Source of the DNA: Flavisolibacter longurius
GTDB lineage: Bacteria; Bacteroidota; Bacteroidia; Chitinophagales; Chitinophagaceae
Direction of reading: 5' to 3'
Assembly: GCA_014163555.1 (NCBI GenBank)
Contig: JACJGO010000024.1
Location: 1-64,000, forward strand
DNA: 64,000 nucleotides
Numbering within the stretch: the stretch's first letter is position 1; every line of letters starts with the position of its first letter. The notes under the pieces were generated by a model, which saw only the letters and a program-made list of their open reading frames with translations, did not search any database and was not told the origin of the DNA. Made by a program: the position numbers and the translations under genes. Shown here piece by piece: positions 1-64,000 of the stretch.

Positions 1-129
1 TTGCTCCAAACATAATTATTTATCAATATAAAACAGAGCAAGAAACCATCCCTGCTGATCGGCTTCCCTTAGTACAAGTGTGCGACGCAATCGGTGCCAA
101 ATCTTGTTCATGCTGCCGGTAACAAAAGC

Positions 130-1047
130 CTATTTCCTCAAACCCCGGAGCCAATCCACCAACCGGTCAGTCCAGGTCTCTAGGTATCCCTTGCCGATAG
201 CCAGGCCAAAGCCATGACCACCAGTTGGGTAAATGTGCATCTCCGCCGGCACGCCTTTGTCTTTCAGGGCCTGGTAAAACAGGAGGCTGTTCTCCACCGG
301 TACGCCTTTGTCGTCCGTAGCATGTATCAGAAAGGTGGGCGGTGTTTCTTTTGTAACCTGCAGTTCATTGGAATACAGGTTTGCCAGTTCGTCTGTAGCC
401 GTTGCCCCTATCAGGTTATTGCGGGAGCCTGAATGCAGCACCGGTTTGCTCATGGAAATCACAGGGTATACCAGCACTGCAAAATCGGGCCGTGAACTAT
501 GCCGCTCAATGGTGTCGGTAGCCGAAGCATCGCCGGCATCAAAATGGGTAGCCAGGGTAGAGGCCAGGTGACCACCGGCCGAAAACCCCATAATTCCCAC
601 CTGTGCCGGGTTGATCTTCCATTTTGTTGCGTTGGCCCGTACGGTGCGGATGGCCCGCTTGGCATCCAGCAGGGGCGAAACATGCGGCTTGATGTTGCTT
701 TTGCTATTGGGCAGGCGGTATTTGAGCACAATGGCCGTAATGCCTTTGGCACTTAAATAGCGGGCTGGGTCGGCGCCTTCCCAGTTGTAGGCCAGGATGC
801 CATAGCCACCGCCGGGACAGATCACCACGGCCTGTCCGCTTGCATTGCTGCCCGCCGGCAGGTACACATCCATGGTAGGCGTTTGCACAAGGCTCACACG
901 AACAATATTGGTGGTGTCCCATTTTTCCGTTTCACCTGTTTTTTGATAGTTGGGGACTTTGCCGGGAGGATAGAGGGGAATGGTCAGATCCTGGGCATAG
1001 AGCGTTGAAAAAAAGAATCCCAAAAATAGAAAGCAAAGCCATTTCAT
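130..1047 (-). CDS. Secreted alpha/beta hydrolase (carbohydrate esterase-like)
   Basis: A 305-residue alpha/beta hydrolase, probably an acetyl or other carbohydrate esterase acting in the periplasm. The start is taken at the ATG that begins a hydrophobic signal peptide (residues 1-19, ending LYAQ); the 22 codons upstream have no such character. Visible motifs are an oxyanion-hole stretch PGGGYG near residue 78, the nucleophile elbow GFSAGGH with Ser156, an Asp at 245/246 and the catalytic His in GGHGFG (about 278). It is divergent from the pectin-degradation run that starts at 1182, with which it shares a 134-base promoter region, so co-regulation is likely. Assignment to an exact CE family is not possible from motifs alone. 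Confidence 0.85.
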   Translation of the reverse strand: MKWLCFLFLGFFFSTLYAQDLTIPLYPPGKVPNYQKTGETEKWDTTNIVRVSLVQTPTMDVYLPAGSNASGQAVVICPGGGYGILAYNWEGADPARYLSAKGITAIVLKYRLPNSKSNIKPHVSPLLDAKRAIRTVRANATKWKINPAQVGIMGFSAGGHLASTLATHFDAGDASATDTIERHSSRPDFAVLVYPVISMSKPVLHSGSRNNLIGATATDELANLYSNELQVTKETPPTFLIHATDDKGVPVENSLLFYQALKDKGVPAEMHIYPTGGHGFGLAIGKGYLETWTDRLVDWLRGLRK

Positions 1048-1117
1048 ATAGCGAATGTTAATGCAGGTTAAAAGATGGTGTGTAAAATACTGAACTCTGT
1101 TAAGATGGACCAATTTT

Positions 1118-1134
1118 CAGGATGCAGCAGGATG
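1118..1134 (+). promoter_or_regulatory. Candidate operator: CAGGATG direct repeat
   Basis: CAGGATG occurs twice with a 10-base period (CAGGATGCAGCAGGATG), 64 bases before the ATG at 1182 and within the divergent promoter region. A near copy lies 65 bases before the GH105 gene (9566-9582). ATGGACCA lies upstream of both copies (1105-1112 and 9516-9523). The match is seen directly; operator function is inferred. Confidence 0.4.
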
Positions 1135-1181
1135 GAAGGCGACAGGAACATTTTAATTTCCACCGAAATCGATTGATTGCT

Positions 1182-2702
1182 ATGAAAGGTTTCCTCGCAG
1201 TTTTCCTGCTTTGTTTTGTTTTCACCTTTGCATCGGCACAGATCAGGCTTCCGGCGCTCATCAGCGACGGAGCAGTGTTGCAGCAAAACAGTACAGTGGC
1301 GCTTTGGGGCTGGGCTTCTCCCGGCGAGACGGTTACCATTGTACCTAACTGGGGCGGACAATCGAAAAAAGTGGTGGCGGATGCATCCGGGAAATGGATG
1401 ACAAAAATAGCAACGCCCAAAGCCGGCGGTCCGTACGAGATCAGCTTCAAGGCTTCAAACACCATCACTGTTTCCAATATACTCCTGGGCGAAGTGTGGC
1501 TGGCATCAGGCCAGAGCAACATGGAATTTTTTATCGGCAAAACCAGTAACCGCTCTTACACCGGTGTACACAATTATGACGACGTGGTCAAAGACGCTGA
1601 GCATCCCACTATCCGCCAGATCGATGTGCCCAACAAAGTAGCCGACAGTCCGCAGGATGATTTTAAGGGTGAATGGAAGATCGCCTCGGCAAAAACCATC
1701 GATACCTTTTCGGCCGTCGCTTATTTTTTTGCAAAGGAGATCAACAAGGCAACGGGCTTCCCGGTCGGCATTATCAATGCAAGCTGGGGCGGCACACCGG
1801 CAGAATCATGGACTAAAAAAGAAGTGCTGCAAGCGGATACAGACCTGAACGAAATTCTTGTTCGCTACCAAAAAGCGGTGGACGTTTTCCCGGTAGAGAA
1901 CGAAAAATACAAAGCCGCATTTGCCAAATGGCGGGAAGATTCCAGCAGTGGCAAAGGGGCAGCACCGGCGTCACCCATGGGACCTACGCACAACAAATCC
2001 CCATACAAATTATACAACGGTATGATTGTACCCGTTCAGCCGTATACGCTTCGCGGCGTAATCTGGTATCAGGGCGAATCCAATGCCGACAGGGCTTACC
2101 AGTACCGTAAATTATTCCCGGCAATGATCGCCAACTGGCGCAGCGACTGGAAAGCCGAAAAACTCCCATTTTATTTTGTGCAGATATCCCCGCACCGCAG
2201 CCAGAATCCGGAGATCAGGGATGCACAGTTGTACACCTACCGCAACGTTCCACACACCGGCATGGCCGTTACCACCGACAATGGCGATCCCCTGGACATT
2301 CATCCACGAAACAAAGAAGTGGTGGGAAAACGGCTTTCGCTTTGGGCCCTGCGCAATGAGTACGGCAAAAAAGACATTGTGGTTTCGGGTCCTCTTTACA
2401 AATCAATGAAAGTGGAAGGTGATAAGATCCGGATCCTTTTTGATTTTGACAGGGGTCTGGTTGCCAAAGAAGGTGAACTGAAAGAATTCACCATTGCCGG
2501 GGAGGATCAGCAATTCTTTCCGGCCAAAGCAAAAATCGAAGGCAATACCGTGGTCGTATGGAGTGAAACGGTGAAAGCCGCGGCAGCCGTACGGTTTGCC
2601 TGGCGCCATGTTCCTGGACCCAATCTTTACAACGGTGCGGGTTTGCCGGCATCGCCTTTCCGCACCGACAACTGGAAGCTGAGCACACAAGACAAAAACT
2701 AA
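1182..2702 (+). CDS. Sialate O-acetylesterase-family (SASA) carbohydrate esterase
   Basis: A 506-residue exported esterase of the SASA/SGNH type, expected to remove acetyl groups from polysaccharide side chains. The start chosen is the ATG opening a signal peptide (residues 1-19, ...FTFASAQ); an upstream in-frame start would add 20 charged residues. A beta-sandwich-like N-terminal segment (about 20-100) precedes the catalytic motif ASGQSNMEF with Ser112. Further conserved blocks are WYQGESNA and DIHPRNKEVVG, the latter supplying the likely catalytic His. It is first in a collinear run with GH28, PL11 and CE12 genes, so its substrate here is probably acetylated pectin rather than sialic acid (inference from context). 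Confidence 0.88.
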   Translation: MKGFLAVFLLCFVFTFASAQIRLPALISDGAVLQQNSTVALWGWASPGETVTIVPNWGGQSKKVVADASGKWMTKIATPKAGGPYEISFKASNTITVSNILLGEVWLASGQSNMEFFIGKTSNRSYTGVHNYDDVVKDAEHPTIRQIDVPNKVADSPQDDFKGEWKIASAKTIDTFSAVAYFFAKEINKATGFPVGIINASWGGTPAESWTKKEVLQADTDLNEILVRYQKAVDVFPVENEKYKAAFAKWREDSSSGKGAAPASPMGPTHNKSPYKLYNGMIVPVQPYTLRGVIWYQGESNADRAYQYRKLFPAMIANWRSDWKAEKLPFYFVQISPHRSQNPEIRDAQLYTYRNVPHTGMAVTTDNGDPLDIHPRNKEVVGKRLSLWALRNEYGKKDIVVSGPLYKSMKVEGDKIRILFDFDRGLVAKEGELKEFTIAGEDQQFFPAKAKIEGNTVVVWSETVKAAAAVRFAWRHVPGPNLYNGAGLPASPFRTDNWKLSTQDKN

Positions 2703-2705
2703 GGC

Positions 2706-4115
2706 ATGCGAAATCTTTTCCTGTTTATTGCTTTAACTATTTCCTCTCTTGCCCTAAACGCACAAGCTGCCCTGCCCTGGGTAAAGAACGTGGGCGCCCG
2801 TAAAATGCCTGCGGCTAAGAAAATCTTTTGGGTCAATGATTACGGAAAGATGAAGGACAGCAATGCCGTTATTTCCGGCGTCATTCAAAAAGCTATCGAC
2901 GATTGTGCCCGCAAAGGTGGTGGAATTGTACGTTTTAAGCCCGGTGTGTACACTACCGGGGCTATCTTTTTAAAGAGCGGCGTGCACCTTCAGATCGGCA
3001 AAGGCGTTCTGCTAAAAGGCAGCACTAGCTTTAACGACTACCCAGAAATCGACACCCGCATTGCCGGCATTGAAATGCGCTGGCCATCGGCACTTATCAA
3101 CGTGATTGGTCAACAGGCCGTGATGGTTAGCGGCGAAGGAAAGGTGAATGCGCAAGGGAAATTTTGCTGGGATAAATACTGGGCCATGCGCCGCGAATAC
3201 GAACCCAAAGGCCTGCGCTGGATCGTGGATTATGATGCCAAGCGGGTGCGGACCTTCCTGGTGCAATCGTCTTCTGATGTAACGCTCAAAGGGCTCACTT
3301 TTTCCAATGCCGGTTTCTGGACAGTGCAATTACTTTACTCCGATCACATAACGGTTGATGGCGTTACCATCCGCAACAACGAAGACGGCCACGGTCCCAG
3401 CACCGACGGCATCGACATTGATTCGTCGAGCTGGGTACTGGTAGAGAACTGCGATATTGATTGTAACGACGATGATTTTTGTCTTAAGGCCGGACGGGAT
3501 GCCGATGGCCTGCGGGTCAATCGACCTACCGAATACGTGGTGATCCGCAACTCCATTGCCCGCAGGGGTGGCGGTCTGTTGACCCTCGGCAGTGAAACCT
3601 CCGGTGGCATCCGCCATGTGCTGGCCGAAAACCTGGTGGCGAAGGGCACAGGCAATGGCTTTCACATCAAGTCGGCCACCACCAGGGGCGGGGTTGTGGA
3701 GGACATTCACTTTCGCAACATTACCATGGACAGCGTGGGCAATGCGTTTATGTACACGATGAACTGGAACCCGAGTTACAGTTATTCCAAACTACCTGAA
3801 GGCTATACGTATGAAACCTTGCCGGCGCACTGGAAGGTGATGCTGACCAAGGTAGAACCTGAAGAACGGGGCATTCCCAAATTCAGGAACATTCATATTT
3901 CAAACGTGGATGTAAAGCAGGCCCGCAAGGCCATCAATGCAGCAGGGCTGGAAAGCTCAACGCTGGAAAACTTTCATTTTGAAAATGTGACCATCAAGGC
4001 CGCTACCGGCGGTGATGTGTCCCATGCAAAAGACTGGACCTGGAAAGGCGTTTCCATTCAAACAAAAGACAGCAGTAAGGTAAAGCTAAAAAATTCAACC
4101 GGCGTTGTGCTATGA
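2706..4115 (+). CDS. Glycoside hydrolase family 28 (polygalacturonase / rhamnogalacturonan hydrolase type)
   Basis: A 469-residue secreted GH28 enzyme, an inverting hydrolase of galacturonan or rhamnogalacturonan backbones with a right-handed beta-helix. There is a signal peptide at residues 1-20 (ending LNAQ). GH28 landmarks are visible in order: a GPSTDGIDID block equivalent to the family NTD motif, CNDDDFCLKAG carrying the Asp pair, GGGLLTLGSE in place of the family G-H-G segment, and FHIKSA equivalent to the RIK motif. Repeated N-x-x-V/I-x-x-D coils fit the beta-helix. It begins 3 bases after the SASA stop codon and overlaps the PL11 start by 4 bases, so the three are one transcript. Backbone preference (homogalacturonan or RG-I) cannot be read from sequence; PL11 and CE12 neighbours favour RG-I. 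Confidence 0.92.
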   Translation: MRNLFLFIALTISSLALNAQAALPWVKNVGARKMPAAKKIFWVNDYGKMKDSNAVISGVIQKAIDDCARKGGGIVRFKPGVYTTGAIFLKSGVHLQIGKGVLLKGSTSFNDYPEIDTRIAGIEMRWPSALINVIGQQAVMVSGEGKVNAQGKFCWDKYWAMRREYEPKGLRWIVDYDAKRVRTFLVQSSSDVTLKGLTFSNAGFWTVQLLYSDHITVDGVTIRNNEDGHGPSTDGIDIDSSSWVLVENCDIDCNDDDFCLKAGRDADGLRVNRPTEYVVIRNSIARRGGGLLTLGSETSGGIRHVLAENLVAKGTGNGFHIKSATTRGGVVEDIHFRNITMDSVGNAFMYTMNWNPSYSYSKLPEGYTYETLPAHWKVMLTKVEPEERGIPKFRNIHISNVDVKQARKAINAAGLESSTLENFHFENVTIKAATGGDVSHAKDWTWKGVSIQTKDSSKVKLKNSTGVVL

Positions 4116-6010
4116 AAAGAATAAGCGTTTTTGTTTTATGTGTTTTGATGGTTTCTGCCATACAGGCGCAACGGCAGATGGAGGCCCTCGACAGGGGTGT
4201 GGTGGCTGTTCGTAACGGGCAGGGACAAACGTTTGTTAGCTGGCGGCTGCTCGGTAACGAACCACAAGGTCTGGCGTTTAACCTGTACCGGACAAAGGGC
4301 GGCAAAACTACGAAGCTGAATGCATCGCCGCTTACAAAGACTACCAGTTTTCTCGACAAGGAAATCGACACTTCTGCCACAGTTTCGTATGCCGTAAGAA
4401 CCGTACAAAAGGGAAAGGAAAGCCCCGCCAGCAAGGCCTTCACCCTTCAACCGGGCAACCAACCTTATTTCTCCATTCCCTTACAAACACCCAAAGGTTA
4501 TTCTCCCAACGACGGCAGTGTAGGCGACTTGGATGGCGATGGCGAATACGAGATCATCCTGCACCAGGCGGGCCGTGGTCGCGACAACAGCCATGCTGGA
4601 GAAACCGATCCGCCCATTTTCCAGGCCTACAAGCTGGATGGTGCACTTCTCTGGACCATCAACCTGGGAAAGAACATACGGGAAGGCGCACACTACACGC
4701 AGTTCATGGTGTACGACCTCGATGGTGATGGTCGGGCTGAAGTGGCCATGAAAACAGCCGATGGAACAGTGGACGGTGTGGGAAAGATCATTGGCGATTC
4801 GGCCAAAGACTGGCGAAACGAAAGAGGCTATATTTTGGCCGGACCCGAATACCTTACCGTGTTTGACGGCCGTACCGGTGAGGCCCTTGCCACCACCCAA
4901 TACATCCCCGCAAGGCATACAAAAGAAACCCCTACCACACAGGAACTAAAAGACGTATGGGGCGATGGCTACGGCAACCGCATGGATCGTTTCCTGGCGG
5001 CCGTCGCCTACCTCGATGGCAAAACGCCAAGCCTTATTATGAGCCGTGGTTATTACACCCGGTCGGTGATTGCTGCCTGGGATTTTAAAGAGGGAAAACT
5101 GGCGGAGCGCTGGGTGTTTGACAGCGATGATCCAACAAAGCCGGAGAACCGTGCTTACCGCGGACAGGGCAACCATAATCTTACTGTTACCGATGTGGAC
5201 GGCGATGGAAAAGATGAAATTGTATTTGGTGCGATGGTGCTGGATGATAATGGGAAAGGATTGTATTCAACCGGGTTGGGGCATGGTGATGCTTTGCATG
5301 TAAGCGACCTGGATCCCTCGCGGCCGGGATTGGAAATTTTCGGCATCCAGGAGCGCTTTGATGATGCGGGTGCACATTTCCGTGATGCAAAGACCGGTGA
5401 AGTGCTTTGGAAAAAACCATCGGTTAAAGCGGGCGAAGACGGCGAAGGCCCGGGCAGAGGATTGGCACTTGATATCGATCCCCGCTATCCCGGGTATGAA
5501 TGTTGGGTGTTTGGTGCCGGCATCCGCGGCCTGTTTAGTGCCAAGGGAGAACAGATCTCCCTAAAAACACCGCCCTCCTGCAACATGGGTATCTACTGGG
5601 ATGGTGATGTGCTGGGCGAACTACTGGATGGAACCCGCATTGACAAATGGGACTGGGAAAAAGAAAGCGTGAATCGTCTGTTAGATGCCGGAGCGTACAA
5701 TTGTGTCCGCAACAACGGCACCAAGTCCAACCCGGTTCTGTCGGCAGATATTTTAGGCGACTGGCGGGAAGAGGTGATCTACCGTACGGTGGATAACAAC
5801 GAGTTGCGGGTGTTTACCACGTCGATCCCAACGGACAAAAAATTTTATACGCTGATGCACGACCCGCACTATCGCCTGAGTATTGCCTGGCAGAACGTGG
5901 CCTACAACCAGCCGCCACACCCGGGCTTTTACCTTCACGAGAAAATGCAGGCTTTACCAAAGCAAAACATCGTACCGGTAAAACCAGGTTCGAAAACCGT
6001 AAAAAAATAA
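4112..6010 (+). CDS. Rhamnogalacturonan lyase, polysaccharide lyase family 11
   Basis: A 632-residue secreted lyase of the YesW/YesX (PL11) family. It cleaves the RG-I backbone by beta-elimination and leaves unsaturated galacturonyl ends that GH105 enzymes process. A signal peptide spans residues 1-19. The N-terminal segment (ALDRGVVAVR...VSWRLLG...FNLYR) is the typical PL11 opening. Several calcium-binding style DxDGDG motifs follow (DLDGDGEYEI, DLDGDGRAEV, DVDGDGKDEI), as expected for this Ca-dependent eight-bladed propeller family. Length matches the family. The ATG overlaps the GH28 stop (ATGA), implying translational coupling. A repeat tract of TCGCAGAG units follows the stop codon directly. 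Confidence 0.95.
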   Translation: MKRISVFVLCVLMVSAIQAQRQMEALDRGVVAVRNGQGQTFVSWRLLGNEPQGLAFNLYRTKGGKTTKLNASPLTKTTSFLDKEIDTSATVSYAVRTVQKGKESPASKAFTLQPGNQPYFSIPLQTPKGYSPNDGSVGDLDGDGEYEIILHQAGRGRDNSHAGETDPPIFQAYKLDGALLWTINLGKNIREGAHYTQFMVYDLDGDGRAEVAMKTADGTVDGVGKIIGDSAKDWRNERGYILAGPEYLTVFDGRTGEALATTQYIPARHTKETPTTQELKDVWGDGYGNRMDRFLAAVAYLDGKTPSLIMSRGYYTRSVIAAWDFKEGKLAERWVFDSDDPTKPENRAYRGQGNHNLTVTDVDGDGKDEIVFGAMVLDDNGKGLYSTGLGHGDALHVSDLDPSRPGLEIFGIQERFDDAGAHFRDAKTGEVLWKKPSVKAGEDGEGPGRGLALDIDPRYPGYECWVFGAGIRGLFSAKGEQISLKTPPSCNMGIYWDGDVLGELLDGTRIDKWDWEKESVNRLLDAGAYNCVRNNGTKSNPVLSADILGDWREEVIYRTVDNNELRVFTTSIPTDKKFYTLMHDPHYRLSIAWQNVAYNQPPHPGFYLHEKMQALPKQNIVPVKPGSKTVKK

Positions 6011-6014
6011 TTTC

Positions 6015-6040
6015 TCGCAGAGTCGCAGAGATCGCAGAGA
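6015..6040. repeat. Word-repeat tract, TCGCAGAG(A) x3
   Basis: Three head-to-tail copies of TCGCAGAG/TCGCAGAGA begin 5 bases after the PL11 stop codon. CTCCGCGAGA at 6053-6062 is an imperfect inverted partner of TCTCGCAGAG at 6013-6022, so a hairpin is possible. The unit is 8-9 bases, longer than in most other tracts of this window. Confidence 0.6.
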
Positions 6041-6075
6041 ATCCCTCTGTGCCTCCGCGAGACACAAAACATACC

Positions 6076-6855
6076 ATGAAAAGAAACCTGCTCTCTACAC
6101 TTGTTGGATTGTTTATTGTCGCCTCTTCTTTTACCTTTTTTCAAAAGGAGAAGCCTGTCCTTTATATCATTGGCGATTCCACGGTTCGCAACGGAAGCGG
6201 CACGGGGCAAAACCAGCAATGGGGCTGGGGCAGTTTTATTGCGGATCATTTTGATACGGCAAAACTCTCCATACAGAACCACGCCATTGGCGGCCGAAGC
6301 AGTCGCACATTTTTAACCGAAGGCCGCTGGGATAAGATCATTCAAAACCTGAAAAAGGGTGATTATGTGATGGTGCAGTTTGGCCACAACGATGGCGGTC
6401 CGCTGGATGACACGGCAAGAGCCAGAGGTTCGATTCGTGGCATTGGTGAAGAATCCAAAACGATCTACAATCCCATTCACAAAAAAGAAGAAGTGGTGTA
6501 CACTTACGGCTGGTACCTGCGCAAATACATTCGTGATGCAAAGGCGAAAGGCGCCATTCCAATTGTATGTTCACCCATTCCCCGCAACCAGTGGCGGGAA
6601 GGAAAAGTGGTTCGTTCGGCCGATAGTTACGGCGGCTGGGCAGCACAGGTAGCAAAGGAAGAAGGCGCCGCCTTTATTGATCTCAATGAAATGGTTGCCA
6701 CCCAATACGAGGCGATGGGTACCGATGCTGTAAAAGCATTTTTTCCTGTTGACCATACCCATACCAACAAGGAAGGAGCACAGCTCAATGCGCAGATCGT
6801 AGTGGCGGCTGTCAAAGCGTTAAACGGCACCGATCTGAAACAATACCTGAAATAA
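6076..6855 (+). CDS. Rhamnogalacturonan acetylesterase-like SGNH hydrolase (CE12 type)
   Basis: A 259-residue exported SGNH-fold esterase, most like rhamnogalacturonan acetylesterases (CE12, RhgT/YesT type), removing acetyl groups from RG-I galacturonate. The start is set at the ATG that opens a hydrophobic segment (residues 4-22); an upstream GTG would add nine residues and lies in the repeat tract. Block I is IIGDST with Ser35, block II is GGRSSRTF, block III is GHND, and the C-terminal DHTH supplies Asp and His. It lies 65 bases after the PL11 gene, so it is probably in the same transcript, but the intervening repeat could act as a partial stop or processing site. Confidence 0.88.
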   Translation: MKRNLLSTLVGLFIVASSFTFFQKEKPVLYIIGDSTVRNGSGTGQNQQWGWGSFIADHFDTAKLSIQNHAIGGRSSRTFLTEGRWDKIIQNLKKGDYVMVQFGHNDGGPLDDTARARGSIRGIGEESKTIYNPIHKKEEVVYTYGWYLRKYIRDAKAKGAIPIVCSPIPRNQWREGKVVRSADSYGGWAAQVAKEEGAAFIDLNEMVATQYEAMGTDAVKAFFPVDHTHTNKEGAQLNAQIVVAAVKALNGTDLKQYLK

Positions 6856-6873
6856 TGTTCAATCCCTTTCTCC

Positions 6874-9003
6874 ATGCAAAAACGATTATTTGTTATCCTC
6901 CTTTTCTCTTTTTCCTCTTTCCACCTCTTTGCCCAAAAAATAAACCGAAAGGCGTTAGTAACCCGTCACAATGTTGTGGTGACAAAAGCGGACTCACTGG
7001 CATCCCTAACCGTAGGTAACGGGCGTTTTGCGTTTACGGTGGATGTAACAGGGCTGCAGTCCTTCCCCTTGGCCTACCAAAAAGGGGTACCGCTGGGCAC
7101 GCAGTCGGAGTGGGGCTGGCACAGCTTTATCGATACGGTGGGCTACCAACGGGAGGAGTCGCTGAAAACCTATCATGTGAATGGTCGCGACATTACTTAC
7201 CTGACGCAGCACAATAACCCACCGCGGAAAAAAGCAGTGGCCGATTGGTTTCGGCAAAATCCGCATCGTCTACAACTGGGTAATCTCGGTTTTGAAATCG
7301 TAAAAAAGGATGGAATGATCGCCACGCTGCAGGATATCAAAAACACCCGGCAGGAATTAGATTTATGGACAGGAGAAATTCGTTCGGCGTTTACGGTGGA
7401 AGGGGTGCCGGTGATGGTATCCACGGTTTGCGATGCCACTGCTGATGCCATTGGTGTGCAGGTGACGTCGCCACTGCTGGCTCAGGCCCGCCTGCACCTA
7501 AAGCTTCTTTTTCCCTATCCAACCGGGGCTTGGACGGATGAAGGCACGAACTACCTGCATCCAGAGCGGCATCAAACCACCCTTTCGCAACCGGCGCCGG
7601 GTATGGCTCTATTGAATCGCCGCCTAGATACTACCGAATATTTCGTAGGCATCAATTGGAAAGGCTCCGCCACGGTGAAAGAAAAGGAGAAGCATTCCTT
7701 CCTGTTGACGCCAACGGGAGCCAATACGTTTTCTTTTACGGCTTCGTTTATTCAACCCAAAAAACAGGTTGCTGAATTGGACTATGCCACCGCAAAAGGA
7801 ACCAGTGCCATTGCCTGGCAGCGCTTCTGGCAAAGTGGTGGTGCCATTGATTTTTCCGGGAGCACTGACAAAAGAGCTGCTGAACTGGAACGCCGTATCA
7901 TTCTTTCGCAATACCTGATGAAGGCGCAAGAAGCCGGTGATTTTCCGCCGCAGGAAACAGGACTGACCTACAACAGTTGGTTTGGTAAGCCGCACCTCGA
8001 AATGACCTGGTGGCATGCTGCGCATTGGGCGCTGTGGGGCCGAAAAGAACCTGTTGAACGCTTATTGAACTGGTATGCTTCAGTGGCGGATAAGGGCCGG
8101 GCCCTTGCGCAGCGCCAGGGTTTTGACGGTGTTCGCTGGCAGAAGATGACAGATAACCTGGGCGATGAAACGCCATCGTCTGTTGGGGCGATGCTGATCT
8201 GGCAACAGCCGCACTACATTTATTTTGCCGAGCAATTGTATCGCTTATCCGGCGATGCACAAATGCTGAACCGATACAAAGATCTCGTGTTTGCCACGGC
8301 TAATTTTATGGCTTCATTTGCGCATTACGACAGTGCCACGCAGCGCTATGTTCTTGGCAAAGGGCTGATCCCGGCGCAGGAGCGCTTTAAGCCGGAGGAT
8401 ACATTTAATCCTACTTACGAACTGGTGTATTGGCAATGGGCGCTGGATGTGGCCAACACCTGGCGACAGAGATTAAAGCTACCGGCAAATACGAAATGGA
8501 ATGCTGTGGCTCGCAAGCTTTCGCCCTTGCCCGTACAGGAAGGCAAATATCTCTTTGCTGAGAATGCAACTGATTCGTATACCAATCCTGAATATAGGAC
8601 CGACCATCCTTCCGTGTTGGCAGCACTGGGTGTTTTGCCCGCTACCGGCCAGGTAAACAAAGCGCTAATGCAAAATACGTTTGACTGGATCTGGAAGGAA
8701 TGGACCTGGCGGGATACCTGGGGATGGGACTTCCCGATGACAGCGATGACGGCCGCACGGTTAGGCCTACCCGAAAAAGCGGTGGATGCCCTGCTGATGC
8801 CGATCCAAACGAATACGTATTTGCCTAATGGGCATAACTATCAGGATGAGCGCCTGCGGGTGTATATGCCGGGCAACGGCGGGTTACTTACGGCAGTTGC
8901 CATGATGGTGGCGGGGTTTGATGGGGCGAAAGGGACCATGCCGGGGATTCCTAAAAATGGGAAGTGGAAGGTAAAGTGGGAAGGGTTGCATAAAATGCCG
9001 TGA
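6874..9003 (+). CDS. Unrecognised secreted protein, probable (alpha/alpha)6-barrel glycosidase
   Basis: A 709-residue protein with a signal peptide (residues 1-20, ...LFAQ). I do not recognise the family with certainty. An N-terminal segment (ASLTVGNGRFAFTVDV, about residue 45) resembles the L-x-GNGR opening of GH65/GH95-type enzymes. The middle and C-terminal parts carry aromatic, helix-rich blocks (EMTWWHAAHWALWGR, EWTWRDTWGWDFPMTA, RVYMPGNGGLLTA) typical of (alpha/alpha)6 six-hairpin glycosidases. It begins 18 bases after the CE12 gene, so it is very likely an RG-I side-chain or oligosaccharide hydrolase made with the same transcript. Catalytic acids are not assignable by eye. A trehalase- or rhamnosidase-like activity would be equally compatible. 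Confidence 0.6.
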   Translation: MQKRLFVILLFSFSSFHLFAQKINRKALVTRHNVVVTKADSLASLTVGNGRFAFTVDVTGLQSFPLAYQKGVPLGTQSEWGWHSFIDTVGYQREESLKTYHVNGRDITYLTQHNNPPRKKAVADWFRQNPHRLQLGNLGFEIVKKDGMIATLQDIKNTRQELDLWTGEIRSAFTVEGVPVMVSTVCDATADAIGVQVTSPLLAQARLHLKLLFPYPTGAWTDEGTNYLHPERHQTTLSQPAPGMALLNRRLDTTEYFVGINWKGSATVKEKEKHSFLLTPTGANTFSFTASFIQPKKQVAELDYATAKGTSAIAWQRFWQSGGAIDFSGSTDKRAAELERRIILSQYLMKAQEAGDFPPQETGLTYNSWFGKPHLEMTWWHAAHWALWGRKEPVERLLNWYASVADKGRALAQRQGFDGVRWQKMTDNLGDETPSSVGAMLIWQQPHYIYFAEQLYRLSGDAQMLNRYKDLVFATANFMASFAHYDSATQRYVLGKGLIPAQERFKPEDTFNPTYELVYWQWALDVANTWRQRLKLPANTKWNAVARKLSPLPVQEGKYLFAENATDSYTNPEYRTDHPSVLAALGVLPATGQVNKALMQNTFDWIWKEWTWRDTWGWDFPMTAMTAARLGLPEKAVDALLMPIQTNTYLPNGHNYQDERLRVYMPGNGGLLTAVAMMVAGFDGAKGTMPGIPKNGKWKVKWEGLHKMP

Positions 9004-9018
9004 TAGTATTTCGGCCCC

Positions 9019-9045
9019 TGTAGGGACATGCTCCTGGCATGTCCT
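9019..9045. repeat. REP-like hairpin, copy 1
   Basis: TGTAGGGACATGCTCC followed by TGGCATGTCCT. AGGGACATGC pairs with GCATGTCCT across a short loop. The TGTAGGGACA-n-TGTCCT frame is shared with copy 2, 65 bases downstream. Confidence 0.65.
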
Positions 9046-9083
9046 TTAACAAATAGAATATCCGAAGTAAATTGATTGGCATC

Positions 9084-9110
9084 CGTAGGGACAGGCCGTG
9101 GCCTGTCCTA
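9084..9110. repeat. REP-like hairpin, copy 2
   Basis: A perfect inverted repeat GGACAGGCC-GT-GGCCTGTCC (9089-9108) inside CGTAGGGACA...TGTCCTA. It has the same GTAGGGACA opening and TGTCCT end as copy 1 but a different inner arm, with changes on both sides that keep the pairing. Confidence 0.7.
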
Positions 9111-9565
9111 AAACCGCAATGCATTCAGACAGTTGTTATCATGAAGTATGGTTCTGGCGTTTTGGGTATAGGTTTTACTATGGTTTGTTTTCTACCTTTT
9201 CTCTCCCGAAAGGGTGGAGCCAAAAGTTCAAGGAAAATGCAAATGCTCCGCTGCTTTTTCCAGGCTAGCGCACAACGGCCTTTCATTACAGGATGCCTGA
9301 TTCACTTGGTGAGATTCTTTCTTTTCAACTTTTGTCTTCACTGCACATTGCCCAATGCAATTATATCTACCGGCTTATAATGCAAACTACTGCAGGCGCT
9401 GCATTGCGCTACTCTTTTCCTACAGCAAAAAGAAACGTTAGCCCATGCGCAATAAGGCGCTGAACCAGCGGGCTGAGGGAAGTGGAATATTATATTGTTG
9501 TTTTCTTATTTGAAAATGGACCATTGCGTCTTGAACATTGAGCATTTTTCTTACGTCCAAAAATT

Positions 9566-9582
9566 CAGGATGCCACAGGACG
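9566..9582 (+). promoter_or_regulatory. Candidate operator: second CAGGAYG direct repeat
   Basis: CAGGATGCCACAGGACG lies 65 bases before the GH105 ATG and is preceded by CCAAAAATT. It matches the element at 1118-1134 in the form TTCAGGATGCnnCAGGAYG and has the same 10-base internal period. Confidence 0.4.
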
Positions 9583-9630
9583 ATTGCCTTTGCACATTTG
9601 CCTAACATAGCTTTTTATATTCACCGCTAT

Positions 9631-10749
9631 ATGAACAAACTATTTCTCCTCTTCGTGGTTGCTGTTGCCCTTTCCTGCCGGGCACAAAAAATCCCTTCCA
9701 AAGATGCTGTGCTGGCACCTATGCGCCTGGCCAACGACTATTTCATGAACAAATGGCCCGATGCCGGCAAATCTATCATCACTAACCGCGAACGGCCGAG
9801 CAATATCTGGACAAGAGGGGTGTACTACGAAGGGCTGATGGCGCTCCATGCCGTTGATCCCAAAAAAGAATATTACGATTACGCGGTACAGTGGGGCGAT
9901 AAGCATAACTGGAACATGCGCAACGGTATCAAAACCCGCAACGCCGATGACCAGTGCTGCGGCCAAACTTATATCGACCTGTACCTGATCGACAAAAAAC
10001 CGGAACGTATTCAAAATATTAAAGCCTGTATCGACAACATGGTGCAAAGCGAAAAAAGGAACGACTGGCATTGGATCGATGCCTTTCAAATGGCGATGCC
10101 GGTGTTTGCAAGGCTGGGTGTTGTGTATAATGACACCAGCTATTTCCGCAAGATGTACGAGATGTATGCGCATACAAAATACAACCTGGCAGGTACAGGG
10201 CTGTACAACAAAGCGCACGCCCTTTGGTACCGCGATTCCACCTTTCGTCCGCCGGTAAAAACACCGGCCGGTAAAGACATTTACTGGAGTCGAGGTAATG
10301 GCTGGGTGGTGGCGGCGCTGGTTCGTACGCTGGAATTCTTGCCCAAAACAGACCCGCACTACAACGAATACCTGCAGGATTTTAAAGACATGTGCGCCGC
10401 CCTGCTTCCCCTGCAACGGGAGGACGGCTACTGGAATGCCAGCCTGCACGATCCCGAACATTATGGCGGCAAAGAAGCCACTGGCACGTCGCTGTTTACC
10501 TATGGTTTTGTATGGGGTGTAAACAATGGATTTCTGGATCGTAAAACCTACCTGGCACCTGCCTTAAAAGCCTGGAACGCCATGGTAAAAGAAAGCGTGC
10601 ATCCCAACGGGTTTTTGGGTTATGTGCAGGGCACCGGCGAAGATCCTTCCGATGGCCAGCCGGTAACCTATACCAGCAAGCCTGATTTTGAAGATTATGG
10701 CCTTGGTTGTTTTTTACTGGCCGGCAGTGAAATTTATAAACTGAAATAA
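9631..10749 (+). CDS. Unsaturated rhamnogalacturonyl hydrolase, GH105
   Basis: A 372-residue enzyme of the YteR/YesR family (GH105). It removes the 4,5-unsaturated galacturonyl residue left at the non-reducing end by RG lyases such as PL11. The start is placed at the ATG opening a lipoprotein-type signal (MNKLFLLFVVAVALSC, Cys16). The (alpha/alpha)6 motifs are clear: WTRGVYYEGLMAL (about 60-72), NADDQCCGQTY with Asp106/107, WHWIDAFQMAMP with Asp150, and YWSRGNGWVVAALVRTLE. These Asp-containing blocks correspond to the acid residues known in this family. It is followed after 31 bases by the sulfatase gene. A start 31 codons earlier is possible but lacks signal-peptide character. Confidence 0.93.
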   Translation: MNKLFLLFVVAVALSCRAQKIPSKDAVLAPMRLANDYFMNKWPDAGKSIITNRERPSNIWTRGVYYEGLMALHAVDPKKEYYDYAVQWGDKHNWNMRNGIKTRNADDQCCGQTYIDLYLIDKKPERIQNIKACIDNMVQSEKRNDWHWIDAFQMAMPVFARLGVVYNDTSYFRKMYEMYAHTKYNLAGTGLYNKAHALWYRDSTFRPPVKTPAGKDIYWSRGNGWVVAALVRTLEFLPKTDPHYNEYLQDFKDMCAALLPLQREDGYWNASLHDPEHYGGKEATGTSLFTYGFVWGVNNGFLDRKTYLAPALKAWNAMVKESVHPNGFLGYVQGTGEDPSDGQPVTYTSKPDFEDYGLGCFLLAGSEIYKLK

Positions 10750-10780
10750 AAAATATTGCGGCAACTGCCTGCTTTCTACC

Positions 10781-12202
10781 ATGCAAAAGCCTGTTGCATT
10801 TCTGGTTACCTTTTTCCTCTGTTTTGCGGCATGGTCGCAGTCCGTGGCAAAAAAGCCCAACATTATTTTGCTGCTGGCAGATGATCTGGGTTATGGCGAC
10901 ATCGGTCCTTACGGACAGAAAAAGATACGTACGCCAAATCTCGACCGGTTGGCAAAGATGGGAACGAAGTTCACGCAGTTCTACTCAGGTTCCACCGTAT
11001 GTGCACCGGCCCGCAGCAGCTTACTAACGGGACAGCACACCGGCCATACGCCTGTTCGCGGCAACCGTACGCTCAAGCCAGAAGGACAGGTGCCACTTCC
11101 CCCTACGGCCGTAACCGTGGCCATGAAGTTGAAAGAAAGGGGATACAATACAGCCGCATTTGGCAAATGGTCAATGGGTTTTTTGACCACTTCCGGCAGT
11201 CCGGACAAAAAAGGCTTCGACCATTTTTATGGTTACAACTGCCAAACGCTGGCGCACAATTATTACCCCGACCATCTATGGGAAAACAGCACCCGGATAG
11301 ACTTCCCGGAGAATACTAAAAACGATTCGGTGTATTCGGCCGACCTGATACATGCCAAAGCCATGGACTTTCTTTCCCAGCAGGGCAGTGCCCCCTTTTT
11401 TCTTTACCTGCCTTATACACTGCCACATGCCGATGTGGTGGTGCCAAGGGACAGCGTTTACTGGCACTATGTAAAAGCCTTTGGAGAAGCGCCAAAAGAA
11501 CTCCCGGCCAACAACGGGCAGGGGCCTCATTTTGATCCGTATCCGCATGCGGCCTTTGCGGCTATGGTCACGAGGCTTGACAAGTTTGTTGGCGAGATAT
11601 TGCAGACGCTCAAAGAAAAAGGCATTGAAGAAAACACGCTTTTCATCTTTACCTCCGATAACGGTCCGCACCGCGAAAAAGGTGGTGACCCCGAATTTTT
11701 CAACAGCAACGGCGGGCTTCGCGGCATCAAGCGAGACCTATACGAAGGTGGCATTCGTGTGCCCTTTCTAGCCTACCAAAAAGGGTTGACAAAGCCTGGT
11801 GCCGTCAACCATGAACCCATTGCCATGTGGGACCTTTATCCAACCTTTCTGGCGATGGCTGGTGTAAAGGTGGAAGAACCGATTGATGGAATTTCTGTTC
11901 TTCCCGCACTCAAAGGAAATAAACTGCCGCAGCGTCCTTATTTCTACTGGGGCCTGCACGAAGCCGGCGGCAAACAAGCCGTTCGGGTTGGCAACTGGAA
12001 AGCGGTAAGGGTGGACCTGAATAAAGAAGCTTATCCGCCCATTGAATTATACGACCTGGCAGCAGACCCGCAGGAAAAGGTGAACGTAGCGGCAAAATAC
12101 CCGGAAAGGGTAGTCGCCATGAAAGCGATTTTTCAAGCCGCTTATGTACCACATCCCGACTGGCCCCTACTAGCCGGTGAAGGGGCACAAACAGCAAACT
12201 AA
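10781..12202 (+). CDS. Secreted sulfatase (arylsulfatase family, formylglycine type)
   Basis: A 473-residue sulfatase with a signal peptide (residues 1-20). The N-terminal metal-binding stretch LLADDLGYGD (Asp34, Asp35) is followed by VCAPARSSLLTG, a C-x-P/A-x-R formylglycine signature with Cys74 as the modified residue; an anaerobic or oxygen-dependent maturase must act elsewhere in the genome. FTSDNGPH gives the second metal-binding pair, and the GLRGIKRDLYEGGIRVP block is typical. Because it lies between GH105 and GH31 genes in a pectin locus, the substrate may be a sulfated pectin-like or rhamnose-containing glycan. That is an inference, as RG-I is not normally sulfated. Confidence 0.92.
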   Translation: MQKPVAFLVTFFLCFAAWSQSVAKKPNIILLLADDLGYGDIGPYGQKKIRTPNLDRLAKMGTKFTQFYSGSTVCAPARSSLLTGQHTGHTPVRGNRTLKPEGQVPLPPTAVTVAMKLKERGYNTAAFGKWSMGFLTTSGSPDKKGFDHFYGYNCQTLAHNYYPDHLWENSTRIDFPENTKNDSVYSADLIHAKAMDFLSQQGSAPFFLYLPYTLPHADVVVPRDSVYWHYVKAFGEAPKELPANNGQGPHFDPYPHAAFAAMVTRLDKFVGEILQTLKEKGIEENTLFIFTSDNGPHREKGGDPEFFNSNGGLRGIKRDLYEGGIRVPFLAYQKGLTKPGAVNHEPIAMWDLYPTFLAMAGVKVEEPIDGISVLPALKGNKLPQRPYFYWGLHEAGGKQAVRVGNWKAVRVDLNKEAYPPIELYDLAADPQEKVNVAAKYPERVVAMKAIFQAAYVPHPDWPLLAGEGAQTAN

Positions 12203-12252
12203 TTTAAACCTGTACCTGCCTGTGTGGTCAATGCATAAACGGGCGGGAAAAA

Positions 12253-12260
12253 TACATTTG
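12253..12260 (+). promoter_or_regulatory. TAnnTTTG promoter box directly before GH31
   Basis: TACATTTG matches the Bacteroidota -7 consensus TAnnTTTG exactly and ends one base before the ATG at 12262. No good TTTG -33 box is seen at the usual distance. If real, the transcript would be leaderless. Confidence 0.35.
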
Positions 12261-12261
12261 C

Positions 12262-14670
12262 ATGAAACGAATTTTTGTCCTCTATTTTTTGTTCATCGTC
12301 ATTAGTGGAAATGCGCAAACGCTTTCGGTCAGTGGCAACCGCTACCAGTTTTCTGCCGGGAGCAAAGACCTGGTGATCGAGTTCTGCACACCCACCTTAT
12401 TTCGGGTTCGGAGCTCCTGGAATAAATCCTTTGAAGCGCCGGAACCCTGGATGGTGGTACGGTATCAATGGAGCCCTGTAGGTGTTAAAAGAAAGGAAAC
12501 AACTACTTCTTACCAACTTAGTACTGAAACGTTAACCCTCACCATTGCCAAGCGAACGCTGGCGATAGAGGTGCTTGACAAAGCGGGCAAGGTCTTGTCT
12601 TCTGAAAACGTTACCGGCGGCGGAGCCGCTCAAAAGGAGGGTGCGGTTTCCTGTACCAAACGCCTGGCCCCGGATGAACATTTTTTTGGTTTTGGCGAAC
12701 GCATGGATTTCCTGGACCGGCGCGGAAAGCGGGTATTCCTCAACGTGGGTAGAGGCAAGGGCCGGCCGCATATCATTGGCGCTTACAATGTGCTCGAAGC
12801 AAACTATAGCCCCGTGCCATTTTTTATGAGCACCCGGGGCTATGGCATTTTCTTTCACAACGCTTTTCCTACGCGTTGGGACATGGGCAGTGAGCGAAAG
12901 GATGCCTATTCTTTTTCTGCCGAAGGCGGCGAGATGGATTATTATTTTATCTATGGTCCGATGTTTCCTTCCATCCTGGACCAGTACACGGCGCTGACCG
13001 GCAAGGCACCGCTGATGCCAAAGGCGGCTTATGGCCTGCATGTGGGCACTTACTCCGGTGGCACCTGGGGATACGAGCACCTCACGTCCGACAGTTATGT
13101 CATTGGACTGGCCCGCAAGCTGCGGGAGATGGGGATTCCTGTGGACCTGCTTTGGCTTGATTCCACCTGGCGGATTTTTGGCGATGTGGGCGGAAAAGGC
13201 GCTACTTCCTTTGAATGGCGGGAAACCTTTAAAGATCCGGCGGCCATGTTTGACAGCCTGTATGCGCTGAACTTTAAAATGGTGGGACTGCACCTGCGGC
13301 CACGCTTCGATAACGGTAAAAAACTGAAATTACTGGATACTGCCCAGCGATTAGGATTCACCTACCGCGAAGGCAATCAACCCGGCGAGTTTGTCAATTT
13401 TTTTGATTCGGCAGCGGTTGATTTTTGGTGGAACCGTGGAGTAAGGCGTGTGGCCGACATTGGCGCTAAATTTTTAAAAACTGATGAAGGCAGTGCCTTT
13501 GGCGGACTGGCCAATGAAAGCGAGAAGACCGGTCCGCAGGGGGCAGACATTGCCAAACTGCACAACCTGTTCCCGCTTGCCTATGCCAAAGCGCCGTACG
13601 AAAAGTTTCAGCAGTACAATAACCTGCGTGGCCTCAACCAAACCCGCGAAGGCTATGCAGGCATCCAGCGGTATCCTTTCATTTTTGCCGGCGACTGGCC
13701 CAGCGAGTGGCAATATTTTGCACCTGTTATCAAAGCAGGCTTAAACATTGGTCTTTCCGGTGTGGGCAATTGGGCGCATTGCATGGGCGGCTTTGAGCAC
13801 CCTGCCGACCCGGAGCTTTACATCCGATGGGTGCAGTTTGGTATGCTGAGTCCTGTGGCGCTGGTGTTCGGGATGGATCATCCCGGATACAAAGAACCCT
13901 GGAATTATGGTGCCGATGCCTTGCGCAATTTTAAAAAATACGACTCCCTGCGTTACCAGTTGATGCCGTATATCTACAGCAATGCCTACCAGATGTACAA
14001 AACGGGTGCACCGTTGATGCGTGCCCTTGTGCTGGATTACCAGGATGATGAAAATGTGTACGAGATCAGTGATCAATACCTGTTTGGAAGGGACCTGATG
14101 GTTTGTCCGGTTACCACCAAAGGCGCCCAAACCCGCACGGTTTACCTGCCGGAAGGCGAGTGGTACGATTACTGGACGGGAAAGAAGTATAACGGTAAGC
14201 AGTATGTGCACGTGGTAACGCCGCTGGACACGATGCCCATGTTTGCCAGGGCCGGAGCCATTATCGCACAACAGCCCGTAATGCAATATGTGGATGAAAA
14301 GAAGGTGGATGTGCTGACGCTGGAAATCTTTCCAGGAAAGAGCTCTTCATTTTCGCTTTACGAGGATGATGGAAACAGCCTTGAGTACCAGGCGCAAGCC
14401 TACCGACTGACACCCATTCGACTCAACGAAACGGCAAAAGGATGGCAGCTCGCTATCCAGCAAAGCGAAGGAAATTATCAGCCTGCAAGCTATCGTTACC
14501 AGATTAAATTCCACCTTGCTAAAAAACCATCTGCAGTTAGCGAAAACAGATCGGTTTTAAAAGAAGGAAGACAGGGAGCAGGCTGGTATTTTGATGAAGA
14601 GAATCAGCTCTTATTTGTTCAACCATCAGGCAATAACGGGCAACCACTTAGCATTACGATTTCAAAATAA
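12262..14670 (+). CDS. Glycoside hydrolase family 31 (alpha-xylosidase/alpha-glucosidase type)
   Basis: An 802-residue secreted GH31 retaining alpha-glycosidase with a signal peptide at residues 1-18. The N-terminal sandwich holds FFGFGERMD, the barrel holds GIPVDLLWLDSTWR, and the predicted nucleophile is Asp408 in FLKTDEGSAF. The acid/base is Asp478 in FAGDWPSEW, where FAGDW is a hallmark block. The C-terminal part (YLFGRDLMVCPV, YLPEGEWYDYWTGK, MPMFARAGAI, SLYEDDGNSLEY) is textbook GH31. The residues after the nucleophile (EGSAF instead of the usual FGE) are unusual. Alpha-xylosidase, alpha-glucosidase or alpha-galactosidase activity are all possible. It starts 59 bases after the sulfatase. 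Confidence 0.92.
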   Translation: MKRIFVLYFLFIVISGNAQTLSVSGNRYQFSAGSKDLVIEFCTPTLFRVRSSWNKSFEAPEPWMVVRYQWSPVGVKRKETTTSYQLSTETLTLTIAKRTLAIEVLDKAGKVLSSENVTGGGAAQKEGAVSCTKRLAPDEHFFGFGERMDFLDRRGKRVFLNVGRGKGRPHIIGAYNVLEANYSPVPFFMSTRGYGIFFHNAFPTRWDMGSERKDAYSFSAEGGEMDYYFIYGPMFPSILDQYTALTGKAPLMPKAAYGLHVGTYSGGTWGYEHLTSDSYVIGLARKLREMGIPVDLLWLDSTWRIFGDVGGKGATSFEWRETFKDPAAMFDSLYALNFKMVGLHLRPRFDNGKKLKLLDTAQRLGFTYREGNQPGEFVNFFDSAAVDFWWNRGVRRVADIGAKFLKTDEGSAFGGLANESEKTGPQGADIAKLHNLFPLAYAKAPYEKFQQYNNLRGLNQTREGYAGIQRYPFIFAGDWPSEWQYFAPVIKAGLNIGLSGVGNWAHCMGGFEHPADPELYIRWVQFGMLSPVALVFGMDHPGYKEPWNYGADALRNFKKYDSLRYQLMPYIYSNAYQMYKTGAPLMRALVLDYQDDENVYEISDQYLFGRDLMVCPVTTKGAQTRTVYLPEGEWYDYWTGKKYNGKQYVHVVTPLDTMPMFARAGAIIAQQPVMQYVDEKKVDVLTLEIFPGKSSSFSLYEDDGNSLEYQAQAYRLTPIRLNETAKGWQLAIQQSEGNYQPASYRYQIKFHLAKKPSAVSENRSVLKEGRQGAGWYFDEENQLLFVQPSGNNGQPLSITISK

Positions 14671-14750
14671 ACTGTTCTCCTAGCGATAATACTTGTCGCT
14701 TTGGCTGCGTGACAAGCTGTAAGATCATCTCTGCGGATTATTGTATTTTT

Positions 14751-14772
14751 AAGGGTAATAACAATTACCCTT
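14751..14772 (+). promoter_or_regulatory. Perfect hairpin just before the amidohydrolase start
   Basis: AAGGGTAAT-AACA-ATTACCCTT is a perfect 9-base inverted repeat with a 4-base loop, ending three bases before the ATG at 14776. It could be an operator or an RNA hairpin that blocks ribosome entry. It lacks a T-run, so it is not a terminator. Confidence 0.5.
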
Positions 14773-14775
14773 ATC

Positions 14776-16134
14776 ATGAAAAGATTTCTTCCGCTCCTTT
14801 TGCTTTTCGTCGTGCTTTCCTGCGCAGCACAGCCGTCTAACAATGCAGCTCGTGAAGTGCTTTTCCGCTCCGTGCATGTGATTCCCATGGAGACCAACAC
14901 CGTGCTTCGCAATCGGGATGTGTTGATCAGAGATGGCAAAATCGCAGCTATTGGGGAAGGGGGAAAATTAAAGCCCGGTGTCGGAGCAAAGGTCATTAAT
15001 GCAAGCGGCCAGTATCTTATACCGGGACTTACCGAAATGCATGCCCACGTACCACCCAACGACAACGTGGAAGCGCAGAAAGAAACGGCAAAGCTGTTTG
15101 GCCTTTATGGCATTACCACTATTCGCGGCATGCTGGGACATCCCACGCACCTGGCCCTGCGACAGCAATTGAATAGGGGCGAATTGTGGGGACCACGGTT
15201 CTTTACCTCCGGTCCGTCTTTTAACGGGCAAAGTGTAAAATCGGCGGAAGAAGCGGCCGCCCTTGTTCGCAAACAAAAAGAAGCCGGCTATGATTTTTTA
15301 AAACTGCATCCCGGCCTTACGGTGGAAACCTTCACGGCTATGGCCAATATAGCCAAAGAACTGGGCATCCCTTTCGCGGGGCATGTGTCCTACGATGTCG
15401 GCGTATGGCGGGCCATCGATGCCGGTTATGCCACCATCGATCACCTGGACGGCTTTGTGGAAAGCCTGGTGCCAAAGGAGGACCAGTCAGAGCAAACCAA
15501 TGGCTTGTTCGGGATGTTCATTGGCGACAAGGCCGATACCACAAATATCCCTTCGCTCATTACAGCCCTAAAGCAGAGAAACATTTGGGTTGTGCCCACA
15601 CAGGCGCTGGCCGAACGATGGATGTCACCGGTGCGGACGGCCGAAGCCATGCGGGCTGAACCCGAAATGAAATACATGCCGTCCAACACGCTGAACAGTT
15701 GGGTCAACAATAAAAACAACCTGGCGAAAAACCCGGCTTATAATGCCGATGCCGTCAACCGCTTTATCAACCTTCGCCGCAAACTCATTCGTGAATGCAA
15801 CAAGGCCGGCGTGGGGCTTCTTTTGGGTTGTGATGCGCCGCAGGTCTTTAATGTGCCCGGCATCTCTACCCACCACGAATTGCAGTACCTCGTCGATGCC
15901 GGCCTCTCGCCTTATGATGCCCTGCGTACCGGTACCGTGAACGTTGGAAAGTTTTATAACCGGCCCGACATGGGCGTGGTAAAAGAAGGTGCCGTTGCCG
16001 ATCTTGTTCTCTTAAAAGCAAACCCGCTGGAGAACATTGCCAATACAAAAACAATTGCCGGGGTAATGATCGGCGGACGGTTTCTTTCCGAAACAGAAAT
16101 TGCGGCAGAATTAAAAAAGCTGGAAAAGCGTTAA
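14776..16134 (+). CDS. Amidohydrolase-family lipoprotein (imidazolonepropionase-like)
   Basis: A 452-residue metal-dependent amidohydrolase with a lipoprotein signal (VVLSCAAQ, Cys16). It probably hydrolyses a cyclic amide, a prolidase-type dipeptide or a lactam in the periplasm. The metal-site motifs are HAH (His89, His91), the Lys in DFLKLHPGL as the expected carboxylated bridge, GHVSYDV and IDHLDGF for the two further His ligands, and LLGCDAP for the Asp. The C-terminal strand (GVVKEGAVADLVLLKANPLENI) is the family's composite sandwich. Its role in the pectin locus is unclear; it may simply be the next gene. A tight hairpin sits immediately before its start codon. Confidence 0.88.
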   Translation: MKRFLPLLLLFVVLSCAAQPSNNAAREVLFRSVHVIPMETNTVLRNRDVLIRDGKIAAIGEGGKLKPGVGAKVINASGQYLIPGLTEMHAHVPPNDNVEAQKETAKLFGLYGITTIRGMLGHPTHLALRQQLNRGELWGPRFFTSGPSFNGQSVKSAEEAAALVRKQKEAGYDFLKLHPGLTVETFTAMANIAKELGIPFAGHVSYDVGVWRAIDAGYATIDHLDGFVESLVPKEDQSEQTNGLFGMFIGDKADTTNIPSLITALKQRNIWVVPTQALAERWMSPVRTAEAMRAEPEMKYMPSNTLNSWVNNKNNLAKNPAYNADAVNRFINLRRKLIRECNKAGVGLLLGCDAPQVFNVPGISTHHELQYLVDAGLSPYDALRTGTVNVGKFYNRPDMGVVKEGAVADLVLLKANPLENIANTKTIAGVMIGGRFLSETEIAAELKKLEKR

Positions 16135-16270
16135 GCCCATCAGCAACCGAAGAAAACCGGCCATGATACTTTCTCGCAATCGGATAGAAAAGTAGTTTCA
16201 CTTTTCACAGCTTTTGCACACCGTATTTGCACCGGATAGATTCTTCCCAAAGCACATTGTCCTCTCCACC

Positions 16271-16278
16271 TATCTTTG
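16271..16278 (+). promoter_or_regulatory. TAnnTTTG promoter box before the dehydrogenase
   Basis: TATCTTTG matches the -7 consensus exactly and ends four bases before the ATG at 16283. No clear TTTG -33 partner is present. The start point would fall at or next to the start codon. Confidence 0.4.
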
Positions 16279-16282
16279 AGCC

Positions 16283-17257
16283 ATGCTAAAGATTGGTGTT
16301 TTTGGTACCGGCCACCTGGGAAAGTTTCATTTGAACAACTGGAAAGAGCTCCCCGATGTGGAGCTGGTTGGTTTTTACGATCCGGATGATGCCATTGCCA
16401 AAGAGGTGGAGGAAAAATATTCACTGACACGATTTTTGTCGGAAGACAGCTTGATTGAGGCCTGTGACGCCATTGATGTGGTAACCCCCACACAATACCA
16501 TTTTGCCCTTTGCGAAAAGGCCATCAAAAAAGGCAAGCATGTGTTTGTGGAAAAGCCCATGGCAAACAGCATCGAGGAAGCCAAAGAGCTGGTAAAGCTG
16601 GTGCAGGAATCCAAGATCAAGTTCCAGGTAGGGCATGTGGAGCGGTACAACCCGGCCTTCCTGGCCGCGCAAACACTGAGACTTACACCCATGTTTATCG
16701 AGGTGCACCGGCTGGCGCAATTTAATCCTAGAGGCACAGAGGTGAGTGTGATTCTCGACCTGATGATCCACGACATCGATGCCATCCTTAGCCTGGTGAA
16801 AAGTGATGTAAAGAACATTTCTGCCAGCGGCGTGGCCGTGCTTACCGATACACCGGATATTGCCAACGTTCGCATTGAATTCAACAATGGCTGTGTGGCC
16901 AATCTTACCTCCAGCCGGATCTCCATTAAAAAAATGCGCAAGATGCGTCTTTTTCAAAAGGACGCTTACATCTCCATCGACTTCCTGGAAAAGAAAACGG
17001 AGGTGATCAAGCTGAAAGGAGAGGAGGACCAGAATGTATTTGCGTTTGATATAGAAACATCGGCCGGTATCAAGACGATCGCTATCGCTAATCCGCCGGT
17101 GCCCGAGGTGAATGCCATCCGGAAAGAACTGGAAGAATTTGTAGAAGCGATCCGGGAGAATACGCAACCGCGGGTAAATGAAATTGATGGCTTCCGGGCC
17201 CTGGAAGTGGCGCACCAGATTTTGCAAAAGATCAGTCATAACCGGGTGTCGCAATAG
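16283..17257 (+). CDS. Gfo/Idh/MocA-family oxidoreductase
   Basis: A 324-residue cytoplasmic NAD(P)-dependent sugar dehydrogenase. The Rossmann motif is GVFGTGHLG at residues 5-13. VFVEKPMANS carries the family EKP Lys, and GHVERYNPAF with LMIHDIDAI form the substrate-side blocks. The sequence resembles UDP-N-acetylglucosamine/glucose 3-dehydrogenase-like members used in surface polysaccharide synthesis. This fits the next gene, a polyprenyl-phosphate sugar transferase that starts 4 bases after this stop codon. An amino-sugar pathway role is inferred from that pairing; the exact substrate cannot be read. Confidence 0.9.
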   Translation: MLKIGVFGTGHLGKFHLNNWKELPDVELVGFYDPDDAIAKEVEEKYSLTRFLSEDSLIEACDAIDVVTPTQYHFALCEKAIKKGKHVFVEKPMANSIEEAKELVKLVQESKIKFQVGHVERYNPAFLAAQTLRLTPMFIEVHRLAQFNPRGTEVSVILDLMIHDIDAILSLVKSDVKNISASGVAVLTDTPDIANVRIEFNNGCVANLTSSRISIKKMRKMRLFQKDAYISIDFLEKKTEVIKLKGEEDQNVFAFDIETSAGIKTIAIANPPVPEVNAIRKELEEFVEAIRENTQPRVNEIDGFRALEVAHQILQKISHNRVSQ

Positions 17258-17261
17258 CGCA

Positions 17262-18659
17262 ATGGCATTTAAAAAATATATCCACCCTTTCTGGTATGCT
17301 CTCACCGATTATGGAAGCGCCGCCATTGCCTGGGGGCTTTTTTATTTTGCCCGCAAGCAGTTGCTCCAGGAACCGCTGACGGTTGATTACCGGTTTTGGA
17401 TCGGAATTGTTTTTGTACCCGCCGGCTGGCTGGTGCTGTATGCGCTTTTGGGTTCCTACCGTTCCGTGTACAAAAAATCCCGCCTGGCAGAAGCTACCAA
17501 TGCCTTTGTTTGTGCGTTGATTGGCAGCATTATTCTTTTCTTTTTGTTTATACTGGACGATACAAGGGGCAACAGCCGGTATTATTACGCCGCCTTTTTT
17601 ACCCTGCTTTCCTTACACCTGTTTTTTACCTTGTTGGGGCGAATGCTGTTGCTGGGCATTGCCAAGCGACAACTTGTGAAAAAAATCATCCGGTTTCATG
17701 CGGTGATTGTGGGGACACCGCTTCATGCCGGCAGGATCTATCGCGAAGCGGGTAGGCAGTTGGCAGAGGAAGGGTACCAGGTGGTAGGTTTTATCAATAC
17801 AGCCACTGAACGTATTGGCGGGCAGAAAGACCTGCCGATGTTGGGTGATACGGAAACATTGGAGAGGATCATCGAGGATAAAGAAATAAAACTGGTGGTG
17901 CTGGCAATGGATAAAAAGCAGCAACCCTTGCTGGAGGCCCTGCTGGTGCGTCTCTCGGAAAAAGACGTGGCGGTAAAAAGCGAGGCCAGTGCCCTGGACA
18001 TTCTTTCGGGGGCCGTACGGCCGGTGAATGTGTTTGGGGCCGTCCTCACCGACCTGCAAACCGGGATGATGCCCGACTGGCAATTGAACATTAAACGGGT
18101 GATTGATTTTTGTGGTGCCCTTTTCTCCCTCGTGATCTTGTTACCGCTTTTCCTTTATGTGGCGTTGCGGGTACGTCTATCGTCTCCTGGCCCTATTCTA
18201 TACCGGCAGGAGCGGATCGGGTACAAAGGCAAGCCGTTTACTATGTATAAATTCCGGTCGATGGTGGTAGATGCAGAGAAGGGCGGACCGGCGCTTTCTT
18301 CGGACAACGATCCTCGTATTACGCCCTGGGGACGGGTAATGCGCAAATGGCGACTAGACGAGCTGCCGCAGCTTTGGAACATCATACGGGGCGACATGAG
18401 CCTGGTAGGTCCACGACCCGAACGTCGCTATTACATCGACCAGATCATTGCACAGTATCCCTATTACAAATACCTGCTGAAGCTCAAGCCCGGACTAACC
18501 TCCTGGGGAATGGTGCAGTTTGGCTACGCCGAAAATGTAGAGCAAATGATCGAACGCAGCAAGTTTGACCTGGTTTATCTGGAGAACATTTCGCTGCTGC
18601 TTGATTTTAAGATCATGCTGCACACGTTGCGTATTATTTTTTCGGGAAAAGGAAAGTAA
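17262..18659 (+). CDS. Exopolysaccharide polyprenyl glycosylphosphotransferase (initiating sugar transferase)
   Basis: A 465-residue inner-membrane enzyme that transfers a sugar-1-phosphate to undecaprenyl phosphate to start capsule, O-antigen or exopolysaccharide assembly. Four N-terminal membrane helices (about residues 10-130) precede a soluble Rossmann-like domain (about 145-265). A fifth membrane segment (IDFCGALFSLVILLPLFLYV) leads into the bacterial sugar transferase domain with QERIGYKGKPF, MYKFRSM, RKWRLDELPQLWNI and SLVGPRPE. The start is the ATG 4 bases after the dehydrogenase stop; the frame stays open upstream inside that gene but without membrane character. A GATATT word-repeat tract follows the stop directly. 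Confidence 0.93.
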   Translation: MAFKKYIHPFWYALTDYGSAAIAWGLFYFARKQLLQEPLTVDYRFWIGIVFVPAGWLVLYALLGSYRSVYKKSRLAEATNAFVCALIGSIILFFLFILDDTRGNSRYYYAAFFTLLSLHLFFTLLGRMLLLGIAKRQLVKKIIRFHAVIVGTPLHAGRIYREAGRQLAEEGYQVVGFINTATERIGGQKDLPMLGDTETLERIIEDKEIKLVVLAMDKKQQPLLEALLVRLSEKDVAVKSEASALDILSGAVRPVNVFGAVLTDLQTGMMPDWQLNIKRVIDFCGALFSLVILLPLFLYVALRVRLSSPGPILYRQERIGYKGKPFTMYKFRSMVVDAEKGGPALSSDNDPRITPWGRVMRKWRLDELPQLWNIIRGDMSLVGPRPERRYYIDQIIAQYPYYKYLLKLKPGLTSWGMVQFGYAENVEQMIERSKFDLVYLENISLLLDFKIMLHTLRIIFSGKGK

Positions 18660-18662
18660 GAA

Positions 18663-18692
18663 GATATTGAGATATTAGATATTGGGATATTA
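18663..18692. repeat. Word-repeat tract, GATATTR
   Basis: GATATTGA, GATATTA, GATATTGG, GATATTA run head to tail, starting 3 bases after the sugar transferase stop codon. The period is 7-8 bases. Confidence 0.7.
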
Positions 18693-18823
18693 TTTGGTAG
18701 CGTGTCACTGTACAGAAATCTGTTTTTTAAGCAAGAAACTGATTTTAAATTTTCACTGGTTTTGGTAATCCCCACCATGCGCAGGTAAACATCATCAAAA
18801 CTCACTGCGGCTTCTTGCATGAA

Positions 18824-18853
18824 AAAACGCAACCATTTTAATGGTTGCGTTTT
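18824..18853. terminator. Bidirectional terminator between sugar transferase and htpG
   Basis: AAAACGCAACCATT pairs perfectly with AATGGTTGCGTTTT across a 2-base loop. A/T runs on both sides let it serve both convergent genes. Confidence 0.9.
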
Positions 18854-18890
18854 GAAATCAATATCTATTATTTACTATCTCAGCATCCTC

Positions 18891-20783
18891 TCACTCGCTC
18901 ACCACTTTCACGCTGCGCTCCACAAAGGCCGTCAGGTCGGCGCCTTTCAGCATGCCTTGTGAAAGCAGGGCCAAATCAAACACCTGCTTGGCCAGTTGCG
19001 TAGCGTGTGTTTCGTCAGACTGCAGGATCTTGGAAACCAGTTTGTGGTTGCCGTTGATGGCCACTTTGTAGCTGTCGGGCAGGGTGCCGTAAAAGCCCAT
19101 GCCGCCACCGCCCATGCGGGCCATATCCTTCATGCGGCGCATCCATTCTTCCATGGTAATGGTCACCGGCAATTCTTCGGATGAAAGGCTTTCCACTTCC
19201 ACTTTCATGGTAGGGTTGTTGATCGCCTTTTCAAACACTTCTTTTACCTTTTTGGTTTCGTCTTCGGTAAGCTGGTGTTTTTGGGCATCTTCTTTTTCAA
19301 TCAGTTTGTCCATCACATCGGCATCCACCCTTTTGAATGAAACTTTTTCCAGCTTCATTTCCAGTTGCTGCATAAAATGGTTGTCGAGTGGCATGTCCAT
19401 CACCAGCACATCGTAATTGCGCTTGTCGGCCGTAGCAATGTAGCTGTGCTGCTTCTCTGCATCCGGTGTGTACAGGTAAATGGCGGTGCCGTTTTTGTCG
19501 GTCTGAAAGTCCTTGACCTTGGCGTTGTATTCTTCAAAGGTGTAGTGCTCGTTCTTGGTGTTGGTCAGCAGGCAAAAGTCCTTTGCTTTTTCGTAGAACT
19601 TTTCTTCGGTGATCATGCCGTATTTAACAAACAGGCCAATGTCCTTCCACTTTTCTTCATAGGCCTTGCGGTCTTTTTTATACAGCTCATTGAGCTTGTC
19701 GGCCACCTTGCGGGTAATGTAGCTGTTGATCTTTTTTACGTTGCTGTCGGCCTGTAAAAACGAACGGCTTACGTTCAGCGGAATGTCCGGTGAATCGATC
19801 ACACCGTGCAACAGCATCAAAAATTCCGGTACAATATCTTTTACTTCATCTGTGATAAATACCTGACGGGAAAAGAGCTTGATCTTGTTTTTCTGCAGCT
19901 CAAATTCATTCTTCACTTTCGGGAAATAAAGCACGCCGGTCAGGTTGAACGGGTAATCCACGTTCAGGTGGATCCAGAACAGGGGCTCTTCCGACATCGG
20001 GTACAGCTCGCGGTAAAACTTCAGGTAGTCTTCGTCCTTTAATTCGGAAGGTTGCTTTGTCCAGATGGGCGTTGTGTCGTTGATGATGTTCGGCACCTCC
20101 ACATCCTTGTACTTGGTCTTGCCTTCTTCATCCACACCATCTTCTTCGCTTTCGGTTTTGGTACCAAACTGTATGGGCACCGGCATAAAGCGGCAGTATT
20201 TTTCCAGGATACCCTGCAATTTCCATTTGTCCAAAAACTCTTCGTTCTCGCTGTTGATGTAAAGAATGACGTCTGTTCCGCGTTCCGTTTTAGCCCCTTC
20301 GGTGATCTCAAATTCCGTGCTGCCATCGCAGACCCAGCGGGCCGGTTCGGCGCCGTCCTGGTAGGAAAGCGTTTGAATCTCCACTTTATCGGCCACCATA
20401 AACGCCGAATAAAAGCCCAATCCAAAGCGACCAATGATCTCGTTGGCATCTTTTGCTTCCTTGAACTTTTCCATGAACTCCGTGGCTCCGGAAAAGGCAA
20501 TCTGGTTGATGTACTTTTTAATTTCTTCGGCTGTCATCCCAATGCCTTTGTCGGACACGGTGATGGTCTTTGCCGCTTCATCCAGCGTAATCTCAATTTT
20601 CAGGTCCCCCAGTTCCTGGTTGTACTGACCAAGCGAAGAAAGCCGCTTAACTTTTTGGGTGGCATCCACGGCATTGCTCACCAATTCCCGCAAAAAGATC
20701 TCGTGATCGGAATACAAGAATTTTTTGATGATGGGAAAAATATTTTCTGTATGAATGGAGATTGTTCCTTTTTCCTGTACCAT
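18891..20783 (-). CDS. htpG: Molecular chaperone HtpG (bacterial Hsp90)
   Basis: A 630-residue Hsp90, the normal HtpG length, acting as an ATP-driven cytoplasmic chaperone dimer. The N-terminal GHKL ATPase shows LRELVSNAVDA (residues about 32-42, catalytic Glu and Mg-binding Asn), VSDKGIGMT and GRFGLGFYSAFMVADKV. The middle domain includes the SRSFLQ loop Arg region, and the C-terminal dimerisation domain ends at VVSE. It is monocistronic, with a convergent terminator downstream. Upstream on the minus strand is a TTACTTTG box (plus-strand 20841-20848) that could be a -7 element, without a well-spaced -33. Confidence 0.98.
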   Translation of the reverse strand: MVQEKGTISIHTENIFPIIKKFLYSDHEIFLRELVSNAVDATQKVKRLSSLGQYNQELGDLKIEITLDEAAKTITVSDKGIGMTAEEIKKYINQIAFSGATEFMEKFKEAKDANEIIGRFGLGFYSAFMVADKVEIQTLSYQDGAEPARWVCDGSTEFEITEGAKTERGTDVILYINSENEEFLDKWKLQGILEKYCRFMPVPIQFGTKTESEEDGVDEEGKTKYKDVEVPNIINDTTPIWTKQPSELKDEDYLKFYRELYPMSEEPLFWIHLNVDYPFNLTGVLYFPKVKNEFELQKNKIKLFSRQVFITDEVKDIVPEFLMLLHGVIDSPDIPLNVSRSFLQADSNVKKINSYITRKVADKLNELYKKDRKAYEEKWKDIGLFVKYGMITEEKFYEKAKDFCLLTNTKNEHYTFEEYNAKVKDFQTDKNGTAIYLYTPDAEKQHSYIATADKRNYDVLVMDMPLDNHFMQQLEMKLEKVSFKRVDADVMDKLIEKEDAQKHQLTEDETKKVKEVFEKAINNPTMKVEVESLSSEELPVTITMEEWMRRMKDMARMGGGGMGFYGTLPDSYKVAINGNHKLVSKILQSDETHATQLAKQVFDLALLSQGMLKGADLTAFVERSVKVVSE

Positions 20784-21075
20784 AGTTTAGTTTATTAAGT
20801 AATTGTTCAGGGATTCGGCCCAATTCATCAATGGGCGTTCCAAAGTAAAGGATATTGACACATTGACAGCGCAAATTATTTTCTGGTGTTTCTAAGCGAC
20901 CAATTTTAGTTGTAAAGCCCACTTTTTCTGCTGGAAAAGCTTGCAGCAGCCTGAACAAATTGCAGCCTCTGCTGTAAAAAAATCTTTTCCCCGATTTGTT
21001 CCTGACAGAATGTGGGCATGTAAGTTGTATATAGAATCCTGAAATTTTCATTGCTAAACAAAAAAACACTGAAAT

Positions 21076-22182
21076 ATGAAAAAGACGTTACTGGCGATGC
21101 TACTTGCGGGTGGATCTATGAGTTTATTTGCACAAACAAACCCAACTACCAATACACCCACGCAGGAGCCTACAACCTCACAGCCTACAACCTCACAGCC
21201 TACAACAACACAGCCCAGTACAGACCCCAGCATGCAGACCAACACCATGCAAAACAACACAATGACCAACACCAATTCAAACATTAATACATGGAATGGT
21301 GTATCGGTAAACAGTACGTCATGGGCGCCTGAACGCGACCCCTCCTGGAACTGGAACAACTATGGTGTTTGGAGCGGCAGTGCCAACTGGAATGCGAATC
21401 CAAATTCACCAACAGGAAATACAGCCGCTAACATGAACAACAACAACATGAATGCGGATGGTACCATGAGCTCAACCGGTAACTACAGTGCCTATGGTGG
21501 TACAGCTGTACCCTACCTGCCGGCAAACGTTCAGTTCCGTTTTAACCAGGATTTCCCCACAACGGCCAACACACCGTTTAGCTGGAATCAGTATGGTGAG
21601 TGGTTCCATACTTATCACATGAACAACGGTCGGTTGACACAGTATTTCTATGATTCAAGAGGTAACGGTTATGCATTGGCTCTGCCTGTATTGCATACCT
21701 ATGTTCCTGAGAACATCGTAGCCAATGCGCTGAACAAGTATGGTTCCAGCCTGTATTCCATTTCAATGGTAAAAACAAATGGAAATGACAGCACAGGTAC
21801 CTACCAGATTGGCCTGTTGGATCGTGGTCAGTTGTATATGCAATACCTGGATGAAAACGGTGTAACCGTGGGTGATGTTTGGCGTGTGGAAGAAGTTGAT
21901 AGCACAGGTGTGATGACATCAACAGAAACCAATGCCGCTATGGGTAGCGATATGAACACCAATCAGAGTGCAACTAACCAATCAACGATGGGTAACACGT
22001 CTGATATGAATCAAACACAAACCGCTACGGATCCTTCCAGCCAGGTAACAGAAATCAAGACTAAGGAAGGTAAAACTGAGATTGAATATGCCGATGGTTC
22101 GCAAACCAAGATCAAAACCGAAAAGGATAAAATAAAGATCAAGACCAAAGACGGCAAGAAAACAAAAATTGAAAACGAATAA
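21076..22182 (+). CDS. Secreted low-complexity protein with PepSY-like middle domain
   Basis: A 368-residue protein of unknown function. Signal peptide 1-19 (ending LFAQ) is followed by a T/Q/P/N-rich disordered segment (about 20-150) containing repeated PTTSQ units encoded by a 15-base tandem repeat. A folded region (about 150-275) reads like PepSY-like periplasmic domains: FNQDFPTTANTPFSWNQYGE, a tyrosine-rich strand pair, then VPENIVANALNKYG. The tail is low complexity again and ends in a lysine-rich KIKTKDGKKTKIE segment (about 325-368). The PepSY-like call is my inference from the strand-helix pattern. It is monocistronic with a strong terminator downstream. GGGCATGTAAGTTGT at 21012-21026 resembles a sigma-54 -24/-12 promoter. 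Confidence 0.8.
   Translation: MKKTLLAMLLAGGSMSLFAQTNPTTNTPTQEPTTSQPTTSQPTTTQPSTDPSMQTNTMQNNTMTNTNSNINTWNGVSVNSTSWAPERDPSWNWNNYGVWSGSANWNANPNSPTGNTAANMNNNNMNADGTMSSTGNYSAYGGTAVPYLPANVQFRFNQDFPTTANTPFSWNQYGEWFHTYHMNNGRLTQYFYDSRGNGYALALPVLHTYVPENIVANALNKYGSSLYSISMVKTNGNDSTGTYQIGLLDRGQLYMQYLDENGVTVGDVWRVEEVDSTGVMTSTETNAAMGSDMNTNQSATNQSTMGNTSDMNQTQTATDPSSQVTEIKTKEGKTEIEYADGSQTKIKTEKDKIKIKTKDGKKTKIENE
21169..21213 (+). repeat. 15-base tandem repeat in coding sequence, 3 units
   Basis: CCTACAACCTCACAG twice, then CCTACAACAACACAG, encoding repeated PTTSQ/PTTTQ. The unit is in frame, so copy-number change would alter linker length without a frameshift. Confidence 0.85.
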
Positions 22183-22217
22183 GTAAGGCGTATAAACGTC
22201 AATCAAAAACAATATGG

Positions 22218-22246
22218 AAAAGAACCCGGGTGACGGGTTCTTTTCT
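22218..22246 (+). terminator. Rho-independent terminator
   Basis: AAAAGAACCCG pairs with CGGGTTCTTTT across GGTGA, followed by more T. It lies 36 bases after the stop codon at 22182. Confidence 0.9.
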
Positions 22247-22265
22247 TTCTTAAAACGACACGTTT

Positions 22266-22445
22266 ATGGATAACAAAAACAGGTCTTTGAATAAAGAGCA
22301 GGAGCAGGGTTCTAAGGCCACATCGGCACAGCAAAGCAACAACCCGTTTGAAAACAATCGCACGGTAGAAAACGACATTCAGCAGTCCCAAGAAGAACTG
22401 GATAACGAACAGACCTTTAAGGAGGCCAGCACGGAGAGAGATTGA
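22266..22445 (+). CDS. Very small hydrophilic protein (59 residues)
   Basis: A 59-codon frame starting with ATG GAT AAC AAA. It encodes a protein almost without hydrophobic residues (MDNKNRSLNKEQEQ..., ending KEASTERD), rich in N, Q, E and S and probably disordered. It lies just after the terminator of the previous gene and 80 bases before another small hydrophilic gene. It resembles the other small charged proteins at 32297-34273 in composition, not in alignable sequence. A stress-related hydrophilin role is a guess. Support for coding is its clean ATG, its composition and its setting; no family is recognised. Confidence 0.6.
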   Translation: MDNKNRSLNKEQEQGSKATSAQQSNNPFENNRTVENDIQQSQEELDNEQTFKEASTERD

Positions 22446-22525
22446 GGAGAATAGGTGGTGGAATGGTTTATCCGCAAGTCAACTGGCAGAAATCCAATTT
22501 TGTTCTTACCAATAAAACAAATCTT

Positions 22526-22738
22526 ATGAATAAAAAAGATGAAAAACGCCTCGATATTCCATCGGAGGCCAACCGGGAAAAGCACATCAACTTTATGGAT
22601 GCCGAAGAAAAAACGGCTTCTGAAAATATTTCTGATGAGAAGCGTTTTGGTGCTTCCGATGAAGACAAAGAACGCCGCCGGCAATGGCAGGAAGGATTGG
22701 AAGAAGGAAGAAAATCTGCAGACCAAAACCGTGACTGA
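22526..22738 (+). CDS. Small hydrophilic protein (70 residues)
   Basis: A 70-residue charged protein beginning MNKKDEKRLDIPSEANREKH and ending EGRKSADQNRD, with no hydrophobic segment. The ATG at 22526 is preferred over upstream in-frame starts, which would add residues coded by intergenic sequence. Its stop codon overlaps the next ATG (TGATG), so it is translationally coupled to the zinc-ribbon gene. TGGCAGAAATCC-AATTTTG lies 42 bases upstream and resembles boxes before other small genes here. Function unknown. Confidence 0.7.
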   Translation: MNKKDEKRLDIPSEANREKHINFMDAEEKTASENISDEKRFGASDEDKERRRQWQEGLEEGRKSADQNRD

Positions 22739-22968
22739 TGGTACCACAATTTGAGCAATCCACATTTGAAAGCCAACCCGTGCAATGCAAAAAATGTGGC
22801 TGGTCAGGAACCGGCGCCGAGGCCCTGCTGATCGACTTTTACGGGGTTACCGAAAACCAGGAAATCTATTGTCCCGAATGCGACAAAAAGATCGGCACGG
22901 TCGTAAAAGACAACCGCAGCGATCCACCGGGTGAAAGTGCCACCGATCTTAGTTTCCAGATTGGTTAG
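22738..22968 (+). CDS. Small zinc-ribbon protein
   Basis: A 76-residue protein with two CxxC knuckles, QCKKCGW (residues about 17-23) and YCPECDK (about 44-50), the spacing of a single zinc ribbon. It may bind nucleic acid or a protein partner; no enzyme motif is present. It is coupled to the preceding small hydrophilic gene by a 1-base stop/start overlap. Its 3' end overlaps the convergent thioredoxin gene by four bases, leaving no room for a separate terminator. No named family is recognised. Confidence 0.8.
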   Translation: MVPQFEQSTFESQPVQCKKCGWSGTGAEALLIDFYGVTENQEIYCPECDKKIGTVVKDNRSDPPGESATDLSFQIG

Positions 22969-23339
22969 CTTTCTTTGGGTGAAGATGCCAGGAGGCGTTC
23001 CTCAATCACTTGTTGAAATGCATTTTTGGGGATGGCTCCTTTTTGCATCATGGGTGCTCCCTCCACTGGGATAAACAGGAGGGTAGGAATGCTTTGTATG
23101 CCGAACAGGGCTGAAAGTTCCGCTTCCTTGTCTGTATCAATTTTATAGATCACCAGCTTTCCTTCATATTCATTCGAGAGTTCTTCCAGTACCGGCGCCA
23201 CAGCTTTACAGGGACCACACCAGTCTGCATAAAAATCCACAATTGCCGGCAGCGAACCGGCGTATTTCCATTCCTGGTCTTTCGTATAATCAAAGATTTT
23301 CTCCCGGAATCCCTCTGCTGTCAATTGAACTGTTGCCAT
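22965..23339 (-). CDS. trxA: Thioredoxin
   Basis: A 124-residue thioredoxin with the active-site motif WCGPCK (about residue 40) and the cis-proline in SIPTLLF. It has no signal peptide, so it is a cytoplasmic disulfide reductase. It is longer than E. coli TrxA by an N-terminal extension (MATVQLTAEGFREKIFDYTKD), which is common in Bacteroidota. It stands alone on the minus strand, divergent from the M61 peptidase with about 120 bases between. The symbol is by family; other thioredoxin paralogues may exist elsewhere. Confidence 0.92.
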   Translation of the reverse strand: MATVQLTAEGFREKIFDYTKDQEWKYAGSLPAIVDFYADWCGPCKAVAPVLEELSNEYEGKLVIYKIDTDKEAELSALFGIQSIPTLLFIPVEGAPMMQKGAIPKNAFQQVIEERLLASSPKES

Positions 23340-23436
23340 GCCTTTTTTTCTTTTTCTCTTCCATAATCAGGCCAGCCCTTTTCCATGAGCGGCAGCAATT
23401 CACTTTTAGTGAACGTTGCTGTGCACCGAATGCTGC

Positions 23437-23444
23437 TATGTTTG
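23437..23444 (+). promoter_or_regulatory. TAnnTTTG promoter box before the M61 peptidase
   Basis: TATGTTTG matches the -7 consensus. GTTG at 23415-23418, 18 bases upstream, is a weak -33. The start codon follows 15-18 bases after the box. Confidence 0.4.
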
Positions 23445-23459
23445 CAAAAAATACGGCAC

Positions 23460-25805
23460 ATGATGAAACGACTCTTCTTACCTTGTTTTTTGGTTTGCGG
23501 GCTTCTCTTTCACAGCGCAGCCAACGCAAAGAACGTTTATCGTTATACGGTTGATCTAACCGATGTCTCCAACGACAACCTGCAGGTTGAATTACTGGCA
23601 CCCGCTGTAAAATCTGCAACCACTGTTTTGTCCTTTCCCAAGATTATCCCGGGTACGTATAGCATCAGTGACTATGGAAAATTTATCAGCAATGTAAAAG
23701 CGTTTACCAAAAGCGGGAAAGCCTTGCCCGTCACCAAAGCAGGCGAGAACCAGTGGCGTATCAGCAATGCAACCACCCTGCACAAAATAACCTATGTGGT
23801 GGAGGATATTTTTGATACCAAAAAAGAGCACAATGTGTATCCGATGGCGGCTACCGATTTTGAAGCTGGAAAAGCATTCGTGCTGCATACGCCGGGTGTG
23901 TTTGGCTTTCTCAACGGCATGAACAAACTTCCGTTTGAGATTACGGTGCAAAAGCCTTCCGGCTTCTATGGCTCTACGGCACTGATACCCGCCAGCACCA
24001 CTGCTTCGCAGGATGTTTTTAAGGTAGACAACCTGGATGTTTTATACGATTCGCCCATCATGTACACAGTTCCGGATACATCCACGGTTAAGGTGGGAAA
24101 TGCCGATGTGCTGGTTTCGGTTTATTCGCCCAACAAAAAGCTGCAGGCAAAAGAAATTGCCGGCTGGATGCAGGAACTGCTGGACGCCACAAAAAATTAT
24201 TTAGGTGGAAAGCTGCCCACCGATCGCTATGCTTTCCTGTACTACTTCCACGAACCCGCAGCGGAACACTCTTTTCCCCGGGGCCTGGGCGGTGCATTGG
24301 AGCATGCTTCCTCTTCGTTTTATTATGTGCCCGAAATGGAGCCGGAGCAGATCAAAAACATGCTGGTGGACATTTCTTCGCATGAATTTTTCCATATCAT
24401 CACGCCCCTGACCATTGCCTCCAGAGAAGTAAAAGAGTTTAATTTCAACGAGGCGGTTTTATCCAAACACCTGTGGTTATACGAAGGAGTGACCGAATAC
24501 ACGTCACATCATGTACAGGTAAAGTATGGTATGAACACGGTGCAGCAGTTTTTAGCCAAGCTTTCGCAAAAGATCACCAATTCGCGTACACGCCATAACG
24601 ATACGCTTTCATTTACCACGATGAGTAAAGAAAGTGCCGGCAAGTACAAGGACGAATACGGTAACGTATATGAAAAAGGCGCCCTGATTGCGGCGGTGCT
24701 GGATATTTACCTGCTGCACCTGTCCGATGGTGCGTACGGGCTTCGCAACCTTACCTATGACCTGGGTGTACGCTATGGAAAATACAGGGCCTTTAATGAT
24801 GAAGAATTGTTCGATGAAATTGCAAAGCTTTCCTATCCCGAAACCCGGGAGTTCTTTCGCAAGCATGTGGAAGGATCCGAACCGATTCCGTATGACTATT
24901 ATTTTGGACTTGCCGGCGTAAAGTTCTCACCTGTGGTGGAATCAAAAACCATGAGCTTTGGTGGCATCCTGCCAACCTTAAATGAAAGCGGGCAGTTGGT
25001 TGTTGGACAGCAATCACAACTGAATGAATTTGGCAAGTCGCTTGGTTACCAGGTCGGAGATGTTTTGTACGCTTTTAATGGAGCGCCGCTGAGCCCGGAA
25101 CGGTTTTCCAAAGTGGTGGACAGCCTGAAAAAAGTCAGCAAGGAAGGTGAACCATTTGAAGTCAGCATTGGCAGGAAAGGCGCCACTAGTGCCATTGAGC
25201 CCATGACATTGAAAGGAAAAGTAACAATGGTTACCACGACTGAAAGAAACAAGCTGGAACTGATGCCTTCTCCCACCAAAAAGCAGGAGACGGTACGACG
25301 TGCCTGGCTTACCACCAACCAGCCGTCATCTGCTGCCAAAGAATATCCTGCCAACCCTGCCGATGTGGCTTCAGTGGATGCCATACTGAAAGCAACCTAT
25401 GATGTCATTTCCGGTCCGGCCGGTCCGCGCAACTGGGAACGTTTTCACAGTCTTTTTTTGCCGGCGGCCAAAATGGGTGCAGCCCTGGCAAGGCCTGATG
25501 GTAATGCTGTTTTTCGTTCGTTCACACCGGCTGAATACCAGCGGAACAACGGGCCTATGTTTACGCAATTGGGCTTTTTTGAAGAGGAGCTGGGCCGGCA
25601 GATGACACAGTTTGGCAACCTGGCACATGTGCAATCGGCTTACCAATACAGGATGGCACCGAGCGGAAAAGTTGAAAAACGCGGGGTGAATTTTATCACG
25701 CTGGTAAAAGCAGACAACCGGTGGTGGATAGCAGAGATTGTGTGGCAGGAAGAAGGGGCAGGCAATCCTATCCCGGCGGGACTGGTGAAGCCAATGGGCA
25801 ATTGA
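23460..25805 (+). CDS. M61-family peptidase with C-terminal PDZ domain
   Basis: A 781-residue exported metallopeptidase of the glycyl aminopeptidase (M61) type. Two adjacent ATGs (23460, 23463) open a signal peptide of about 22 residues ending SAANA; either could be used, and earlier in-frame starts lack signal character. The zinc motif is SSHEFFHIITPL (HExxH), followed by the downstream Glu region LWLYEGVTEY. A PDZ domain (GKSLGYQVGDVLYAFNG, about residues 520-600) is typical of the family. A C-terminal extension (about 640-780) ends NPIPAGLVKPMGN. The stop codon lies inside a CAATNNN word-repeat tract. It probably degrades peptides in the periplasm. Confidence 0.92.
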   Translation: MMKRLFLPCFLVCGLLFHSAANAKNVYRYTVDLTDVSNDNLQVELLAPAVKSATTVLSFPKIIPGTYSISDYGKFISNVKAFTKSGKALPVTKAGENQWRISNATTLHKITYVVEDIFDTKKEHNVYPMAATDFEAGKAFVLHTPGVFGFLNGMNKLPFEITVQKPSGFYGSTALIPASTTASQDVFKVDNLDVLYDSPIMYTVPDTSTVKVGNADVLVSVYSPNKKLQAKEIAGWMQELLDATKNYLGGKLPTDRYAFLYYFHEPAAEHSFPRGLGGALEHASSSFYYVPEMEPEQIKNMLVDISSHEFFHIITPLTIASREVKEFNFNEAVLSKHLWLYEGVTEYTSHHVQVKYGMNTVQQFLAKLSQKITNSRTRHNDTLSFTTMSKESAGKYKDEYGNVYEKGALIAAVLDIYLLHLSDGAYGLRNLTYDLGVRYGKYRAFNDEELFDEIAKLSYPETREFFRKHVEGSEPIPYDYYFGLAGVKFSPVVESKTMSFGGILPTLNESGQLVVGQQSQLNEFGKSLGYQVGDVLYAFNGAPLSPERFSKVVDSLKKVSKEGEPFEVSIGRKGATSAIEPMTLKGKVTMVTTTERNKLELMPSPTKKQETVRRAWLTTNQPSSAAKEYPANPADVASVDAILKATYDVISGPAGPRNWERFHSLFLPAAKMGAALARPDGNAVFRSFTPAEYQRNNGPMFTQLGFFEEELGRQMTQFGNLAHVQSAYQYRMAPSGKVEKRGVNFITLVKADNRWWIAEIVWQEEGAGNPIPAGLVKPMGN

Positions 25806-25827
25806 CAATTAGCAATAAGCAAATAAG
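25792..25827. repeat. Heptad tract CAATNNN across the M61 stop codon
   Basis: CAATGGG, CAATTGA, CAATTAG, CAATAAG, CAAATAAG. The first two units are inside the coding sequence, and the stop codon TGA is the end of the second unit. Confidence 0.75.
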
Positions 25828-25860
25828 AAAAGGGTGTTTTTTACAAGACACCCTTTTCTT
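25825..25860. terminator. Bidirectional terminator
   Basis: AAGAAAAGGGTGT pairs perfectly with ACACCCTTTTCTT across a 10-base loop. It lies between convergent genes and serves the M61 gene and the esterase lipoprotein on the minus strand. Confidence 0.92.
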
Positions 25861-25878
25861 ATGCTGCAAATTTTTGAA

Positions 25879-26727
25879 TCAGGGATTATAGGTTTTTAGA
25901 AAGGTTTCGATCTTGTTGTAGGAATCGGTAAGATTGGCACCCGTCCAGCCGTGCCCTTCGGTTGGATACAACACCATCTGTACGGGTACATTGGCCGCTT
26001 CCAGCTTTGTTTTTAAGGCTGTGGATTGCGAAGGTGCAACCAAAGGATCGGCGCCACCTTGCAGAATCAAGGTCGGCGGGCTTTGTGCCGATATGTAATT
26101 GATAGGACTGGAAGTCTGGTACAGTTCCGCATTGGTAGCCGGTGTTCCTTTTAATAATGCTTGCAGAATAAATTGCTCCAGTTGTGTGCTAGCGCCGTTA
26201 TACATGGCCACAAGGTCGGTAGGACCAAACATATCCACCACCGCTTTTAGTTTAGGCGTATTGTTTTTATAGGCCTGCAAAAGTACCAGGTGAGCGCCGG
26301 CCGATACGCCGAGTGCCGTCATTTTTTCCCGGTTGAAACCGTATTCCTCCGCTTTGGCAACAATGGCATCAAAGGCTGCTTTCACATCCATTTCCTGTGT
26401 GGGGAATGGATTGGTGGAGGGCAATTGTCCCAAACGGTAATTTATGTTGAAGATTGCATACCCGGGCAGCCGCTGTTTGAATACCGGCAGGTACTCATTC
26501 AGCTCGGTTTTATCGCCGCTACTCCATGAGCCACCGTGCACCAGTACCAGCACTTTGGTTTCCGTGGTGTTTCGATTGGCAGGAAGATAGACATCCATTT
26601 TCTGAGCCGGATCGGGGCCATAGGCAACATCCAGCATTGTTTTTTCCGCACTGTCCTGACGGGTGTCTTCTTTCTGGCAGCCAGTGACAAATACAAAAAG
26701 AAGCAGGGAAAAGAATAGTTGTTTCAT
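25879..26727 (-). CDS. Alpha/beta hydrolase lipoprotein, esterase type (copy A)
   Basis: A 282-residue BD-FAE/acetyl-esterase-like hydrolase anchored as a lipoprotein (FVTGCQ, Cys17). The oxyanion motif is HGGSWSSG, the nucleophile elbow is ALGVSAGAH, and the catalytic His is in EGHGWTG near the C-terminus, with GGADPLV giving the acid. It is clearly paralogous to the gene immediately upstream on the same strand (26803-27660): both share MDxYLPANR, AIFNINYRL, FPTQE-DVKAA and VDMFGPTDLVAMY-type blocks. The natural ester substrate is not known; carbohydrate esters and short acyl esters are both plausible. Confidence 0.9.
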   Translation of the reverse strand: MKQLFFSLLLFVFVTGCQKEDTRQDSAEKTMLDVAYGPDPAQKMDVYLPANRNTTETKVLVLVHGGSWSSGDKTELNEYLPVFKQRLPGYAIFNINYRLGQLPSTNPFPTQEMDVKAAFDAIVAKAEEYGFNREKMTALGVSAGAHLVLLQAYKNNTPKLKAVVDMFGPTDLVAMYNGASTQLEQFILQALLKGTPATNAELYQTSSPINYISAQSPPTLILQGGADPLVAPSQSTALKTKLEAANVPVQMVLYPTEGHGWTGANLTDSYNKIETFLKTYNP

Positions 26728-26802
26728 ATGATCATTTAAACAAAAAGGGCAGCTAAAGATGCGCTTTTTGTTTTAGGTAAACGCCCGATCCCAGCAAAAA
26801 TT

Positions 26803-27660
26803 TTAGGGAACGTACTGCTCCAGGAAATTTTCAATCCGGTCAAAAGAAGAAACCAGGGCTTGTCCGTACCAGCGGCCGTGTCCTTCGGATGGATAAATAT
26901 ACAGCTCGTGGGGCACGCCACTGTTTTCAAGCTTTTGCGCCAAAAGCTTTGATTGCGAAACATTCACCACTACATCTTTTTCGCCGTGGAAGATGAGTGT
27001 TGGCGGCGATTGCTTCGTGACGAAATTTGCGGGGCTGGAACTTTCAAAAATACCCCTGCCAGCTTCCGGCGATTGACCTGTGATCATTTGAAGGGCCATT
27101 GGTACCAATGGATGCCAGGGCTTTTGGTACATGGCTACCAGGTCGGTTGGACCGAAATAATCAATCACTCCCTGAATGCGAGGCGAGTCATATTTGTAAG
27201 CTTGTAACAACGCTAAGTGGGCACCGGCAGAAAAACCGAGCAGGGAAATTTTATCCTTGTTGATGCTATACTCTTCCGCACGGGCAACAATAAAGTCCAG
27301 GGCCGCTTTTACATCAGCCTCCTGGGTAGGAAACAGGTTGCTGCCATTCACCAACCGATAATTGATATTAAAAATAGCATAGTCAGGAAGGCGGGTTTTA
27401 AGGCTGTCGATATAGCCAATAAAATCGGATTTGCTGCCGCTGGTCCAGCCACCGCCATGAATCAGTACGAGTGATTTTGTGGTGGCTGTGGTACGGTTGG
27501 CCGGCAGGTAAATGTCCATCATTTGCAGACTGTCGGTTCCGTAGGCAATGTTTACATGGGTTTGGGCAGGCAATGCCTTTTTTTCAGCCGGCGCCTTTTG
27601 CTCCGGCTGACAAGATGAAAGTATAGTCATGGATAAAGCTAAAATTTGAAGGATTTTCAT
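26803..27660 (-). CDS. Alpha/beta hydrolase lipoprotein, esterase type (copy B)
   Basis: A 285-residue paralogue of the neighbouring esterase. The start is at MKILQILALSM, opening a lipoprotein signal with LSSC (Cys17); a longer frame begins 13 codons upstream without signal character. Motifs are HGGGWTSG, LGFSAGAH and EGHGRWYG for the oxyanion hole, Ser and His. The gap to copy A is about 75 bases, so the two are probably co-transcribed, with copy B first. Divergence between the copies (GGSW/GGGW, GVSAG/GFSAG) suggests an old duplication with separate substrate preferences. Confidence 0.9.
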   Translation of the reverse strand: MKILQILALSMTILSSCQPEQKAPAEKKALPAQTHVNIAYGTDSLQMMDIYLPANRTTATTKSLVLIHGGGWTSGSKSDFIGYIDSLKTRLPDYAIFNINYRLVNGSNLFPTQEADVKAALDFIVARAEEYSINKDKISLLGFSAGAHLALLQAYKYDSPRIQGVIDYFGPTDLVAMYQKPWHPLVPMALQMITGQSPEAGRGIFESSSPANFVTKQSPPTLIFHGEKDVVVNVSQSKLLAQKLENSGVPHELYIYPSEGHGRWYGQALVSSFDRIENFLEQYVP

Positions 27661-27700
27661 GGATGTCACAATGGGGCAAGCCACATGCCGTAAAAACAAA

Positions 27701-27723
27701 AAAGCACCTTAAAAAGGTGCTTT
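27701..27723 (-). terminator. Terminator of aspS
   Basis: AAAGCACCTT pairs with AAGGTGCTTT across AAA. On the minus strand it is followed by TTTTTTGTTTTTA. It lies 24 bases beyond the aspS stop. Confidence 0.9.
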
Positions 27724-27746
27724 GTGCTGTTAAGTTTTTTTATCGT

Positions 27747-29588
27747 TTACCCTTTCAGGTCAAGCCTGATCTGCAGCTCATCCAACTGCTTGTTATCAAT
27801 GCTGGCCGGCGCATCCAGCATCACATCGCGGCCACTGTTGTTCTTGGGGAAGGCAATAAAATCGCGGATGCTTTCACTGCCACCCAGGATAGCGCAAAGA
27901 CGGTCGAAGCCAAAGGCGATCCCACCATGCGGCGGCGCACCGTATTCAAAGGCGCCTAACAGGAAGCCGAATTTGTGCTGCGCTTCTTCTGGACTCATGC
28001 CCAGTGCAGCAAACATTTTTTCCTGCAATTCCCGCTGGTAGATGCGGATGGATCCGCCGCCAATTTCGTTTCCGTTCAGCACCATGTCATAGGCATTGGC
28101 CTTGATATTGGCGTAAGGATGCTGCAGGTATTCCGCCGCATTTTTAATTTCCGGATCATTGCTGATCATGGTTTCAATTTGCGAAGGTTTGGGTGAGGTA
28201 AAAGGATGGTGACGGGCCACCCAGCGGTTTTCATCTTCGGCATATTCAAACAGCGGAAAATCCAACACCCAAAGCAGTTTAAACTCATCTTTTTTACGCA
28301 AGCCCAGGCGCTCACCCAACTCCAGCCGCAGTTCGGCAATGGCCTTGCGGGTCCGCTCTTCTGCGCCAGCCAAAATCAGTACAAGGTCGCCAGGTTTAGC
28401 GTTCACATAAGCGGCAATGGCCTTCAGCTTTTCCTCATCGAAAAACTTGTCCACGCTGCTTTTCAACGTACCATCAGCATTGTACTTTATGTTCACCAAT
28501 CCCTGCATGCCAATCTGTGGCCGCTTCACCCAATCGGTTAGTTCGTCGATCTGCTTGCGGGTGTACTCGGCAGCGCCGGGAACAGCGATGGCGACTACGG
28601 TTTCTGCATTGTCAAATACACCAAAGCCGGTATTGCCGGCGGCAAGGGGAGAAGCCTGCAGCGCTTCCTGCTTTTCCATAAAAACAGTGGTTGGCATCTT
28701 CAGGTTGGCCACCTTCATGGCAAAACGGATATCGGGTTTGTCGATGCCATAATGAAACATGGCATCTTCCCAGGTCATACGTTCTACGGATTCGGTATAA
28801 TCAATGCCTTTCACCTGTTTGAAGATCGATTTGATCAGCCCTTCAAACATATTGAGGATATCTTCCTGCTCCACAAAAGCCATCTCACAGTCGATCTGTG
28901 TAAACTCAGGCTGACGGTCGGCACGCAGGTCTTCATCGCGGAAGCATTTTACAATCTGGTAATAACGGTCGTAGCCACTCACCATCAGCAGTTGCTTAAA
29001 GGTTTGCGGCGACTGCGGCAGGGCATAAAACTCACCGGGATTCATGCGGGACGGCACCACGAAATCCCTGGCACCTTCGGGAGTGGATTTGATCAGGAAC
29101 GGCGTTTCAATATCCATAAAACCCTGCCCGTGCAGGTAGTCGCGGGTGGCCCGGTTAACGGCATAACGCAGCTCCAGGTTGCGTTTCACCGCACCCCGGC
29201 GAAGGTCAAGATAGCGGTAACGCATCCGCAGGTCATCACCGCCATCCGTATCATCCTGGATGGTAAAGGGCGGAATAGCGGATTTATTCAAAATCGTAAA
29301 CGAAGACACTTTGATCTCGATCTCACCCGTTGGAATCTGCCCATTTTTGTTGCTGCGTTCCACCACAGTGCCGGTTATTTGTACTACGAACTCACGGCCA
29401 AGCGGAGAAGCGTCAAGTTGATCATTCAGTTCTTCTCCAAACAGCAGTTGGGTAATGCCGTAGCGGTCGCGAAGGTCAACAAAAGTGATGGAGCCGAACT
29501 TACGAACGGTTTGCACCCATCCGGCCAGGGTGACTTCTTTATTAACATCGGAAAGGCGTAATTCACCACAGGTATGCGTACGAAACAT
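27747..29588 (-). CDS. aspS: Aspartyl-tRNA synthetase
   Basis: A 613-residue class II synthetase charging tRNA-Asp, of bacterial length. The N-terminal OB-fold anticodon domain opens with HTCGELR...[11 protein letters not shown]. Class II motif 2 is [20 protein letters not shown], and motif 3 is [13 protein letters not shown]. The inserted GAD-type domain of bacterial enzymes lies between about residues 290 and 420. Whether it is discriminating or also makes Asp-tRNA-Asn cannot be decided here. It is a single gene with its own terminator. Confidence 0.98.
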
Positions 29589-29667
29589 AGTCTTAGTCTA
29601 AAGTTTTAAGTTCAAAGCTGAAAGTCCGTACACGACGGTTTTTCAGGCGGCAAAGATAGCGGCTAAT

Positions 29668-29718
29668 GGATATTGGTTATTGGATATTGAGATATTAGGT
29701 TATTGCGTTATTGTGTTA
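29668..29718. repeat. Word-repeat tract, GGNTATT type
   Basis: GGATATT, GGTTATT, GGATATT, GAGATATT, AGGTTATT, GCGTTATT run head to tail with a 7-8 base period, between aspS and the MutS-like gene. Confidence 0.7.
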
Positions 29719-29746
29719 GCGATAGTACGATGCTCTTTCGGCTTTG

Positions 29747-29780
29747 AACTGTAAACTGAAGACTGTGAACTGTAAACTTG
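29747..29780. repeat. Heptad tract AACTGTA ending at a stop codon
   Basis: AACTGTA, AACTGAA, GACTGTG, AACTGTA, AACTTG. It ends one base from the stop codon of the MutS-like gene (minus strand, 29782). Confidence 0.75.
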
Positions 29781-29781
29781 T

Positions 29782-31581
29782 CTACAAATCAATCCCGATC
29801 TTTTTCATGAGAATGGAAGCGTTGAGACTTTTGCAGATTCCCTGTTTGAGCTTGTAATCGAAATAAAGTTCTTCGCCTTCCACTTCTACATCAAAATGAT
29901 AGTTTTCAACAGAAGCCGGGTAGCTGGTTTGCAACTGGGCCAGTTCCACATCATGGGTGGCAATGACCGCGACGGCTTTTTCCTTTATCAGTTGTTTCAA
30001 CAAGGCAGCAGCGCCGGTGTGGCGGTCGTAAGAATTGGTGCCGCGTAAAATTTCATCCAAAAGGATAAAAACTTTTTCGTGCTTTTTTACCCGTTCAATA
30101 ATGCTGCGTAGCTTTTTTAATTCAGCATAAAAAGTCGATGTGTTTTCGGCAAGGTTGTCGGCAATACGCATGCTGCTCAGCAATTGTGCCGGCGACAACA
30201 CAAAGGCTTTGGCGCAAACCGGTGCACCTATTTGTGCCAGTACAATGTTGACACCAAGGCTGCGCAAAAACGTGCTTTTCCCTGCCATATTAGAGCCGGT
30301 GATGAGGCCAATTTTTGCCACGCCTTCCACACTATAGTTATTGTTTACCCGCTGTGCCTGCGGAATCAGGGGATGACCGATTTCTTCTCCCTGCAGAACA
30401 AAATGCTCCGGCCGGAAGGAAGGAAATTGCCAACTTGAATAATTAAAGTGCAGGGTACATAGGCTGTGCACAACCTCCATTTCCGCCAGGGCGGCAAACC
30501 ATTTTTTTACAACGGGTTTATTGCGCCGCCGCCAGGCATTTAACGAGATCATTTGCCGAACATCCCAAAGCAAAAAAGAGTTGAAAACAAACAGTCCTAC
30601 AATGTTGTTACGCAGGTCAAATCGATCTAAAATCTTTTGCAGTTCTTTCAATTCATGACCCGCAAGACTGTTTTGGCATTTAATTTCTTCCTGAATGGAT
30701 TTCAGAAGAACTGCTTTCGCCGGCAGGTTTTCCAGCCAGTTGATCAGCGCCTGCAGGGTAGATGCTTCTTTTACAATGCCTCCAAGATGAACATAAGTAA
30801 GAATGGCTTTGCGGCTAAGCAATTGCGAAATCACCAGGTAAAGCAGGAACAGCATCGAAAATACCGAGCCGGGAATGTAACCAAGAATAGCGGCAACAGC
30901 AGAACCTAGCGTCAGAAAACTGTAAACCGGGATAATGACCTTCCAGGCAGGTGCAGTGAAATGCTCTTCTTCTTCCTGCAGCCAGGTTTCCATTTTCTGC
31001 TGCGTGGCCTGTGTAATGGTGGTGAGCATGGCATGTGCCTGCCATTGCTGTCGCCAGGGAATGTTATCCGAAAGTTCTTTTATGGCTTCCTGCCGCTTCA
31101 ATACCTGTTCAACGGAAAGTGGGGAGAGTAGGTTCGCAGCAAGAAGTGCCTTTCCTTGCTCGGTGAAACAACGGCTTAGCCATTGGTAAATAGAGGCTTT
31201 TCCAAAAATATCCAGGTCATTGGCATAAGGATGTTCGGGCGGAAGAAATCGGCTTCCGTCTTCCCGCTCAAAAAAACGGTGCGCCAGTACCTCCAACTCT
31301 TCTTCATTTATCCGGATCAGAGTTTTGGCGTTGCGGATCTGCGTATTGTTGGCCACATCTACCGATACCAGGTAAAGCAGAATACCAATGCCGATGACAG
31401 TAGGCAGCAATCCCCAAAGACCGGCTGTGGTAAACACCTGGTAGGCGGCAATTACGGTTACAAGAAAGACCGCCAGTCGCAGCCATCCCAGGTTGGATCG
31501 TTTTTTCTCCAGGCGGGCCAAGGCAGTTTTGTATAGCTGCAGTTGCTGATTGTATATGGTATGTGGAGAAGATTCACTCAT
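29782..31581 (-). CDS. Membrane-anchored MutS-like ATPase
   Basis: A 599-residue protein ending in a complete MutS-type ATPase. Walker A is GSNMAGKST, Walker B is VFILLDEILRGTNSYDRH, with the downstream IATHD histidine and an NTSTFYAEL signalling block. The DNA-binding mismatch domain I of MutS is absent. In its place is an N-terminal part with two hydrophobic pairs (about residues 35-75 and 205-250) that look like membrane segments. A canonical mismatch-repair role is therefore unlikely. Such truncated, membrane-containing MutS paralogues are known in Bacteroidota but functionally obscure. The ATG at 31581 is chosen over a TTG five codons upstream. Confidence 0.85.
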   Translation of the reverse strand: MSESSPHTIYNQQLQLYKTALARLEKKRSNLGWLRLAVFLVTVIAAYQVFTTAGLWGLLPTVIGIGILLYLVSVDVANNTQIRNAKTLIRINEEELEVLAHRFFEREDGSRFLPPEHPYANDLDIFGKASIYQWLSRCFTEQGKALLAANLLSPLSVEQVLKRQEAIKELSDNIPWRQQWQAHAMLTTITQATQQKMETWLQEEEEHFTAPAWKVIIPVYSFLTLGSAVAAILGYIPGSVFSMLFLLYLVISQLLSRKAILTYVHLGGIVKEASTLQALINWLENLPAKAVLLKSIQEEIKCQNSLAGHELKELQKILDRFDLRNNIVGLFVFNSFLLWDVRQMISLNAWRRRNKPVVKKWFAALAEMEVVHSLCTLHFNYSSWQFPSFRPEHFVLQGEEIGHPLIPQAQRVNNNYSVEGVAKIGLITGSNMAGKSTFLRSLGVNIVLAQIGAPVCAKAFVLSPAQLLSSMRIADNLAENTSTFYAELKKLRSIIERVKKHEKVFILLDEILRGTNSYDRHTGAAALLKQLIKEKAVAVIATHDVELAQLQTSYPASVENYHFDVEVEGEELYFDYKLKQGICKSLNASILMKKIGIDL

Positions 31582-31704
31582 GGTTAAAAACGGCAAAGTA
31601 ACGGATTGGTTTCTGTTTCCCGACAGGATGAATTGCTGGCAAGTTGCAAAATGCCCAAAGCCGTATGATCTGACATGTTAACTTAGACGAACCAAAAGCA
31701 GCTT

Positions 31705-32226
31705 ATGGTGCAGTTTACAACCACAATCAAAAAGTTTGATAAGCAGGGTGAAAAAACCGGTTGGACCTATATTCAGATTCTGTCCAAAGAAGCCGAAGTA
31801 ATGAATCCCGGTGTAAAAACATCGTACAGAGTGAAAGGGAAACTGGACGATTATGCCATCGAGAAAATAGCTATCATGCCTATGGGCGATGGCAATTTTA
31901 TTATGCCCTTGAATGCCACGATACGGAAAAATATCAGCAAAGGCAAGGGTGATACGGTGCAGGTAAAACTGGAATGGGACAAAGAACCGCTTGCCCCTGA
32001 TGCCGATTTCCTTGAATGTTTGCAGGATGATCCGGAAGCCCTCCGCCATTTTCAAAGCCTGGCAAAAGGACACCAGAACTATTTCTCCAAATGGATTGAA
32101 AGTGCGAAAACGAGTCCTACTAAAGCGAAACGAATAGCCATGGCCGTAACAGCCCTTTCCAAAGGACTAGGTTTTCCGGAAATGCTGCGGGCACAAAAAG
32201 CGGAAAAGCAAAAGCTGGGATGGTGA
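31705..32226 (+). CDS. DUF1905/YdeI (OmpD-associated) family protein
   Basis: A 173-residue cytoplasmic protein with two parts. An N-terminal DUF1905 beta-barrel-like domain (residues 1-95; FIMPLNATIRKNISKGKGDTV is characteristic) is followed by a YdeI/OmdA C-terminal helical segment (LAKGHQNYFSKWIESAKTSPTKAKRI). In Salmonella, YdeI-type proteins protect against antimicrobial peptides; that role is not demonstrated for this architecture. It lies alone, divergent from the MutS-like gene. Its stop codon is closely followed by a heptad tract. Confidence 0.85.
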   Translation: MVQFTTTIKKFDKQGEKTGWTYIQILSKEAEVMNPGVKTSYRVKGKLDDYAIEKIAIMPMGDGNFIMPLNATIRKNISKGKGDTVQVKLEWDKEPLAPDADFLECLQDDPEALRHFQSLAKGHQNYFSKWIESAKTSPTKAKRIAMAVTALSKGLGFPEMLRAQKAEKQKLGW

Positions 32227-32252
32227 AGGGTCAACAGTGAGTATTGGTCGTT

Positions 32253-32294
32253 CATTACTCATCACTCACTATTCACCACTCACCACTCACCATT
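32253..32294. repeat. Heptad tract CAYYACT between convergent genes
   Basis: CATTACT, CATCACT, CACTATT, CACCACT, CACCACT, CACCATT in exact 7-base steps. It ends two bases from the stop codon of the small gene at 32297 (minus strand). Confidence 0.8.
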
Positions 32295-32296
32295 CT

Positions 32297-32551
32297 CTAC
32301 CTGTCGTTATTGAGCGTATCATCGATCTCCTCGATGTCACCCCGTTTGCCATCCAGGTCTTCCTGCATTTTTTCAATGTCGGTTTTACGCAGGTCGTCGT
32401 TGGAAACGCCAATGGTGTTATCCTTACGGGGATCAATACTCTTGTCGTGGCGATCTTCTTCCGGCGTTTGCAGGGTGCTTCCCGGGGCACCATAAATCTT
32501 GATTTCTTCTTCCTGCCGATTGTTCTGTTTGTTATCGTTTTTCTTGCTCAT
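32297..32551 (-). CDS. Small hydrophilic protein (84 residues)
   Basis: An 84-residue acidic, N/D/E/K-rich protein (MSKKNDNKQNNRQEEE..., DDLRKTDIEKMQEDL...) with no hydrophobic core, expected to be largely disordered or helical only when bound. It is third in a minus-strand run of three small hydrophilic genes (from 33049), separated from the previous one by four bases, so it is almost certainly co-transcribed. No family is recognised. A hydrophilin or stress-protection role is only a guess from composition and from the KGG-repeat protein nearby. Confidence 0.75.
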   Translation of the reverse strand: MSKKNDNKQNNRQEEEIKIYGAPGSTLQTPEEDRHDKSIDPRKDNTIGVSNDDLRKTDIEKMQEDLDGKRGDIEEIDDTLNNDR

Positions 32552-32555
32552 AGTT

Positions 32556-32819
32556 TCATGTTGTTAAAGGTGAAGCATCATCTCGGCTACCTGTACCCAA
32601 TTTTTCGGATGCAGGATCAGCCGCATCGCCAAATTCAGGATTCAATTCTGTTCCAGCAACGCCTTGTGATAAATTGTCTTTGGGCACATTTGCTTTACTG
32701 TCGTTAAGCGTTGGTGCATCGGGCTGCAGACGGCTGTTACCGGGAGGCGCCGATTGCGCCGGGCTGTTGACCTGCAGGTTTTCCATTCGCCCTTCGTTGT
32801 TCTCTCTTCTTTCTTCCAT
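32556..32819 (-). CDS. Small hydrophilic protein (87 residues)
   Basis: An 87-residue protein beginning MEERRENNEGRMENLQ, then P/A/D/N-rich (LQPDAPTLNDSKANVP), without hydrophobic segments. The ATG at 32819 is preferred; a longer frame adds ten residues that overlap the space before the upstream gene. An internal Met12 is an alternative start. It is second in the three-gene run 33049-32297, with 32 bases from the first gene. Function unknown. Composition resembles the neighbouring small proteins. Confidence 0.7.
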   Translation of the reverse strand: MEERRENNEGRMENLQVNSPAQSAPPGNSRLQPDAPTLNDSKANVPKDNLSQGVAGTELNPEFGDAADPASEKLGTGSRDDASPLTT

Positions 32820-32851
32820 AACGTTTGTATTTACACAGGAGTTTGTCAAGG

Positions 32852-33049
32852 TTAGGACGCATCACCACTGGAAACTTCTTTGCTGTGCGTGGTGGGTGTG
32901 TTTTCCGCCGTTTGGTCCATGGCAGCATCCGGTACACCTTCCAACTCTTTTTCGCTGCGGGCCGGGACGTTGATTTCTTCGCCGTCCGGTGTTTGCACAT
33001 ACACATGGCTGCGGCCTTTTACATCTGTATTTTGCTGTTGCGGTTTCAT
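32852..33049 (-). CDS. Small hydrophilic protein (65 residues)
   Basis: A 65-residue protein (MKPQQQNTDVKGRSHVYVQT..., ending HSKEVSSGDAS). A short strand-like stretch (SHVYVQTPDGEEINVPA) suggests a small beta hairpin, with the rest disordered. It is first of three co-oriented small genes. TGGCATAACA starts 36 bases before its ATG, and the same ten bases stand 35 bases before another small gene (34273). It is divergent from acylphosphatase with 90 bases between. No family is recognised. Confidence 0.7.
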   Translation of the reverse strand: MKPQQQNTDVKGRSHVYVQTPDGEEINVPARSEKELEGVPDAAMDQTAENTPTTHSKEVSSGDAS

Positions 33050-33075
33050 AGCTTATTTCTCAGTAAAAGCGGAAA

Positions 33076-33085
33076 TGTTATGCCA
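33076..33085 (-). promoter_or_regulatory. TGGCATAACA box, copy 1
   Basis: TGGCATAACA on the minus strand, 36 bases before the ATG at 33049, followed by TTTCC. It resembles a sigma-54 -24 element (TGGCA) with a poor -12. Confidence 0.4.
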
Positions 33086-33139
33086 AAGTTGTTCAGGACT
33101 TTCCTTTGCATTGGAATAAAGACACGAAATCGTTAAGCA

Positions 33140-33412
33140 ATGCCTACTCAACATTTACGCATTATAGGAAAAGTGCAGGGCGTTTATTTCAGGGCCTCTG
33201 CGAAAGAAATGGCTGATACACTGGGGGTTACTGGTTGGATCCGAAATACGCCGGAGGGCAACGTAGAAGCATTGGTATGCGGAGCACCGTACCAGTTAAT
33301 AGACTTTGTGGATTGGTGCCGACAAGGCCCTTCAGGAGCCGTAGTCACCGGATTTGAAGTGGAAGAAAGAGAGGAAGAACACTTCGAGGATTTTAGAATT
33401 ATCCGGGGATGA
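33140..33412 (+). CDS. acyP: Acylphosphatase
   Basis: A 90-residue acylphosphatase, hydrolysing acyl phosphates such as carbamoyl or 1,3-bisphosphoglycerate. Motifs are GKVQGVYFRAS, whose Arg binds phosphate, and GWIRNTPEGNVEA, whose Asn activates water. The length is exactly that of the family. No export signal, so cytoplasmic. It sits among the small hydrophilic stress-like genes and is divergent from the run starting at 33049. No downstream partner is evident; 173 bases without a gene follow. Confidence 0.95.
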   Translation: MPTQHLRIIGKVQGVYFRASAKEMADTLGVTGWIRNTPEGNVEALVCGAPYQLIDFVDWCRQGPSGAVVTGFEVEEREEEHFEDFRIIRG

Positions 33413-33585
33413 AGATCAGTTTAACAGCCGGGCTTGCTTGTGCATATCAAACCCCAAACTGTCCTCTACTATAGCAAAAATTACCCACCAACTCAGCTAT
33501 TCCCGTTTAGGCCCGGGCGGCACTATTTTGTTGCAAAGGCAGGGTGTACTGCATCATTTGTTAACCGTTTTAAATTCTGAGTGTT

Positions 33586-33984
33586 ATGGCAGAAAGAGGT
33601 CAAACAGACAATCAAGGCAGAATGGACCAGGAGAATCGTGGTATGGGGCCTATGGGTATTCCCCAGCAAAATGAAACCGATAGAATGCGAATGGATTCTT
33701 CCGCCAGCAATGGGGAAGAGCAAGGTAGTCGTAAAACGTCAAACCGGGGTTTTGCCGCCATGGATCCTGAAAAACAGCGCCGTATTGCCAGTGAAGGTGG
33801 CCGCGCTGCACACCGCCAGGGCGTAGCCCATGAGTGGAGTCGTGATGAAGCCCGTGAAGCGGGTCGGAAAGGTGGGCAGATCGTTAGCCAGAACCGAGAG
33901 CACATGAGTGAAATTGGAAGAAAGGGTGGACAGAGCTCCGGTCAGCGCCGTCAGCGGACCAACGATGAAAGAGGCGACATGTAA
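33586..33984 (+). CDS. KGG-repeat general stress protein (GsiB-like)
   Basis: A 132-residue, very hydrophilic protein. A disordered N-terminal half (residues 1-55; Q/N/M/G-rich) is followed by stress-protein KGG repeats: NRGFAAMDPEKQRRIASEGG, EAREAGRKGGQ and SEIGRKGGQSS. Such repeats are characteristic of GsiB/YciG-like stress proteins induced by stationary phase or osmotic stress; that link is family knowledge. CGGCACTATTTTG lies 75 bases upstream and resembles the TGGCA boxes near other small genes. The gene is convergent with another small hydrophilic gene, and a long inverted repeat fills the gap between them. Confidence 0.88.
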   Translation: MAERGQTDNQGRMDQENRGMGPMGIPQQNETDRMRMDSSASNGEEQGSRKTSNRGFAAMDPEKQRRIASEGGRAAHRQGVAHEWSRDEAREAGRKGGQIVSQNREHMSEIGRKGGQSSGQRRQRTNDERGDM

Positions 33985-33992
33985 TCGCCAAA

Positions 33993-34046
33993 AGTGAATA
34001 GTCAGTGGTGAATACGGAGTTTACGAACTCACCCTTCACCACTGAC
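33993..34046. repeat. Heptad tract folded as an inverted repeat
   Basis: AGTGAAT, AGTCAGT, GGTGAAT, ACGGAGT, then an inverted return. GTCAGTGGTGAA (34001-34012) pairs perfectly with TTCACCACTGAC (34035-34046), and the outer bases nearly pair too. It lies between convergent stop codons and may act as a bidirectional terminator although T-runs are weak. Confidence 0.75.
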
Positions 34047-34057
34047 CTATCACTTTG

Positions 34058-34273
34058 TTATTCGTCAAAGCGTTTATCTGCTTTTTCATCCCCTTCACTG
34101 TCTTCTCTGAAATTATCCGACGCCGTTCGGGTAAGGTTTTCTTTTGCGCTATCCGTTTCTGACGTACTCATTGTATTGGCACCCTGGCGTGCATCCTCAT
34201 CGCGGAGGTTTGGGTCATTTTGCCTGCCTTCTTCGGTAGGCCGGTTGCGGGTAATGTCATTTTTTTCCTGCAT
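34058..34273 (-). CDS. Small hydrophilic protein (71 residues)
   Basis: A 71-residue protein (MQEKNDITRNRPTEEGRQND..., ending DEKADKRFDE), rich in D, E, R, N and T with no hydrophobic stretch. It is compositionally close to the other small proteins of this region and convergent with the KGG-repeat gene. A TGGCATAACA box starts 35 bases before its ATG, followed by ATTTTG. The function is unknown; the setting suggests stress-linked expression. Confidence 0.75.
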   Translation of the reverse strand: MQEKNDITRNRPTEEGRQNDPNLRDEDARQGANTMSTSETDSAKENLTRTASDNFREDSEGDEKADKRFDE

Positions 34274-34298
34274 AACGTTTTTGTTTTCATATCAAAAT

Positions 34299-34308
34299 TG
34301 TTATGCCA
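34299..34308 (-). promoter_or_regulatory. TGGCATAACA box, copy 2
   Basis: TGGCATAACA on the minus strand, 35 bases before the ATG at 34273, followed by ATTTTGATATG. It is identical over ten bases to the box before the gene at 33049. Confidence 0.4.
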
Positions 34309-34315
34309 GCAGAAA

Positions 34316-34765
34316 TCAGTAGGCCGCATTCTCAAACTCAAAACGATTGCTTTCCTGGTAGGCGGCAAACGCTTCCGGATCGCCATAGGGACCATGGTAT
34401 TTGGCGCTGCTGAAGGCTAAAATGGGAAAGAACAGGATTGGAAGAAAAATCAGTCCCAATGTAAATCCAATGTCTTTACCAAAGCTTTTCGAAAGCAGGT
34501 GCGTGGATTTAATGGCAACATACAGGTTCACCAACGGGATAAACAGAAGCAGCATCCACCAACCGGGTTTGCCCACAACCTTCAGGTGAACATAAAAATT
34601 GTAAAGGGGAATAAGGGAAGCCCAGCCGGGTTTTCCTGCTTTTTCAAAAATTCGCCATTGCGAAATAATGCTGATGAGGGTGATGGCGCCTATAAAGGCC
34701 AGCATGGTGACAATAATCGCCGGATCAATGAGGGGTTCCGACTCGTAGTAATAGTTTTCTTCCAT
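34316..34765 (-). CDS. DUF5684-type small membrane protein
   Basis: A 149-residue integral membrane protein with three to four hydrophobic helices (about 15-38, 67-88, 95-118). Characteristic loops are WRIFEKAGKPGWASLIPLYN, VVGKPGWWMLLLFIPLVNLY and KSFGKDIGFTLGL. The repeated KPGW...IP-N pattern is the DUF5684 signature as I recall it, and its function is unknown. The C-terminal tail (YQESNRFEFENAAY) is soluble. It is a single gene, divergent from the lipoprotein gene at 34852. Confidence 0.82.
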   Translation of the reverse strand: MEENYYYESEPLIDPAIIVTMLAFIGAITLISIISQWRIFEKAGKPGWASLIPLYNFYVHLKVVGKPGWWMLLLFIPLVNLYVAIKSTHLLSKSFGKDIGFTLGLIFLPILFFPILAFSSAKYHGPYGDPEAFAAYQESNRFEFENAAY

Positions 34766-34851
34766 AAGGCAGATTGTTTTGGGTTAAAAAAAGCAAGTTT
34801 ATAAATTTCCTGCTACTTTAGCAATCTATCAAACACGATTTTCAATAGACT

Positions 34852-35889
34852 ATGAAAAAAATCTTATTCGGTTCCGGTCTCCTGGCGGCGATGGCCATGA
34901 CCGGCTGCAGCAACAATACCGCAGAAGCCACAAGCCGAAACGACTCATCCGCGCAAACAAAAAGCACGACGGCAGAAAACAACGAACCCCCCAAACCAAC
35001 CCTGGATACAGCCCGGTACAGCCAATTGATGGCACATCTGGCCAACGGTGATACCACCGGTCGCTGGCCGGTAAAAGGACCGTTACCCCTGCCAGGCGCT
35101 ATTCTGCCTTTTAACCGGGTAATAGCGTATTATGGAAACCTGTACAGCAACCGTATGGGAGCCCTTGGCAAATGGCCTAAAAAAGAAATGATTCCCCGCC
35201 TGCTGGAGGAAGTCAAAAAATGGAATGATGCTGACAGTGTGATCAAGTCCATTCCAGCCCTGCACTACATTGCCGTAACGGCTCAGGGCAGTCCGGGTAA
35301 AGACAATAAATGGCGTTTCCGCATGCCGTATAACCAGATTGATACCGTGCTGAATTGGGCCAAAGAAATTGACGCCATTGTATTTATCGACATTCAGGTT
35401 GGACTGAGTGACCTGCAGGCCGAAGTGCCACACTACGAAAAATACCTTTCCCTGCCCAATGTGCACCTGGGAATTGACCCCGAATTTTATATGAATTCGA
35501 AAGGTGGCGCCCGTCCGGGCAGCGTAATTGGTTCGGTGGATGCCCGTGAAATTAACTGGGTGAGTGATTACCTGGCAGGCCTTGTTCGTAAGCACAACCT
35601 GCCGCCAAAAATGTTCATGATTCACCGATTTACACAGGGGATGGTTACCAACTCCAAGAACATTAAACTACACCCGGAGCTGCAGATAATTATGGATATG
35701 GATGGCTGGGGACCCACGGCAAAGAAGAAAAGCACGTATTATAGCTGGATCGCCCCCGAGCCGGTGCAATTCACAGGATTTAAGCTGTTTTATGTGAACG
35801 ACACAGAATACAGTAATCAGGCGGAGCTGATGACAAGGGAAGAAATCCTGAATTTACGTCCTAGGCCGATTTATATTCAGTATCAGTAA
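34852..35889 (+). CDS. Lipoprotein of unknown function, possible TIM-barrel hydrolase
   Basis: A 345-residue protein with a lipoprotein signal (MAMTGCSNN, Cys19) and a T/S/N-rich linker to about residue 50. The remainder reads as a folded alpha/beta domain with barrel-like strands: RVIAYYGNLY, LHYIAVTAQG, DAIVFIDIQVG, VHLGIDPEFYM, KMFMIHRF and LQIIMDMDGWG. Acidic residues at strand ends (FIDIQ, GIDPEF, MDMDG) are placed as in glycosidase-like TIM barrels, so a carbohydrate-active role is possible. I do not recognise the family. A strong terminator follows, so it is a single-gene unit. Confidence 0.75.
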   Translation: MKKILFGSGLLAAMAMTGCSNNTAEATSRNDSSAQTKSTTAENNEPPKPTLDTARYSQLMAHLANGDTTGRWPVKGPLPLPGAILPFNRVIAYYGNLYSNRMGALGKWPKKEMIPRLLEEVKKWNDADSVIKSIPALHYIAVTAQGSPGKDNKWRFRMPYNQIDTVLNWAKEIDAIVFIDIQVGLSDLQAEVPHYEKYLSLPNVHLGIDPEFYMNSKGGARPGSVIGSVDAREINWVSDYLAGLVRKHNLPPKMFMIHRFTQGMVTNSKNIKLHPELQIIMDMDGWGPTAKKKSTYYSWIAPEPVQFTGFKLFYVNDTEYSNQAELMTREEILNLRPRPIYIQYQ

Positions 35890-35960
35890 GCCTCACATAA
35901 CCTCTGTGGTGGGAGGAACAGCCAAGGCTCAAAGGCCTGTTCTTGTACGATACATTTTTT

Positions 35961-35998
35961 AGCTTCTGCCAGTTTTTCTGGTGGAGGCTTTTTGTTTT
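35961..35998 (+). terminator. Terminator after the lipoprotein gene
   Basis: AGCTTCTGCCAG pairs with CTGGTGGAGGCT (12 pairs, three of them G-U) across a TTTTT loop, followed by TTTTTGTTTTT. Confidence 0.8.
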
Positions 35999-36101
35999 TA
36001 TAAGGAAATTGCCCTTTCTCGTATGGGATGCCTCGGGAGTGCCGTCGCCGCCGGCAGATGTATTTATGAATTGTTGCCAATTATTGGCATATACCATATC
36101 C

Positions 36102-36383
36102 TCACACCAACACATCTCCAAAATCTGGCTTTTTATCAAACACGGCTTTGGCAAACGGACAAACCGGCGATACTTTCATTCCATGCATGCGGGCATACTC
36201 TACAGTTTTGTGCACCAACGAATACCCAATATTTTGTCCTCTTAATTCATCATCCACTTCGGTATGTTCAATGATCATGGTATTATCGCTGCTAACCGTA
36301 TAGGCAAGCTGGGCAAGAATGTCTTCTTCATCAGCAACAAAAAACACACCCCTGTTTTCACCATCTTTATGTTGAATAGTCAT
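36102..36383 (-). CDS. GNAT-like N-acetyltransferase (YjdJ/COG2388 type)
   Basis: A 93-residue minimal GNAT protein. The start is set at MTIQHKDGEN; a longer frame adds 14 residues encoded by the trp promoter region. The acetyl-CoA motif region is EVDDELRGQNIGYSLVHKTVEYAR (RGQNIG corresponds to R/Q-x-x-G-x-G/A), followed by VSPVCPFAKAVFDKKPDF, typical of the small YjdJ-type family. The substrate is unknown. It is divergent from the trp operon: its start codon is about 30 bases from the predicted trp promoter. Confidence 0.85.
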   Translation of the reverse strand: MTIQHKDGENRGVFFVADEEDILAQLAYTVSSDNTMIIEHTEVDDELRGQNIGYSLVHKTVEYARMHGMKVSPVCPFAKAVFDKKPDFGDVLV

Positions 36384-36412
36384 AACTGCTTTTTCTATAC
36401 CTAAAAAAATAT

Positions 36413-36444
36413 TTTGCCAAATCATTCATCCTGCCGCATATTTG
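36413..36444 (+). promoter_or_regulatory. Predicted trp operon promoter
   Basis: TTTG (36413-36416), then 20 bases, then CATATTTG (36437-36444), which fits the Bacteroidota TTTG-n19-21-TAnnTTTG promoter with one mismatch. The leader peptide ATG follows five bases after the box, so the leader mRNA would have almost no untranslated 5' end. Confidence 0.6.
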
Positions 36445-36449
36445 CACAA

Positions 36450-36509
36450 ATGAAAATGATCAGCAATAAATTTTGGTGGTGGCATACAAACTCTTTTGGG
36501 GTTCTGTAA
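36450..36509 (+). CDS. trpL: trp operon leader peptide with three consecutive Trp codons
   Basis: A 19-codon frame, ATG AAA ATG ATC AGC AAT AAA TTT TGG TGG TGG CAT ... CTG TAA. Trp codons at 36474-36482 (residues 9-11) sense charged tRNA-Trp. Stalling there would leave GGGGTTCTG (36498-36506) free to pair with CAGAGCCCC (36539-36547), all nine positions pairing with one G-U. That blocks the terminator at 36542-36566. A ribosome that reaches the stop codon covers the first strand and lets the terminator form. This is the classical attenuation layout directly upstream of trpE. It is too short for routine gene callers. A second ATG (third codon) is an alternative start. Confidence 0.92.
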   Translation: MKMISNKFWWWHTNSFGVL

Positions 36510-36541
36510 CGCTGTTGCCGTTATTTATTTACTATAATCAG

Positions 36542-36566
36542 AGCCCCGCAACCAGCGGGGCTTTTT
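36542..36566 (+). terminator. trp attenuator (intrinsic terminator with competing antiterminator)
   Basis: AGCCCCGC pairs with GCGGGGCT across AACCA, followed by TTTT. The first arm (with three upstream bases) is also the partner of 36498-36506, so terminator and antiterminator exclude each other. It lies 13 bases before trpE. Confidence 0.93.
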
Positions 36567-36578
36567 ATGTTACCGTGT

Positions 36579-37994
36579 ATGAAGAAGATACAAATTGAAA
36601 CGACAGTCCGGAAAATGCTTGCCGATGTGTATACTCCCGTCGGCATTTACCTGCGATTGCGTGACCGCTTTCGGGATACGGTGCTCCTGGAAAGTACTGA
36701 CCACCACGCTGCCGAAAACAGTTATTCTTTTATCTGCATTAATGCTATCGGTGGTATCGAAATCAGGGAAGATGTGGTGGAAACAAAGCTGCCGGGACAG
36801 CCTGCGCAACGAACGCCACTAGGAGGGAACAACCCTCTACAGACGCTTCTTTGGGATTTCACCCAGCGTTTTGAAACGGTTTCTGCCGATTCCAAAGCTG
36901 CCCGGTTTGCACAAGGATTGTATGGCTATTTCACCTTTGACGCGGTGCAGTTTTTTGAAACCATTCAATTTCAAAAAAATAGGGACAAGAATAATCAAAT
37001 TCCTTTTGCCCGCTATCGGTTGTATCAGTATGCAATCGCTATCAACCACTACCGTGATGAATTGATTCTGTTGGAAAATAGAGTGGCCGGTGTGGAAAGC
37101 GAAGGAGAGGTTGTGGAAAGCCTGATCAACAGCAAAGACGTTCCTGTTTTCCCCTTTAAAACAGCATCCGCTGAATCGTCCAATATGGAGGACGACGATT
37201 TTCGCCAGATGGTAAAAAAAGGTATTGCCAGTTGTCATCGTGGCGATGTTTTCCAGATCGTGCTGAGTCGCCGTTTTCAGCAAAAATTTTCCGGAGATGA
37301 ATTCAATGTTTACCGTGCACTTCGGAACATTAACCCATCACCTTACTTGTTTTTCTTCGATTATGGAGATTACAAGCTGGCAGGTTCTTCGCCCGAAGCG
37401 CAACTGATCATTCGCAATGGCAAGGCTATCATTCATCCCATAGCGGGAACGTTCAAACGCTCAGGCGATGATGTAGTGGACCAGCAGCGTGCCGATGAAT
37501 TAACCAGGGATGCAAAAGAGAACGCCGAGCATGTGATGCTCGTAGACCTGGCCCGCAATGATCTCAGCACGGTTTGCACCAATGTGGAAGTAACCCAATA
37601 CAAGCAGATCCAGTACTACTCGCATGTGATCCATATGGTGAGTGAAGTGACCGGTGATATAGCCGAAGGCAGTAATCCGTTTGATGTGTTGTTTAAAACC
37701 TTCCCGGCCGGAACCCTTAGCGGTGCCCCCAAGTACAAGGCTATGCAACTGATCGACAGCCTGGAACCCACAGCCCGCAGTTTTTACGGCGGTGCCATTG
37801 GTTATGTGGGCTTTGATGGCACCTGCAATCATGCTATTATGATCCGAACCTTGTTAAGCAAAGACAATACACTTTTCCTGCAGGGCGGTGCCGGTATTGT
37901 AGCAGCCAGCAATCCTGAAAGTGAATTGCAGGAAGTGGCCAATAAACTGAATGCGTTAAAGAAAGCCATTGAGATGGCGGAGGGAATTGCGTAA
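36579..37994 (+). CDS. trpE: Anthranilate synthase component I
   Basis: A 471-residue chorismate-using subunit that makes anthranilate with ammonia from TrpG. The Trp feedback site is visible as VLLES near residue 35. The chorismate-binding catalytic part shows VFQIVLSRRFQQ, PSPYLFFFDYG, GTFKRSGDDVVD, ENAEHVMLVDLARNDLS and FPAGTLSGAPKYKAMQLID. The start at 36579 (MKKIQIETT) is preferred; an ATG four codons earlier lies in the T-run of the attenuator. It is the first structural gene of the trp operon, controlled by the attenuator and presumably by feedback inhibition. Confidence 0.97.
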   Translation: MKKIQIETTVRKMLADVYTPVGIYLRLRDRFRDTVLLESTDHHAAENSYSFICINAIGGIEIREDVVETKLPGQPAQRTPLGGNNPLQTLLWDFTQRFETVSADSKAARFAQGLYGYFTFDAVQFFETIQFQKNRDKNNQIPFARYRLYQYAIAINHYRDELILLENRVAGVESEGEVVESLINSKDVPVFPFKTASAESSNMEDDDFRQMVKKGIASCHRGDVFQIVLSRRFQQKFSGDEFNVYRALRNINPSPYLFFFDYGDYKLAGSSPEAQLIIRNGKAIIHPIAGTFKRSGDDVVDQQRADELTRDAKENAEHVMLVDLARNDLSTVCTNVEVTQYKQIQYYSHVIHMVSEVTGDIAEGSNPFDVLFKTFPAGTLSGAPKYKAMQLIDSLEPTARSFYGGAIGYVGFDGTCNHAIMIRTLLSKDNTLFLQGGAGIVAASNPESELQEVANKLNALKKAIEMAEGIA

Positions 37995-38059
37995 ATGGTT
38001 TTTGTTGAAATGTTGAGAAGTTGATCAGTATAAAGCAAGTTGATTTTAAAAATTGAACA

Positions 38060-38626
38060 ATGAAGCTGTTGGTGTTTGACAATTACGATTCGTTTACCTA
38101 TAACTTGGTTCACCTGGTAAAGCAGGTGGATAAGAAAATAGAAGTGGATGTATTCCGCAATGACGAAATCCCGCTGGAAAACGTAGCCGGTTACGACAAG
38201 ATTATTTTGTCTCCGGGACCGGGAATACCCTCGGAAGCCGGGCAGTTGCTGCCATTGATAGTGGAGTATGCATCCAGCAAATCCATCCTCGGTGTCTGTT
38301 TGGGTCACCAGGCAATTGGTGAAGCCTTTGGTGGAACACTGGTGAACCTTTCAACTGTTTATCACGGTGTGGCTTTGAATTGCCAGTTACAGTCTTCGCC
38401 CTTGTTTGAAGGACTGCCGGAACAGATTCCTGTTGGTCGCTACCACAGTTGGGTGGTAAGTCGTGAAGGTTTTCCAGAGGAATTGGACATTACAGCGCAG
38501 GATGACAACGGCTATATCATGGCCTTGCAACACAAAACTTACGATGTGCAGGGCGTGCAGTTTCACCCCGAAAGTGTCTTAACACCGGATGGCGAAACGA
38601 TTCTTCGCAACTGGCTGAAGCGGTAA
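38060..38626 (+). CDS. trpG: Anthranilate synthase component II (glutamine amidotransferase)
   Basis: A 188-residue class I glutamine amidotransferase supplying ammonia to TrpE. The catalytic triad is visible as GVCLGHQAIGEAFGG (Cys), with His and Glu in QFHPESVLTPDG. The opening FDNYDSFTYNLVHLV is typical for TrpG/PabA, and the protein might also serve folate synthesis. It follows trpE after 65 bases. The region after its stop carries loosely repeated GAGTTGATAGG-type words and the ATTCGTG tract before trpD. Confidence 0.97.
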   Translation: MKLLVFDNYDSFTYNLVHLVKQVDKKIEVDVFRNDEIPLENVAGYDKIILSPGPGIPSEAGQLLPLIVEYASSKSILGVCLGHQAIGEAFGGTLVNLSTVYHGVALNCQLQSSPLFEGLPEQIPVGRYHSWVVSREGFPEELDITAQDDNGYIMALQHKTYDVQGVQFHPESVLTPDGETILRNWLKR

Positions 38627-38670
38627 AGAGAGTAGTTAAGAGGAGTTGATAGGTTAATAAGTGCTTTGAA

Positions 38671-38716
38671 ATTCGTGCAATCCGTGTAAAAATTTGTGTT
38701 TACAATTCGTGTTTAA
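38671..38716 (+). repeat. ATTCGTG word tract ending at the trpD start codon
   Basis: ATTCGTGCA, ATCCGTGTAAAA, ATTTGTGTTTACA, ATTCGTGTTTAA, then ATG. The same ATTCGTG word with the same ending is found before trpC (39776-39808). Confidence 0.75.
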
Positions 38717-39709
38717 ATGAAGAAGATATTACAACAGCTTTTCGAACATAAAACACTCTCCCGCCAGCAGGCGAAAGAGATTATGCTCAACATTGCCAGG
38801 GGAACCTACAATGATGTAGAACTGACAGCCTTTATAACAGTGTACCTTATGCGTAGCATTACCATCAACGAACTGCAGGGATTCCGTGATGGCCTGCTGG
38901 AACTGGCAGTACCCGTTGACCTGAACGGGCAAAAGGTAATGGACATCGTAGGTACCGGTGGTGATGGCAAGAACACTTTTAACATCTCCACCTTGTCCTG
39001 CCTGATTGTAGCCGGTGCCGGCAAGAAAGTGGCCAAGCATGGCAACTACGGCGCTACTTCGGTCAGCGGTGCTTCCAACGTGATGGAAACGCTGGGTTAT
39101 AAATTCAAAAACAAAAACGATAGCCTGAACCGGGAACTGGATGAAGCGGGATTTACATTTTTGCATGCACCCCTGTTTCACCCGGCGCTAAAAGCAGTGG
39201 CCGGAATCCGCAAAAACCTTGGCTTCCGTACCTTCTTTAACATGCTGGGACCGATGGTGAATCCCGCCAAGCCGGAATACCAATTGGTGGGTGTGTTTAA
39301 CCTGGAGATGGCACGTATTTATAATTACCTGCTGCAACAGGAAGGCAAACCCTTTACCATCATTCATGGATTAGATGGCTACGATGAAATTTCGCTGACA
39401 TCCGATACAAAAGTGATCACCAATGCGGGTGAGAAGGTCTTGTCTGCAGAGCAGATCGGTAAGCGTACCGTTTCACCCATGGATATTTACGGCGGCGGTA
39501 CAGTGGATGAAGCTGCAAAGATTTTCATGAGAGTATTGAAGGGCGAAGGCTCCTGGTCGCAGAACGCAGTTGTGTTGGCAAACGCCGCAATGGCGCTGAA
39601 TTGTATGGGTGATTTTAATACTTACGAAGAGGCATACAATGCTGCCTGCGAAAGTCTCGAAAGCGGGAAAGCACTGGCTTCGTTTCAGAAGTTGATCGCC
39701 ATGCAGTAA
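38717..39709 (+). CDS. trpD: Anthranilate phosphoribosyltransferase
   Basis: A 330-residue enzyme joining anthranilate to PRPP. PRPP/Mg-binding motifs are DIVGTGGDGKNTFNIST (residues about 76-92) and KHGNYGATSVSGASNVMETLG. FRTFFNMLGPMVNPA and GLDGYDEISLT are further family blocks. Length and order are standard, and the N-terminal helical domain starts KKILQQLFEHKTLSRQQA. It is third in the operon and starts immediately after an ATTCGTG word tract, with no Shine-Dalgarno sequence. Confidence 0.97.
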   Translation: MKKILQQLFEHKTLSRQQAKEIMLNIARGTYNDVELTAFITVYLMRSITINELQGFRDGLLELAVPVDLNGQKVMDIVGTGGDGKNTFNISTLSCLIVAGAGKKVAKHGNYGATSVSGASNVMETLGYKFKNKNDSLNRELDEAGFTFLHAPLFHPALKAVAGIRKNLGFRTFFNMLGPMVNPAKPEYQLVGVFNLEMARIYNYLLQQEGKPFTIIHGLDGYDEISLTSDTKVITNAGEKVLSAEQIGKRTVSPMDIYGGGTVDEAAKIFMRVLKGEGSWSQNAVVLANAAMALNCMGDFNTYEEAYNAACESLESGKALASFQKLIAMQ

Positions 39710-39711
39710 AG

Positions 39712-39746
39712 GTTTGTCGTTTATAGTTTGTGGTTTGTAGTTGATG
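39712..39746. repeat. Heptad tract GTTTGTN after trpD
   Basis: GTTTGTC, GTTTATA, GTTTGTG, GTTTGTA, GTTGATG in exact 7-base steps, starting 2 bases after the trpD stop codon. Confidence 0.8.
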
Positions 39747-39775
39747 TAATTTGAAATAAGTAATAGCAAAGCTTT

Positions 39776-39808
39776 ATTCGTGTAATTCGTGAAAAAATTC
39801 GTGTTGAA
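39776..39808 (+). repeat. ATTCGTG word tract ending at the trpC start codon
   Basis: ATTCGTGTA, ATTCGTGAAAAA, ATTCGTGTTGAA, then ATG. It is related to the tract before trpD. Confidence 0.75.
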
Positions 39809-40585
39809 ATGAATATTCTGGAAACCATCATTGAACATAAAAAAGGTGAAGTCGCCCAGCGTAAAAAAGACTGGCCGGTGGCGGTGCTTGAAAAAGAGCG
39901 CTTCTTTAAGAGGACTCCTTTTTCGCTGAAAAAGTTTCTGCTGGATGAACGAAAGACGGGCATTATAGCCGAATACAAACGGCAGTCACCATCAAAAGGC
40001 ATCATAAACAACCGCGACAGCGTAGAGGCCGTTACCAAAGCCTATTTTGGCTATGGAGCTTCAGGTATTTCTATCCTCACTGATCACCGGTTTTTTGGCG
40101 GTTCGCTGGACGACCTGGTAGCGGCAAGGGATAACAGTCTGCCCCTTTTGCGCAAGGATTTTATGATTGATGAATACCAGATTATAGAAGCAAAAGCTTT
40201 CGGTGCTGATGTGATCCTCTTGATTGCTGCCTGCCTTACACCACAGGAGGTAAAAACACTTTCTGTTGCCGCCAGAAATCTTGGACTGGAAGTATTGCTG
40301 GAACTGCACGATGAATCGGAGTTGGACCATATCTGTGATACGGTTGATCTGGTTGGCGTTAATAATCGCAACCTAAAAAATTTTGAAGTGGACCTGGAGC
40401 ATTCGGTAAGACTGGCCGCGCAGATCGATAACCGATTCATCAAAGTAGCGGAAAGCGGCATCAACGATGTAAAAAATATTCACTACCTGAAACAGCATGG
40501 CTTCCGTGGTTTTTTGATTGGTGAATATTTTATGAAGCAAGCCAGCCCCATGATGGCGTTCAAAGAATTTACCTACCAGTTATGA
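39809..40585 (+). CDS. trpC: Indole-3-glycerol phosphate synthase
   Basis: A 258-residue TIM-barrel enzyme converting carboxyphenylamino-deoxyribulose phosphate to indole-3-glycerol phosphate. Visible blocks are IIAEYKRQSPSKGII (catalytic Lys on strand 1), ISILTDHRFFGGS, LPLLRKDFMIDEYQI, GADVILLIAACL, EVLLELHDESEL, VGVNNRNLKNFEVDL and VAESGINDVKNIHYL. All key residues of the family appear present, and it is not fused to trpF. Fourth in the operon. Confidence 0.97.
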   Translation: MNILETIIEHKKGEVAQRKKDWPVAVLEKERFFKRTPFSLKKFLLDERKTGIIAEYKRQSPSKGIINNRDSVEAVTKAYFGYGASGISILTDHRFFGGSLDDLVAARDNSLPLLRKDFMIDEYQIIEAKAFGADVILLIAACLTPQEVKTLSVAARNLGLEVLLELHDESELDHICDTVDLVGVNNRNLKNFEVDLEHSVRLAAQIDNRFIKVAESGINDVKNIHYLKQHGFRGFLIGEYFMKQASPMMAFKEFTYQL

Positions 40586-40673
40586 AGGTGTCGGTAGTAT
40601 CTTTAAGGTTTTTACAGGAGCGGTTTCCTGGTGCTGCGGTTGCTGTTACGATTCACTGTCAAAAAAGGATAGG

Positions 40674-41351
40674 ATGAAAGTAAAAGTTTGCGGCATTACA
40701 CAGCTCGATCAGCTTCTCGCTTTGCCGGATATGGATGTCGACTATGCCGGCTTTATTTTTTATCCGCCCAGTCCGCGGTATGTCGGCAGGACAGGCCTAA
40801 GCGGTGCCGATGTAAAAAGATCCAACGTAAAATTGTACAAAGTGGGTGTATTTGTGGATGCGAGTTATGAGGACGTTATGCGCAGTATTGATGAATACGG
40901 CCTGGATATGGTACAGTTGCACGGCCGCGAAACACCCTACGAATGTCAGAAGATTGTCGCCAATATTGATGTGATCAAAGCCTTTCGTTTTTCGGAAAAT
41001 GACCATGTGGGCTGGATGATCAAAGACTATTATGAAGATGCCGATTTCTTCCTTTTCGATACCGGAGTTCCAGCCCCGAAAGGAGAAAGGGAAAACAAGG
41101 CCTTGTACGGCGGAACTGGCCGCAAGTTCGATTGGAAGCGGTTGCAGGATGTTGCCATCCAAAAACCTTTTTTTCTTAGCGGTGGCATTGAACCGGATGA
41201 TGCGGAAACGGTTCAGGCCTTTATGACAACGCCGGCTGCCAAACACATGATCGCGGTTGATATCAACAGCCGCTTCGAATCGGCGCCGGGAGTAAAAGAC
41301 CTGCAGAAAGTGGAGCAGTTTATTACCGAATTAAAACAATTGCATGGATAA
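40674..41351 (+). CDS. trpF: Phosphoribosylanthranilate isomerase
   Basis: A 225-residue TIM-barrel isomerase acting between TrpD and TrpC. The opening KVKVCGITQLDQL contains the catalytic Cys, and DYAGFIFYPPSPRYV, VGVFVDASYEDV, MVQLHGRETP, FFLFDTGVP with the catalytic Asp, LSGGIEPDDAE and AVDINSRFESAPGVKD follow the family order. The C-terminus overlaps the start of a cupin gene by eight bases, implying coupled translation. The gap from trpC is 88 bases. Confidence 0.97.
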   Translation: MKVKVCGITQLDQLLALPDMDVDYAGFIFYPPSPRYVGRTGLSGADVKRSNVKLYKVGVFVDASYEDVMRSIDEYGLDMVQLHGRETPYECQKIVANIDVIKAFRFSENDHVGWMIKDYYEDADFFLFDTGVPAPKGERENKALYGGTGRKFDWKRLQDVAIQKPFFLSGGIEPDDAETVQAFMTTPAAKHMIAVDINSRFESAPGVKDLQKVEQFITELKQLHG

Positions 41352-41703
41352 AGTAAATCTTGTGCAGAAATTTGACCTGGTAACAGATTATTGGAGCCCA
41401 AAAGTGGTAGGTGATTTGAATGGCCAACAGGTAAAATTGGCAAAGTTTAACGGTGAATTCATCTGGCACCATCACGAAGCAGAAGATGAAGCGTTCTTTG
41501 TTCTGAAAGGAGCGTTTCGGATGGAATACCGTGATCGTTCGGTTACAGTGAACGAAGGGGAGATGTTGATTGTTCCAAGAGGCGTGGAGCACAAGCCTGT
41601 GGCGGATGAAGAAGCGTGGGTAATGTTGTTTGAACCCGACACCACACGCAACACCGGCAACATTGTCAACGAACGAACAAAAACAAGTCTCGAGAACATC
41701 TGA
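41344..41703 (+). CDS. Small cupin-domain protein embedded in the trp operon
   Basis: A 119-residue single-domain cupin. The metal-site motif 1 is WHHHEAEDEAFFVLKGAFRME (His-rich with Glu), and motif 2 is LIVPRGVEHKPVADEE with the further His. This suggests a metal-binding small-molecule enzyme or sensor. It overlaps trpF by eight bases and precedes trpB, so it is made with the tryptophan enzymes. No role in tryptophan synthesis is known for it; sequestering or isomerising a pathway intermediate, or an unrelated function, are both possible. Confidence 0.88.
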   Translation: MDKVNLVQKFDLVTDYWSPKVVGDLNGQQVKLAKFNGEFIWHHHEAEDEAFFVLKGAFRMEYRDRSVTVNEGEMLIVPRGVEHKPVADEEAWVMLFEPDTTRNTGNIVNERTKTSLENI

Positions 41704-41775
41704 CCGGGAAAAAGAAAGATAAACAGGATGCATCCTTTTTTATCCTGCATCCCAATTCAGAAAAATGAAAAAGCT

Positions 41776-43029
41776 ATGAGTTATCATATTACCCGCAAAA
41801 CAGAGGAGAAAGGATCTGCCGTTGAATACGGTTTAACAAAATCATTGTTTGCGCCGGATGAGCAGGGCTATTACGGAAGTTTTGGCGGAGCCTATATACC
41901 CGAGATGCTGCATCGCAACGTGGAAGAGTTGCGGACTAAGTATCTTGACATCATCAATGAAGCTTCGTTTCAAAAAGAGTACAACCAGTTGTTGCAAGAT
42001 TATGTCGGTCGGCCTACACCGCTCTATTTTGCCGAGCGACTAAGCAAACAATATGATGCACAGATCTTTTTAAAACGCGAAGACCTTTGCCATACCGGCG
42101 CCCATAAAGTAAACAATACCGTGGGCCAGATTTTGCTGGCCTTGCGGTTAGGCAAAAAACGCATTATTGCCGAAACCGGCGCCGGGCAACATGGTGTTGC
42201 CACAGCTACGGTTTGTGCATTGAAAGGCATTGAGTGCATTGTGTACATGGGTGAAAAAGACATCGAGCGGCAGGCACCAAACGTAGCCCGGATGAAAATG
42301 CTGGGTGCCAAAGTGGTTCCGGCAACCAGCGGCAGTAAAACGCTGAAAGACGCCACCAATGAGGCCATTCGCGACTGGATCAACAACCCGCACGACACGC
42401 ATTACATCATCGGCAGCGTCGTAGGGCCCCATCCTTACCCCGATATGGTAGCCCGATTTCAAAGTGTGATCTCCGGCGAAATGCGCTGGCAGTTAAAGGA
42501 AAAAACAGGTAGCGAACTGCCCGACAAAGTGATTGCCTGTGTGGGCGGAGGCAGCAATGCCGCAGGCGCCTTTTACCATTTTCTCGATGATACGACCGTA
42601 GAACTGGTAGCGGTGGAAGCAGCAGGCGAAGGCGTGCATTCCGGTAAAACGGCGGCCACCACGCAACTGGGCCGCGAAGGCGTATTGCACGGCAGTAAAT
42701 CGCTGGTGATGCAGACAAGTGACGGGCAAGTGGTGGAACCGCACAGCATATCGGCAGGACTGGATTACCCGGGCATCGGACCGTTGCATGCACACCTTTA
42801 TCGAAGCGGCCGTGGAAAATTTTTAAGTGTGACGGATGAAGATGCGTTAAAAGCATCTTTTGAAGTGGCAAAGCTGGAAGGAATCATCCCGGCGCTGGAA
42901 ACGGGGCATGCCTTTTCAGCCCTGCGGCAATTGGAGCTGAACGAAGGCCAGAGAATTGTAATCTGCCTGAGTGGAAGAGGGGACAAGGACCTGGCAACCT
43001 ATATGCGGGTGATGGATGGTGAGTGGTGA
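41776..43029 (+). CDS. trpB: Tryptophan synthase beta chain
   Basis: A 417-residue PLP enzyme forming tryptophan from indole and serine. The PLP Lys is in [18 protein letters not shown], the phosphate loop is [12 protein letters not shown], and [17 protein letters not shown] and [20 protein letters not shown] are standard. The start is taken at 41776 (MSYHITRKT). A four-codon mini-frame (41765-41779) ends with a TGA overlapping this ATG, which could couple translation. The stop codon lies within a GGTGAGT heptad tract, which also supplies the last coding residues (DGEW). Confidence 0.97.
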
Positions 43030-43042
43030 GTGGTGAATGGTG
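43018..43042. repeat. Heptad tract GGTGAGT across the trpB stop codon
   Basis: GGTGAGT, GGTGAGT, GGTGAAT, GGTG. It puts TGA at 43020, 43027 and 43034, one in each reading frame; the second is the trpB stop. Confidence 0.8.
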
Positions 43043-43083
43043 CTACTTTTTTAGATGTGATTCCTGATCGTAAAATATTTTCA

Positions 43084-43506
43084 ATGAACAGCAAATCGGC
43101 AACATACACAGGTTTTGAATTTGAAGTGGAAGGTTTCCCGGCCCTGGCCGTCATCAACAAAGACCTGGCCGACCCATCATTGCAGGCAGGTTATCCCCAT
43201 GCCGTACTGATCGGCATTGTGCCGGATACGTATAACGAGTACGGTCACCCGACAGAAGAGGAGTATGATTACCTACTGGAGGCGGAGAAAAAAATGATCG
43301 AGTACTTGGAAGAACAGACCCAAACGGTGCATGTTGGTCATACCACGGCTTTTCGCAAGCGGGAAGTAATCTTTTATACAAAAGAGGCCGACAAAGTGGA
43401 TGGCTTTCTCAACTATTATTTATCGACAGTGGAAAGAGAAACTTTCTACGAAATAGAAGCCGATCCGGAATGGAAAAACGTTTCGGCTTTTTACGAATTG
43501 TTATGA
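43084..43506 (+). CDS. DUF695-like protein embedded in the trp operon
   Basis: A 140-residue cytoplasmic protein beginning MNSKSATYTGFEFEVEG. It has blocks PALAVINKDLA, GIVPDTYNEYGHPTEEEYD and FRKREVIFYTKEADKVDGFL, and the pattern matches DUF695-type domains, whose function is unknown. The ATG at 43084 is chosen over an upstream GTG/ATG frame lying in repeat-rich sequence. Its stop overlaps the trpA start (ATGA), so translation of trpA is probably coupled to it. Its position between trpB and trpA is unusual because those two subunits form a complex and are normally adjacent. Confidence 0.82.
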   Translation: MNSKSATYTGFEFEVEGFPALAVINKDLADPSLQAGYPHAVLIGIVPDTYNEYGHPTEEEYDYLLEAEKKMIEYLEEQTQTVHVGHTTAFRKREVIFYTKEADKVDGFLNYYLSTVERETFYEIEADPEWKNVSAFYELL

Positions 43507-44297
43507 GCAGATTATCGGAGCTTTTTACACGGAAAAAAAAGGGTGTCGTCAACGTTTATTGTACGGCCGGCTATCCTCGTTTGGATAGCACGCTGCAGGT
43601 GATGAAGGCACTGCAGGCCAACGGTGCCGACCTGATTGAATTGGGTATGCCGTACAGCGATCCCCTGGCTGATGGCCCGGTGATACAGGCCAGCGGCAGC
43701 AAGGCCCTGCAAAATGGCATGACCATCGCCACGCTTTTTGACCAATTGGACGGTTTCAGAAAGGACATTACGGTACCGGTGATACTGATGGGTTACCTCA
43801 ATCCTTTGTTGCAATACGGCTTTGAGAAGTTTTGCGCCAAAGCGGCGGAAGTAGGGATCGACGGCCTTATCATCCCCGACATCCCCATGTTTGAATTTGA
43901 AAAGGAATACGGTGCCATCATAAAAAAACACGGACTTGATTTTATATTCTTAGTGACCCCGGAAACGTCCGAAGAACGGGTGCGAAAGTTGGACGACTTG
44001 AGCAGTGGATTTCTATATGCCGTGTCGTCATCGAGTATAACGGGTTCGGACAAGGACTTCTCGCCGGTAAAAACTTATCTGCAACGATTGCAGGCGATGA
44101 ACCTAAAGAACCCCGTATTGGTGGGCTTTGGCATTAAAGACAAAGAAACATTTGATGCGGTGGCAGCCTATTCTTCCGGTGCCATTATCGGCACCGCGTA
44201 TATCCGTGCTTTGGAAGACGGGAACGATGTAGAAGGGGCAACAAAAAAGTTTTTGGGAGAAGTATTGGGTGTTGGTGCAAACCGCCAGCCAGTATGA
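43503..44297 (+). CDS. trpA: Tryptophan synthase alpha chain
   Basis: A 264-residue TIM-barrel subunit that cleaves indole-3-glycerol phosphate and passes indole to TrpB. Catalytic Glu and Asp are in LIELGMPYSDPLADGPVIQ, and GLIIPDIPMFEFEKEY and LVGFGIKDKETFDAV (phosphate loop) follow. The start at 43503 overlaps the DUF695 stop; an in-frame start 11 codons earlier is inside that gene. It is the last gene of the trp operon. No obvious terminator follows before the tRNA on the other strand. Confidence 0.97.
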   Translation: MSRLSELFTRKKKGVVNVYCTAGYPRLDSTLQVMKALQANGADLIELGMPYSDPLADGPVIQASGSKALQNGMTIATLFDQLDGFRKDITVPVILMGYLNPLLQYGFEKFCAKAAEVGIDGLIIPDIPMFEFEKEYGAIIKKHGLDFIFLVTPETSEERVRKLDDLSSGFLYAVSSSSITGSDKDFSPVKTYLQRLQAMNLKNPVLVGFGIKDKETFDAVAAYSSGAIIGTAYIRALEDGNDVEGATKKFLGEVLGVGANRQPV

Positions 44298-44318
44298 TAG
44301 ACAAATATTAAAACTAAG

Positions 44319-44391
44319 AGCGGAAGACGGGACTCGAACCCGCTACCTACAGCTTGGGAAGCTGTCGCTCTACCAGGTGAGCTACTTCCGC
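44319..44391 (-). tRNA. tRNA-Gly (anticodon CCC)
   Basis: Read on the minus strand, a 73-base cloverleaf. The acceptor GCGGAAG/CTTCCGC pairs perfectly with discriminator U; the D-arm is GCTC-n-GAGC; the anticodon stem ACAGC/GCTGT holds loop TTCCCAA (anticodon CCC, reading GGG); a 5-base variable loop and T-arm GCGGG-TTCGAGT-CCCGT follow. CCA is not encoded. It lies between trpA and hisH on the opposite strand. Confidence 0.96.
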
Positions 44392-44416
44392 ATGATCAGT
44401 TCACCAGTTTACGAAT

Positions 44417-44477
44417 TTACAAGTTCACGGTTTTTGAAACCATAACTTGTGAACGTGTGAATGAGTGAACTTGTAAA
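44417..44477. repeat. Inverted word repeat before hisH
   Basis: TTTACAAGTTCAC (44417-44429) pairs perfectly with GTGAACTTGTAAA (44465-44477). Further partial copies (GTTCACCA GTTTACGA, CTTGTGAACGTGTGAA) lie before and between. It ends 10 bases before the hisH ATG. Confidence 0.75.
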
Positions 44478-44487
44478 CTAATTTAAA

Positions 44488-45078
44488 ATGAATCTTGCAA
44501 TAATCAAATACAACGCAGGAAATATTCAGTCGGTGATTGCCGCGCTGGAGCGGTTGGGCATTCAAGGGAAAGTGACTGATGATGCGGAAACCATAAAGGG
44601 AGCCGATAAAGTAATCTTTCCCGGGGTGGGAGAGGCCAGCAGCGCCATGGCCAGCTTAAAACAAAATAGCTTGGATAGCGTGATCAAAGACCTCAAACAG
44701 CCGGTTTTGGGCATTTGCGTGGGCATGCAGTTGCTCTGCGAACATTCGGAAGAAAATAACACAACCTGTCTGGGGATTGTACCCGTAAAGGTGAAAAAAT
44801 TTCAACCCGGAAAGGACTGGATCAAGATACCGCAGGTAGGTTGGAACACCATCTACTACCTGCGTTCGACCTTGTTTGCCGGTGTGCCGGAAAACAGCTA
44901 TATCTACAATGTGCACAGTTATTATGCAGAGAGCAGCGATCACACCATTGCAACCTGTAACTATGGCCTCGAATACGCCGCTGCCGTGCAAAAGGATAAT
45001 TTTTACGGCGTGCAATTTCACACGGAAAAAAGCGCCGAAACCGGCGACCGTATCATTCAAAACTTTTTGAACAGCTAA
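44488..45078 (+). CDS. hisH: Imidazole glycerol phosphate synthase, glutaminase subunit
   Basis: A 196-residue glutamine amidotransferase that feeds ammonia to HisF in histidine synthesis. The catalytic Cys is in LGICVGMQLLCEHSEE, and His/Glu are in GVQFHTEKSAETG. FPGVGEASSAM and WIKIPQVGWN are HisH-specific blocks. The stop overlaps the hisA start by one base (TAATG). It is first of a compact hisHAF unit, preceded by a long inverted repeat but no recognisable His leader peptide. Confidence 0.97.
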   Translation: MNLAIIKYNAGNIQSVIAALERLGIQGKVTDDAETIKGADKVIFPGVGEASSAMASLKQNSLDSVIKDLKQPVLGICVGMQLLCEHSEENNTTCLGIVPVKVKKFQPGKDWIKIPQVGWNTIYYLRSTLFAGVPENSYIYNVHSYYAESSDHTIATCNYGLEYAAAVQKDNFYGVQFHTEKSAETGDRIIQNFLNS

Positions 45079-45797
45079 TGGAGATCATACCCGCAATTGA
45101 TATTATTGAAGGCAAATGCGTCCGGCTTACGCACGGCGATTATGCGCAAAAGAAAATCTACAACGAACACCCTCTGGAAGTAGCCCGCCAGTTTGAAGAT
45201 GCGGGCCTGCAGCGATTACACCTTGTTGACCTGGATGGCGCCAAAGCCGGTGCTGTCAAGAACTGGAAGGTATTGGAAACCCTTGCCGGCAAAACCTCTA
45301 TGGTAATCGACTTTGGTGGCGGCATCAAGTCGGAAAAAGACGTGCAGATCGTTTATGATTCCGGTGCCGCAATGGCCACGGTGGGAAGCATGGCGGTAAA
45401 AGAAAAAGAAACCTTTGTGTTATGGCTGCAAAAATGGGGCGCCGAAAAATTCCTGCTGGGTGCCGATGTGAAGGGAGAAAAGCTGACCATTAGCGGCTGG
45501 CTGGAACAAACGGAGATTTGGATCTATGACTTTATAGAAGACTATATCCGAAAAGGCGTGCAGCAGATCTTTTGCACGGATGTTTCCAAAGATGGTGCAC
45601 TGGAGGGACCTTCCACGGAACTGTACCGGAACATCATTAAAAAATTCCCGGACCTGCATTTTATTGCCAGTGGCGGGGTTAGTTCGCTCGACGATGTGTA
45701 CCAATTGAAGGACATCGGCTGTAAAGGCGTCATTATTGGCAAAGCCATTTACGAAGGGCGGGTGCAATTATTGGATCTTAAAAAACTGAATGCATAA
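45078..45797 (+). CDS. hisA: Phosphoribosyl-formimino aminoimidazole carboxamide ribotide isomerase
   Basis: A 239-residue TIM-barrel isomerase. The opening [24 protein letters not shown] contains the catalytic Asp8 (AID), [10 protein letters not shown] and [15 protein letters not shown] bind phosphate, [16 protein letters not shown] gives the second catalytic Asp, and [13 protein letters not shown] is the last phosphate loop. It is coupled to hisH by a 1-base overlap and followed by hisF after two bases. Confidence 0.97.
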
Positions 45798-45799
45798 CT

Positions 45800-46558
45800 A
45801 TGCTGGCAAAACGAATCATTCCCTGCCTCGATATCAAGGACGGCCGTACGGTAAAGGGTACCAATTTTGTAAACCTGCGGGATGCCGGCGACCCGGTGGA
45901 GCTGGCGGCCAGCTACGCGAAGCAGGGTGCTGATGAACTGGTGTTCCTCGACATTACGGCGACCGTGGAAAAACGCAAAACGCTGGCCGAACTGGTCAAA
46001 CGCATTGCCCATACCATCAACATTCCGTTTACGGTGGGTGGCGGTATCAAAACCGTTGACGATGTTTCGGTTTTGCTGAACCACGGGGCGGATAAAATTT
46101 CGATCAACACGGCTGCGTTTCAGTCGCCGCAGGTGATCACCGATATTGCCAATACAGCCGGCAGCCAGTGCGTGGTACTGGCCATCGATACACGACAGGA
46201 AGAAGATGGCGAATGGTATGTGTACCTGCATGGTGGTCGTACCAAAACAGGCACCAAATGTTTCGACTGGGCCAAAGAAGCGGTGGAAAGAGGCGCCGGT
46301 GAGATCCTGCTCACATCGATGAATCATGACGGCACGAAAGCCGGTTTTGCATTGGACATTACCAGGCAACTTTCAGAACGGTTGCCCATCCCCGTTATTG
46401 CCTCAGGTGGCGGTGGCACGAAGCAGCATTTTGCCGATGTGTTTAACCTGGCGCATGCTGATGCAGCCCTGGCTGCGAGTGTTTTTCATTTTAAAGAAAT
46501 TGAAATACCAGCGCTCAAAACGTTCCTGGCCGATCAGCATATTGCCGTGCGACAATAA
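45800..46558 (+). CDS. hisF: Imidazole glycerol phosphate synthase, cyclase subunit
   Basis: A 252-residue TIM-barrel cyclase, partner of His[21 protein letters not shown] carries the catalytic Asp11. [49 protein letters not shown] with the second catalytic Asp, and [14 protein letters not shown] are standard. It is last in the hisHAF unit. hisIE, which often follows in Bacteroidota, is not present here. A CTATTG-type heptad tract follows and runs up to the tamB-like stop codon. Confidence 0.97.
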
Positions 46559-46582
46559 TAGGTAGTTACCTCAAGAGCATTC

Positions 46583-46624
46583 ATTGCCTATTGCTAATTG
46601 CCTATTGTCTATTGCTGATTGATC
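46583..46624. repeat. Heptad tract ATTGCYN between convergent genes
   Basis: ATTGCCT, ATTGCTA, ATTGCCT, ATTGTCT, ATTGCTG, ATTGATC in exact 7-base steps, ending directly at the stop codon of the tamB-like gene. Minus-strand TAG trinucleotides in it fall in the other two frames. Confidence 0.8.
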
Positions 46625-49600
46625 CTATTCCTGCTCCAAACCCGAAGGCCCCAGCAATAAGGTCTGCCGGCTGCTGTCTATTGTAATACCCTGTTGCCGC
46701 CTTTTTCTTCCAAACAAAAACTCGCTGAACGAATCAAATTCTTTGTTGTACGAAAGGCTGGTGCCGTAACGACGTGTTTGGGGGCTGCCGCTGGTGGTAA
46801 AGCCATTAAGGAAATCAATGTTCTGCCGGTAAAAGAACGTTGTCCGCAACGAACCCGTTTTGTTCAACAGGATTTGCAGGCTAACATCCGGTAGTATCTG
46901 GAAGGTTTGCTGGATGTTCGACTCCAGCGGAATGTCAAAGCTTCCTCCCACAGACAGAATGGCCCTTCCGTTGAAGAGCGAAGTCCCCACACTTATGTTG
47001 GACGTTGCCTGGTTAAATAGCCGGATTCCCCTTGCATTGGGATCAAAGAGGTTGCGGTTGTAAAGCGAACCGGAAAGATTCAGTGTAAACTTATTGCGCA
47101 GCACTTTCGAAAGGATCTGGTTCAACTCACGGTTAATTACATTGAACAACACACCGGAAATGGTGTTGTAAGCCAGTTCTTCAAAGGGACGGGCCACAGT
47201 CTGTCCGGTTTCATACGGCGCAAACGAATTGGTTACAACCAGGAAGGTGACCTGCTTGGTCAGCTCATTGGTATTGCGTTCCAGTTGCTGCAGGGCAAAC
47301 TGCAGGGAAGGTTGCGAATAGGCAATACTGTTCGGAGGAAATTCCAGCCGGAAATCAATATTGGGCGCAAACAGGTCGCCGGTAAGTGTAGCCGCCACAT
47401 TCACATCATCGCGAACCCGCATGAGGGAACGGGATGTTTCCTGGTCAACCACAAGAGTGTTAGCAAGGGGAGCAAAGCTTACGTTTTCCGCCGTATAGTA
47501 GGCATCCAGGCGAATGTTGGCCGCATAGGGATCACCATTCCATTCAATGTAGTTATTGGCGCCTTTCCGTACAATAAACGGCCGTTTGAATACGGATTGA
47601 AACGTAAACAGGTAATTTCCTTCTTCAATATTATACCGGCCGGAAATGCGCAGCGGTGCGATGGTTCCCGAGGTGATCTTTAAGGTGCCGTTGCCACGGC
47701 CGCGGATTATATCCCCCGTTAATTCATCCAGGATCACTTCAACATTCACATACGGGGTAGCCGTCATCGTTACTTCGTAGGTTATATTCGTTTCGCCGCC
47801 ACGCTTTTCATTCTCTGTCATTTCGCGACCATACTTTTTCTCCACCATAAAACTGGCCTGGCCGGTTTCGCGGGTCTGTGCCGGCGGAATTGTGATGTAC
47901 GAACTATCCGTTGAAGAGGCTTTCACGTCGATAAACATGTTCATGTCGTACTGCGGGCCCAGCAACACAAAGGTTCCCTGTCCATAAGCACGGCCGTAAA
48001 ACTGCTGGTTGTCCTTGTACGTGGTGTTGATCAATTCCATTTGGGGCGATACCGTTTGCACAGCCAGGTCAAAATCCATGTCCTGGAAACCATTGTGCTT
48101 AATGCCACCCGTTATGCGCCCCAAATTACCCTGCCGGTCTCGTATCTGAATGCCGCCGAGGTCAATAAAATCCGGTTTGAGTTCAATATCCGTATCCTCA
48201 ATGGTGTACGGCACTTGCGTGAAGACAACTTTAAAGCCGGCATTGCGCAGTCGTACTTTGGCCAGGAAATCGCGGTTGCTTCCTTCACCAACAATGTTTA
48301 CATCACCCGTCATGGTTCCCTGCAGGTCAGTGAACATCGTTCCGACAAAACGCTCCAGGTATTTCAACTGAAAATTATCGGGTCGCAGTGTAATGCGGTC
48401 CTGGAAGGCATCAGCTGTGTCTTTCAGGTCCATGGCGAGGTCAAAATTGATCTTGTGCTGCGGGTCCAGGTTGTTGCCCCGGGCAATGAGCATCCCGTCC
48501 ACATTGTTGTACCGGCCATTAATCACAAGGTCGCCAATGCTGTCGTTGTCCAGTTGAATGGCCGAACCCCTTAGGTCCGCATTGATCATCATTTTGCCGG
48601 TTGGGTTTTCGGCAACAATGGTTCCCGATAAGGATCCTTCCAGCTGCATGTCTTTTACCACCAGCGGGGTCAGGTCGCCGAGGTTCAGGTTCTGCAAGGT
48701 TACCTGCAGGTCGTTCCAGGTGCCAATATCAGATGCTACCGTTTCAATGCGCACTTCCTGCGGTCCTTCCCGCAGAATCACCTGGCCGTTAGCTACGGCA
48801 TTCTGCCGCAGGTTTAATTCACCCCCTTGTTCAATGCTCCAGGTTTTTCCATTCAGCACAAATGAAGAGGGATGAAAAAGTACGGAGATGCCATCGCTGT
48901 ACGTTTTGATCTGTGCTGCCAGCGATGCCCGGTTGATAGCAATATTGGAGTTGGTGGTGATGTTGATATCAGAAACATCGTTGCTTGCCCTGACGCTGAA
49001 ATTGACCTGCGGCAGCGTAATGCCTTTCGACAGCGTCGCATCGGTAGCGGTGCCGTTCAGTACAAGGCTGTCTAGCGTACCCTGTCCTTCCAGGCGGATG
49101 TTGGAAAACGCATACTGCTGGTAAGCAAACTGCGGTACGTCGGCATCCAAGGTCATGGTATTGGCCGTCGTGTTCAGCGAACCTTTCAGCCGGCTGTTGT
49201 TCAGGCCCGAAATATTGGGATCCAGTAATCGCAGGTATTCCTCCACGTTACCGGTGGTAATGTCGAAGGAGAAATCCTGCGGGGTATAGGTTTTCGGTGC
49301 AGGTATATAGGCCGGGTAGTAGCGGTTTAAGAAATGCCGGAAAGCGGAGGGCAGTGTGGCAATGTCGAAGTTGCCGGTAATGCGGCCGTCAAATTCGTTG
49401 GAGCTCACGGCAAGGCTGCGCTCATTGTTGATGTAATAAGAGGCAACATTCAGGAAATCGAAAGAAAGTTGCTGTCCGTTGGCCAGCAGTTCTGCATTGC
49501 TGATCCGAGCCGTTCCAATCAGGTTCGACAAATTGCTGCCCTGCATGTTCAACGTAAAATCGCCTTTCAACTGGATGTCTTCCTCGGTTAATTGCAGCGC

Positions 49601-51403
49601 TTTCAAATCGGCTTTACGAATCTGGGCGGTGGCATCAAAAACCGGGATGCTTTTGCTGAAATCGATCAACCCGTTCAGGTGCAGGTCCGCATTGGGATCG
49701 TTTATGGTAAAATCGCCGTTCAATTGGCGTTTGGAAACGGTTCCCTTTCCCCTGATGTTGCGGTAGGTATAATCGCCATAATGAATCCGGCGCACCATGC
49801 CATCGATGTTCAGGGTCATCCGGTTCCAGTCGAAACTGCGGCCCTTCACATCGCCCTGGAAATCGACAATACCCAGATCAGGACTGTTGATCAACCGGCC
49901 CAATTGAAACCCACTGGTGGAAAGAGATCCCGAATAAACCGGTTCTCCATTTTTGGGAATTTTCATGTTCAGGTCCGTGGTCAGTGTACCCAATGCAGTT
50001 TGAATCGTACCATAAGAAACAAAGTCGTTAATAAAACCAGTAAAAACACCTTTAAAGCGGAGGTAAGAAAGGGCCCGCACATTGGGATTGCTTACCCTTG
50101 TCAATTCGGGGAAAAAGCTGACCGCGTCGGCATAGGTTGTGCTCAAATCAGTAGCATCAATGTTCAGGAGGGTTTTATTGATGTCGGGAAGGCCAATCAC
50201 ACTAATGTTGCCATTGATGATGGTATTTCCCATCCGCACCTGCAGGTCTTCAGAGCTCAGCCTGTCAACGCTGCCCGAAACTTCACCGTTAATGTTGATG
50301 GTTTTTTTCCAGGTTCTTGCTTCCGGAATAAAATAAGCCAGGTCGTCGGAGGAGATTACCGACCGGTCAAAATCGGCTTCCATGGTTACCCCATGCACAA
50401 AATCTGCAAAGCCACCCGGCCCGTCTGCCTTCAGGGCAAACGACCGGCGCAGGGTAGTGCGGTCGGTTTGCAGCAAAAGATCATCAAACCGGAAAGTATT
50501 CGGTTGGATGGTCAGTGCCGTTTGCAGGTTGGACACCGTAAAACCGCTTCGTTCTTTTGTTGCCAGTTTTACCGAAGCCCGGATGGTATCACCCTGCATC
50601 GTAAAATCTGTTGCCGTACCGGTAATGGCCCGGAAATCCATATGAGCACCGTCGAAATGCGGTACATCCGGAACATAGTCGTCATTGTCCATCCGGAAGC
50701 GACCATTGTTCAGCGTAAGGTTGTTGACTACAATGCGCCAGTCGTTTGGTGATGAAGTTGTATCGACAAATTTTCCTTTGTAATTCAGCGTGGAAAAATA
50801 GGGGTCGGTAATGGCAACGGAATTTACCAACACTTCTTTTTCGGAAATGGATATGTTGCGGGCATCCAGGTCCAGTGATCCGATACTGACGATCATGTCC
50901 GATCCCTTCCAGGCGTCTTTTTGTACAAAGCGTACCTTATCCAGATCTACCGTTTTCAGGTTGAACTCGATACCGGCTTCTTTTTTTACAGTTGCTGTAT
51001 CGGTAGAGGCAAAATAGTTGGCCAGAAAGCCATAGTTCCAGACAGAATCGGTGCGGTTAAAATTGATCACCGCGTTTTCCAGGCCAATGTATTCCAATAC
51101 AGCCTTGTCTTTAAAAAAGAACCAGTCGGTAATACGAACCTTAACGGCACCGGCATAAAGAAGGGTGTCTTTTTTTTGATCTTCGATGTAAACACCTTCC
51201 AGGTCCATTCGATTAAAGAAGCCGATGCTGACGTGGTCGATGGATATTTTTGTTTGCAGGTCTTTGGAAAGGCGTCCGGTCACCTGGCGGGCAAGCCAAT
51301 TCTGTCCCCAGTCTGTTTGCAAAAATGCCCAGATCACTATGAGCAGCAAAAGGATGGAGAGAAAGACACGGACAAGTATTTTGAGCGGTTTCCTCAACGG
51401 CAA
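46625..51403 (-). CDS. TamB-like translocation and assembly protein (DUF490/AsmA superfamily)
   Basis: A 1592-residue inner-membrane-anchored periplasmic protein bridging to the outer membrane. A single N-terminal membrane helix (about residues 8-28, ILVRVFLSILLLLIVIWAFL) is followed by a very long run of repeated beta strands. The C-terminal TamB domain (from about 1150) includes SGTIAPLRISGRYNIEEGNYLFTF-like and FRLEFPPNSI blocks and ends in an outer-membrane-porter-like segment (SVGTSLFNGRAILSVGGSF, TTFFYRQNIDF). TamB works with an Omp85 protein in outer-membrane protein insertion or phospholipid transport; no tamA is adjacent here. It is a single gene, with long antisense frames that are compositional shadows. 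Confidence 0.92.
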   Translation of the reverse strand: MPLRKPLKILVRVFLSILLLLIVIWAFLQTDWGQNWLARQVTGRLSKDLQTKISIDHVSIGFFNRMDLEGVYIEDQKKDTLLYAGAVKVRITDWFFFKDKAVLEYIGLENAVINFNRTDSVWNYGFLANYFASTDTATVKKEAGIEFNLKTVDLDKVRFVQKDAWKGSDMIVSIGSLDLDARNISISEKEVLVNSVAITDPYFSTLNYKGKFVDTTSSPNDWRIVVNNLTLNNGRFRMDNDDYVPDVPHFDGAHMDFRAITGTATDFTMQGDTIRASVKLATKERSGFTVSNLQTALTIQPNTFRFDDLLLQTDRTTLRRSFALKADGPGGFADFVHGVTMEADFDRSVISSDDLAYFIPEARTWKKTININGEVSGSVDRLSSEDLQVRMGNTIINGNISVIGLPDINKTLLNIDATDLSTTYADAVSFFPELTRVSNPNVRALSYLRFKGVFTGFINDFVSYGTIQTALGTLTTDLNMKIPKNGEPVYSGSLSTSGFQLGRLINSPDLGIVDFQGDVKGRSFDWNRMTLNIDGMVRRIHYGDYTYRNIRGKGTVSKRQLNGDFTINDPNADLHLNGLIDFSKSIPVFDATAQIRKADLKALQLTEEDIQLKGDFTLNMQGSNLSNLIGTARISNAELLANGQQLSFDFLNVASYYINNERSLAVSSNEFDGRITGNFDIATLPSAFRHFLNRYYPAYIPAPKTYTPQDFSFDITTGNVEEYLRLLDPNISGLNNSRLKGSLNTTANTMTLDADVPQFAYQQYAFSNIRLEGQGTLDSLVLNGTATDATLSKGITLPQVNFSVRASNDVSDINITTNSNIAINRASLAAQIKTYSDGISVLFHPSSFVLNGKTWSIEQGGELNLRQNAVANGQVILREGPQEVRIETVASDIGTWNDLQVTLQNLNLGDLTPLVVKDMQLEGSLSGTIVAENPTGKMMINADLRGSAIQLDNDSIGDLVINGRYNNVDGMLIARGNNLDPQHKINFDLAMDLKDTADAFQDRITLRPDNFQLKYLERFVGTMFTDLQGTMTGDVNIVGEGSNRDFLAKVRLRNAGFKVVFTQVPYTIEDTDIELKPDFIDLGGIQIRDRQGNLGRITGGIKHNGFQDMDFDLAVQTVSPQMELINTTYKDNQQFYGRAYGQGTFVLLGPQYDMNMFIDVKASSTDSSYITIPPAQTRETGQASFMVEKKYGREMTENEKRGGETNITYEVTMTATPYVNVEVILDELTGDIIRGRGNGTLKITSGTIAPLRISGRYNIEEGNYLFTFQSVFKRPFIVRKGANNYIEWNGDPYAANIRLDAYYTAENVSFAPLANTLVVDQETSRSLMRVRDDVNVAATLTGDLFAPNIDFRLEFPPNSIAYSQPSLQFALQQLERNTNELTKQVTFLVVTNSFAPYETGQTVARPFEELAYNTISGVLFNVINRELNQILSKVLRNKFTLNLSGSLYNRNLFDPNARGIRLFNQATSNISVGTSLFNGRAILSVGGSFDIPLESNIQQTFQILPDVSLQILLNKTGSLRTTFFYRQNIDFLNGFTTSGSPQTRRYGTSLSYNKEFDSFSEFLFGRKRRQQGITIDSSRQTLLLGPSGLEQE

Positions 51404-51502
51404 ATTTGTGTAAAAGTAGGTATATGTCCTTTTCAGACAAATACAGAAACGTTTGGTTTCGTTAAGAATTGTGAAAGAATGGCCGGCCGGTAACTGTTAA
51501 TG

Positions 51503-51591
51503 GACAACTGGCAATAGACAATGGGCAATGATTACTTCCGGAATATTCTTTCTTTACCTTGTCCATTGCTAATTGTCAATTGCCTATTGAC
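51503..51591. repeat. Two inverted heptad tracts between tamB-like gene and isoaspartyl peptidase
   Basis: GACAACT, GGCAATA, GACAATG, GGCAATG (51503-51530), then CATTGCT, AATTGTC, AATTGCC, TATTGAC (51564-51591). The second is the same word family in reverse complement, so the two can pair. Confidence 0.75.
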
Positions 51592-51640
51592 TTCATGGCA
51601 CATTTGCTGCATAGCAGTATCGACCCAAAAGCCCGGAAAT

Positions 51641-52597
51641 ATGAAACAAAAGATTGCACTGGCAATACACGGAGGTGCCGGAACCATTCTGAAAAGCAAG
51701 ATGACAGCCGAACTGGAAAAAGCATACACGGATGCTCTTCGTACTGCACTGCAAAAAGGATATGAGCTCCTGATGGCCGGCGGCTCTTCGCTGGATGCCG
51801 TGGAAATTGCGGTGCGGGAACTGGAGGATTGTCCCCTGTACAATGCGGGTAAAGGCGCTGTGTTTACAGCCGAGGGAAAAAACGAGCTGGATGCCTCTAT
51901 CATGTTTGGAAAAGATTTGTCCGCCGGAGCAGTCGCCGAAGTCACCACCATTAAAAACCCGATTGTTGCAGCCCGGGCTGTCATGGAAAAAAGCGAACAC
52001 GTAATGATGGTAGGACGGGGTGCTGAGGAGTTTGCCCGCTTGCATGGGTTGGAAGTAGTTGACCAGGACTATTTTTTTACCCAAGAACGTTGGGAAGCCC
52101 TCCAGCGCATCCGCGAAGAAGATCCCAATGCTACGGAACTGGATCATGGCAGCGGAAAAGCAACGCTGAAAAAGATCAAGGAGGAAAAATTCGGGACGGT
52201 TGGCGCCGTGGCCCTGGATGTTTCGGGTAACCTGGCGGCCGCTACCAGCACTGGCGGCATGACCAATAAAAAATGGGGACGGGTAGGGGATTCGCCCATC
52301 ATTGGTGCAGGCACGTACGCCAATCAATTGTGTGCGGTCAGCTGTACCGGCTGGGGGGAATTTTTTCTGCGGCTTTGTGCTGCCAAAACTGTAGCCGACC
52401 TGATGGAATACAAAGGGTATTCTTTAATCAAGGCAACCAGTGAAGTGATTTTGAAAAAACTGCCGCAACTTGGCGGTGATGGGGGATTGGTGGCTGTGGA
52501 TTACAAAGGCGGCGTTGCCCTGCCGTTTAATACTGAAGGCATGTACCGCGGTTATGTGAAGAACAACGGGAAGATCGTGGTGGAGATTTATAGATGA
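51641..52597 (+). CDS. Isoaspartyl peptidase / L-asparaginase (Ntn hydrolase)
   Basis: A 318-residue type 2 asparaginase-like precursor that cleaves itself before Thr186 in KFGTVGAVALD to give alpha and beta subunits; that Thr is the nucleophile. Other family blocks are AIHGGAG at the N-terminus, LNAGKGAVFT-like YNAGKGAVFTAEGKNELDAS, STGGMTNKKWGRVGDSPIIGAG and GGDGGLVAVDYKG. No signal peptide is present from the chosen ATG; an upstream in-frame extension of 40 residues comes from intergenic repeat sequence. It hydrolyses beta-aspartyl dipeptides from damaged proteins, and asparagine to some extent. Confidence 0.95.
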   Translation: MKQKIALAIHGGAGTILKSKMTAELEKAYTDALRTALQKGYELLMAGGSSLDAVEIAVRELEDCPLYNAGKGAVFTAEGKNELDASIMFGKDLSAGAVAEVTTIKNPIVAARAVMEKSEHVMMVGRGAEEFARLHGLEVVDQDYFFTQERWEALQRIREEDPNATELDHGSGKATLKKIKEEKFGTVGAVALDVSGNLAAATSTGGMTNKKWGRVGDSPIIGAGTYANQLCAVSCTGWGEFFLRLCAAKTVADLMEYKGYSLIKATSEVILKKLPQLGGDGGLVAVDYKGGVALPFNTEGMYRGYVKNNGKIVVEIYR

Positions 52598-52736
52598 GCG
52601 GAGAATTGTAGGATGCAGGCAGATAGCCGCTGGCAAACAGTCATTGGCGATAGGTAACGGTTTAAAGATATCTGATGATAGCAGGTTCTGCTATTTAGAA
52701 GGAATAAATCTTTTTCAGATTGGCTCAGGGCGCACG

Positions 52737-52764
52737 GCTAAAAGCTAGCAGCTATCCGCTTAAA
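52737..52764. repeat. Heptad tract GCTANNN overlapping a stop codon
   Basis: GCTAAAA, GCTAGCA, GCTATCC, GCTTAAA. The last unit contains the stop codon (minus strand, 52760-52762) of the beta-barrel gene. Confidence 0.7.
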
Positions 52765-53416
52765 GCTTCTTTCCCACGAAACGCCAGCCAATCAAAACGC
52801 CGGCGGCTCTTTGCAAAATCATGGGTCCTAAATCACGGTTGTTTAAGCTGCTCAGGCCATGTTCGTAATGGGCAAGAATACTCAAGCCATTGGCTAATTG
52901 GTATCCCAATTGCACATTCAAAAAAGCCGTTGCCCGGCTGTACGCCGTGTTGCTGAACGGCATATCCCGGTTGATGGTTTTTATTCCGGCACTGTCAAAG
53001 GATTCTTTGCCCGATAACGCAATATCAAACCCCGGTCCCAGGCGCACAAAGGCAGATTGGTCGCCCTGCGAAAGGTTAAACTGAAGCAGGGGCGTTAAAA
53101 CAATGCTTCGCAGGGAGACATCATTGTTGCGGGCATCTTCATTGGGTGGAATAGAAGGCAGGTTGTACGATTTTACCTTAAAACCTTTCTGGCTGAAATA
53201 GAGCGAAGGGGCAAAATACAAGGGTCCTTCAACCTGGTTGGTAAGGCCTATGCCCGCGAGAAAACCCGGCTTGCCTTCTGTTTCCTGTTTTACGTTCAGG
53301 ATGGTGTATTTGGCGGTGGCGTACTGTGCCCCGGCAAATATGCGGACCTGCGCTTTTGCAAACATTCCGAAACCTACAAAGAGCGACAAGAAAAAGAGGC
53401 ATTTAGCTAACTGCAT
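52760..53416 (-). CDS. Outer-membrane beta-barrel protein, PorT-like
   Basis: A 218-residue exported protein with a signal peptide (MQLAKCLFFLSLFVGFGMFAKAQ, about 22 residues), followed by alternating strands typical of small 8-stranded outer-membrane barrels (PorT family): VRIFAGAQYA, AGIGLTNQVEG, YFAPSLYFSQKGFKV, SIVLTPLLQFNL, FVRLGPGFDIALSG, FLNVQLGYQLANGLSILAHYEHGL. It ends in a hydrophobic strand (GVLIGWRFVGKKL). The start is set at the ATG before the signal; 45 further in-frame codons upstream are in repeat-rich intergenic sequence. The specific role is unknown. Confidence 0.85.
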   Translation of the reverse strand: MQLAKCLFFLSLFVGFGMFAKAQVRIFAGAQYATAKYTILNVKQETEGKPGFLAGIGLTNQVEGPLYFAPSLYFSQKGFKVKSYNLPSIPPNEDARNNDVSLRSIVLTPLLQFNLSQGDQSAFVRLGPGFDIALSGKESFDSAGIKTINRDMPFSNTAYSRATAFLNVQLGYQLANGLSILAHYEHGLSSLNNRDLGPMILQRAAGVLIGWRFVGKKL

Positions 53417-53475
53417 ACAGGTTGATTGGCGGCAAAAATAGTAGAATTGAAACAGACAAATGGTATGCAGGCTTT

Positions 53476-53510
53476 GAGCTATGAGCCACGAGCTATGAGC
53501 TATGAGCCTT
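53476..53510. repeat. Heptad tract GAGCTAT
   Basis: GAGCTAT, GAGCCAC, GAGCTAT, GAGCTAT, GAGCCTT in exact 7-base steps, upstream of the beta-barrel gene. Confidence 0.8.
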
Positions 53511-53548
53511 TGGCCATAAGCAAACAATTTAAACCAATGATTAATAAT

Positions 53549-53579
53549 CAATAACTCAATAACCTAATATCTAATATCC
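53549..53579. repeat. Word tract CAATAACY/TAATATC
   Basis: CAATAACT, CAATAACC, TAATATC, TAATATC, ending six bases from the stop codon of the response regulator (minus strand, 53586). Confidence 0.7.
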
Positions 53580-53585
53580 AAACCC

Positions 53586-54353
53586 CTACTTCCCCAACCA
53601 CTCCTTAAACTCCGAGGCTTTCTCCCGGCTGATCACCACTTCTTTTTCCGTAGGTGGTTCCAGTTCCAGCAGCAGCTTTCCGTTCAGGTGGGTATGAATC
53701 TGTGCGATGGATTTTACCTGCACAATAAACCCGCGGTTGGCACGGTAAAATTCCTGCGGGTCCAGCATCTCTTCCAGTTCATCCAGGGTATAGTCCACAA
53801 TGTATTTTGCCTTGTTCCAGGTTTTAAAAAAGCAAAGGCGGCCTTCGGCAAAAAAATAAGCTATCTCCGTGGTTTCAATGGAAACCAGCCGCTGTCCCTG
53901 TTTTACCAGGAACCGGTTGCGGTAAGATCTTTTTTGCTGTTGTTTCAATTCGTTCAGCAGCGTTTCAATCTGCACCGCCGGCGATGGCGCATACTGTTGT
54001 TTTAGCTGGTTATATTTTTCCAAGCTGTTTTTAAGGTCGTCTTTTTTAATGGGTTTCAGCAGATAATCGATGCTGTTCACCTTAAAAGCCTTCAGCGCAA
54101 ATTCATCGTATGACGTGGTGAAGATGACGGTACTTTTAATATCCACCTCATTGAAGATGGCAAAGCTTTGCCCGTCGGAGAGCTCAATATCCATCAGGAT
54201 AATATCCGGATGCGGATGATTATGCAGCCATTTAACCGAATCAGAAATGCTGCCGGCCGTGCCCACCACTTCAATGGCAGGATCAATGGCGTAGAGGTGC
54301 TTTGTCAGCCGTTCAACACCCAGTTCTTCGTCTTCAATGATCAGTACTTTCAT
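53586..54353 (-). CDS. LytTR-family response regulator
   Basis: A 255-residue two-domain transcription factor. The receiver domain (residues 1-120) has acidic residues IIEDEE at 5-10, the phospho-acceptor Asp55 in IILMDIEL, the Thr/Ser block VIFTTSYDEFA and the Lys in YLLKPIKKDDL. The LytTR DNA-binding domain (about 155-255) shows RFLVKQGQRLVSIETTEIAYF and EFYRANRGFIV. It is last in a three-gene operon with two LytS-type sensor proteins, overlapping the kinase gene by four bases. Targets are unknown; such regulators bind paired 9-base sites. Confidence 0.95.
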   Translation of the reverse strand: MKVLIIEDEELGVERLTKHLYAIDPAIEVVGTAGSISDSVKWLHNHPHPDIILMDIELSDGQSFAIFNEVDIKSTVIFTTSYDEFALKAFKVNSIDYLLKPIKKDDLKNSLEKYNQLKQQYAPSPAVQIETLLNELKQQQKRSYRNRFLVKQGQRLVSIETTEIAYFFAEGRLCFFKTWNKAKYIVDYTLDELEEMLDPQEFYRANRGFIVQVKSIAQIHTHLNGKLLLELEPPTEKEVVISREKASEFKEWLGK

Positions 54354-55387
54354 AAATGCGTTTGGTTGTTTTTGATGAGGGGAATGGTTACGGTAAAGCT
54401 GTCTGCCGTCTCCTGTATGGTTACTGGCGGTTGTTTCAGCAGTTTGTATTTTGCATTGATGTTTTGTAAACCCACTTTGTTAGAAGCAACCGGCCTGGTT
54501 TTCTTTTGCAGGTTGTTCTTTACCACCAGCTTGCCGTCTTTGGTGTAAAGTTGCAGGCGCAGGGGTGTTTCGGCCGAAACAATGTTATGCTTTACGGCAT
54601 TCTCTACCAGCAACTGCAGGGTCATGGGTGGAATGAAATCCTGCAGGGCTTCCGGTTCAATACGAATACTGCTTTGAAAACCTTGTCCAAAGCGGGTTTT
54701 CAGCAGGTGGTTATAACTTTCTATAAAGCGGATCTCTTCTTTCAGCGTGGTCGTATTTCCCTGGTTGTTGCGTAAAAGATAACGGTAAACCACACTCATT
54801 TCTTCTACAAAACTATCGGCCCTTCCGGGGTCTTTGGAAATAAGGGTGATCAGTGAATTCAGGTTATTGAAAAGAAAATGCGGGTTCACCTGTTCTTTCA
54901 GCGAATCGTATTGCTGCTGCAGGTTTGCCTGCGCCAGTTCTTCTTTTTCCTGCTCAATCTTGCCCGTTTTTTCACTAATGAAAAGCAGTTCATTCACTGC
55001 CAGAATAATCCAGGTAAGCGGCATGGTCATGATCAGGGCCATTGATACCATGTGCCCGAATGGTTGCAGGGTATAGTCAAAAAGAAAGGGACGGATGTTG
55101 ATGAAAAGCAGCCGCGCTATGGTGGCTGTGATGTATGCGGTAAAAAAGACTATGATCAATCGTTTGGTAACACCTGTGTTTTCTTTCAAGCCACGGTAAA
55201 TAAATGATAGCACCCACCGGCAGGTTTCCAGGATGACAAGGTTTGTAACCAGCAGGAACAGCGCCATCTTCAGGTTGGCAGGACTGAAAAAATCATCAAA
55301 CAGGTTGGCATTAAACCAACTGATAATGCTGAGGATCAGCACCACCCAAACCCGTATCAGCAAATTCACCCGTTTATACGTTTTCAT
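54350..55387 (-). CDS. LytS-type sensor histidine kinase
   Basis: A 345-residue inner-membrane histidine kinase. Four hydrophobic helices (about 10-25, 40-62, 76-97, 112-135) lead to a coiled segment and the His-kinase domain with the phospho-acceptor His170 in QVNPHFLFNNLNSLI. The ATPase N-box is intact, LQLLVENAVKHN (Glu262, Asn263), and the G-box is KVGLQNINAKYKLL. It is therefore expected to be active and to phosphorylate the LytTR regulator, whose gene it overlaps by four bases. The signal is not evident, since no extracellular sensor domain is seen. Confidence 0.93.
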   Translation of the reverse strand: MKTYKRVNLLIRVWVVLILSIISWFNANLFDDFFSPANLKMALFLLVTNLVILETCRWVLSFIYRGLKENTGVTKRLIIVFFTAYITATIARLLFINIRPFLFDYTLQPFGHMVSMALIMTMPLTWIILAVNELLFISEKTGKIEQEKEELAQANLQQQYDSLKEQVNPHFLFNNLNSLITLISKDPGRADSFVEEMSVVYRYLLRNNQGNTTTLKEEIRFIESYNHLLKTRFGQGFQSSIRIEPEALQDFIPPMTLQLLVENAVKHNIVSAETPLRLQLYTKDGKLVVKNNLQKKTRPVASNKVGLQNINAKYKLLKQPPVTIQETADSFTVTIPLIKNNQTHL

Positions 55388-56465
55388 AGGCTGTATTTAT
55401 AGTGGATGTAAGATTGCCCGCCTCATTTTTTTCATCCTGCAGGGGCAACTGAACTCGGAACAGGGTTTCTGTTTCTTCGATGTCGATTTCTTTTTGCTGC
55501 AACAAACTGTAGCGGGTGAAAAGTTCTTCCAGCTCCGAAATCTCGGGCTGAATAGTTTGTGTTTTTGGTTGCCGGTTATTTTCCACCACCAGGAAATTTC
55601 GTTCGGTATAAACCCGGATCGTAAGCGGTGTACCCGTTGAAAGGACATTGGTGCGGATGATGTAATCAACCAGGAGTTGCAAGGAGGTAGGCGGTATGCC
55701 GAAAGGCAGCAGGTTCGTATTGGGCTGAATCCGTATCTGCAGGCTGTTTTCAAAGCGAATCAACAGAAGTGCCGCATACGAATGAATGAACTTGATTTCG
55801 TTTTCCAGCGTGGTCAGATTGTCATCGTAATTGCGCAGCAGGTATCGGTACACAGTGGCCAGTTCCTCCACAAATTTTTCGGCCCTGGCAGCATCCCTGT
55901 ATAAAAGTGAGCTGATGGTATTAAGACTGTTGAAAAGAAAATGCGGATTGATCTTTCCCCGTAAGGCCTTCAACTTGTTTTCGGCCTGCTGGCGCAGCAG
56001 CTCATTTTTTTGTTTTTGCGAAAGCCGTAAAAGGTATTGCTGGTAAACGGCTTCCAGGATGCCGGTAATGAGGAGCACCACCAGCGAAAGGTTGACGCTA
56101 TAAAGGAGAAAGTTGTCCAGCGTCATGGGCGGGTCGGCTTGTGCCAGAAAGTTTCTGCCGATAAAAACCTGTCCCTGGTTAATGGCAATAGCCGCAACCA
56201 GGCAGATGAAAAGCGTTACCACGATTCGTTTGAGCGTATTGGGCAATCCCGGAAACCAGGTGCGGGCCAGGCAGGCCAGGTAAAGACTGGAAAGCCAAAG
56301 CGCTGCTACGCCTGCCACCTGGAAGAGAAAGCTGGTAAGGTCAGGAACGTTCGTGGGAATGGCAATGCCTCTGGGACTGATGATCCGCACCAGGGAAAAC
56401 ATCACGATCCCGATAAAGAGAACCCGTTTCTCAAAAAGGGCCATTTCCTGCTTCAAATCCTGCAT
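55374..56465 (-). CDS. LytS-type sensor protein with degenerate ATPase (predicted pseudokinase)
   Basis: A 363-residue paralogue of the downstream kinase, with four membrane helices (about 14-30, 45-68, 80-97, 118-142). His175 is kept in KINPHFLFNSLNTIS. The ATP-binding core is eroded: where the N-box should read VENAVKHN there is VDYIIRTN (266-273), losing the Mg-binding Asn, and the glycine G-box is replaced by EISELEELFTRYSLL. It probably cannot bind ATP, but could be phosphorylated on His by its partner or regulate it as a heterodimer. It is first in the operon and overlaps the active kinase gene by 14 bases. The ATG at 56465 is preferred to a GTG three codons upstream. Confidence 0.88.
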   Translation of the reverse strand: MQDLKQEMALFEKRVLFIGIVMFSLVRIISPRGIAIPTNVPDLTSFLFQVAGVAALWLSSLYLACLARTWFPGLPNTLKRIVVTLFICLVAAIAINQGQVFIGRNFLAQADPPMTLDNFLLYSVNLSLVVLLITGILEAVYQQYLLRLSQKQKNELLRQQAENKLKALRGKINPHFLFNSLNTISSLLYRDAARAEKFVEELATVYRYLLRNYDDNLTTLENEIKFIHSYAALLLIRFENSLQIRIQPNTNLLPFGIPPTSLQLLVDYIIRTNVLSTGTPLTIRVYTERNFLVVENNRQPKTQTIQPEISELEELFTRYSLLQQKEIDIEETETLFRVQLPLQDEKNEAGNLTSTINTAYENV

Positions 56466-56890
56466 GAGGTGCACTTGTTGGCGATGAAAAAGGTTAACGA
56501 TAAAGAATGCTGCCTAGGACCGGTAGCGTATGGCGAAAAAGGGCCGTAAAGCTAACGGAACTCCGATGTTTAAAAAACGGAAGGCGAAAAATAGCCAAAC
56601 GATCTCAAAGCCGGAACAGCAAGGCTGCATCCCGCATGGATCCGATAATCCCTAAAGCAAGCTTCGACTGTATTGGCATAATACCCGCAAGTAATGACAA
56701 ACCCTTCTGCACGACAAACGGGAATGCATGAACCTGAAGAAAATGCGTATGAAACAGCGAAGGCTTGCCATTTATCCTTCCCACGGACCGGTCTTCAACA
56801 TTTGATACAGCATTTTTGACGGTTCATTCCCCTACACCTTTCTGATGCATTTTTTTCGGAGCAGCTTTGTGGCCACAAAAACTACCCGCT
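56466..56890. other. Intergenic gap without a recognisable gene
   Basis: 425 bases between the divergent sensor operon and the small membrane protein. A 74-codon plus-strand frame (56507-56731) has basic, gene-unlike composition and no start context, so I do not call it. CAGCTTTG at 56862-56869 is a one-mismatch TAnnTTTG box that could serve the gene at 56891. Nothing else is evident. Confidence 0.5.
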
Positions 56891-57070
56891 ATGCTTCGAC
56901 TGATTTTTTTGCTGCTGCTGGTTTTACTCGGTATCAATGGGCTGTTCTTTTATAAAGCAAGCGCCAAAGAGACGACCGTAAATACGGTTTGCCAGATTGC
57001 CTGTGCCGCAAAAGAAGCAAAAGCCAATGGCTCCTTTGTACTGCCGGGTGCTCTTGTTGTCTTCATGTAA
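56891..57070 (+). CDS. Small single-pass membrane or exported protein (59 residues)
   Basis: A 59-residue frame (MLRLIFLLLLVLLGINGLFFY...) with a strong N-terminal hydrophobic helix (residues 2-20), a short loop with two Cys (NTVCQIACAAKE) and a second, weaker hydrophobic end (GSFVLPGALVVFM). It ends 23 bases before the hemerythrin-domain gene and is probably co-transcribed. The two cysteines could bind a metal or form a disulfide. No family is recognised; support is the good ATG, the membrane helix and the position. Confidence 0.5.
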   Translation: MLRLIFLLLLVLLGINGLFFYKASAKETTVNTVCQIACAAKEAKANGSFVLPGALVVFM

Positions 57071-57093
57071 ACTGCTTAATACAATCGCTCTAT

Positions 57094-57780
57094 ATGCAAA
57101 CCTTACGTTTTAACCCATTTAACCAGGTCCACAAAGGCCTGCGTGCCCTTTTGTACGATACCGCTCTTTTGCTGCAGCATACCAATTTTTCGGCTGAAGA
57201 AGAAATCGCTGAGGCGGTGGAGAGAGTCCGGTTGGTGAATACCCTGTTTGACCATCATGCCCACGTTGAGGACAGCCAGATTTTCCCGCTTCTCAAAACC
57301 TATGCCCCTGAAATTGTGGATGATTTTGAATTCCAGCACCAGATGGACCATGAACTTTCCAAAGGGCTGGAAAAATGCCTGCACCTATTTACAGAGACCA
57401 ATTCACCGGAGCAGAACCTGTGGGCAGGCAACGAATTGCTGCAGCATTTTAATGCTTTTCTTGCTTTTAACGTGGAGCACATGAAAAAAGAAGAAACCAT
57501 TGTGAATGCCTGCCTGTGGCGCTATTTCAGCGACGAGGAATTAAAGCGGAAAGTACAGGAAATTGCTGCTTCCATTCCACCGGAAGAAAACAAGGATTTT
57601 GGTTTTTGGATGCTGCGCGGCATGGCCACCCATGAAATCATTGACTGGTTCAACGAAATCAAGCTCGCCGCTCCGCCACCGGTGTTCCAGGCCTTTTGCG
57701 ACCTGGCAGATGCCGCCCTTCCTGAAAAACAATGGAACAACGTAAAAGAAGCCCTGCAGGAAGGTGCCATGCTTGCATAA
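57094..57780 (+). CDS. Hemerythrin-domain protein
   Basis: A 228-residue cytoplasmic protein whose first 160 residues form a hemerythrin-like four-helix bundle. Candidate di-iron ligands lie in NQVHKGLR, LFDHHAHVEDSQIFPLL, FQHQMDHELSKGL and FNVEHMKKEETIV. The C-terminal part (about 165-228) is helical and unassigned. The start at 57094 (MQTLRFNPF) gives a clean domain edge; a longer frame begins inside the preceding small gene. Hemerythrin-like proteins bind oxygen, NO or iron, or repair iron centres. It is followed after 42 bases by a cytochrome c gene, hinting at a redox or oxygen-related role. Confidence 0.88.
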   Translation: MQTLRFNPFNQVHKGLRALLYDTALLLQHTNFSAEEEIAEAVERVRLVNTLFDHHAHVEDSQIFPLLKTYAPEIVDDFEFQHQMDHELSKGLEKCLHLFTETNSPEQNLWAGNELLQHFNAFLAFNVEHMKKEETIVNACLWRYFSDEELKRKVQEIAASIPPEENKDFGFWMLRGMATHEIIDWFNEIKLAAPPPVFQAFCDLADAALPEKQWNNVKEALQEGAMLA

Positions 57781-57822
57781 TCAAATTGACTTGCCTACCT
57801 TACTCACTAAACCAAACCACAC

Positions 57823-58437
57823 ATGCGTAAAACAAAACTTGCATTCGTAACGCTTCTGGCGGGCAGCGCCATCGTCTGGTCCTGCCAATCCGGTACCGAA
57901 GCCAAATCCCCGGATGAACCGCTGGTGCAGGCGGCTTTCTCCAAGGAAGAAGCTGTTAAAAGAGGACAATTCCTGATCCTGGCCGGTGGCTGTAACGATT
58001 GTCATTCGCCGAAAAAAATGACTCCGCACGGCCCTGTTATTGATTCGTCGAAATTGCTTTCCGGTCATCCGGCCGGCTCACCCATGCCGCCCATTTCCGC
58101 TTCTGCGCTGCAGCCGGGTAACTGGGCACTGATGGCACCGGATGCTACTGCTTTCGTTGGCCCGTGGGGAATTTCGTATTCTGCCAACCTTACTTCCGAC
58201 AGTGCCACCGGTATTGGCGCCTGGACCGAACACCAGTTTATTCAAACCATGCGTACCGGTAAACACTTGGGCATGGACAACGGCCGCCCTGTACTGCCGC
58301 CAATGCCCTGGGAAGGTGTGGGTAAGCTTTCCGACGATGACCTGAAGGCCATGCTGGCTTATTTTAAATCGACCACGCCAATCAATAACCGTGTACCCGG
58401 TCCCGTTACTCCGGATAAAGTTTCGGTAGCCAAATAA
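57823..58437 (+). CDS. Single-heme cytochrome c lipoprotein
   Basis: A 204-residue periplasmic lipoprotein (IVWSCQSG, Cys21) with one heme c site, GGCNDCHSPKKM (CxxCH, about residue 58). A likely axial Met lies in PPMPWEGVGKLSDDDLKAMLAYFKS near the C-terminus, the usual end of a class I cytochrome. The middle (GISYSANLTSDSATGIGAWTEHQFIQTMRTGKH) is typical of cytochromes attached to dehydrogenases. No dehydrogenase is adjacent, so the electron partner is unknown. It is second or third in a short unit with the hemerythrin gene, closed by a strong terminator. Confidence 0.92.
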   Translation: MRKTKLAFVTLLAGSAIVWSCQSGTEAKSPDEPLVQAAFSKEEAVKRGQFLILAGGCNDCHSPKKMTPHGPVIDSSKLLSGHPAGSPMPPISASALQPGNWALMAPDATAFVGPWGISYSANLTSDSATGIGAWTEHQFIQTMRTGKHLGMDNGRPVLPPMPWEGVGKLSDDDLKAMLAYFKSTTPINNRVPGPVTPDKVSVAK

Positions 58438-58454
58438 TTTCCCGATACAAAAAC

Positions 58455-58487
58455 AAAAAAGAGCAGTGATGAACTGCTCTTTTTTTA
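58455..58487. terminator. Bidirectional terminator
   Basis: AAAAAAGAGCAGT pairs with ACTGCTCTTTTTT across GATGA, between convergent genes. Confidence 0.92.
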
Positions 58488-58502
58488 TGGGTGAAAATGT
58501 AA

Positions 58503-59045
58503 TTAGGATCCAGCCTGCGATTCCTTCTCCAACTTCCTGTTAAAGGCCGCCGAACCGCCTACGGGAATGGAAAGCGATTGCCAGTCCTGGCCTTTTATCC
58601 ATTTTCCGAGGTAAACGATTTGGCCCACATGCGAGCAATAATGTGCTACCTGGCGGTTGATGGCATCAATAACAAGCAGGGGTTGTGTGCGAATGGTAAT
58701 TGTTTTTAGAAGGTCTTCTTCCTGCAATGCTTCCAAAGCGGAAAGAAAAACTTGCCAGCCCTCTTCCCACTGTTGCAAAAGCGCTGTTTTTGTGGCCGCG
58801 CCGTTTTCAAATTCAGCGTCGCGTTGCCGCCAAGTTTTCTCACCGTCTTCGGTAAGAAAGTTTGTCCAGCGGCTCAGCATATTGCCGTGCAGGTGACGAA
58901 TGATGATGGCAATGCTGTTATCACCGGGACTGGGCTGCACCAGCATTTGTTCGTCGTTCAACTGGGCGAAAGTTTTATCGCCCAGTTCTTTGTATTCTTT
59001 CAGGCGTTTTATAACCGATGAAAGAAAGGTTGTTCCTACTGACAT
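58503..59045 (-). CDS. DinB-like protein (DUF1572)
   Basis: A 180-residue four-helix-bundle protein of the DinB/YfiT superfamily, DUF1572 branch. Candidate metal-binding His residues are in IIIRHLHGNMLSRW (about 47-60) and QVAHYCSHVGQIVYLGKW (about 132-149), the expected positions. Family members are metal-dependent transferases or bacillithiol-related enzymes in Firmicutes; the activity of this branch is not established. It is a single gene with a terminator shared with the cytochrome gene. Confidence 0.9.
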   Translation of the reverse strand: MSVGTTFLSSVIKRLKEYKELGDKTFAQLNDEQMLVQPSPGDNSIAIIIRHLHGNMLSRWTNFLTEDGEKTWRQRDAEFENGAATKTALLQQWEEGWQVFLSALEALQEEDLLKTITIRTQPLLVIDAINRQVAHYCSHVGQIVYLGKWIKGQDWQSLSIPVGGSAAFNRKLEKESQAGS

Positions 59046-59119
59046 GGTTCAAAATTTTTTCAGGATGAATGGAAATGCAGTTTTTATATTGAGCCTTCCT
59101 CCACAATGGGCCTTTCCTT

Positions 59120-60832
59120 TTAAAAACCTGCGGCTGAATCATCTCCGCGGACATCTGCCACCGCTTCAAAGCTTCCATCGGGTAAAACCTTGATGGCTTC
59201 CACACGACCGATTGATGAACGCTCAACAATTTTATAGCCCATTTTCTCCAGCGCCTCTCTCACTTCTTTTGGAAAACCACGTTCTACCGATACATTGTCC
59301 GGAAGCCATTGGTGATGAAACTTTGGCTTGTTAACGGCTTCCTCTGTACTTAATCCAAAATCAAGAATGTTCACCAGGGTTTGAAACACCGATGTTGGAA
59401 TGGTGGTACCACCGGGTGTGCCAACCACCAGGAAAGGTTTCCCGTTTTGCAGTACCACAGTAGGTGTCATTGCGCTGAGCATCCGTTTACCTGGTGCAAT
59501 GGCATTGGCTTCGCCACCAATAGCACCGTACAGGTTTGGTACACCAGGTTTAATGCTGAAGTCATCCATTTCATCATTCAGAATAAAGCCAGCGCCGCCC
59601 ACAACGGTTCTGCTGCCATACGAATTATTGAGTGTGGTTGTTACCGCTACAGCATTTCCGGCGGCATCAATAACGCTCAAGTGCGTGGTTTCTTCACTTT
59701 CAGCACGCAGTTGTCCGGGCTTGGTAGCCGTACTGCTGCCGGCTTCACCGGGTTTATAATCACGCATGCGGTTATTGAGATAAGCCGTATCGGTCAGTAT
59801 CTTTACTGGCACAGGGTAAAAGTCGGCGTCACCCATGTGTTCGGCCCTGTCGGCAAAAGCCCTGCGCTCGGCTTCAATCATCAGTTGCACAGCCATAGGG
59901 TGGTGAAAACCATAGGTAGTAACCGGTCGCTCTTCGATCATTTTCATCATCTGGTGCAGCAACACACCGCCACTGCTGGGCATGGGCATGCTGAGCACCG
60001 TATATCCTTTATAGCTAAATTGGTGCGGCTCCCTCCATTTTGCTTTGTAGTTCTTTAAGTCTTCCAGCGTGATGATGCCGCCACCGCGTTTCATTTCTTC
60101 AATCACCAGTTGTGCCGTAGTGCCTTCGTAAAAACCGGCAGCACCGTTGTCGCGTATACGTATTAGCGTATTGGCCAGGTCGGGCTGAAAAAGGGTATCG
60201 CCTGCCTGCCAGGGTCTGCCTCTTTGAAAAGCACTGTTCACGGTATTATACTTTGCCAGGTCATCCTGAATGCCATTTAATCCTGAAGCTTCCCGCTGTG
60301 TAATCACAAACCCTTTTTCCGCCAGGTCAATTGCCGGTTGAATCAGGGTGGCAAAAGGAAGCTTGGCATGTTTCGCCGTTTCAAACAACCCGGCAACGGT
60401 ACCGGGTACACCGGCCGCCAGGTGCCCGTTCAGGCTTTTTCCGGCCAAAACATTTCCGTCTGCATCCAGGTACATATCACGACGGGCCAGGGATGGCGCC
60501 ATTTCGCGGTAATCCAGTGCCAGGTTTTCGCCACCGGCGGTTCGGGCCACCAGGAAACCGCCACCACCCAGGTTGCCGGCATTGGGATACACCACCGCCA
60601 GCGCCAGTTGCGTAGCCACGGCGGCATCAAACGCATTGCCGCCCAGGCGCATCACTTCAATGCCTACCTTACTTGCCAGCGGGTGTGCCGAAGCCACAGC
60701 AGCTTTTTGGGACACTACTTTTTTGGTGATCGTGTATTGATAGGGATTGATGGATCCATTGGTGCCAACCATGCCTTTGGGTGCAGAGCAGGAAAAGCAA
60801 ACAATCAGGAAGGAGAAAATAAATAGTCGCAT
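59120..60832 (-). CDS. ggt: Gamma-glutamyltransferase (lipoprotein)
   Basis: A 570-residue Ntn hydrolase that splits or transfers the gamma-glutamyl group of glutathione in the periplasm. It carries a lipoprotein signal (VCFSCSAP, Cys15). The large subunit includes GGGGFLVAR-like LGGGGFLV and the Arg block ALDYREMAP. Self-cleavage is expected before the Thr of TTHLSVIDAAGNAVAVTTTLN (about residue 382), which becomes the nucleophile. The small subunit has NDEMDDFS and the GTPGGTTIPTSVFQ segment. Length is standard. It is a single gene, divergent from the TonB-dependent receptor. Confidence 0.96.
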   Translation of the reverse strand: MRLFIFSFLIVCFSCSAPKGMVGTNGSINPYQYTITKKVVSQKAAVASAHPLASKVGIEVMRLGGNAFDAAVATQLALAVVYPNAGNLGGGGFLVARTAGGENLALDYREMAPSLARRDMYLDADGNVLAGKSLNGHLAAGVPGTVAGLFETAKHAKLPFATLIQPAIDLAEKGFVITQREASGLNGIQDDLAKYNTVNSAFQRGRPWQAGDTLFQPDLANTLIRIRDNGAAGFYEGTTAQLVIEEMKRGGGIITLEDLKNYKAKWREPHQFSYKGYTVLSMPMPSSGGVLLHQMMKMIEERPVTTYGFHHPMAVQLMIEAERRAFADRAEHMGDADFYPVPVKILTDTAYLNNRMRDYKPGEAGSSTATKPGQLRAESEETTHLSVIDAAGNAVAVTTTLNNSYGSRTVVGGAGFILNDEMDDFSIKPGVPNLYGAIGGEANAIAPGKRMLSAMTPTVVLQNGKPFLVVGTPGGTTIPTSVFQTLVNILDFGLSTEEAVNKPKFHHQWLPDNVSVERGFPKEVREALEKMGYKIVERSSIGRVEAIKVLPDGSFEAVADVRGDDSAAGF

Positions 60833-61077
60833 GTGATGATGTTAGTGGTACAAACTTAGGGATGGTGGATGATTTGCCGCTTTTCAAAATCCGGATGCTT
60901 CAATTACAATCCTCAAAAATTAATAGTAACTTCCTGTTACTTTCTCCAAAGCAAGAACGCAGTTCCTTTCCCTGAAGACTGTTCCCTGAATATGCCGGCT
61001 AAACCAGATATGTTTTTCAGTTGTTGATTCTGCAAAGCAGCAGCCCTCTATTCTTATACAAACGAAAACCTCAGTTT

Positions 61078-63897
61078 ATGAAGAAACATTACCGCTTTGT
61101 TGTTTTGACAGTTTTATCTGTCATTAGCTTTTTATTTGTTTTTGCCCAAAATGTAACGGTTCGCGGAACCGTGAAGGATGCAAGCGGGCAGGGACTAGCC
61201 GGTGCCTCCGTTACCATTAAGGGCACAAGTCAGGGAACGTTGGCAGATAACAGTGGCAATTATTCGCTTTCCGTGCCACCTGGCCGGCACACACTAACGG
61301 TATCGTACGTTGGTTTTACTACACAGAACGTGGATGTGACCGTTGGACAGAGTGGTGCTGTACAGGATATCATTCTTTCTGGAACGCATGATCTTGGTGT
61401 GGTGACCGTAGTGGGCTCCCGCAGTGCGGCCCGTACCCGTACGGAAACGCCGGTTCCGGTTGATGTCATCCCGCTTTCGCAGGTTGTCAATGAAATTGGC
61501 CAGGTGGATCTCAACCAGATCATGAATTACATTGCACCTTCTTTTCAATCGGCTCGGCAAACCATTTCAGATGGAACGGATCATTTGGACCCGGCACAGT
61601 TGCGGGGACTGGGAACTGACCAGGTGTTGGTGTTGATTAATGGTAAACGGCGGCACCAGTCGGCATTAGTGAATGTAAATGGCACCGTGAACCGTGGCCA
61701 GGTGAACACAGACCTTAGCGCCATTCCCGCAACGGCCATTGAAAGAGTAGAGATTCTTCGGGATGGGGCATCGGCACAATATGGATCGGATGCCATTGCC
61801 GGTGTAATCAATATAGTTTTGAAGAAACGGACAGGCTTGCTGGAAGCCGGCGCCAGCTATGGTTTTCACCATTCCAGCTATCCAAAAAATTATGCGCTTT
61901 ATCGCATTCAAGGTAAAACGGATGATCCCAATGTTTCCGTAACCGATGGCGAAACCTTTCAGGGTAATCTTGGTTACGGATTCTCCATTGGTCGGGGCTA
62001 TCTCACCTTAAACGGCGAGTACATCAACCGCCAGCCTACCAACCGTACCGGCACGTTTACCGGCGGCATATACCCGAATGTGAACGGACAAAACCGCGAC
62101 GATTCCATTTTATCGGAAAATAGGCTGACCCGTAACTTTTTCGATATCCGTGCAGGGAGTTCCGGTTTGAAAAGCGGGGCCTTGTTTTACAATTTTGGTT
62201 ACCCAGTGGGCGGCAACAGTGAACTTTATCTTTTTGGTGGCTACAGTAAAAAGGAAGGCAATTCAGCCGGCTTTTACCGCTATCCCAGAGATATCCCGAC
62301 CAATGCAACCACCTATGCCAGCAATGTGTTTTCCGTATTCCCTGATGGTTTCCTTCCCAATATCGACACCGATATTGAAGATCTTTCCGCATCTATTGGT
62401 TTTCGTACGCAGGTAAAAGAATGGAACCTGGATATCAGCAATACATTTGGCCGTAATACCTTTGATTTTGGCGTCAGCAATTCATTGAATTACTCTCAAT
62501 TTGCTGTAACCAACAATCCGCAAACTTCGTTTGATGCCGGTGGGCTGAAGTTCTGGCAAAACACAGCCAATTTAGATGTGTCACGTCGCTTTGGGGTTCT
62601 GCAAGGCCTGAATATAGCCGCAGGATTGGAATACCGTGTGGATGCCTTTGGTATTCGCAGTGGTGAAGAAGCATCGTACCGGAATTATGATGTGCCGTCG
62701 AGGGCGGCCGCCGGCGCCCAGGTATTTCCCGGCTTTTTAAATACCATCGGTGATACCAAAACCCGTAATGCGAAAGCAGTGTATGTGGACCTTGAACAGG
62801 ACTTATCTACAAAACTTTTGGTAACCGGTGCGGTGCGGTTTGAAAATTACAGTGATTTTGGATCTACCCTCAATTACAAATTCAGCAGCCGGTTTAAGGT
62901 GTTGGAGGAACTAAACCTCCGGGCCTCTATCAGTACTGGTTTCCGGGCCCCTTCACAACAGCAGAAATATTATGCAAAAACCAACACGGTGTTTGTTTCG
63001 CAAGGTGGAAACCTAGTGCCTGTGCAGGCGGGTACCTTTACAAACGACAGTCGCCTGGCTCAACTGCTCGGCATCCCGGAACTGCAGGAAGAAACAAGCA
63101 GTAATTATTCGTTTGGTGTAACAGCAAGACCCTTTACCGGCTTCGAGTTTACCCTCGATGCGTACCAGATCAATATTGACAAACGCATCATTCTGACCAA
63201 TAATTTTAATGGCAACAGCAATGCGCAGATCAAACAAATTTTGGATACAGAAGGCGCACAAACCGCCAACTTCTTTACCAATGCCATTGATACCCGGGCA
63301 AGAGGGCTGGAGGCTGTAGCCACTTATAATAAAACATTTGCCGGAAAACATGCACTGCGTACGGTACTTGCCGTGAACATAACCGATAATCAGGTTGTGC
63401 GAGACCCGGTAACTAAACGGCCGATCATTTATGCATCGGATATCCTTGTGAATGGCGGACAATTGGGAAATTATTTTAACCGCGAAGATGAAAGCCGCAT
63501 TGAAAGGGCCAATCCCAAGGACAAAATTTCACTGGCCTTTAATTACAAGATTAGCCGTTTGGGTGTGATGCTGCGCTTTGTACGATTTGGTGAAGTCCTG
63601 TACCTAGATCCAGGAACTGCGCCGGTGGCCAATGCATTTAACGGAAACCAGTTGGAAAGTGTTGACCAGACCTTTTCCGCAAAAACGGTAACGGATCTTT
63701 CCATCTCATACCAGGTGTTAAAAACCCTGACGGCTACAATAGGGGCTAATAACCTGTTTGACGTATACCCTGATGTACAGACGCATAGTGCCAATCAGAG
63801 TTCCGGTCGATTTGTTTACAGCCGGCGGGTGCAGCAAATGGGATTTAACGGCGCTTATTATTTTGGCAGACTGAGCCTGCAATTGCCTACAAATTGA
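61078..63897 (+). CDS. TonB-dependent receptor with carboxypeptidase-like N-terminal domain
   Basis: A 939-residue outer-membrane transporter with a signal peptide (residues 1-22, ...FVFAQ). An N-terminal carboxypeptidase D regulatory-like domain (about 24-105; GTVKDASGQGLAGASVTIKG) is followed by the plug (about 120-255; LRGLGTDQVLVLINGKRRH, IERVEILRDGASAQYGSDAI, INIVLKK) and a 22-strand barrel ending YYFGRLSLQLPTN. It looks more like a siderophore/vitamin-type receptor than SusC, and no susD follows. The start is set at the ATG before the signal; the open frame extends 19 codons upstream from a TTG. The ligand is unknown. A terminator follows. Confidence 0.93.
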   Translation: MKKHYRFVVLTVLSVISFLFVFAQNVTVRGTVKDASGQGLAGASVTIKGTSQGTLADNSGNYSLSVPPGRHTLTVSYVGFTTQNVDVTVGQSGAVQDIILSGTHDLGVVTVVGSRSAARTRTETPVPVDVIPLSQVVNEIGQVDLNQIMNYIAPSFQSARQTISDGTDHLDPAQLRGLGTDQVLVLINGKRRHQSALVNVNGTVNRGQVNTDLSAIPATAIERVEILRDGASAQYGSDAIAGVINIVLKKRTGLLEAGASYGFHHSSYPKNYALYRIQGKTDDPNVSVTDGETFQGNLGYGFSIGRGYLTLNGEYINRQPTNRTGTFTGGIYPNVNGQNRDDSILSENRLTRNFFDIRAGSSGLKSGALFYNFGYPVGGNSELYLFGGYSKKEGNSAGFYRYPRDIPTNATTYASNVFSVFPDGFLPNIDTDIEDLSASIGFRTQVKEWNLDISNTFGRNTFDFGVSNSLNYSQFAVTNNPQTSFDAGGLKFWQNTANLDVSRRFGVLQGLNIAAGLEYRVDAFGIRSGEEASYRNYDVPSRAAAGAQVFPGFLNTIGDTKTRNAKAVYVDLEQDLSTKLLVTGAVRFENYSDFGSTLNYKFSSRFKVLEELNLRASISTGFRAPSQQQKYYAKTNTVFVSQGGNLVPVQAGTFTNDSRLAQLLGIPELQEETSSNYSFGVTARPFTGFEFTLDAYQINIDKRIILTNNFNGNSNAQIKQILDTEGAQTANFFTNAIDTRARGLEAVATYNKTFAGKHALRTVLAVNITDNQVVRDPVTKRPIIYASDILVNGGQLGNYFNREDESRIERANPKDKISLAFNYKISRLGVMLRFVRFGEVLYLDPGTAPVANAFNGNQLESVDQTFSAKTVTDLSISYQVLKTLTATIGANNLFDVYPDVQTHSANQSSGRFVYSRRVQQMGFNGAYYFGRLSLQLPTN

Positions 63898-63920
63898 TTT
63901 TTAATTTCCTTCATCTAAGG

Positions 63921-63949
63921 AAAACGGCATCTTACCAGGTGCCGTTTTT
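63921..63949 (+). terminator. Terminator of the TonB-dependent receptor
   Basis: AAAACGGCA pairs with TGCCGTTTT across an 11-base loop-like middle, followed by more T. It lies 24 bases after the stop codon. Confidence 0.85.
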
Positions 63950-64000
63950 CATTAAAAGCGTGAGCATCTATTTGAAACGGTTGAAAAAAGACAATCCCGC

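Follow-up and report, generated by a model that had tools for sequence, protein, structure and literature searches.

In the trp leader of Escherichia coli, trpL, two tandem Trp codons precede trpE, and the RNA behind them can adopt the alternative pairings 1:2, 2:3 and 3:4, together with an intrinsic terminator. Related devices are described from an alphaproteobacterium and an actinobacterium: in S. meliloti the ribosome-dependent attenuator trpL/rnTrpL lies before trpE(G), and its RNA begins at the ATG of a small Trp-rich ORF for a 14-aa peptide (PMC7298713), while in S. lividans the leaderless trpL1, with an 18-aa WWW leader, hairpins and a uridine-rich stretch, precedes a monocistronic trpE (PMC8079986). 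Naville and Gautheret in 2010 presented a Firmicutes case of leader-peptide attenuation of their own and wrote that, to their knowledge, none had been shown earlier beyond the Proteobacteria and Actinobacteria, save for an atypical antibiotic-resistance leader (PMC2965389). In the Bacteroidota, "strong clues" for such attenuation before amino-acid biosynthesis operons are mentioned for Flavobacterium psychrophilum, in a paper whose main text contains neither "trp" nor "tryptophan" (PMC9723704), and the open-licence literature that we searched yielded no described trp attenuator from this phylum.

Here we analyse a locus of this phylum in a stretch of 64,000 nucleotides (the window) that is part of the 5.66 Mb Flavisolibacter-like genome of a soil bacterium; in the best-matching segment its trpE is 90% identical to that of Flavisolibacter longurius. 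An element preceding trpEGDCF-BA is very likely a ribosome-mediated transcription attenuator of the trp operon. Its mechanism is ordinary and of a known kind, and it is widespread in Bacteroidia; this breadth and a start site locked to the promoter are the interesting parts. Unless stated otherwise, features lie on the plus strand and are numbered from the first base of the window.

The leader peptide and its four RNA strands

The leader ORF MKMISNKFWWWHTNSFGVL (36450-36509, stop included) has 19 sense codons between its ATG (36450-36452) and its TAA (36507-36509). It contains three consecutive Trp codons, TGGTGGTGG (36474-36482), which form the predicted stall site and the outer part of RNA strand 1; tandem codons for the end product are thus found in a short leader ORF 5' of Trp biosynthetic genes, as in the class of leader-peptide attenuators. 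On the two strands of the 64 kb window, 18 ORFs encoding 8-40 aa have an A..TTTG box 3-10 nt in front of their start; among them the trp leader ORF alone is accompanied by a terminator at the score used.

Strand 1 (36474-36494) comprises the Trp codons and the codons next to them and pairs with strand 2 (36498-36520), which consists of GGGGTTCTG (36498-36506), the 5' side of the antiterminator, and the bases that follow it. In the minimum-energy fold the 1:2 hairpin spans about 36466-36528: the three Trp codons and one further base (36474-36483) are paired with 36511-36520, and an inner helix joins 36485-36494 to 36498-36508. The anti-antiterminator hence takes in the regulatory Trp codons. 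The fold of the leader has an energy of -37.8 kcal/mol; shuffled sequences gave -29.2 (sd 3.6), and 3 of 200 were as low. Strand 3, CAGAGCCCC (36539-36547), is the 3' side of the antiterminator and overlaps the 5' arm of a predicted intrinsic terminator (36540-36566), such that the 2:3 pairing excludes the terminator; GGGGTTCTG and CAGAGCCCC can pair at all nine positions, one of them a G-U. The terminator, which sequence and fold place between the leader ORF and trpE, has a stem of 36540-36549 with 36555-36564 around the loop AACCA, a core of AGCCCCGC (36542-36549) and GCGGGGCT (36555-36562), and a T run to 36566, and a terminator scan returned the same 10-bp stem (36540-36564).

A preliminary description of this DNA had proposed trp attenuation from the leader ORF, its Trp codons, the nine-position pairing and the terminator to 36566; the sequence bears out each of these features at the coordinates given there. 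It had called the attenuator complete; strand 1 was left out, and the complete switch therefore has four strands. It had also stated that the elements are spaced as in enteric bacteria. The match to that spacing is inexact: the leader stop codon comes directly after GGGGTTCTG, within the strand that forms the 1:2 stem, and falls 5' of the GGGG motif of strand 2 in 4 of 80 aligned leaders (L008, L010, L015 and L043).

At the window locus no Rfam family reaches its cut-off. The best match is RF00513 (Trp_leader), with 30 bits and an E-value of 1e-4 in 141 bases against a gathering threshold of 41; the whole model can be aligned to 36471-36568, where its first stem starts near the third Trp codon and the second stem corresponds to the terminator. 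Of the 80 near and 35 wider trpE loci described below, 20 from each set were scanned, with no Rfam match at cut-off. RF00513 exceeded its cut-off in none of 118 genomes of the phylum, the E. coli control being matched, and reached E <= 0.001 in eight of the 118, own genome included. The T-box family RF00230 had no match at the operon.

The presumed controlled genes

The first gene under the presumed control is trpE (36579-37994; alternative start ATG 36567), identified with NCBIfam. The model trpE_most matches it with an E-value of 2.9e-126 and 422.1 bits, under the curated cut-off of 517.7, and the six best NCBIfam models are all for anthranilate synthase component I; the TrpE proteins of relatives align from MKKIQIET. 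It is followed on the same strand by trpG, trpD, trpC, trpF, a small cupin protein (41344-41703), trpB, a DUF695 protein (43030-43506) and trpA (38060-44297 altogether). Cut-offs were passed by trpG (a subfamily model), trpD, trpC (one model), trpB and trpA, and no NCBIfam trpF model reaches its cut-off at trpF. The trpA ORF as listed overlaps that of the DUF695 protein, so trpA probably starts later. Judging by gene order and strand, we presume that trpE to trpA are co-transcribed.

Downstream of trpA lie a minus-strand tRNA-Gly (CCC) and likely hisH, hisA and hisF genes, named from Pfam families and order (44318-46558). The tRNA gene separates trpA from the latter, so that the trp and his gene groups are adjacent in this genome; interruption of his operons by trp genes is reported from Thermoflavifilum and Filimonas (PMC8305728).

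Conservation among near relatives

A tblastn search found 438 trpE relatives, of which the best 80 were kept; this set is therefore biased to near kin. TGGTGGTGG occurs within 400 nt 5' of trpE in 79 of these 80; the remaining relative (L055) has just 45 nt of upstream sequence and is unscorable, with the terminator end visible. The full layout of TGGTGGTGG, G-rich strand, C-rich strand and terminator is present in 79 of the 79 relatives with enough upstream sequence, in support of the trp attenuation first read from the window. These 79 and the window make up the 80 rows of the alignment, in which the terminator ends of two (L062 and L075) were set by hand. Counted from the first base of the Trp codons, GGGG starts at 22-25 nt and CCCC (or CCTC) at 64-77 nt. 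The leader starts with ATG in 76 rows and GTG in four, and ends with TAA in 72 and TAG in eight. The GGGG motif falls in reading frames 0, 1 and 2 in 22, 43 and 15 rows, respectively, and the peptide accordingly ends in ..GVL, ..RGL or ..KGL, among others, over an unchanged RNA motif. Since the G-rich strand is read in three frames, it is the base sequence and not the peptide tail that appears to be selected.

With no structure supplied, RNAalifold recovered two 1:2 helices and the terminator from the 80 aligned leaders. Together with the minimum-energy fold this indicates that strand 2 has two rival partners, strands 1 and 3, as in the textbook enteric trp switch. Coupled changes are seen across the 2:3 stem; for example, GGGGTTCTG goes with CAGAGCCCC, GGGGTCTG with CAGGCCCC or CAGACCCC, and GGGGCTTG with CAAGCCTC. 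When partner strands were swapped among rows, in a test that ignores relatedness and whose effects within the family are small (a difference of 0.8 kcal/mol for 2:3), the native pairs were the more stable for 2:3 (62 distinct pairs; -11.69 vs -10.92 kcal/mol; native value equalled in 1 of 5000 permutations), 1:2 (64 pairs; -7.30 vs -6.88; 7 of 5000) and the 3:4 terminator (75 pairs; -18.59 vs -16.23; 0 of 5000). The coupled variation thus backs a mutually exclusive antiterminator, with the reservation that it takes no account of kinship and that 2:3 is weak beyond its four G-C pairs in several rows (L011, L025 and L071, -7.1 kcal/mol). Conserved tandem Trp codons and alternative stems in close relatives, which the preliminary description had named as a check on its reading, are hence found in both the alignment and the swap tests.

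The leaders were also folded with a ribosome placed on them, its footprint assumed to reach 13 nt from the A site. All 80 rows pair CCCC with the strand-2 side when the ribosome sits on the third Trp codon, and all 80 form the terminator when it is at the stop; with no ribosome all 80 again form the terminator, GGGG being paired upstream in 79. As GGGG and CCCC are nearly invariant, this outcome is a consistency check that follows largely from two short conserved motifs.

The promoter and the predicted start

Upstream of the leader lies a Bacteroidota-type promoter, with a -33 element TTTG (36413-36416) and a -7 box CATATTTG (36437-36444); the consensus sequences TTTG and TAnnTTTG are those of PMC7366714. 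In the column profile of the 80 rows, T, T and G of a TTTG(G) motif are strongly kept about 20 nt 5' of the -7 box. A small GNAT-like acetyltransferase ORF (PF14542) on the minus strand (36102-36425) is divergently oriented to the neighbouring trp leader; it begins with an ATG (36425) between the two promoter elements, so the -33 element is inside that ORF. A sigma-70 type promoter scan is uninformative for Bacteroidota.

Taking as leader start the ATG, or else the GTG, that lies farthest from the Trp codons at a distance of up to nine codons, we found an A..TT[TC]G box 4-9 nt 5' of the start in 80 of 80 rows, at a spacing of 7 nt in 52, 6 nt in 12, 8 nt in six, 4 nt in five, 5 nt in four and 9 nt in one. 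By comparison, such a box at this spacing precedes 10 of 504 ORFs that begin with ATG and have 150 codons or more, taken from both strands of these 79 loci; not all of these ORFs are genes. In F. psychrophilum the -7 box occupies -12 to -5 (PMC9723704), from which transcription here is predicted to start at about 36449, five bases past the G of the box, with a 5' UTR of 1 nt in the window and 0-5 nt across the rows. The transcript would therefore be near-leaderless, and would begin no farther downstream than the 36450 on which the preliminary description depends. Leaderless transcripts make up 5.5% of mapped mRNAs in F. psychrophilum (PMC9723704), and about 3.7% of 5' UTRs in B. thetaiotaomicron are shorter than 10 nt (PMC7366714).

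Distribution in Bacteroidia

For a wider view, we looked for trpE in two samples of 60 genomes each, one from the class, where 22 gave a match at 1e-60, and one from the order, where 15 did; two genomes, one of them the own genome, belong to both samples. This gave 35 trpE loci besides that of the window, 33 of them with at least 120 nt upstream. An ORF with a Trp pair followed by a terminator precedes trpE at 29 of these 33 loci, 27 of the 29 being outside the own family; four (L152, L154, L159 and L175) lack a Trp-pair leader with terminator. The Trp motifs are WWW in 21 of the 29, WW in five, and WRWW, WCW and WRW in one each. At a score of 20, which all 29 reach, the leader finder returned none of 942 control segments from elsewhere in these loci and 2 of 660 dinucleotide-shuffled sequences; without a score threshold it returned 43 of the 942 and 25 of the 660. 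Most of the examined related genomes with trp genes thus carry what looks, from sequence, like the same design before those genes.

A swap test on the 29 loci, pairing the strand after the Trp codons with the own terminator arm and loop, gave -16.67 for native against -11.89 (sd 0.58) for swapped combinations, with none of 10000 permutations as good as native; the own partner was the best of 29 in only eight rows (median rank 3), and the test was not blind, as the loop had been joined to the partner strand after inspection of the rows. A TTTG 4-9 nt 5' of the leader start is present at 16 of the 29 loci; the near-leaderless layout is therefore less uniform outside near kin.

At six loci (L165, L168, L170, L156, L163 and L153) strand 2 is GTGAACAGC-like, in some cases coinciding with the last leader codons, and its partner is made up of the terminator loop and the 3' end of the 5' arm, a somewhat different antiterminator geometry. 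Four other trpE leaders (L158, L159, L171 and L154) have WCW, WCC, WRW or a single Trp codon and are possibly weaker or decaying sensors.

A roughly calibrated family-level model of the trp leader, R1, matches 117 of 195 genomes of the family at E <= 1e-5. In one genome that it does not match (G007), trpE is preceded by a WWW leader whose sequence is different (L150). In a phylum sample R1 matches 91 of 395 genomes at E <= 0.01; the 10 matches below 1e-11 are all in the own family, the own genome among them, and a weak match outside the family (G012) sits just 5' of the trpE of its genome. In the own genome the next best match after the trp leader has an E-value of 0.1. A loose genome-wide pattern (TTTG, gap, ATG, gap, TGGTGG) gave 121 matches against 51 for the reversed pattern and was uninformative.

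Proposed mechanism and alternatives

The sequences show the anatomy, its conservation and the coupled variation of the stems. From these we infer where transcription would start and end, how the ribosome would stall and sense tRNA-Trp, and in which direction the operon would be regulated. RNA polymerase would start about one base 5' of the leader ATG, and a ribosome would load at once. When charged tRNA-Trp is scarce, this ribosome would stall on the three TGG codons and cover strand 1, leaving strand 2 free to pair with strand 3; with its 5' arm thus occupied, the terminator would not stop the polymerase, which would continue into trpE. When Trp is plentiful, the ribosome would reach the stop codon and cover strand 2, or would depart and let 1:2 form; in either case 3:4 would fold and transcription would stop near 36566.

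A peptide that is read in this way might instead act in the ribosome itself, as a TnaC-like arrest peptide, with nascent WWWHTN stopping the ribosome in response to free tryptophan and not to codon hunger. The residues HTN are indeed common after WWW: the first codon encodes His in 74 of the 80 rows and the second Thr in 68. These counts are of rows and not of events, and the conservation looks like that of RNA, the His codon being CAT in 73 rows and the synonymous CAC in one, with another residue in six, and the Thr codon, beside ACA, having six synonymous rows against 12 with another residue. Moreover, a one-base shift turns the tail HTNS..GVL into HTTLRGL with the RNA motif kept, the residues past the Trp codons vary among the wider loci, and the sign of such regulation would be odd for a biosynthetic operon. 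Chiefly because the reading frame of the leader changes, we regard a peptide sensor as highly improbable. More improbable still is that the terminator is constitutive, or an insulator separating genes, and that the ORF before it arose by chance. Terminator-like sites alone are not rare, since 13 occur in 8.8 kb, about as many as in shuffles (mean 10.4, sd 3.0); yet WWW, strand 2 and terminator stand together in every scorable near relative, and a Trp-pair leader with terminator recurs at the 29 wider loci against none of the 942 control segments. A constitutive terminator between a conserved promoter and trpE would, in addition, be expected to silence the operon. The constant company of Trp codons and promoter thus argues against a plain terminator.

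Another Trp-responsive device, such as a repressor, a T-box or TRAP, could be the main control, with the leader in a minor role, an arrangement compatible with an attenuator. Many operons carry two layers of control. Against this stands the genome, which at an estimated completeness of 99.82% has no match to the Trp repressor family PF01371 (the E. coli and B. subtilis controls match) and none to the T-box RF00230 in the 150 of 155 candidates scored (the controls, B. subtilis and four others, match). We consider a dominant second device improbable, and retain ribosome-mediated attenuation as the reading of the locus.

Implications and comparison with known systems

Such attenuation would make the regulation of the trp operon predictable for most of the sampled Bacteroidia trpE loci, and the leader belongs to an RNA family that the cut-offs of Rfam release 15 miss in the loci scanned. 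It also offers a conserved, apparently near-leaderless translation start for study in bacteria that initiate without Shine-Dalgarno sites, and a ready reporter for ribosome-polymerase coupling in Bacteroidota. A further possibility, somewhat less likely than not, is that leader-peptide attenuation is old and general for trp operons in Bacteroidia, with the promoter locked to the leader start codon in Chitinophagaceae. If this were so, ribosomes would be loaded onto a nearly leaderless RNA emerging from the polymerase, and the spacing from promoter to AUG would coordinate the ribosome with the polymerase in a phylum that lacks Shine-Dalgarno initiation; the trp leader would then be natural evidence for transcription-translation coupling in Bacteroidota.

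The leader shares with E. coli trpL the tandem Trp codons before trpE, the three alternative pairings and the intrinsic terminator, and differs in having three Trp codons, a stop codon in strand 2 and a predicted 5' UTR of about 1 nt. It resembles S. meliloti rnTrpL in being a probable ribosome-dependent attenuator before trpE; the RNA start at the ATG described there is for our locus a prediction, and both the host lineage and the peptide of 14 residues are unlike those found here (PMC7298713). The similarity to S. lividans trpL1 extends to the WWW motif, the hairpins and the run of uridines, and the actinobacterial host and the monocistronic trpE set that system apart (PMC8079986). As both of these described trp leaders are leaderless, a near-leaderless start is not new in itself.
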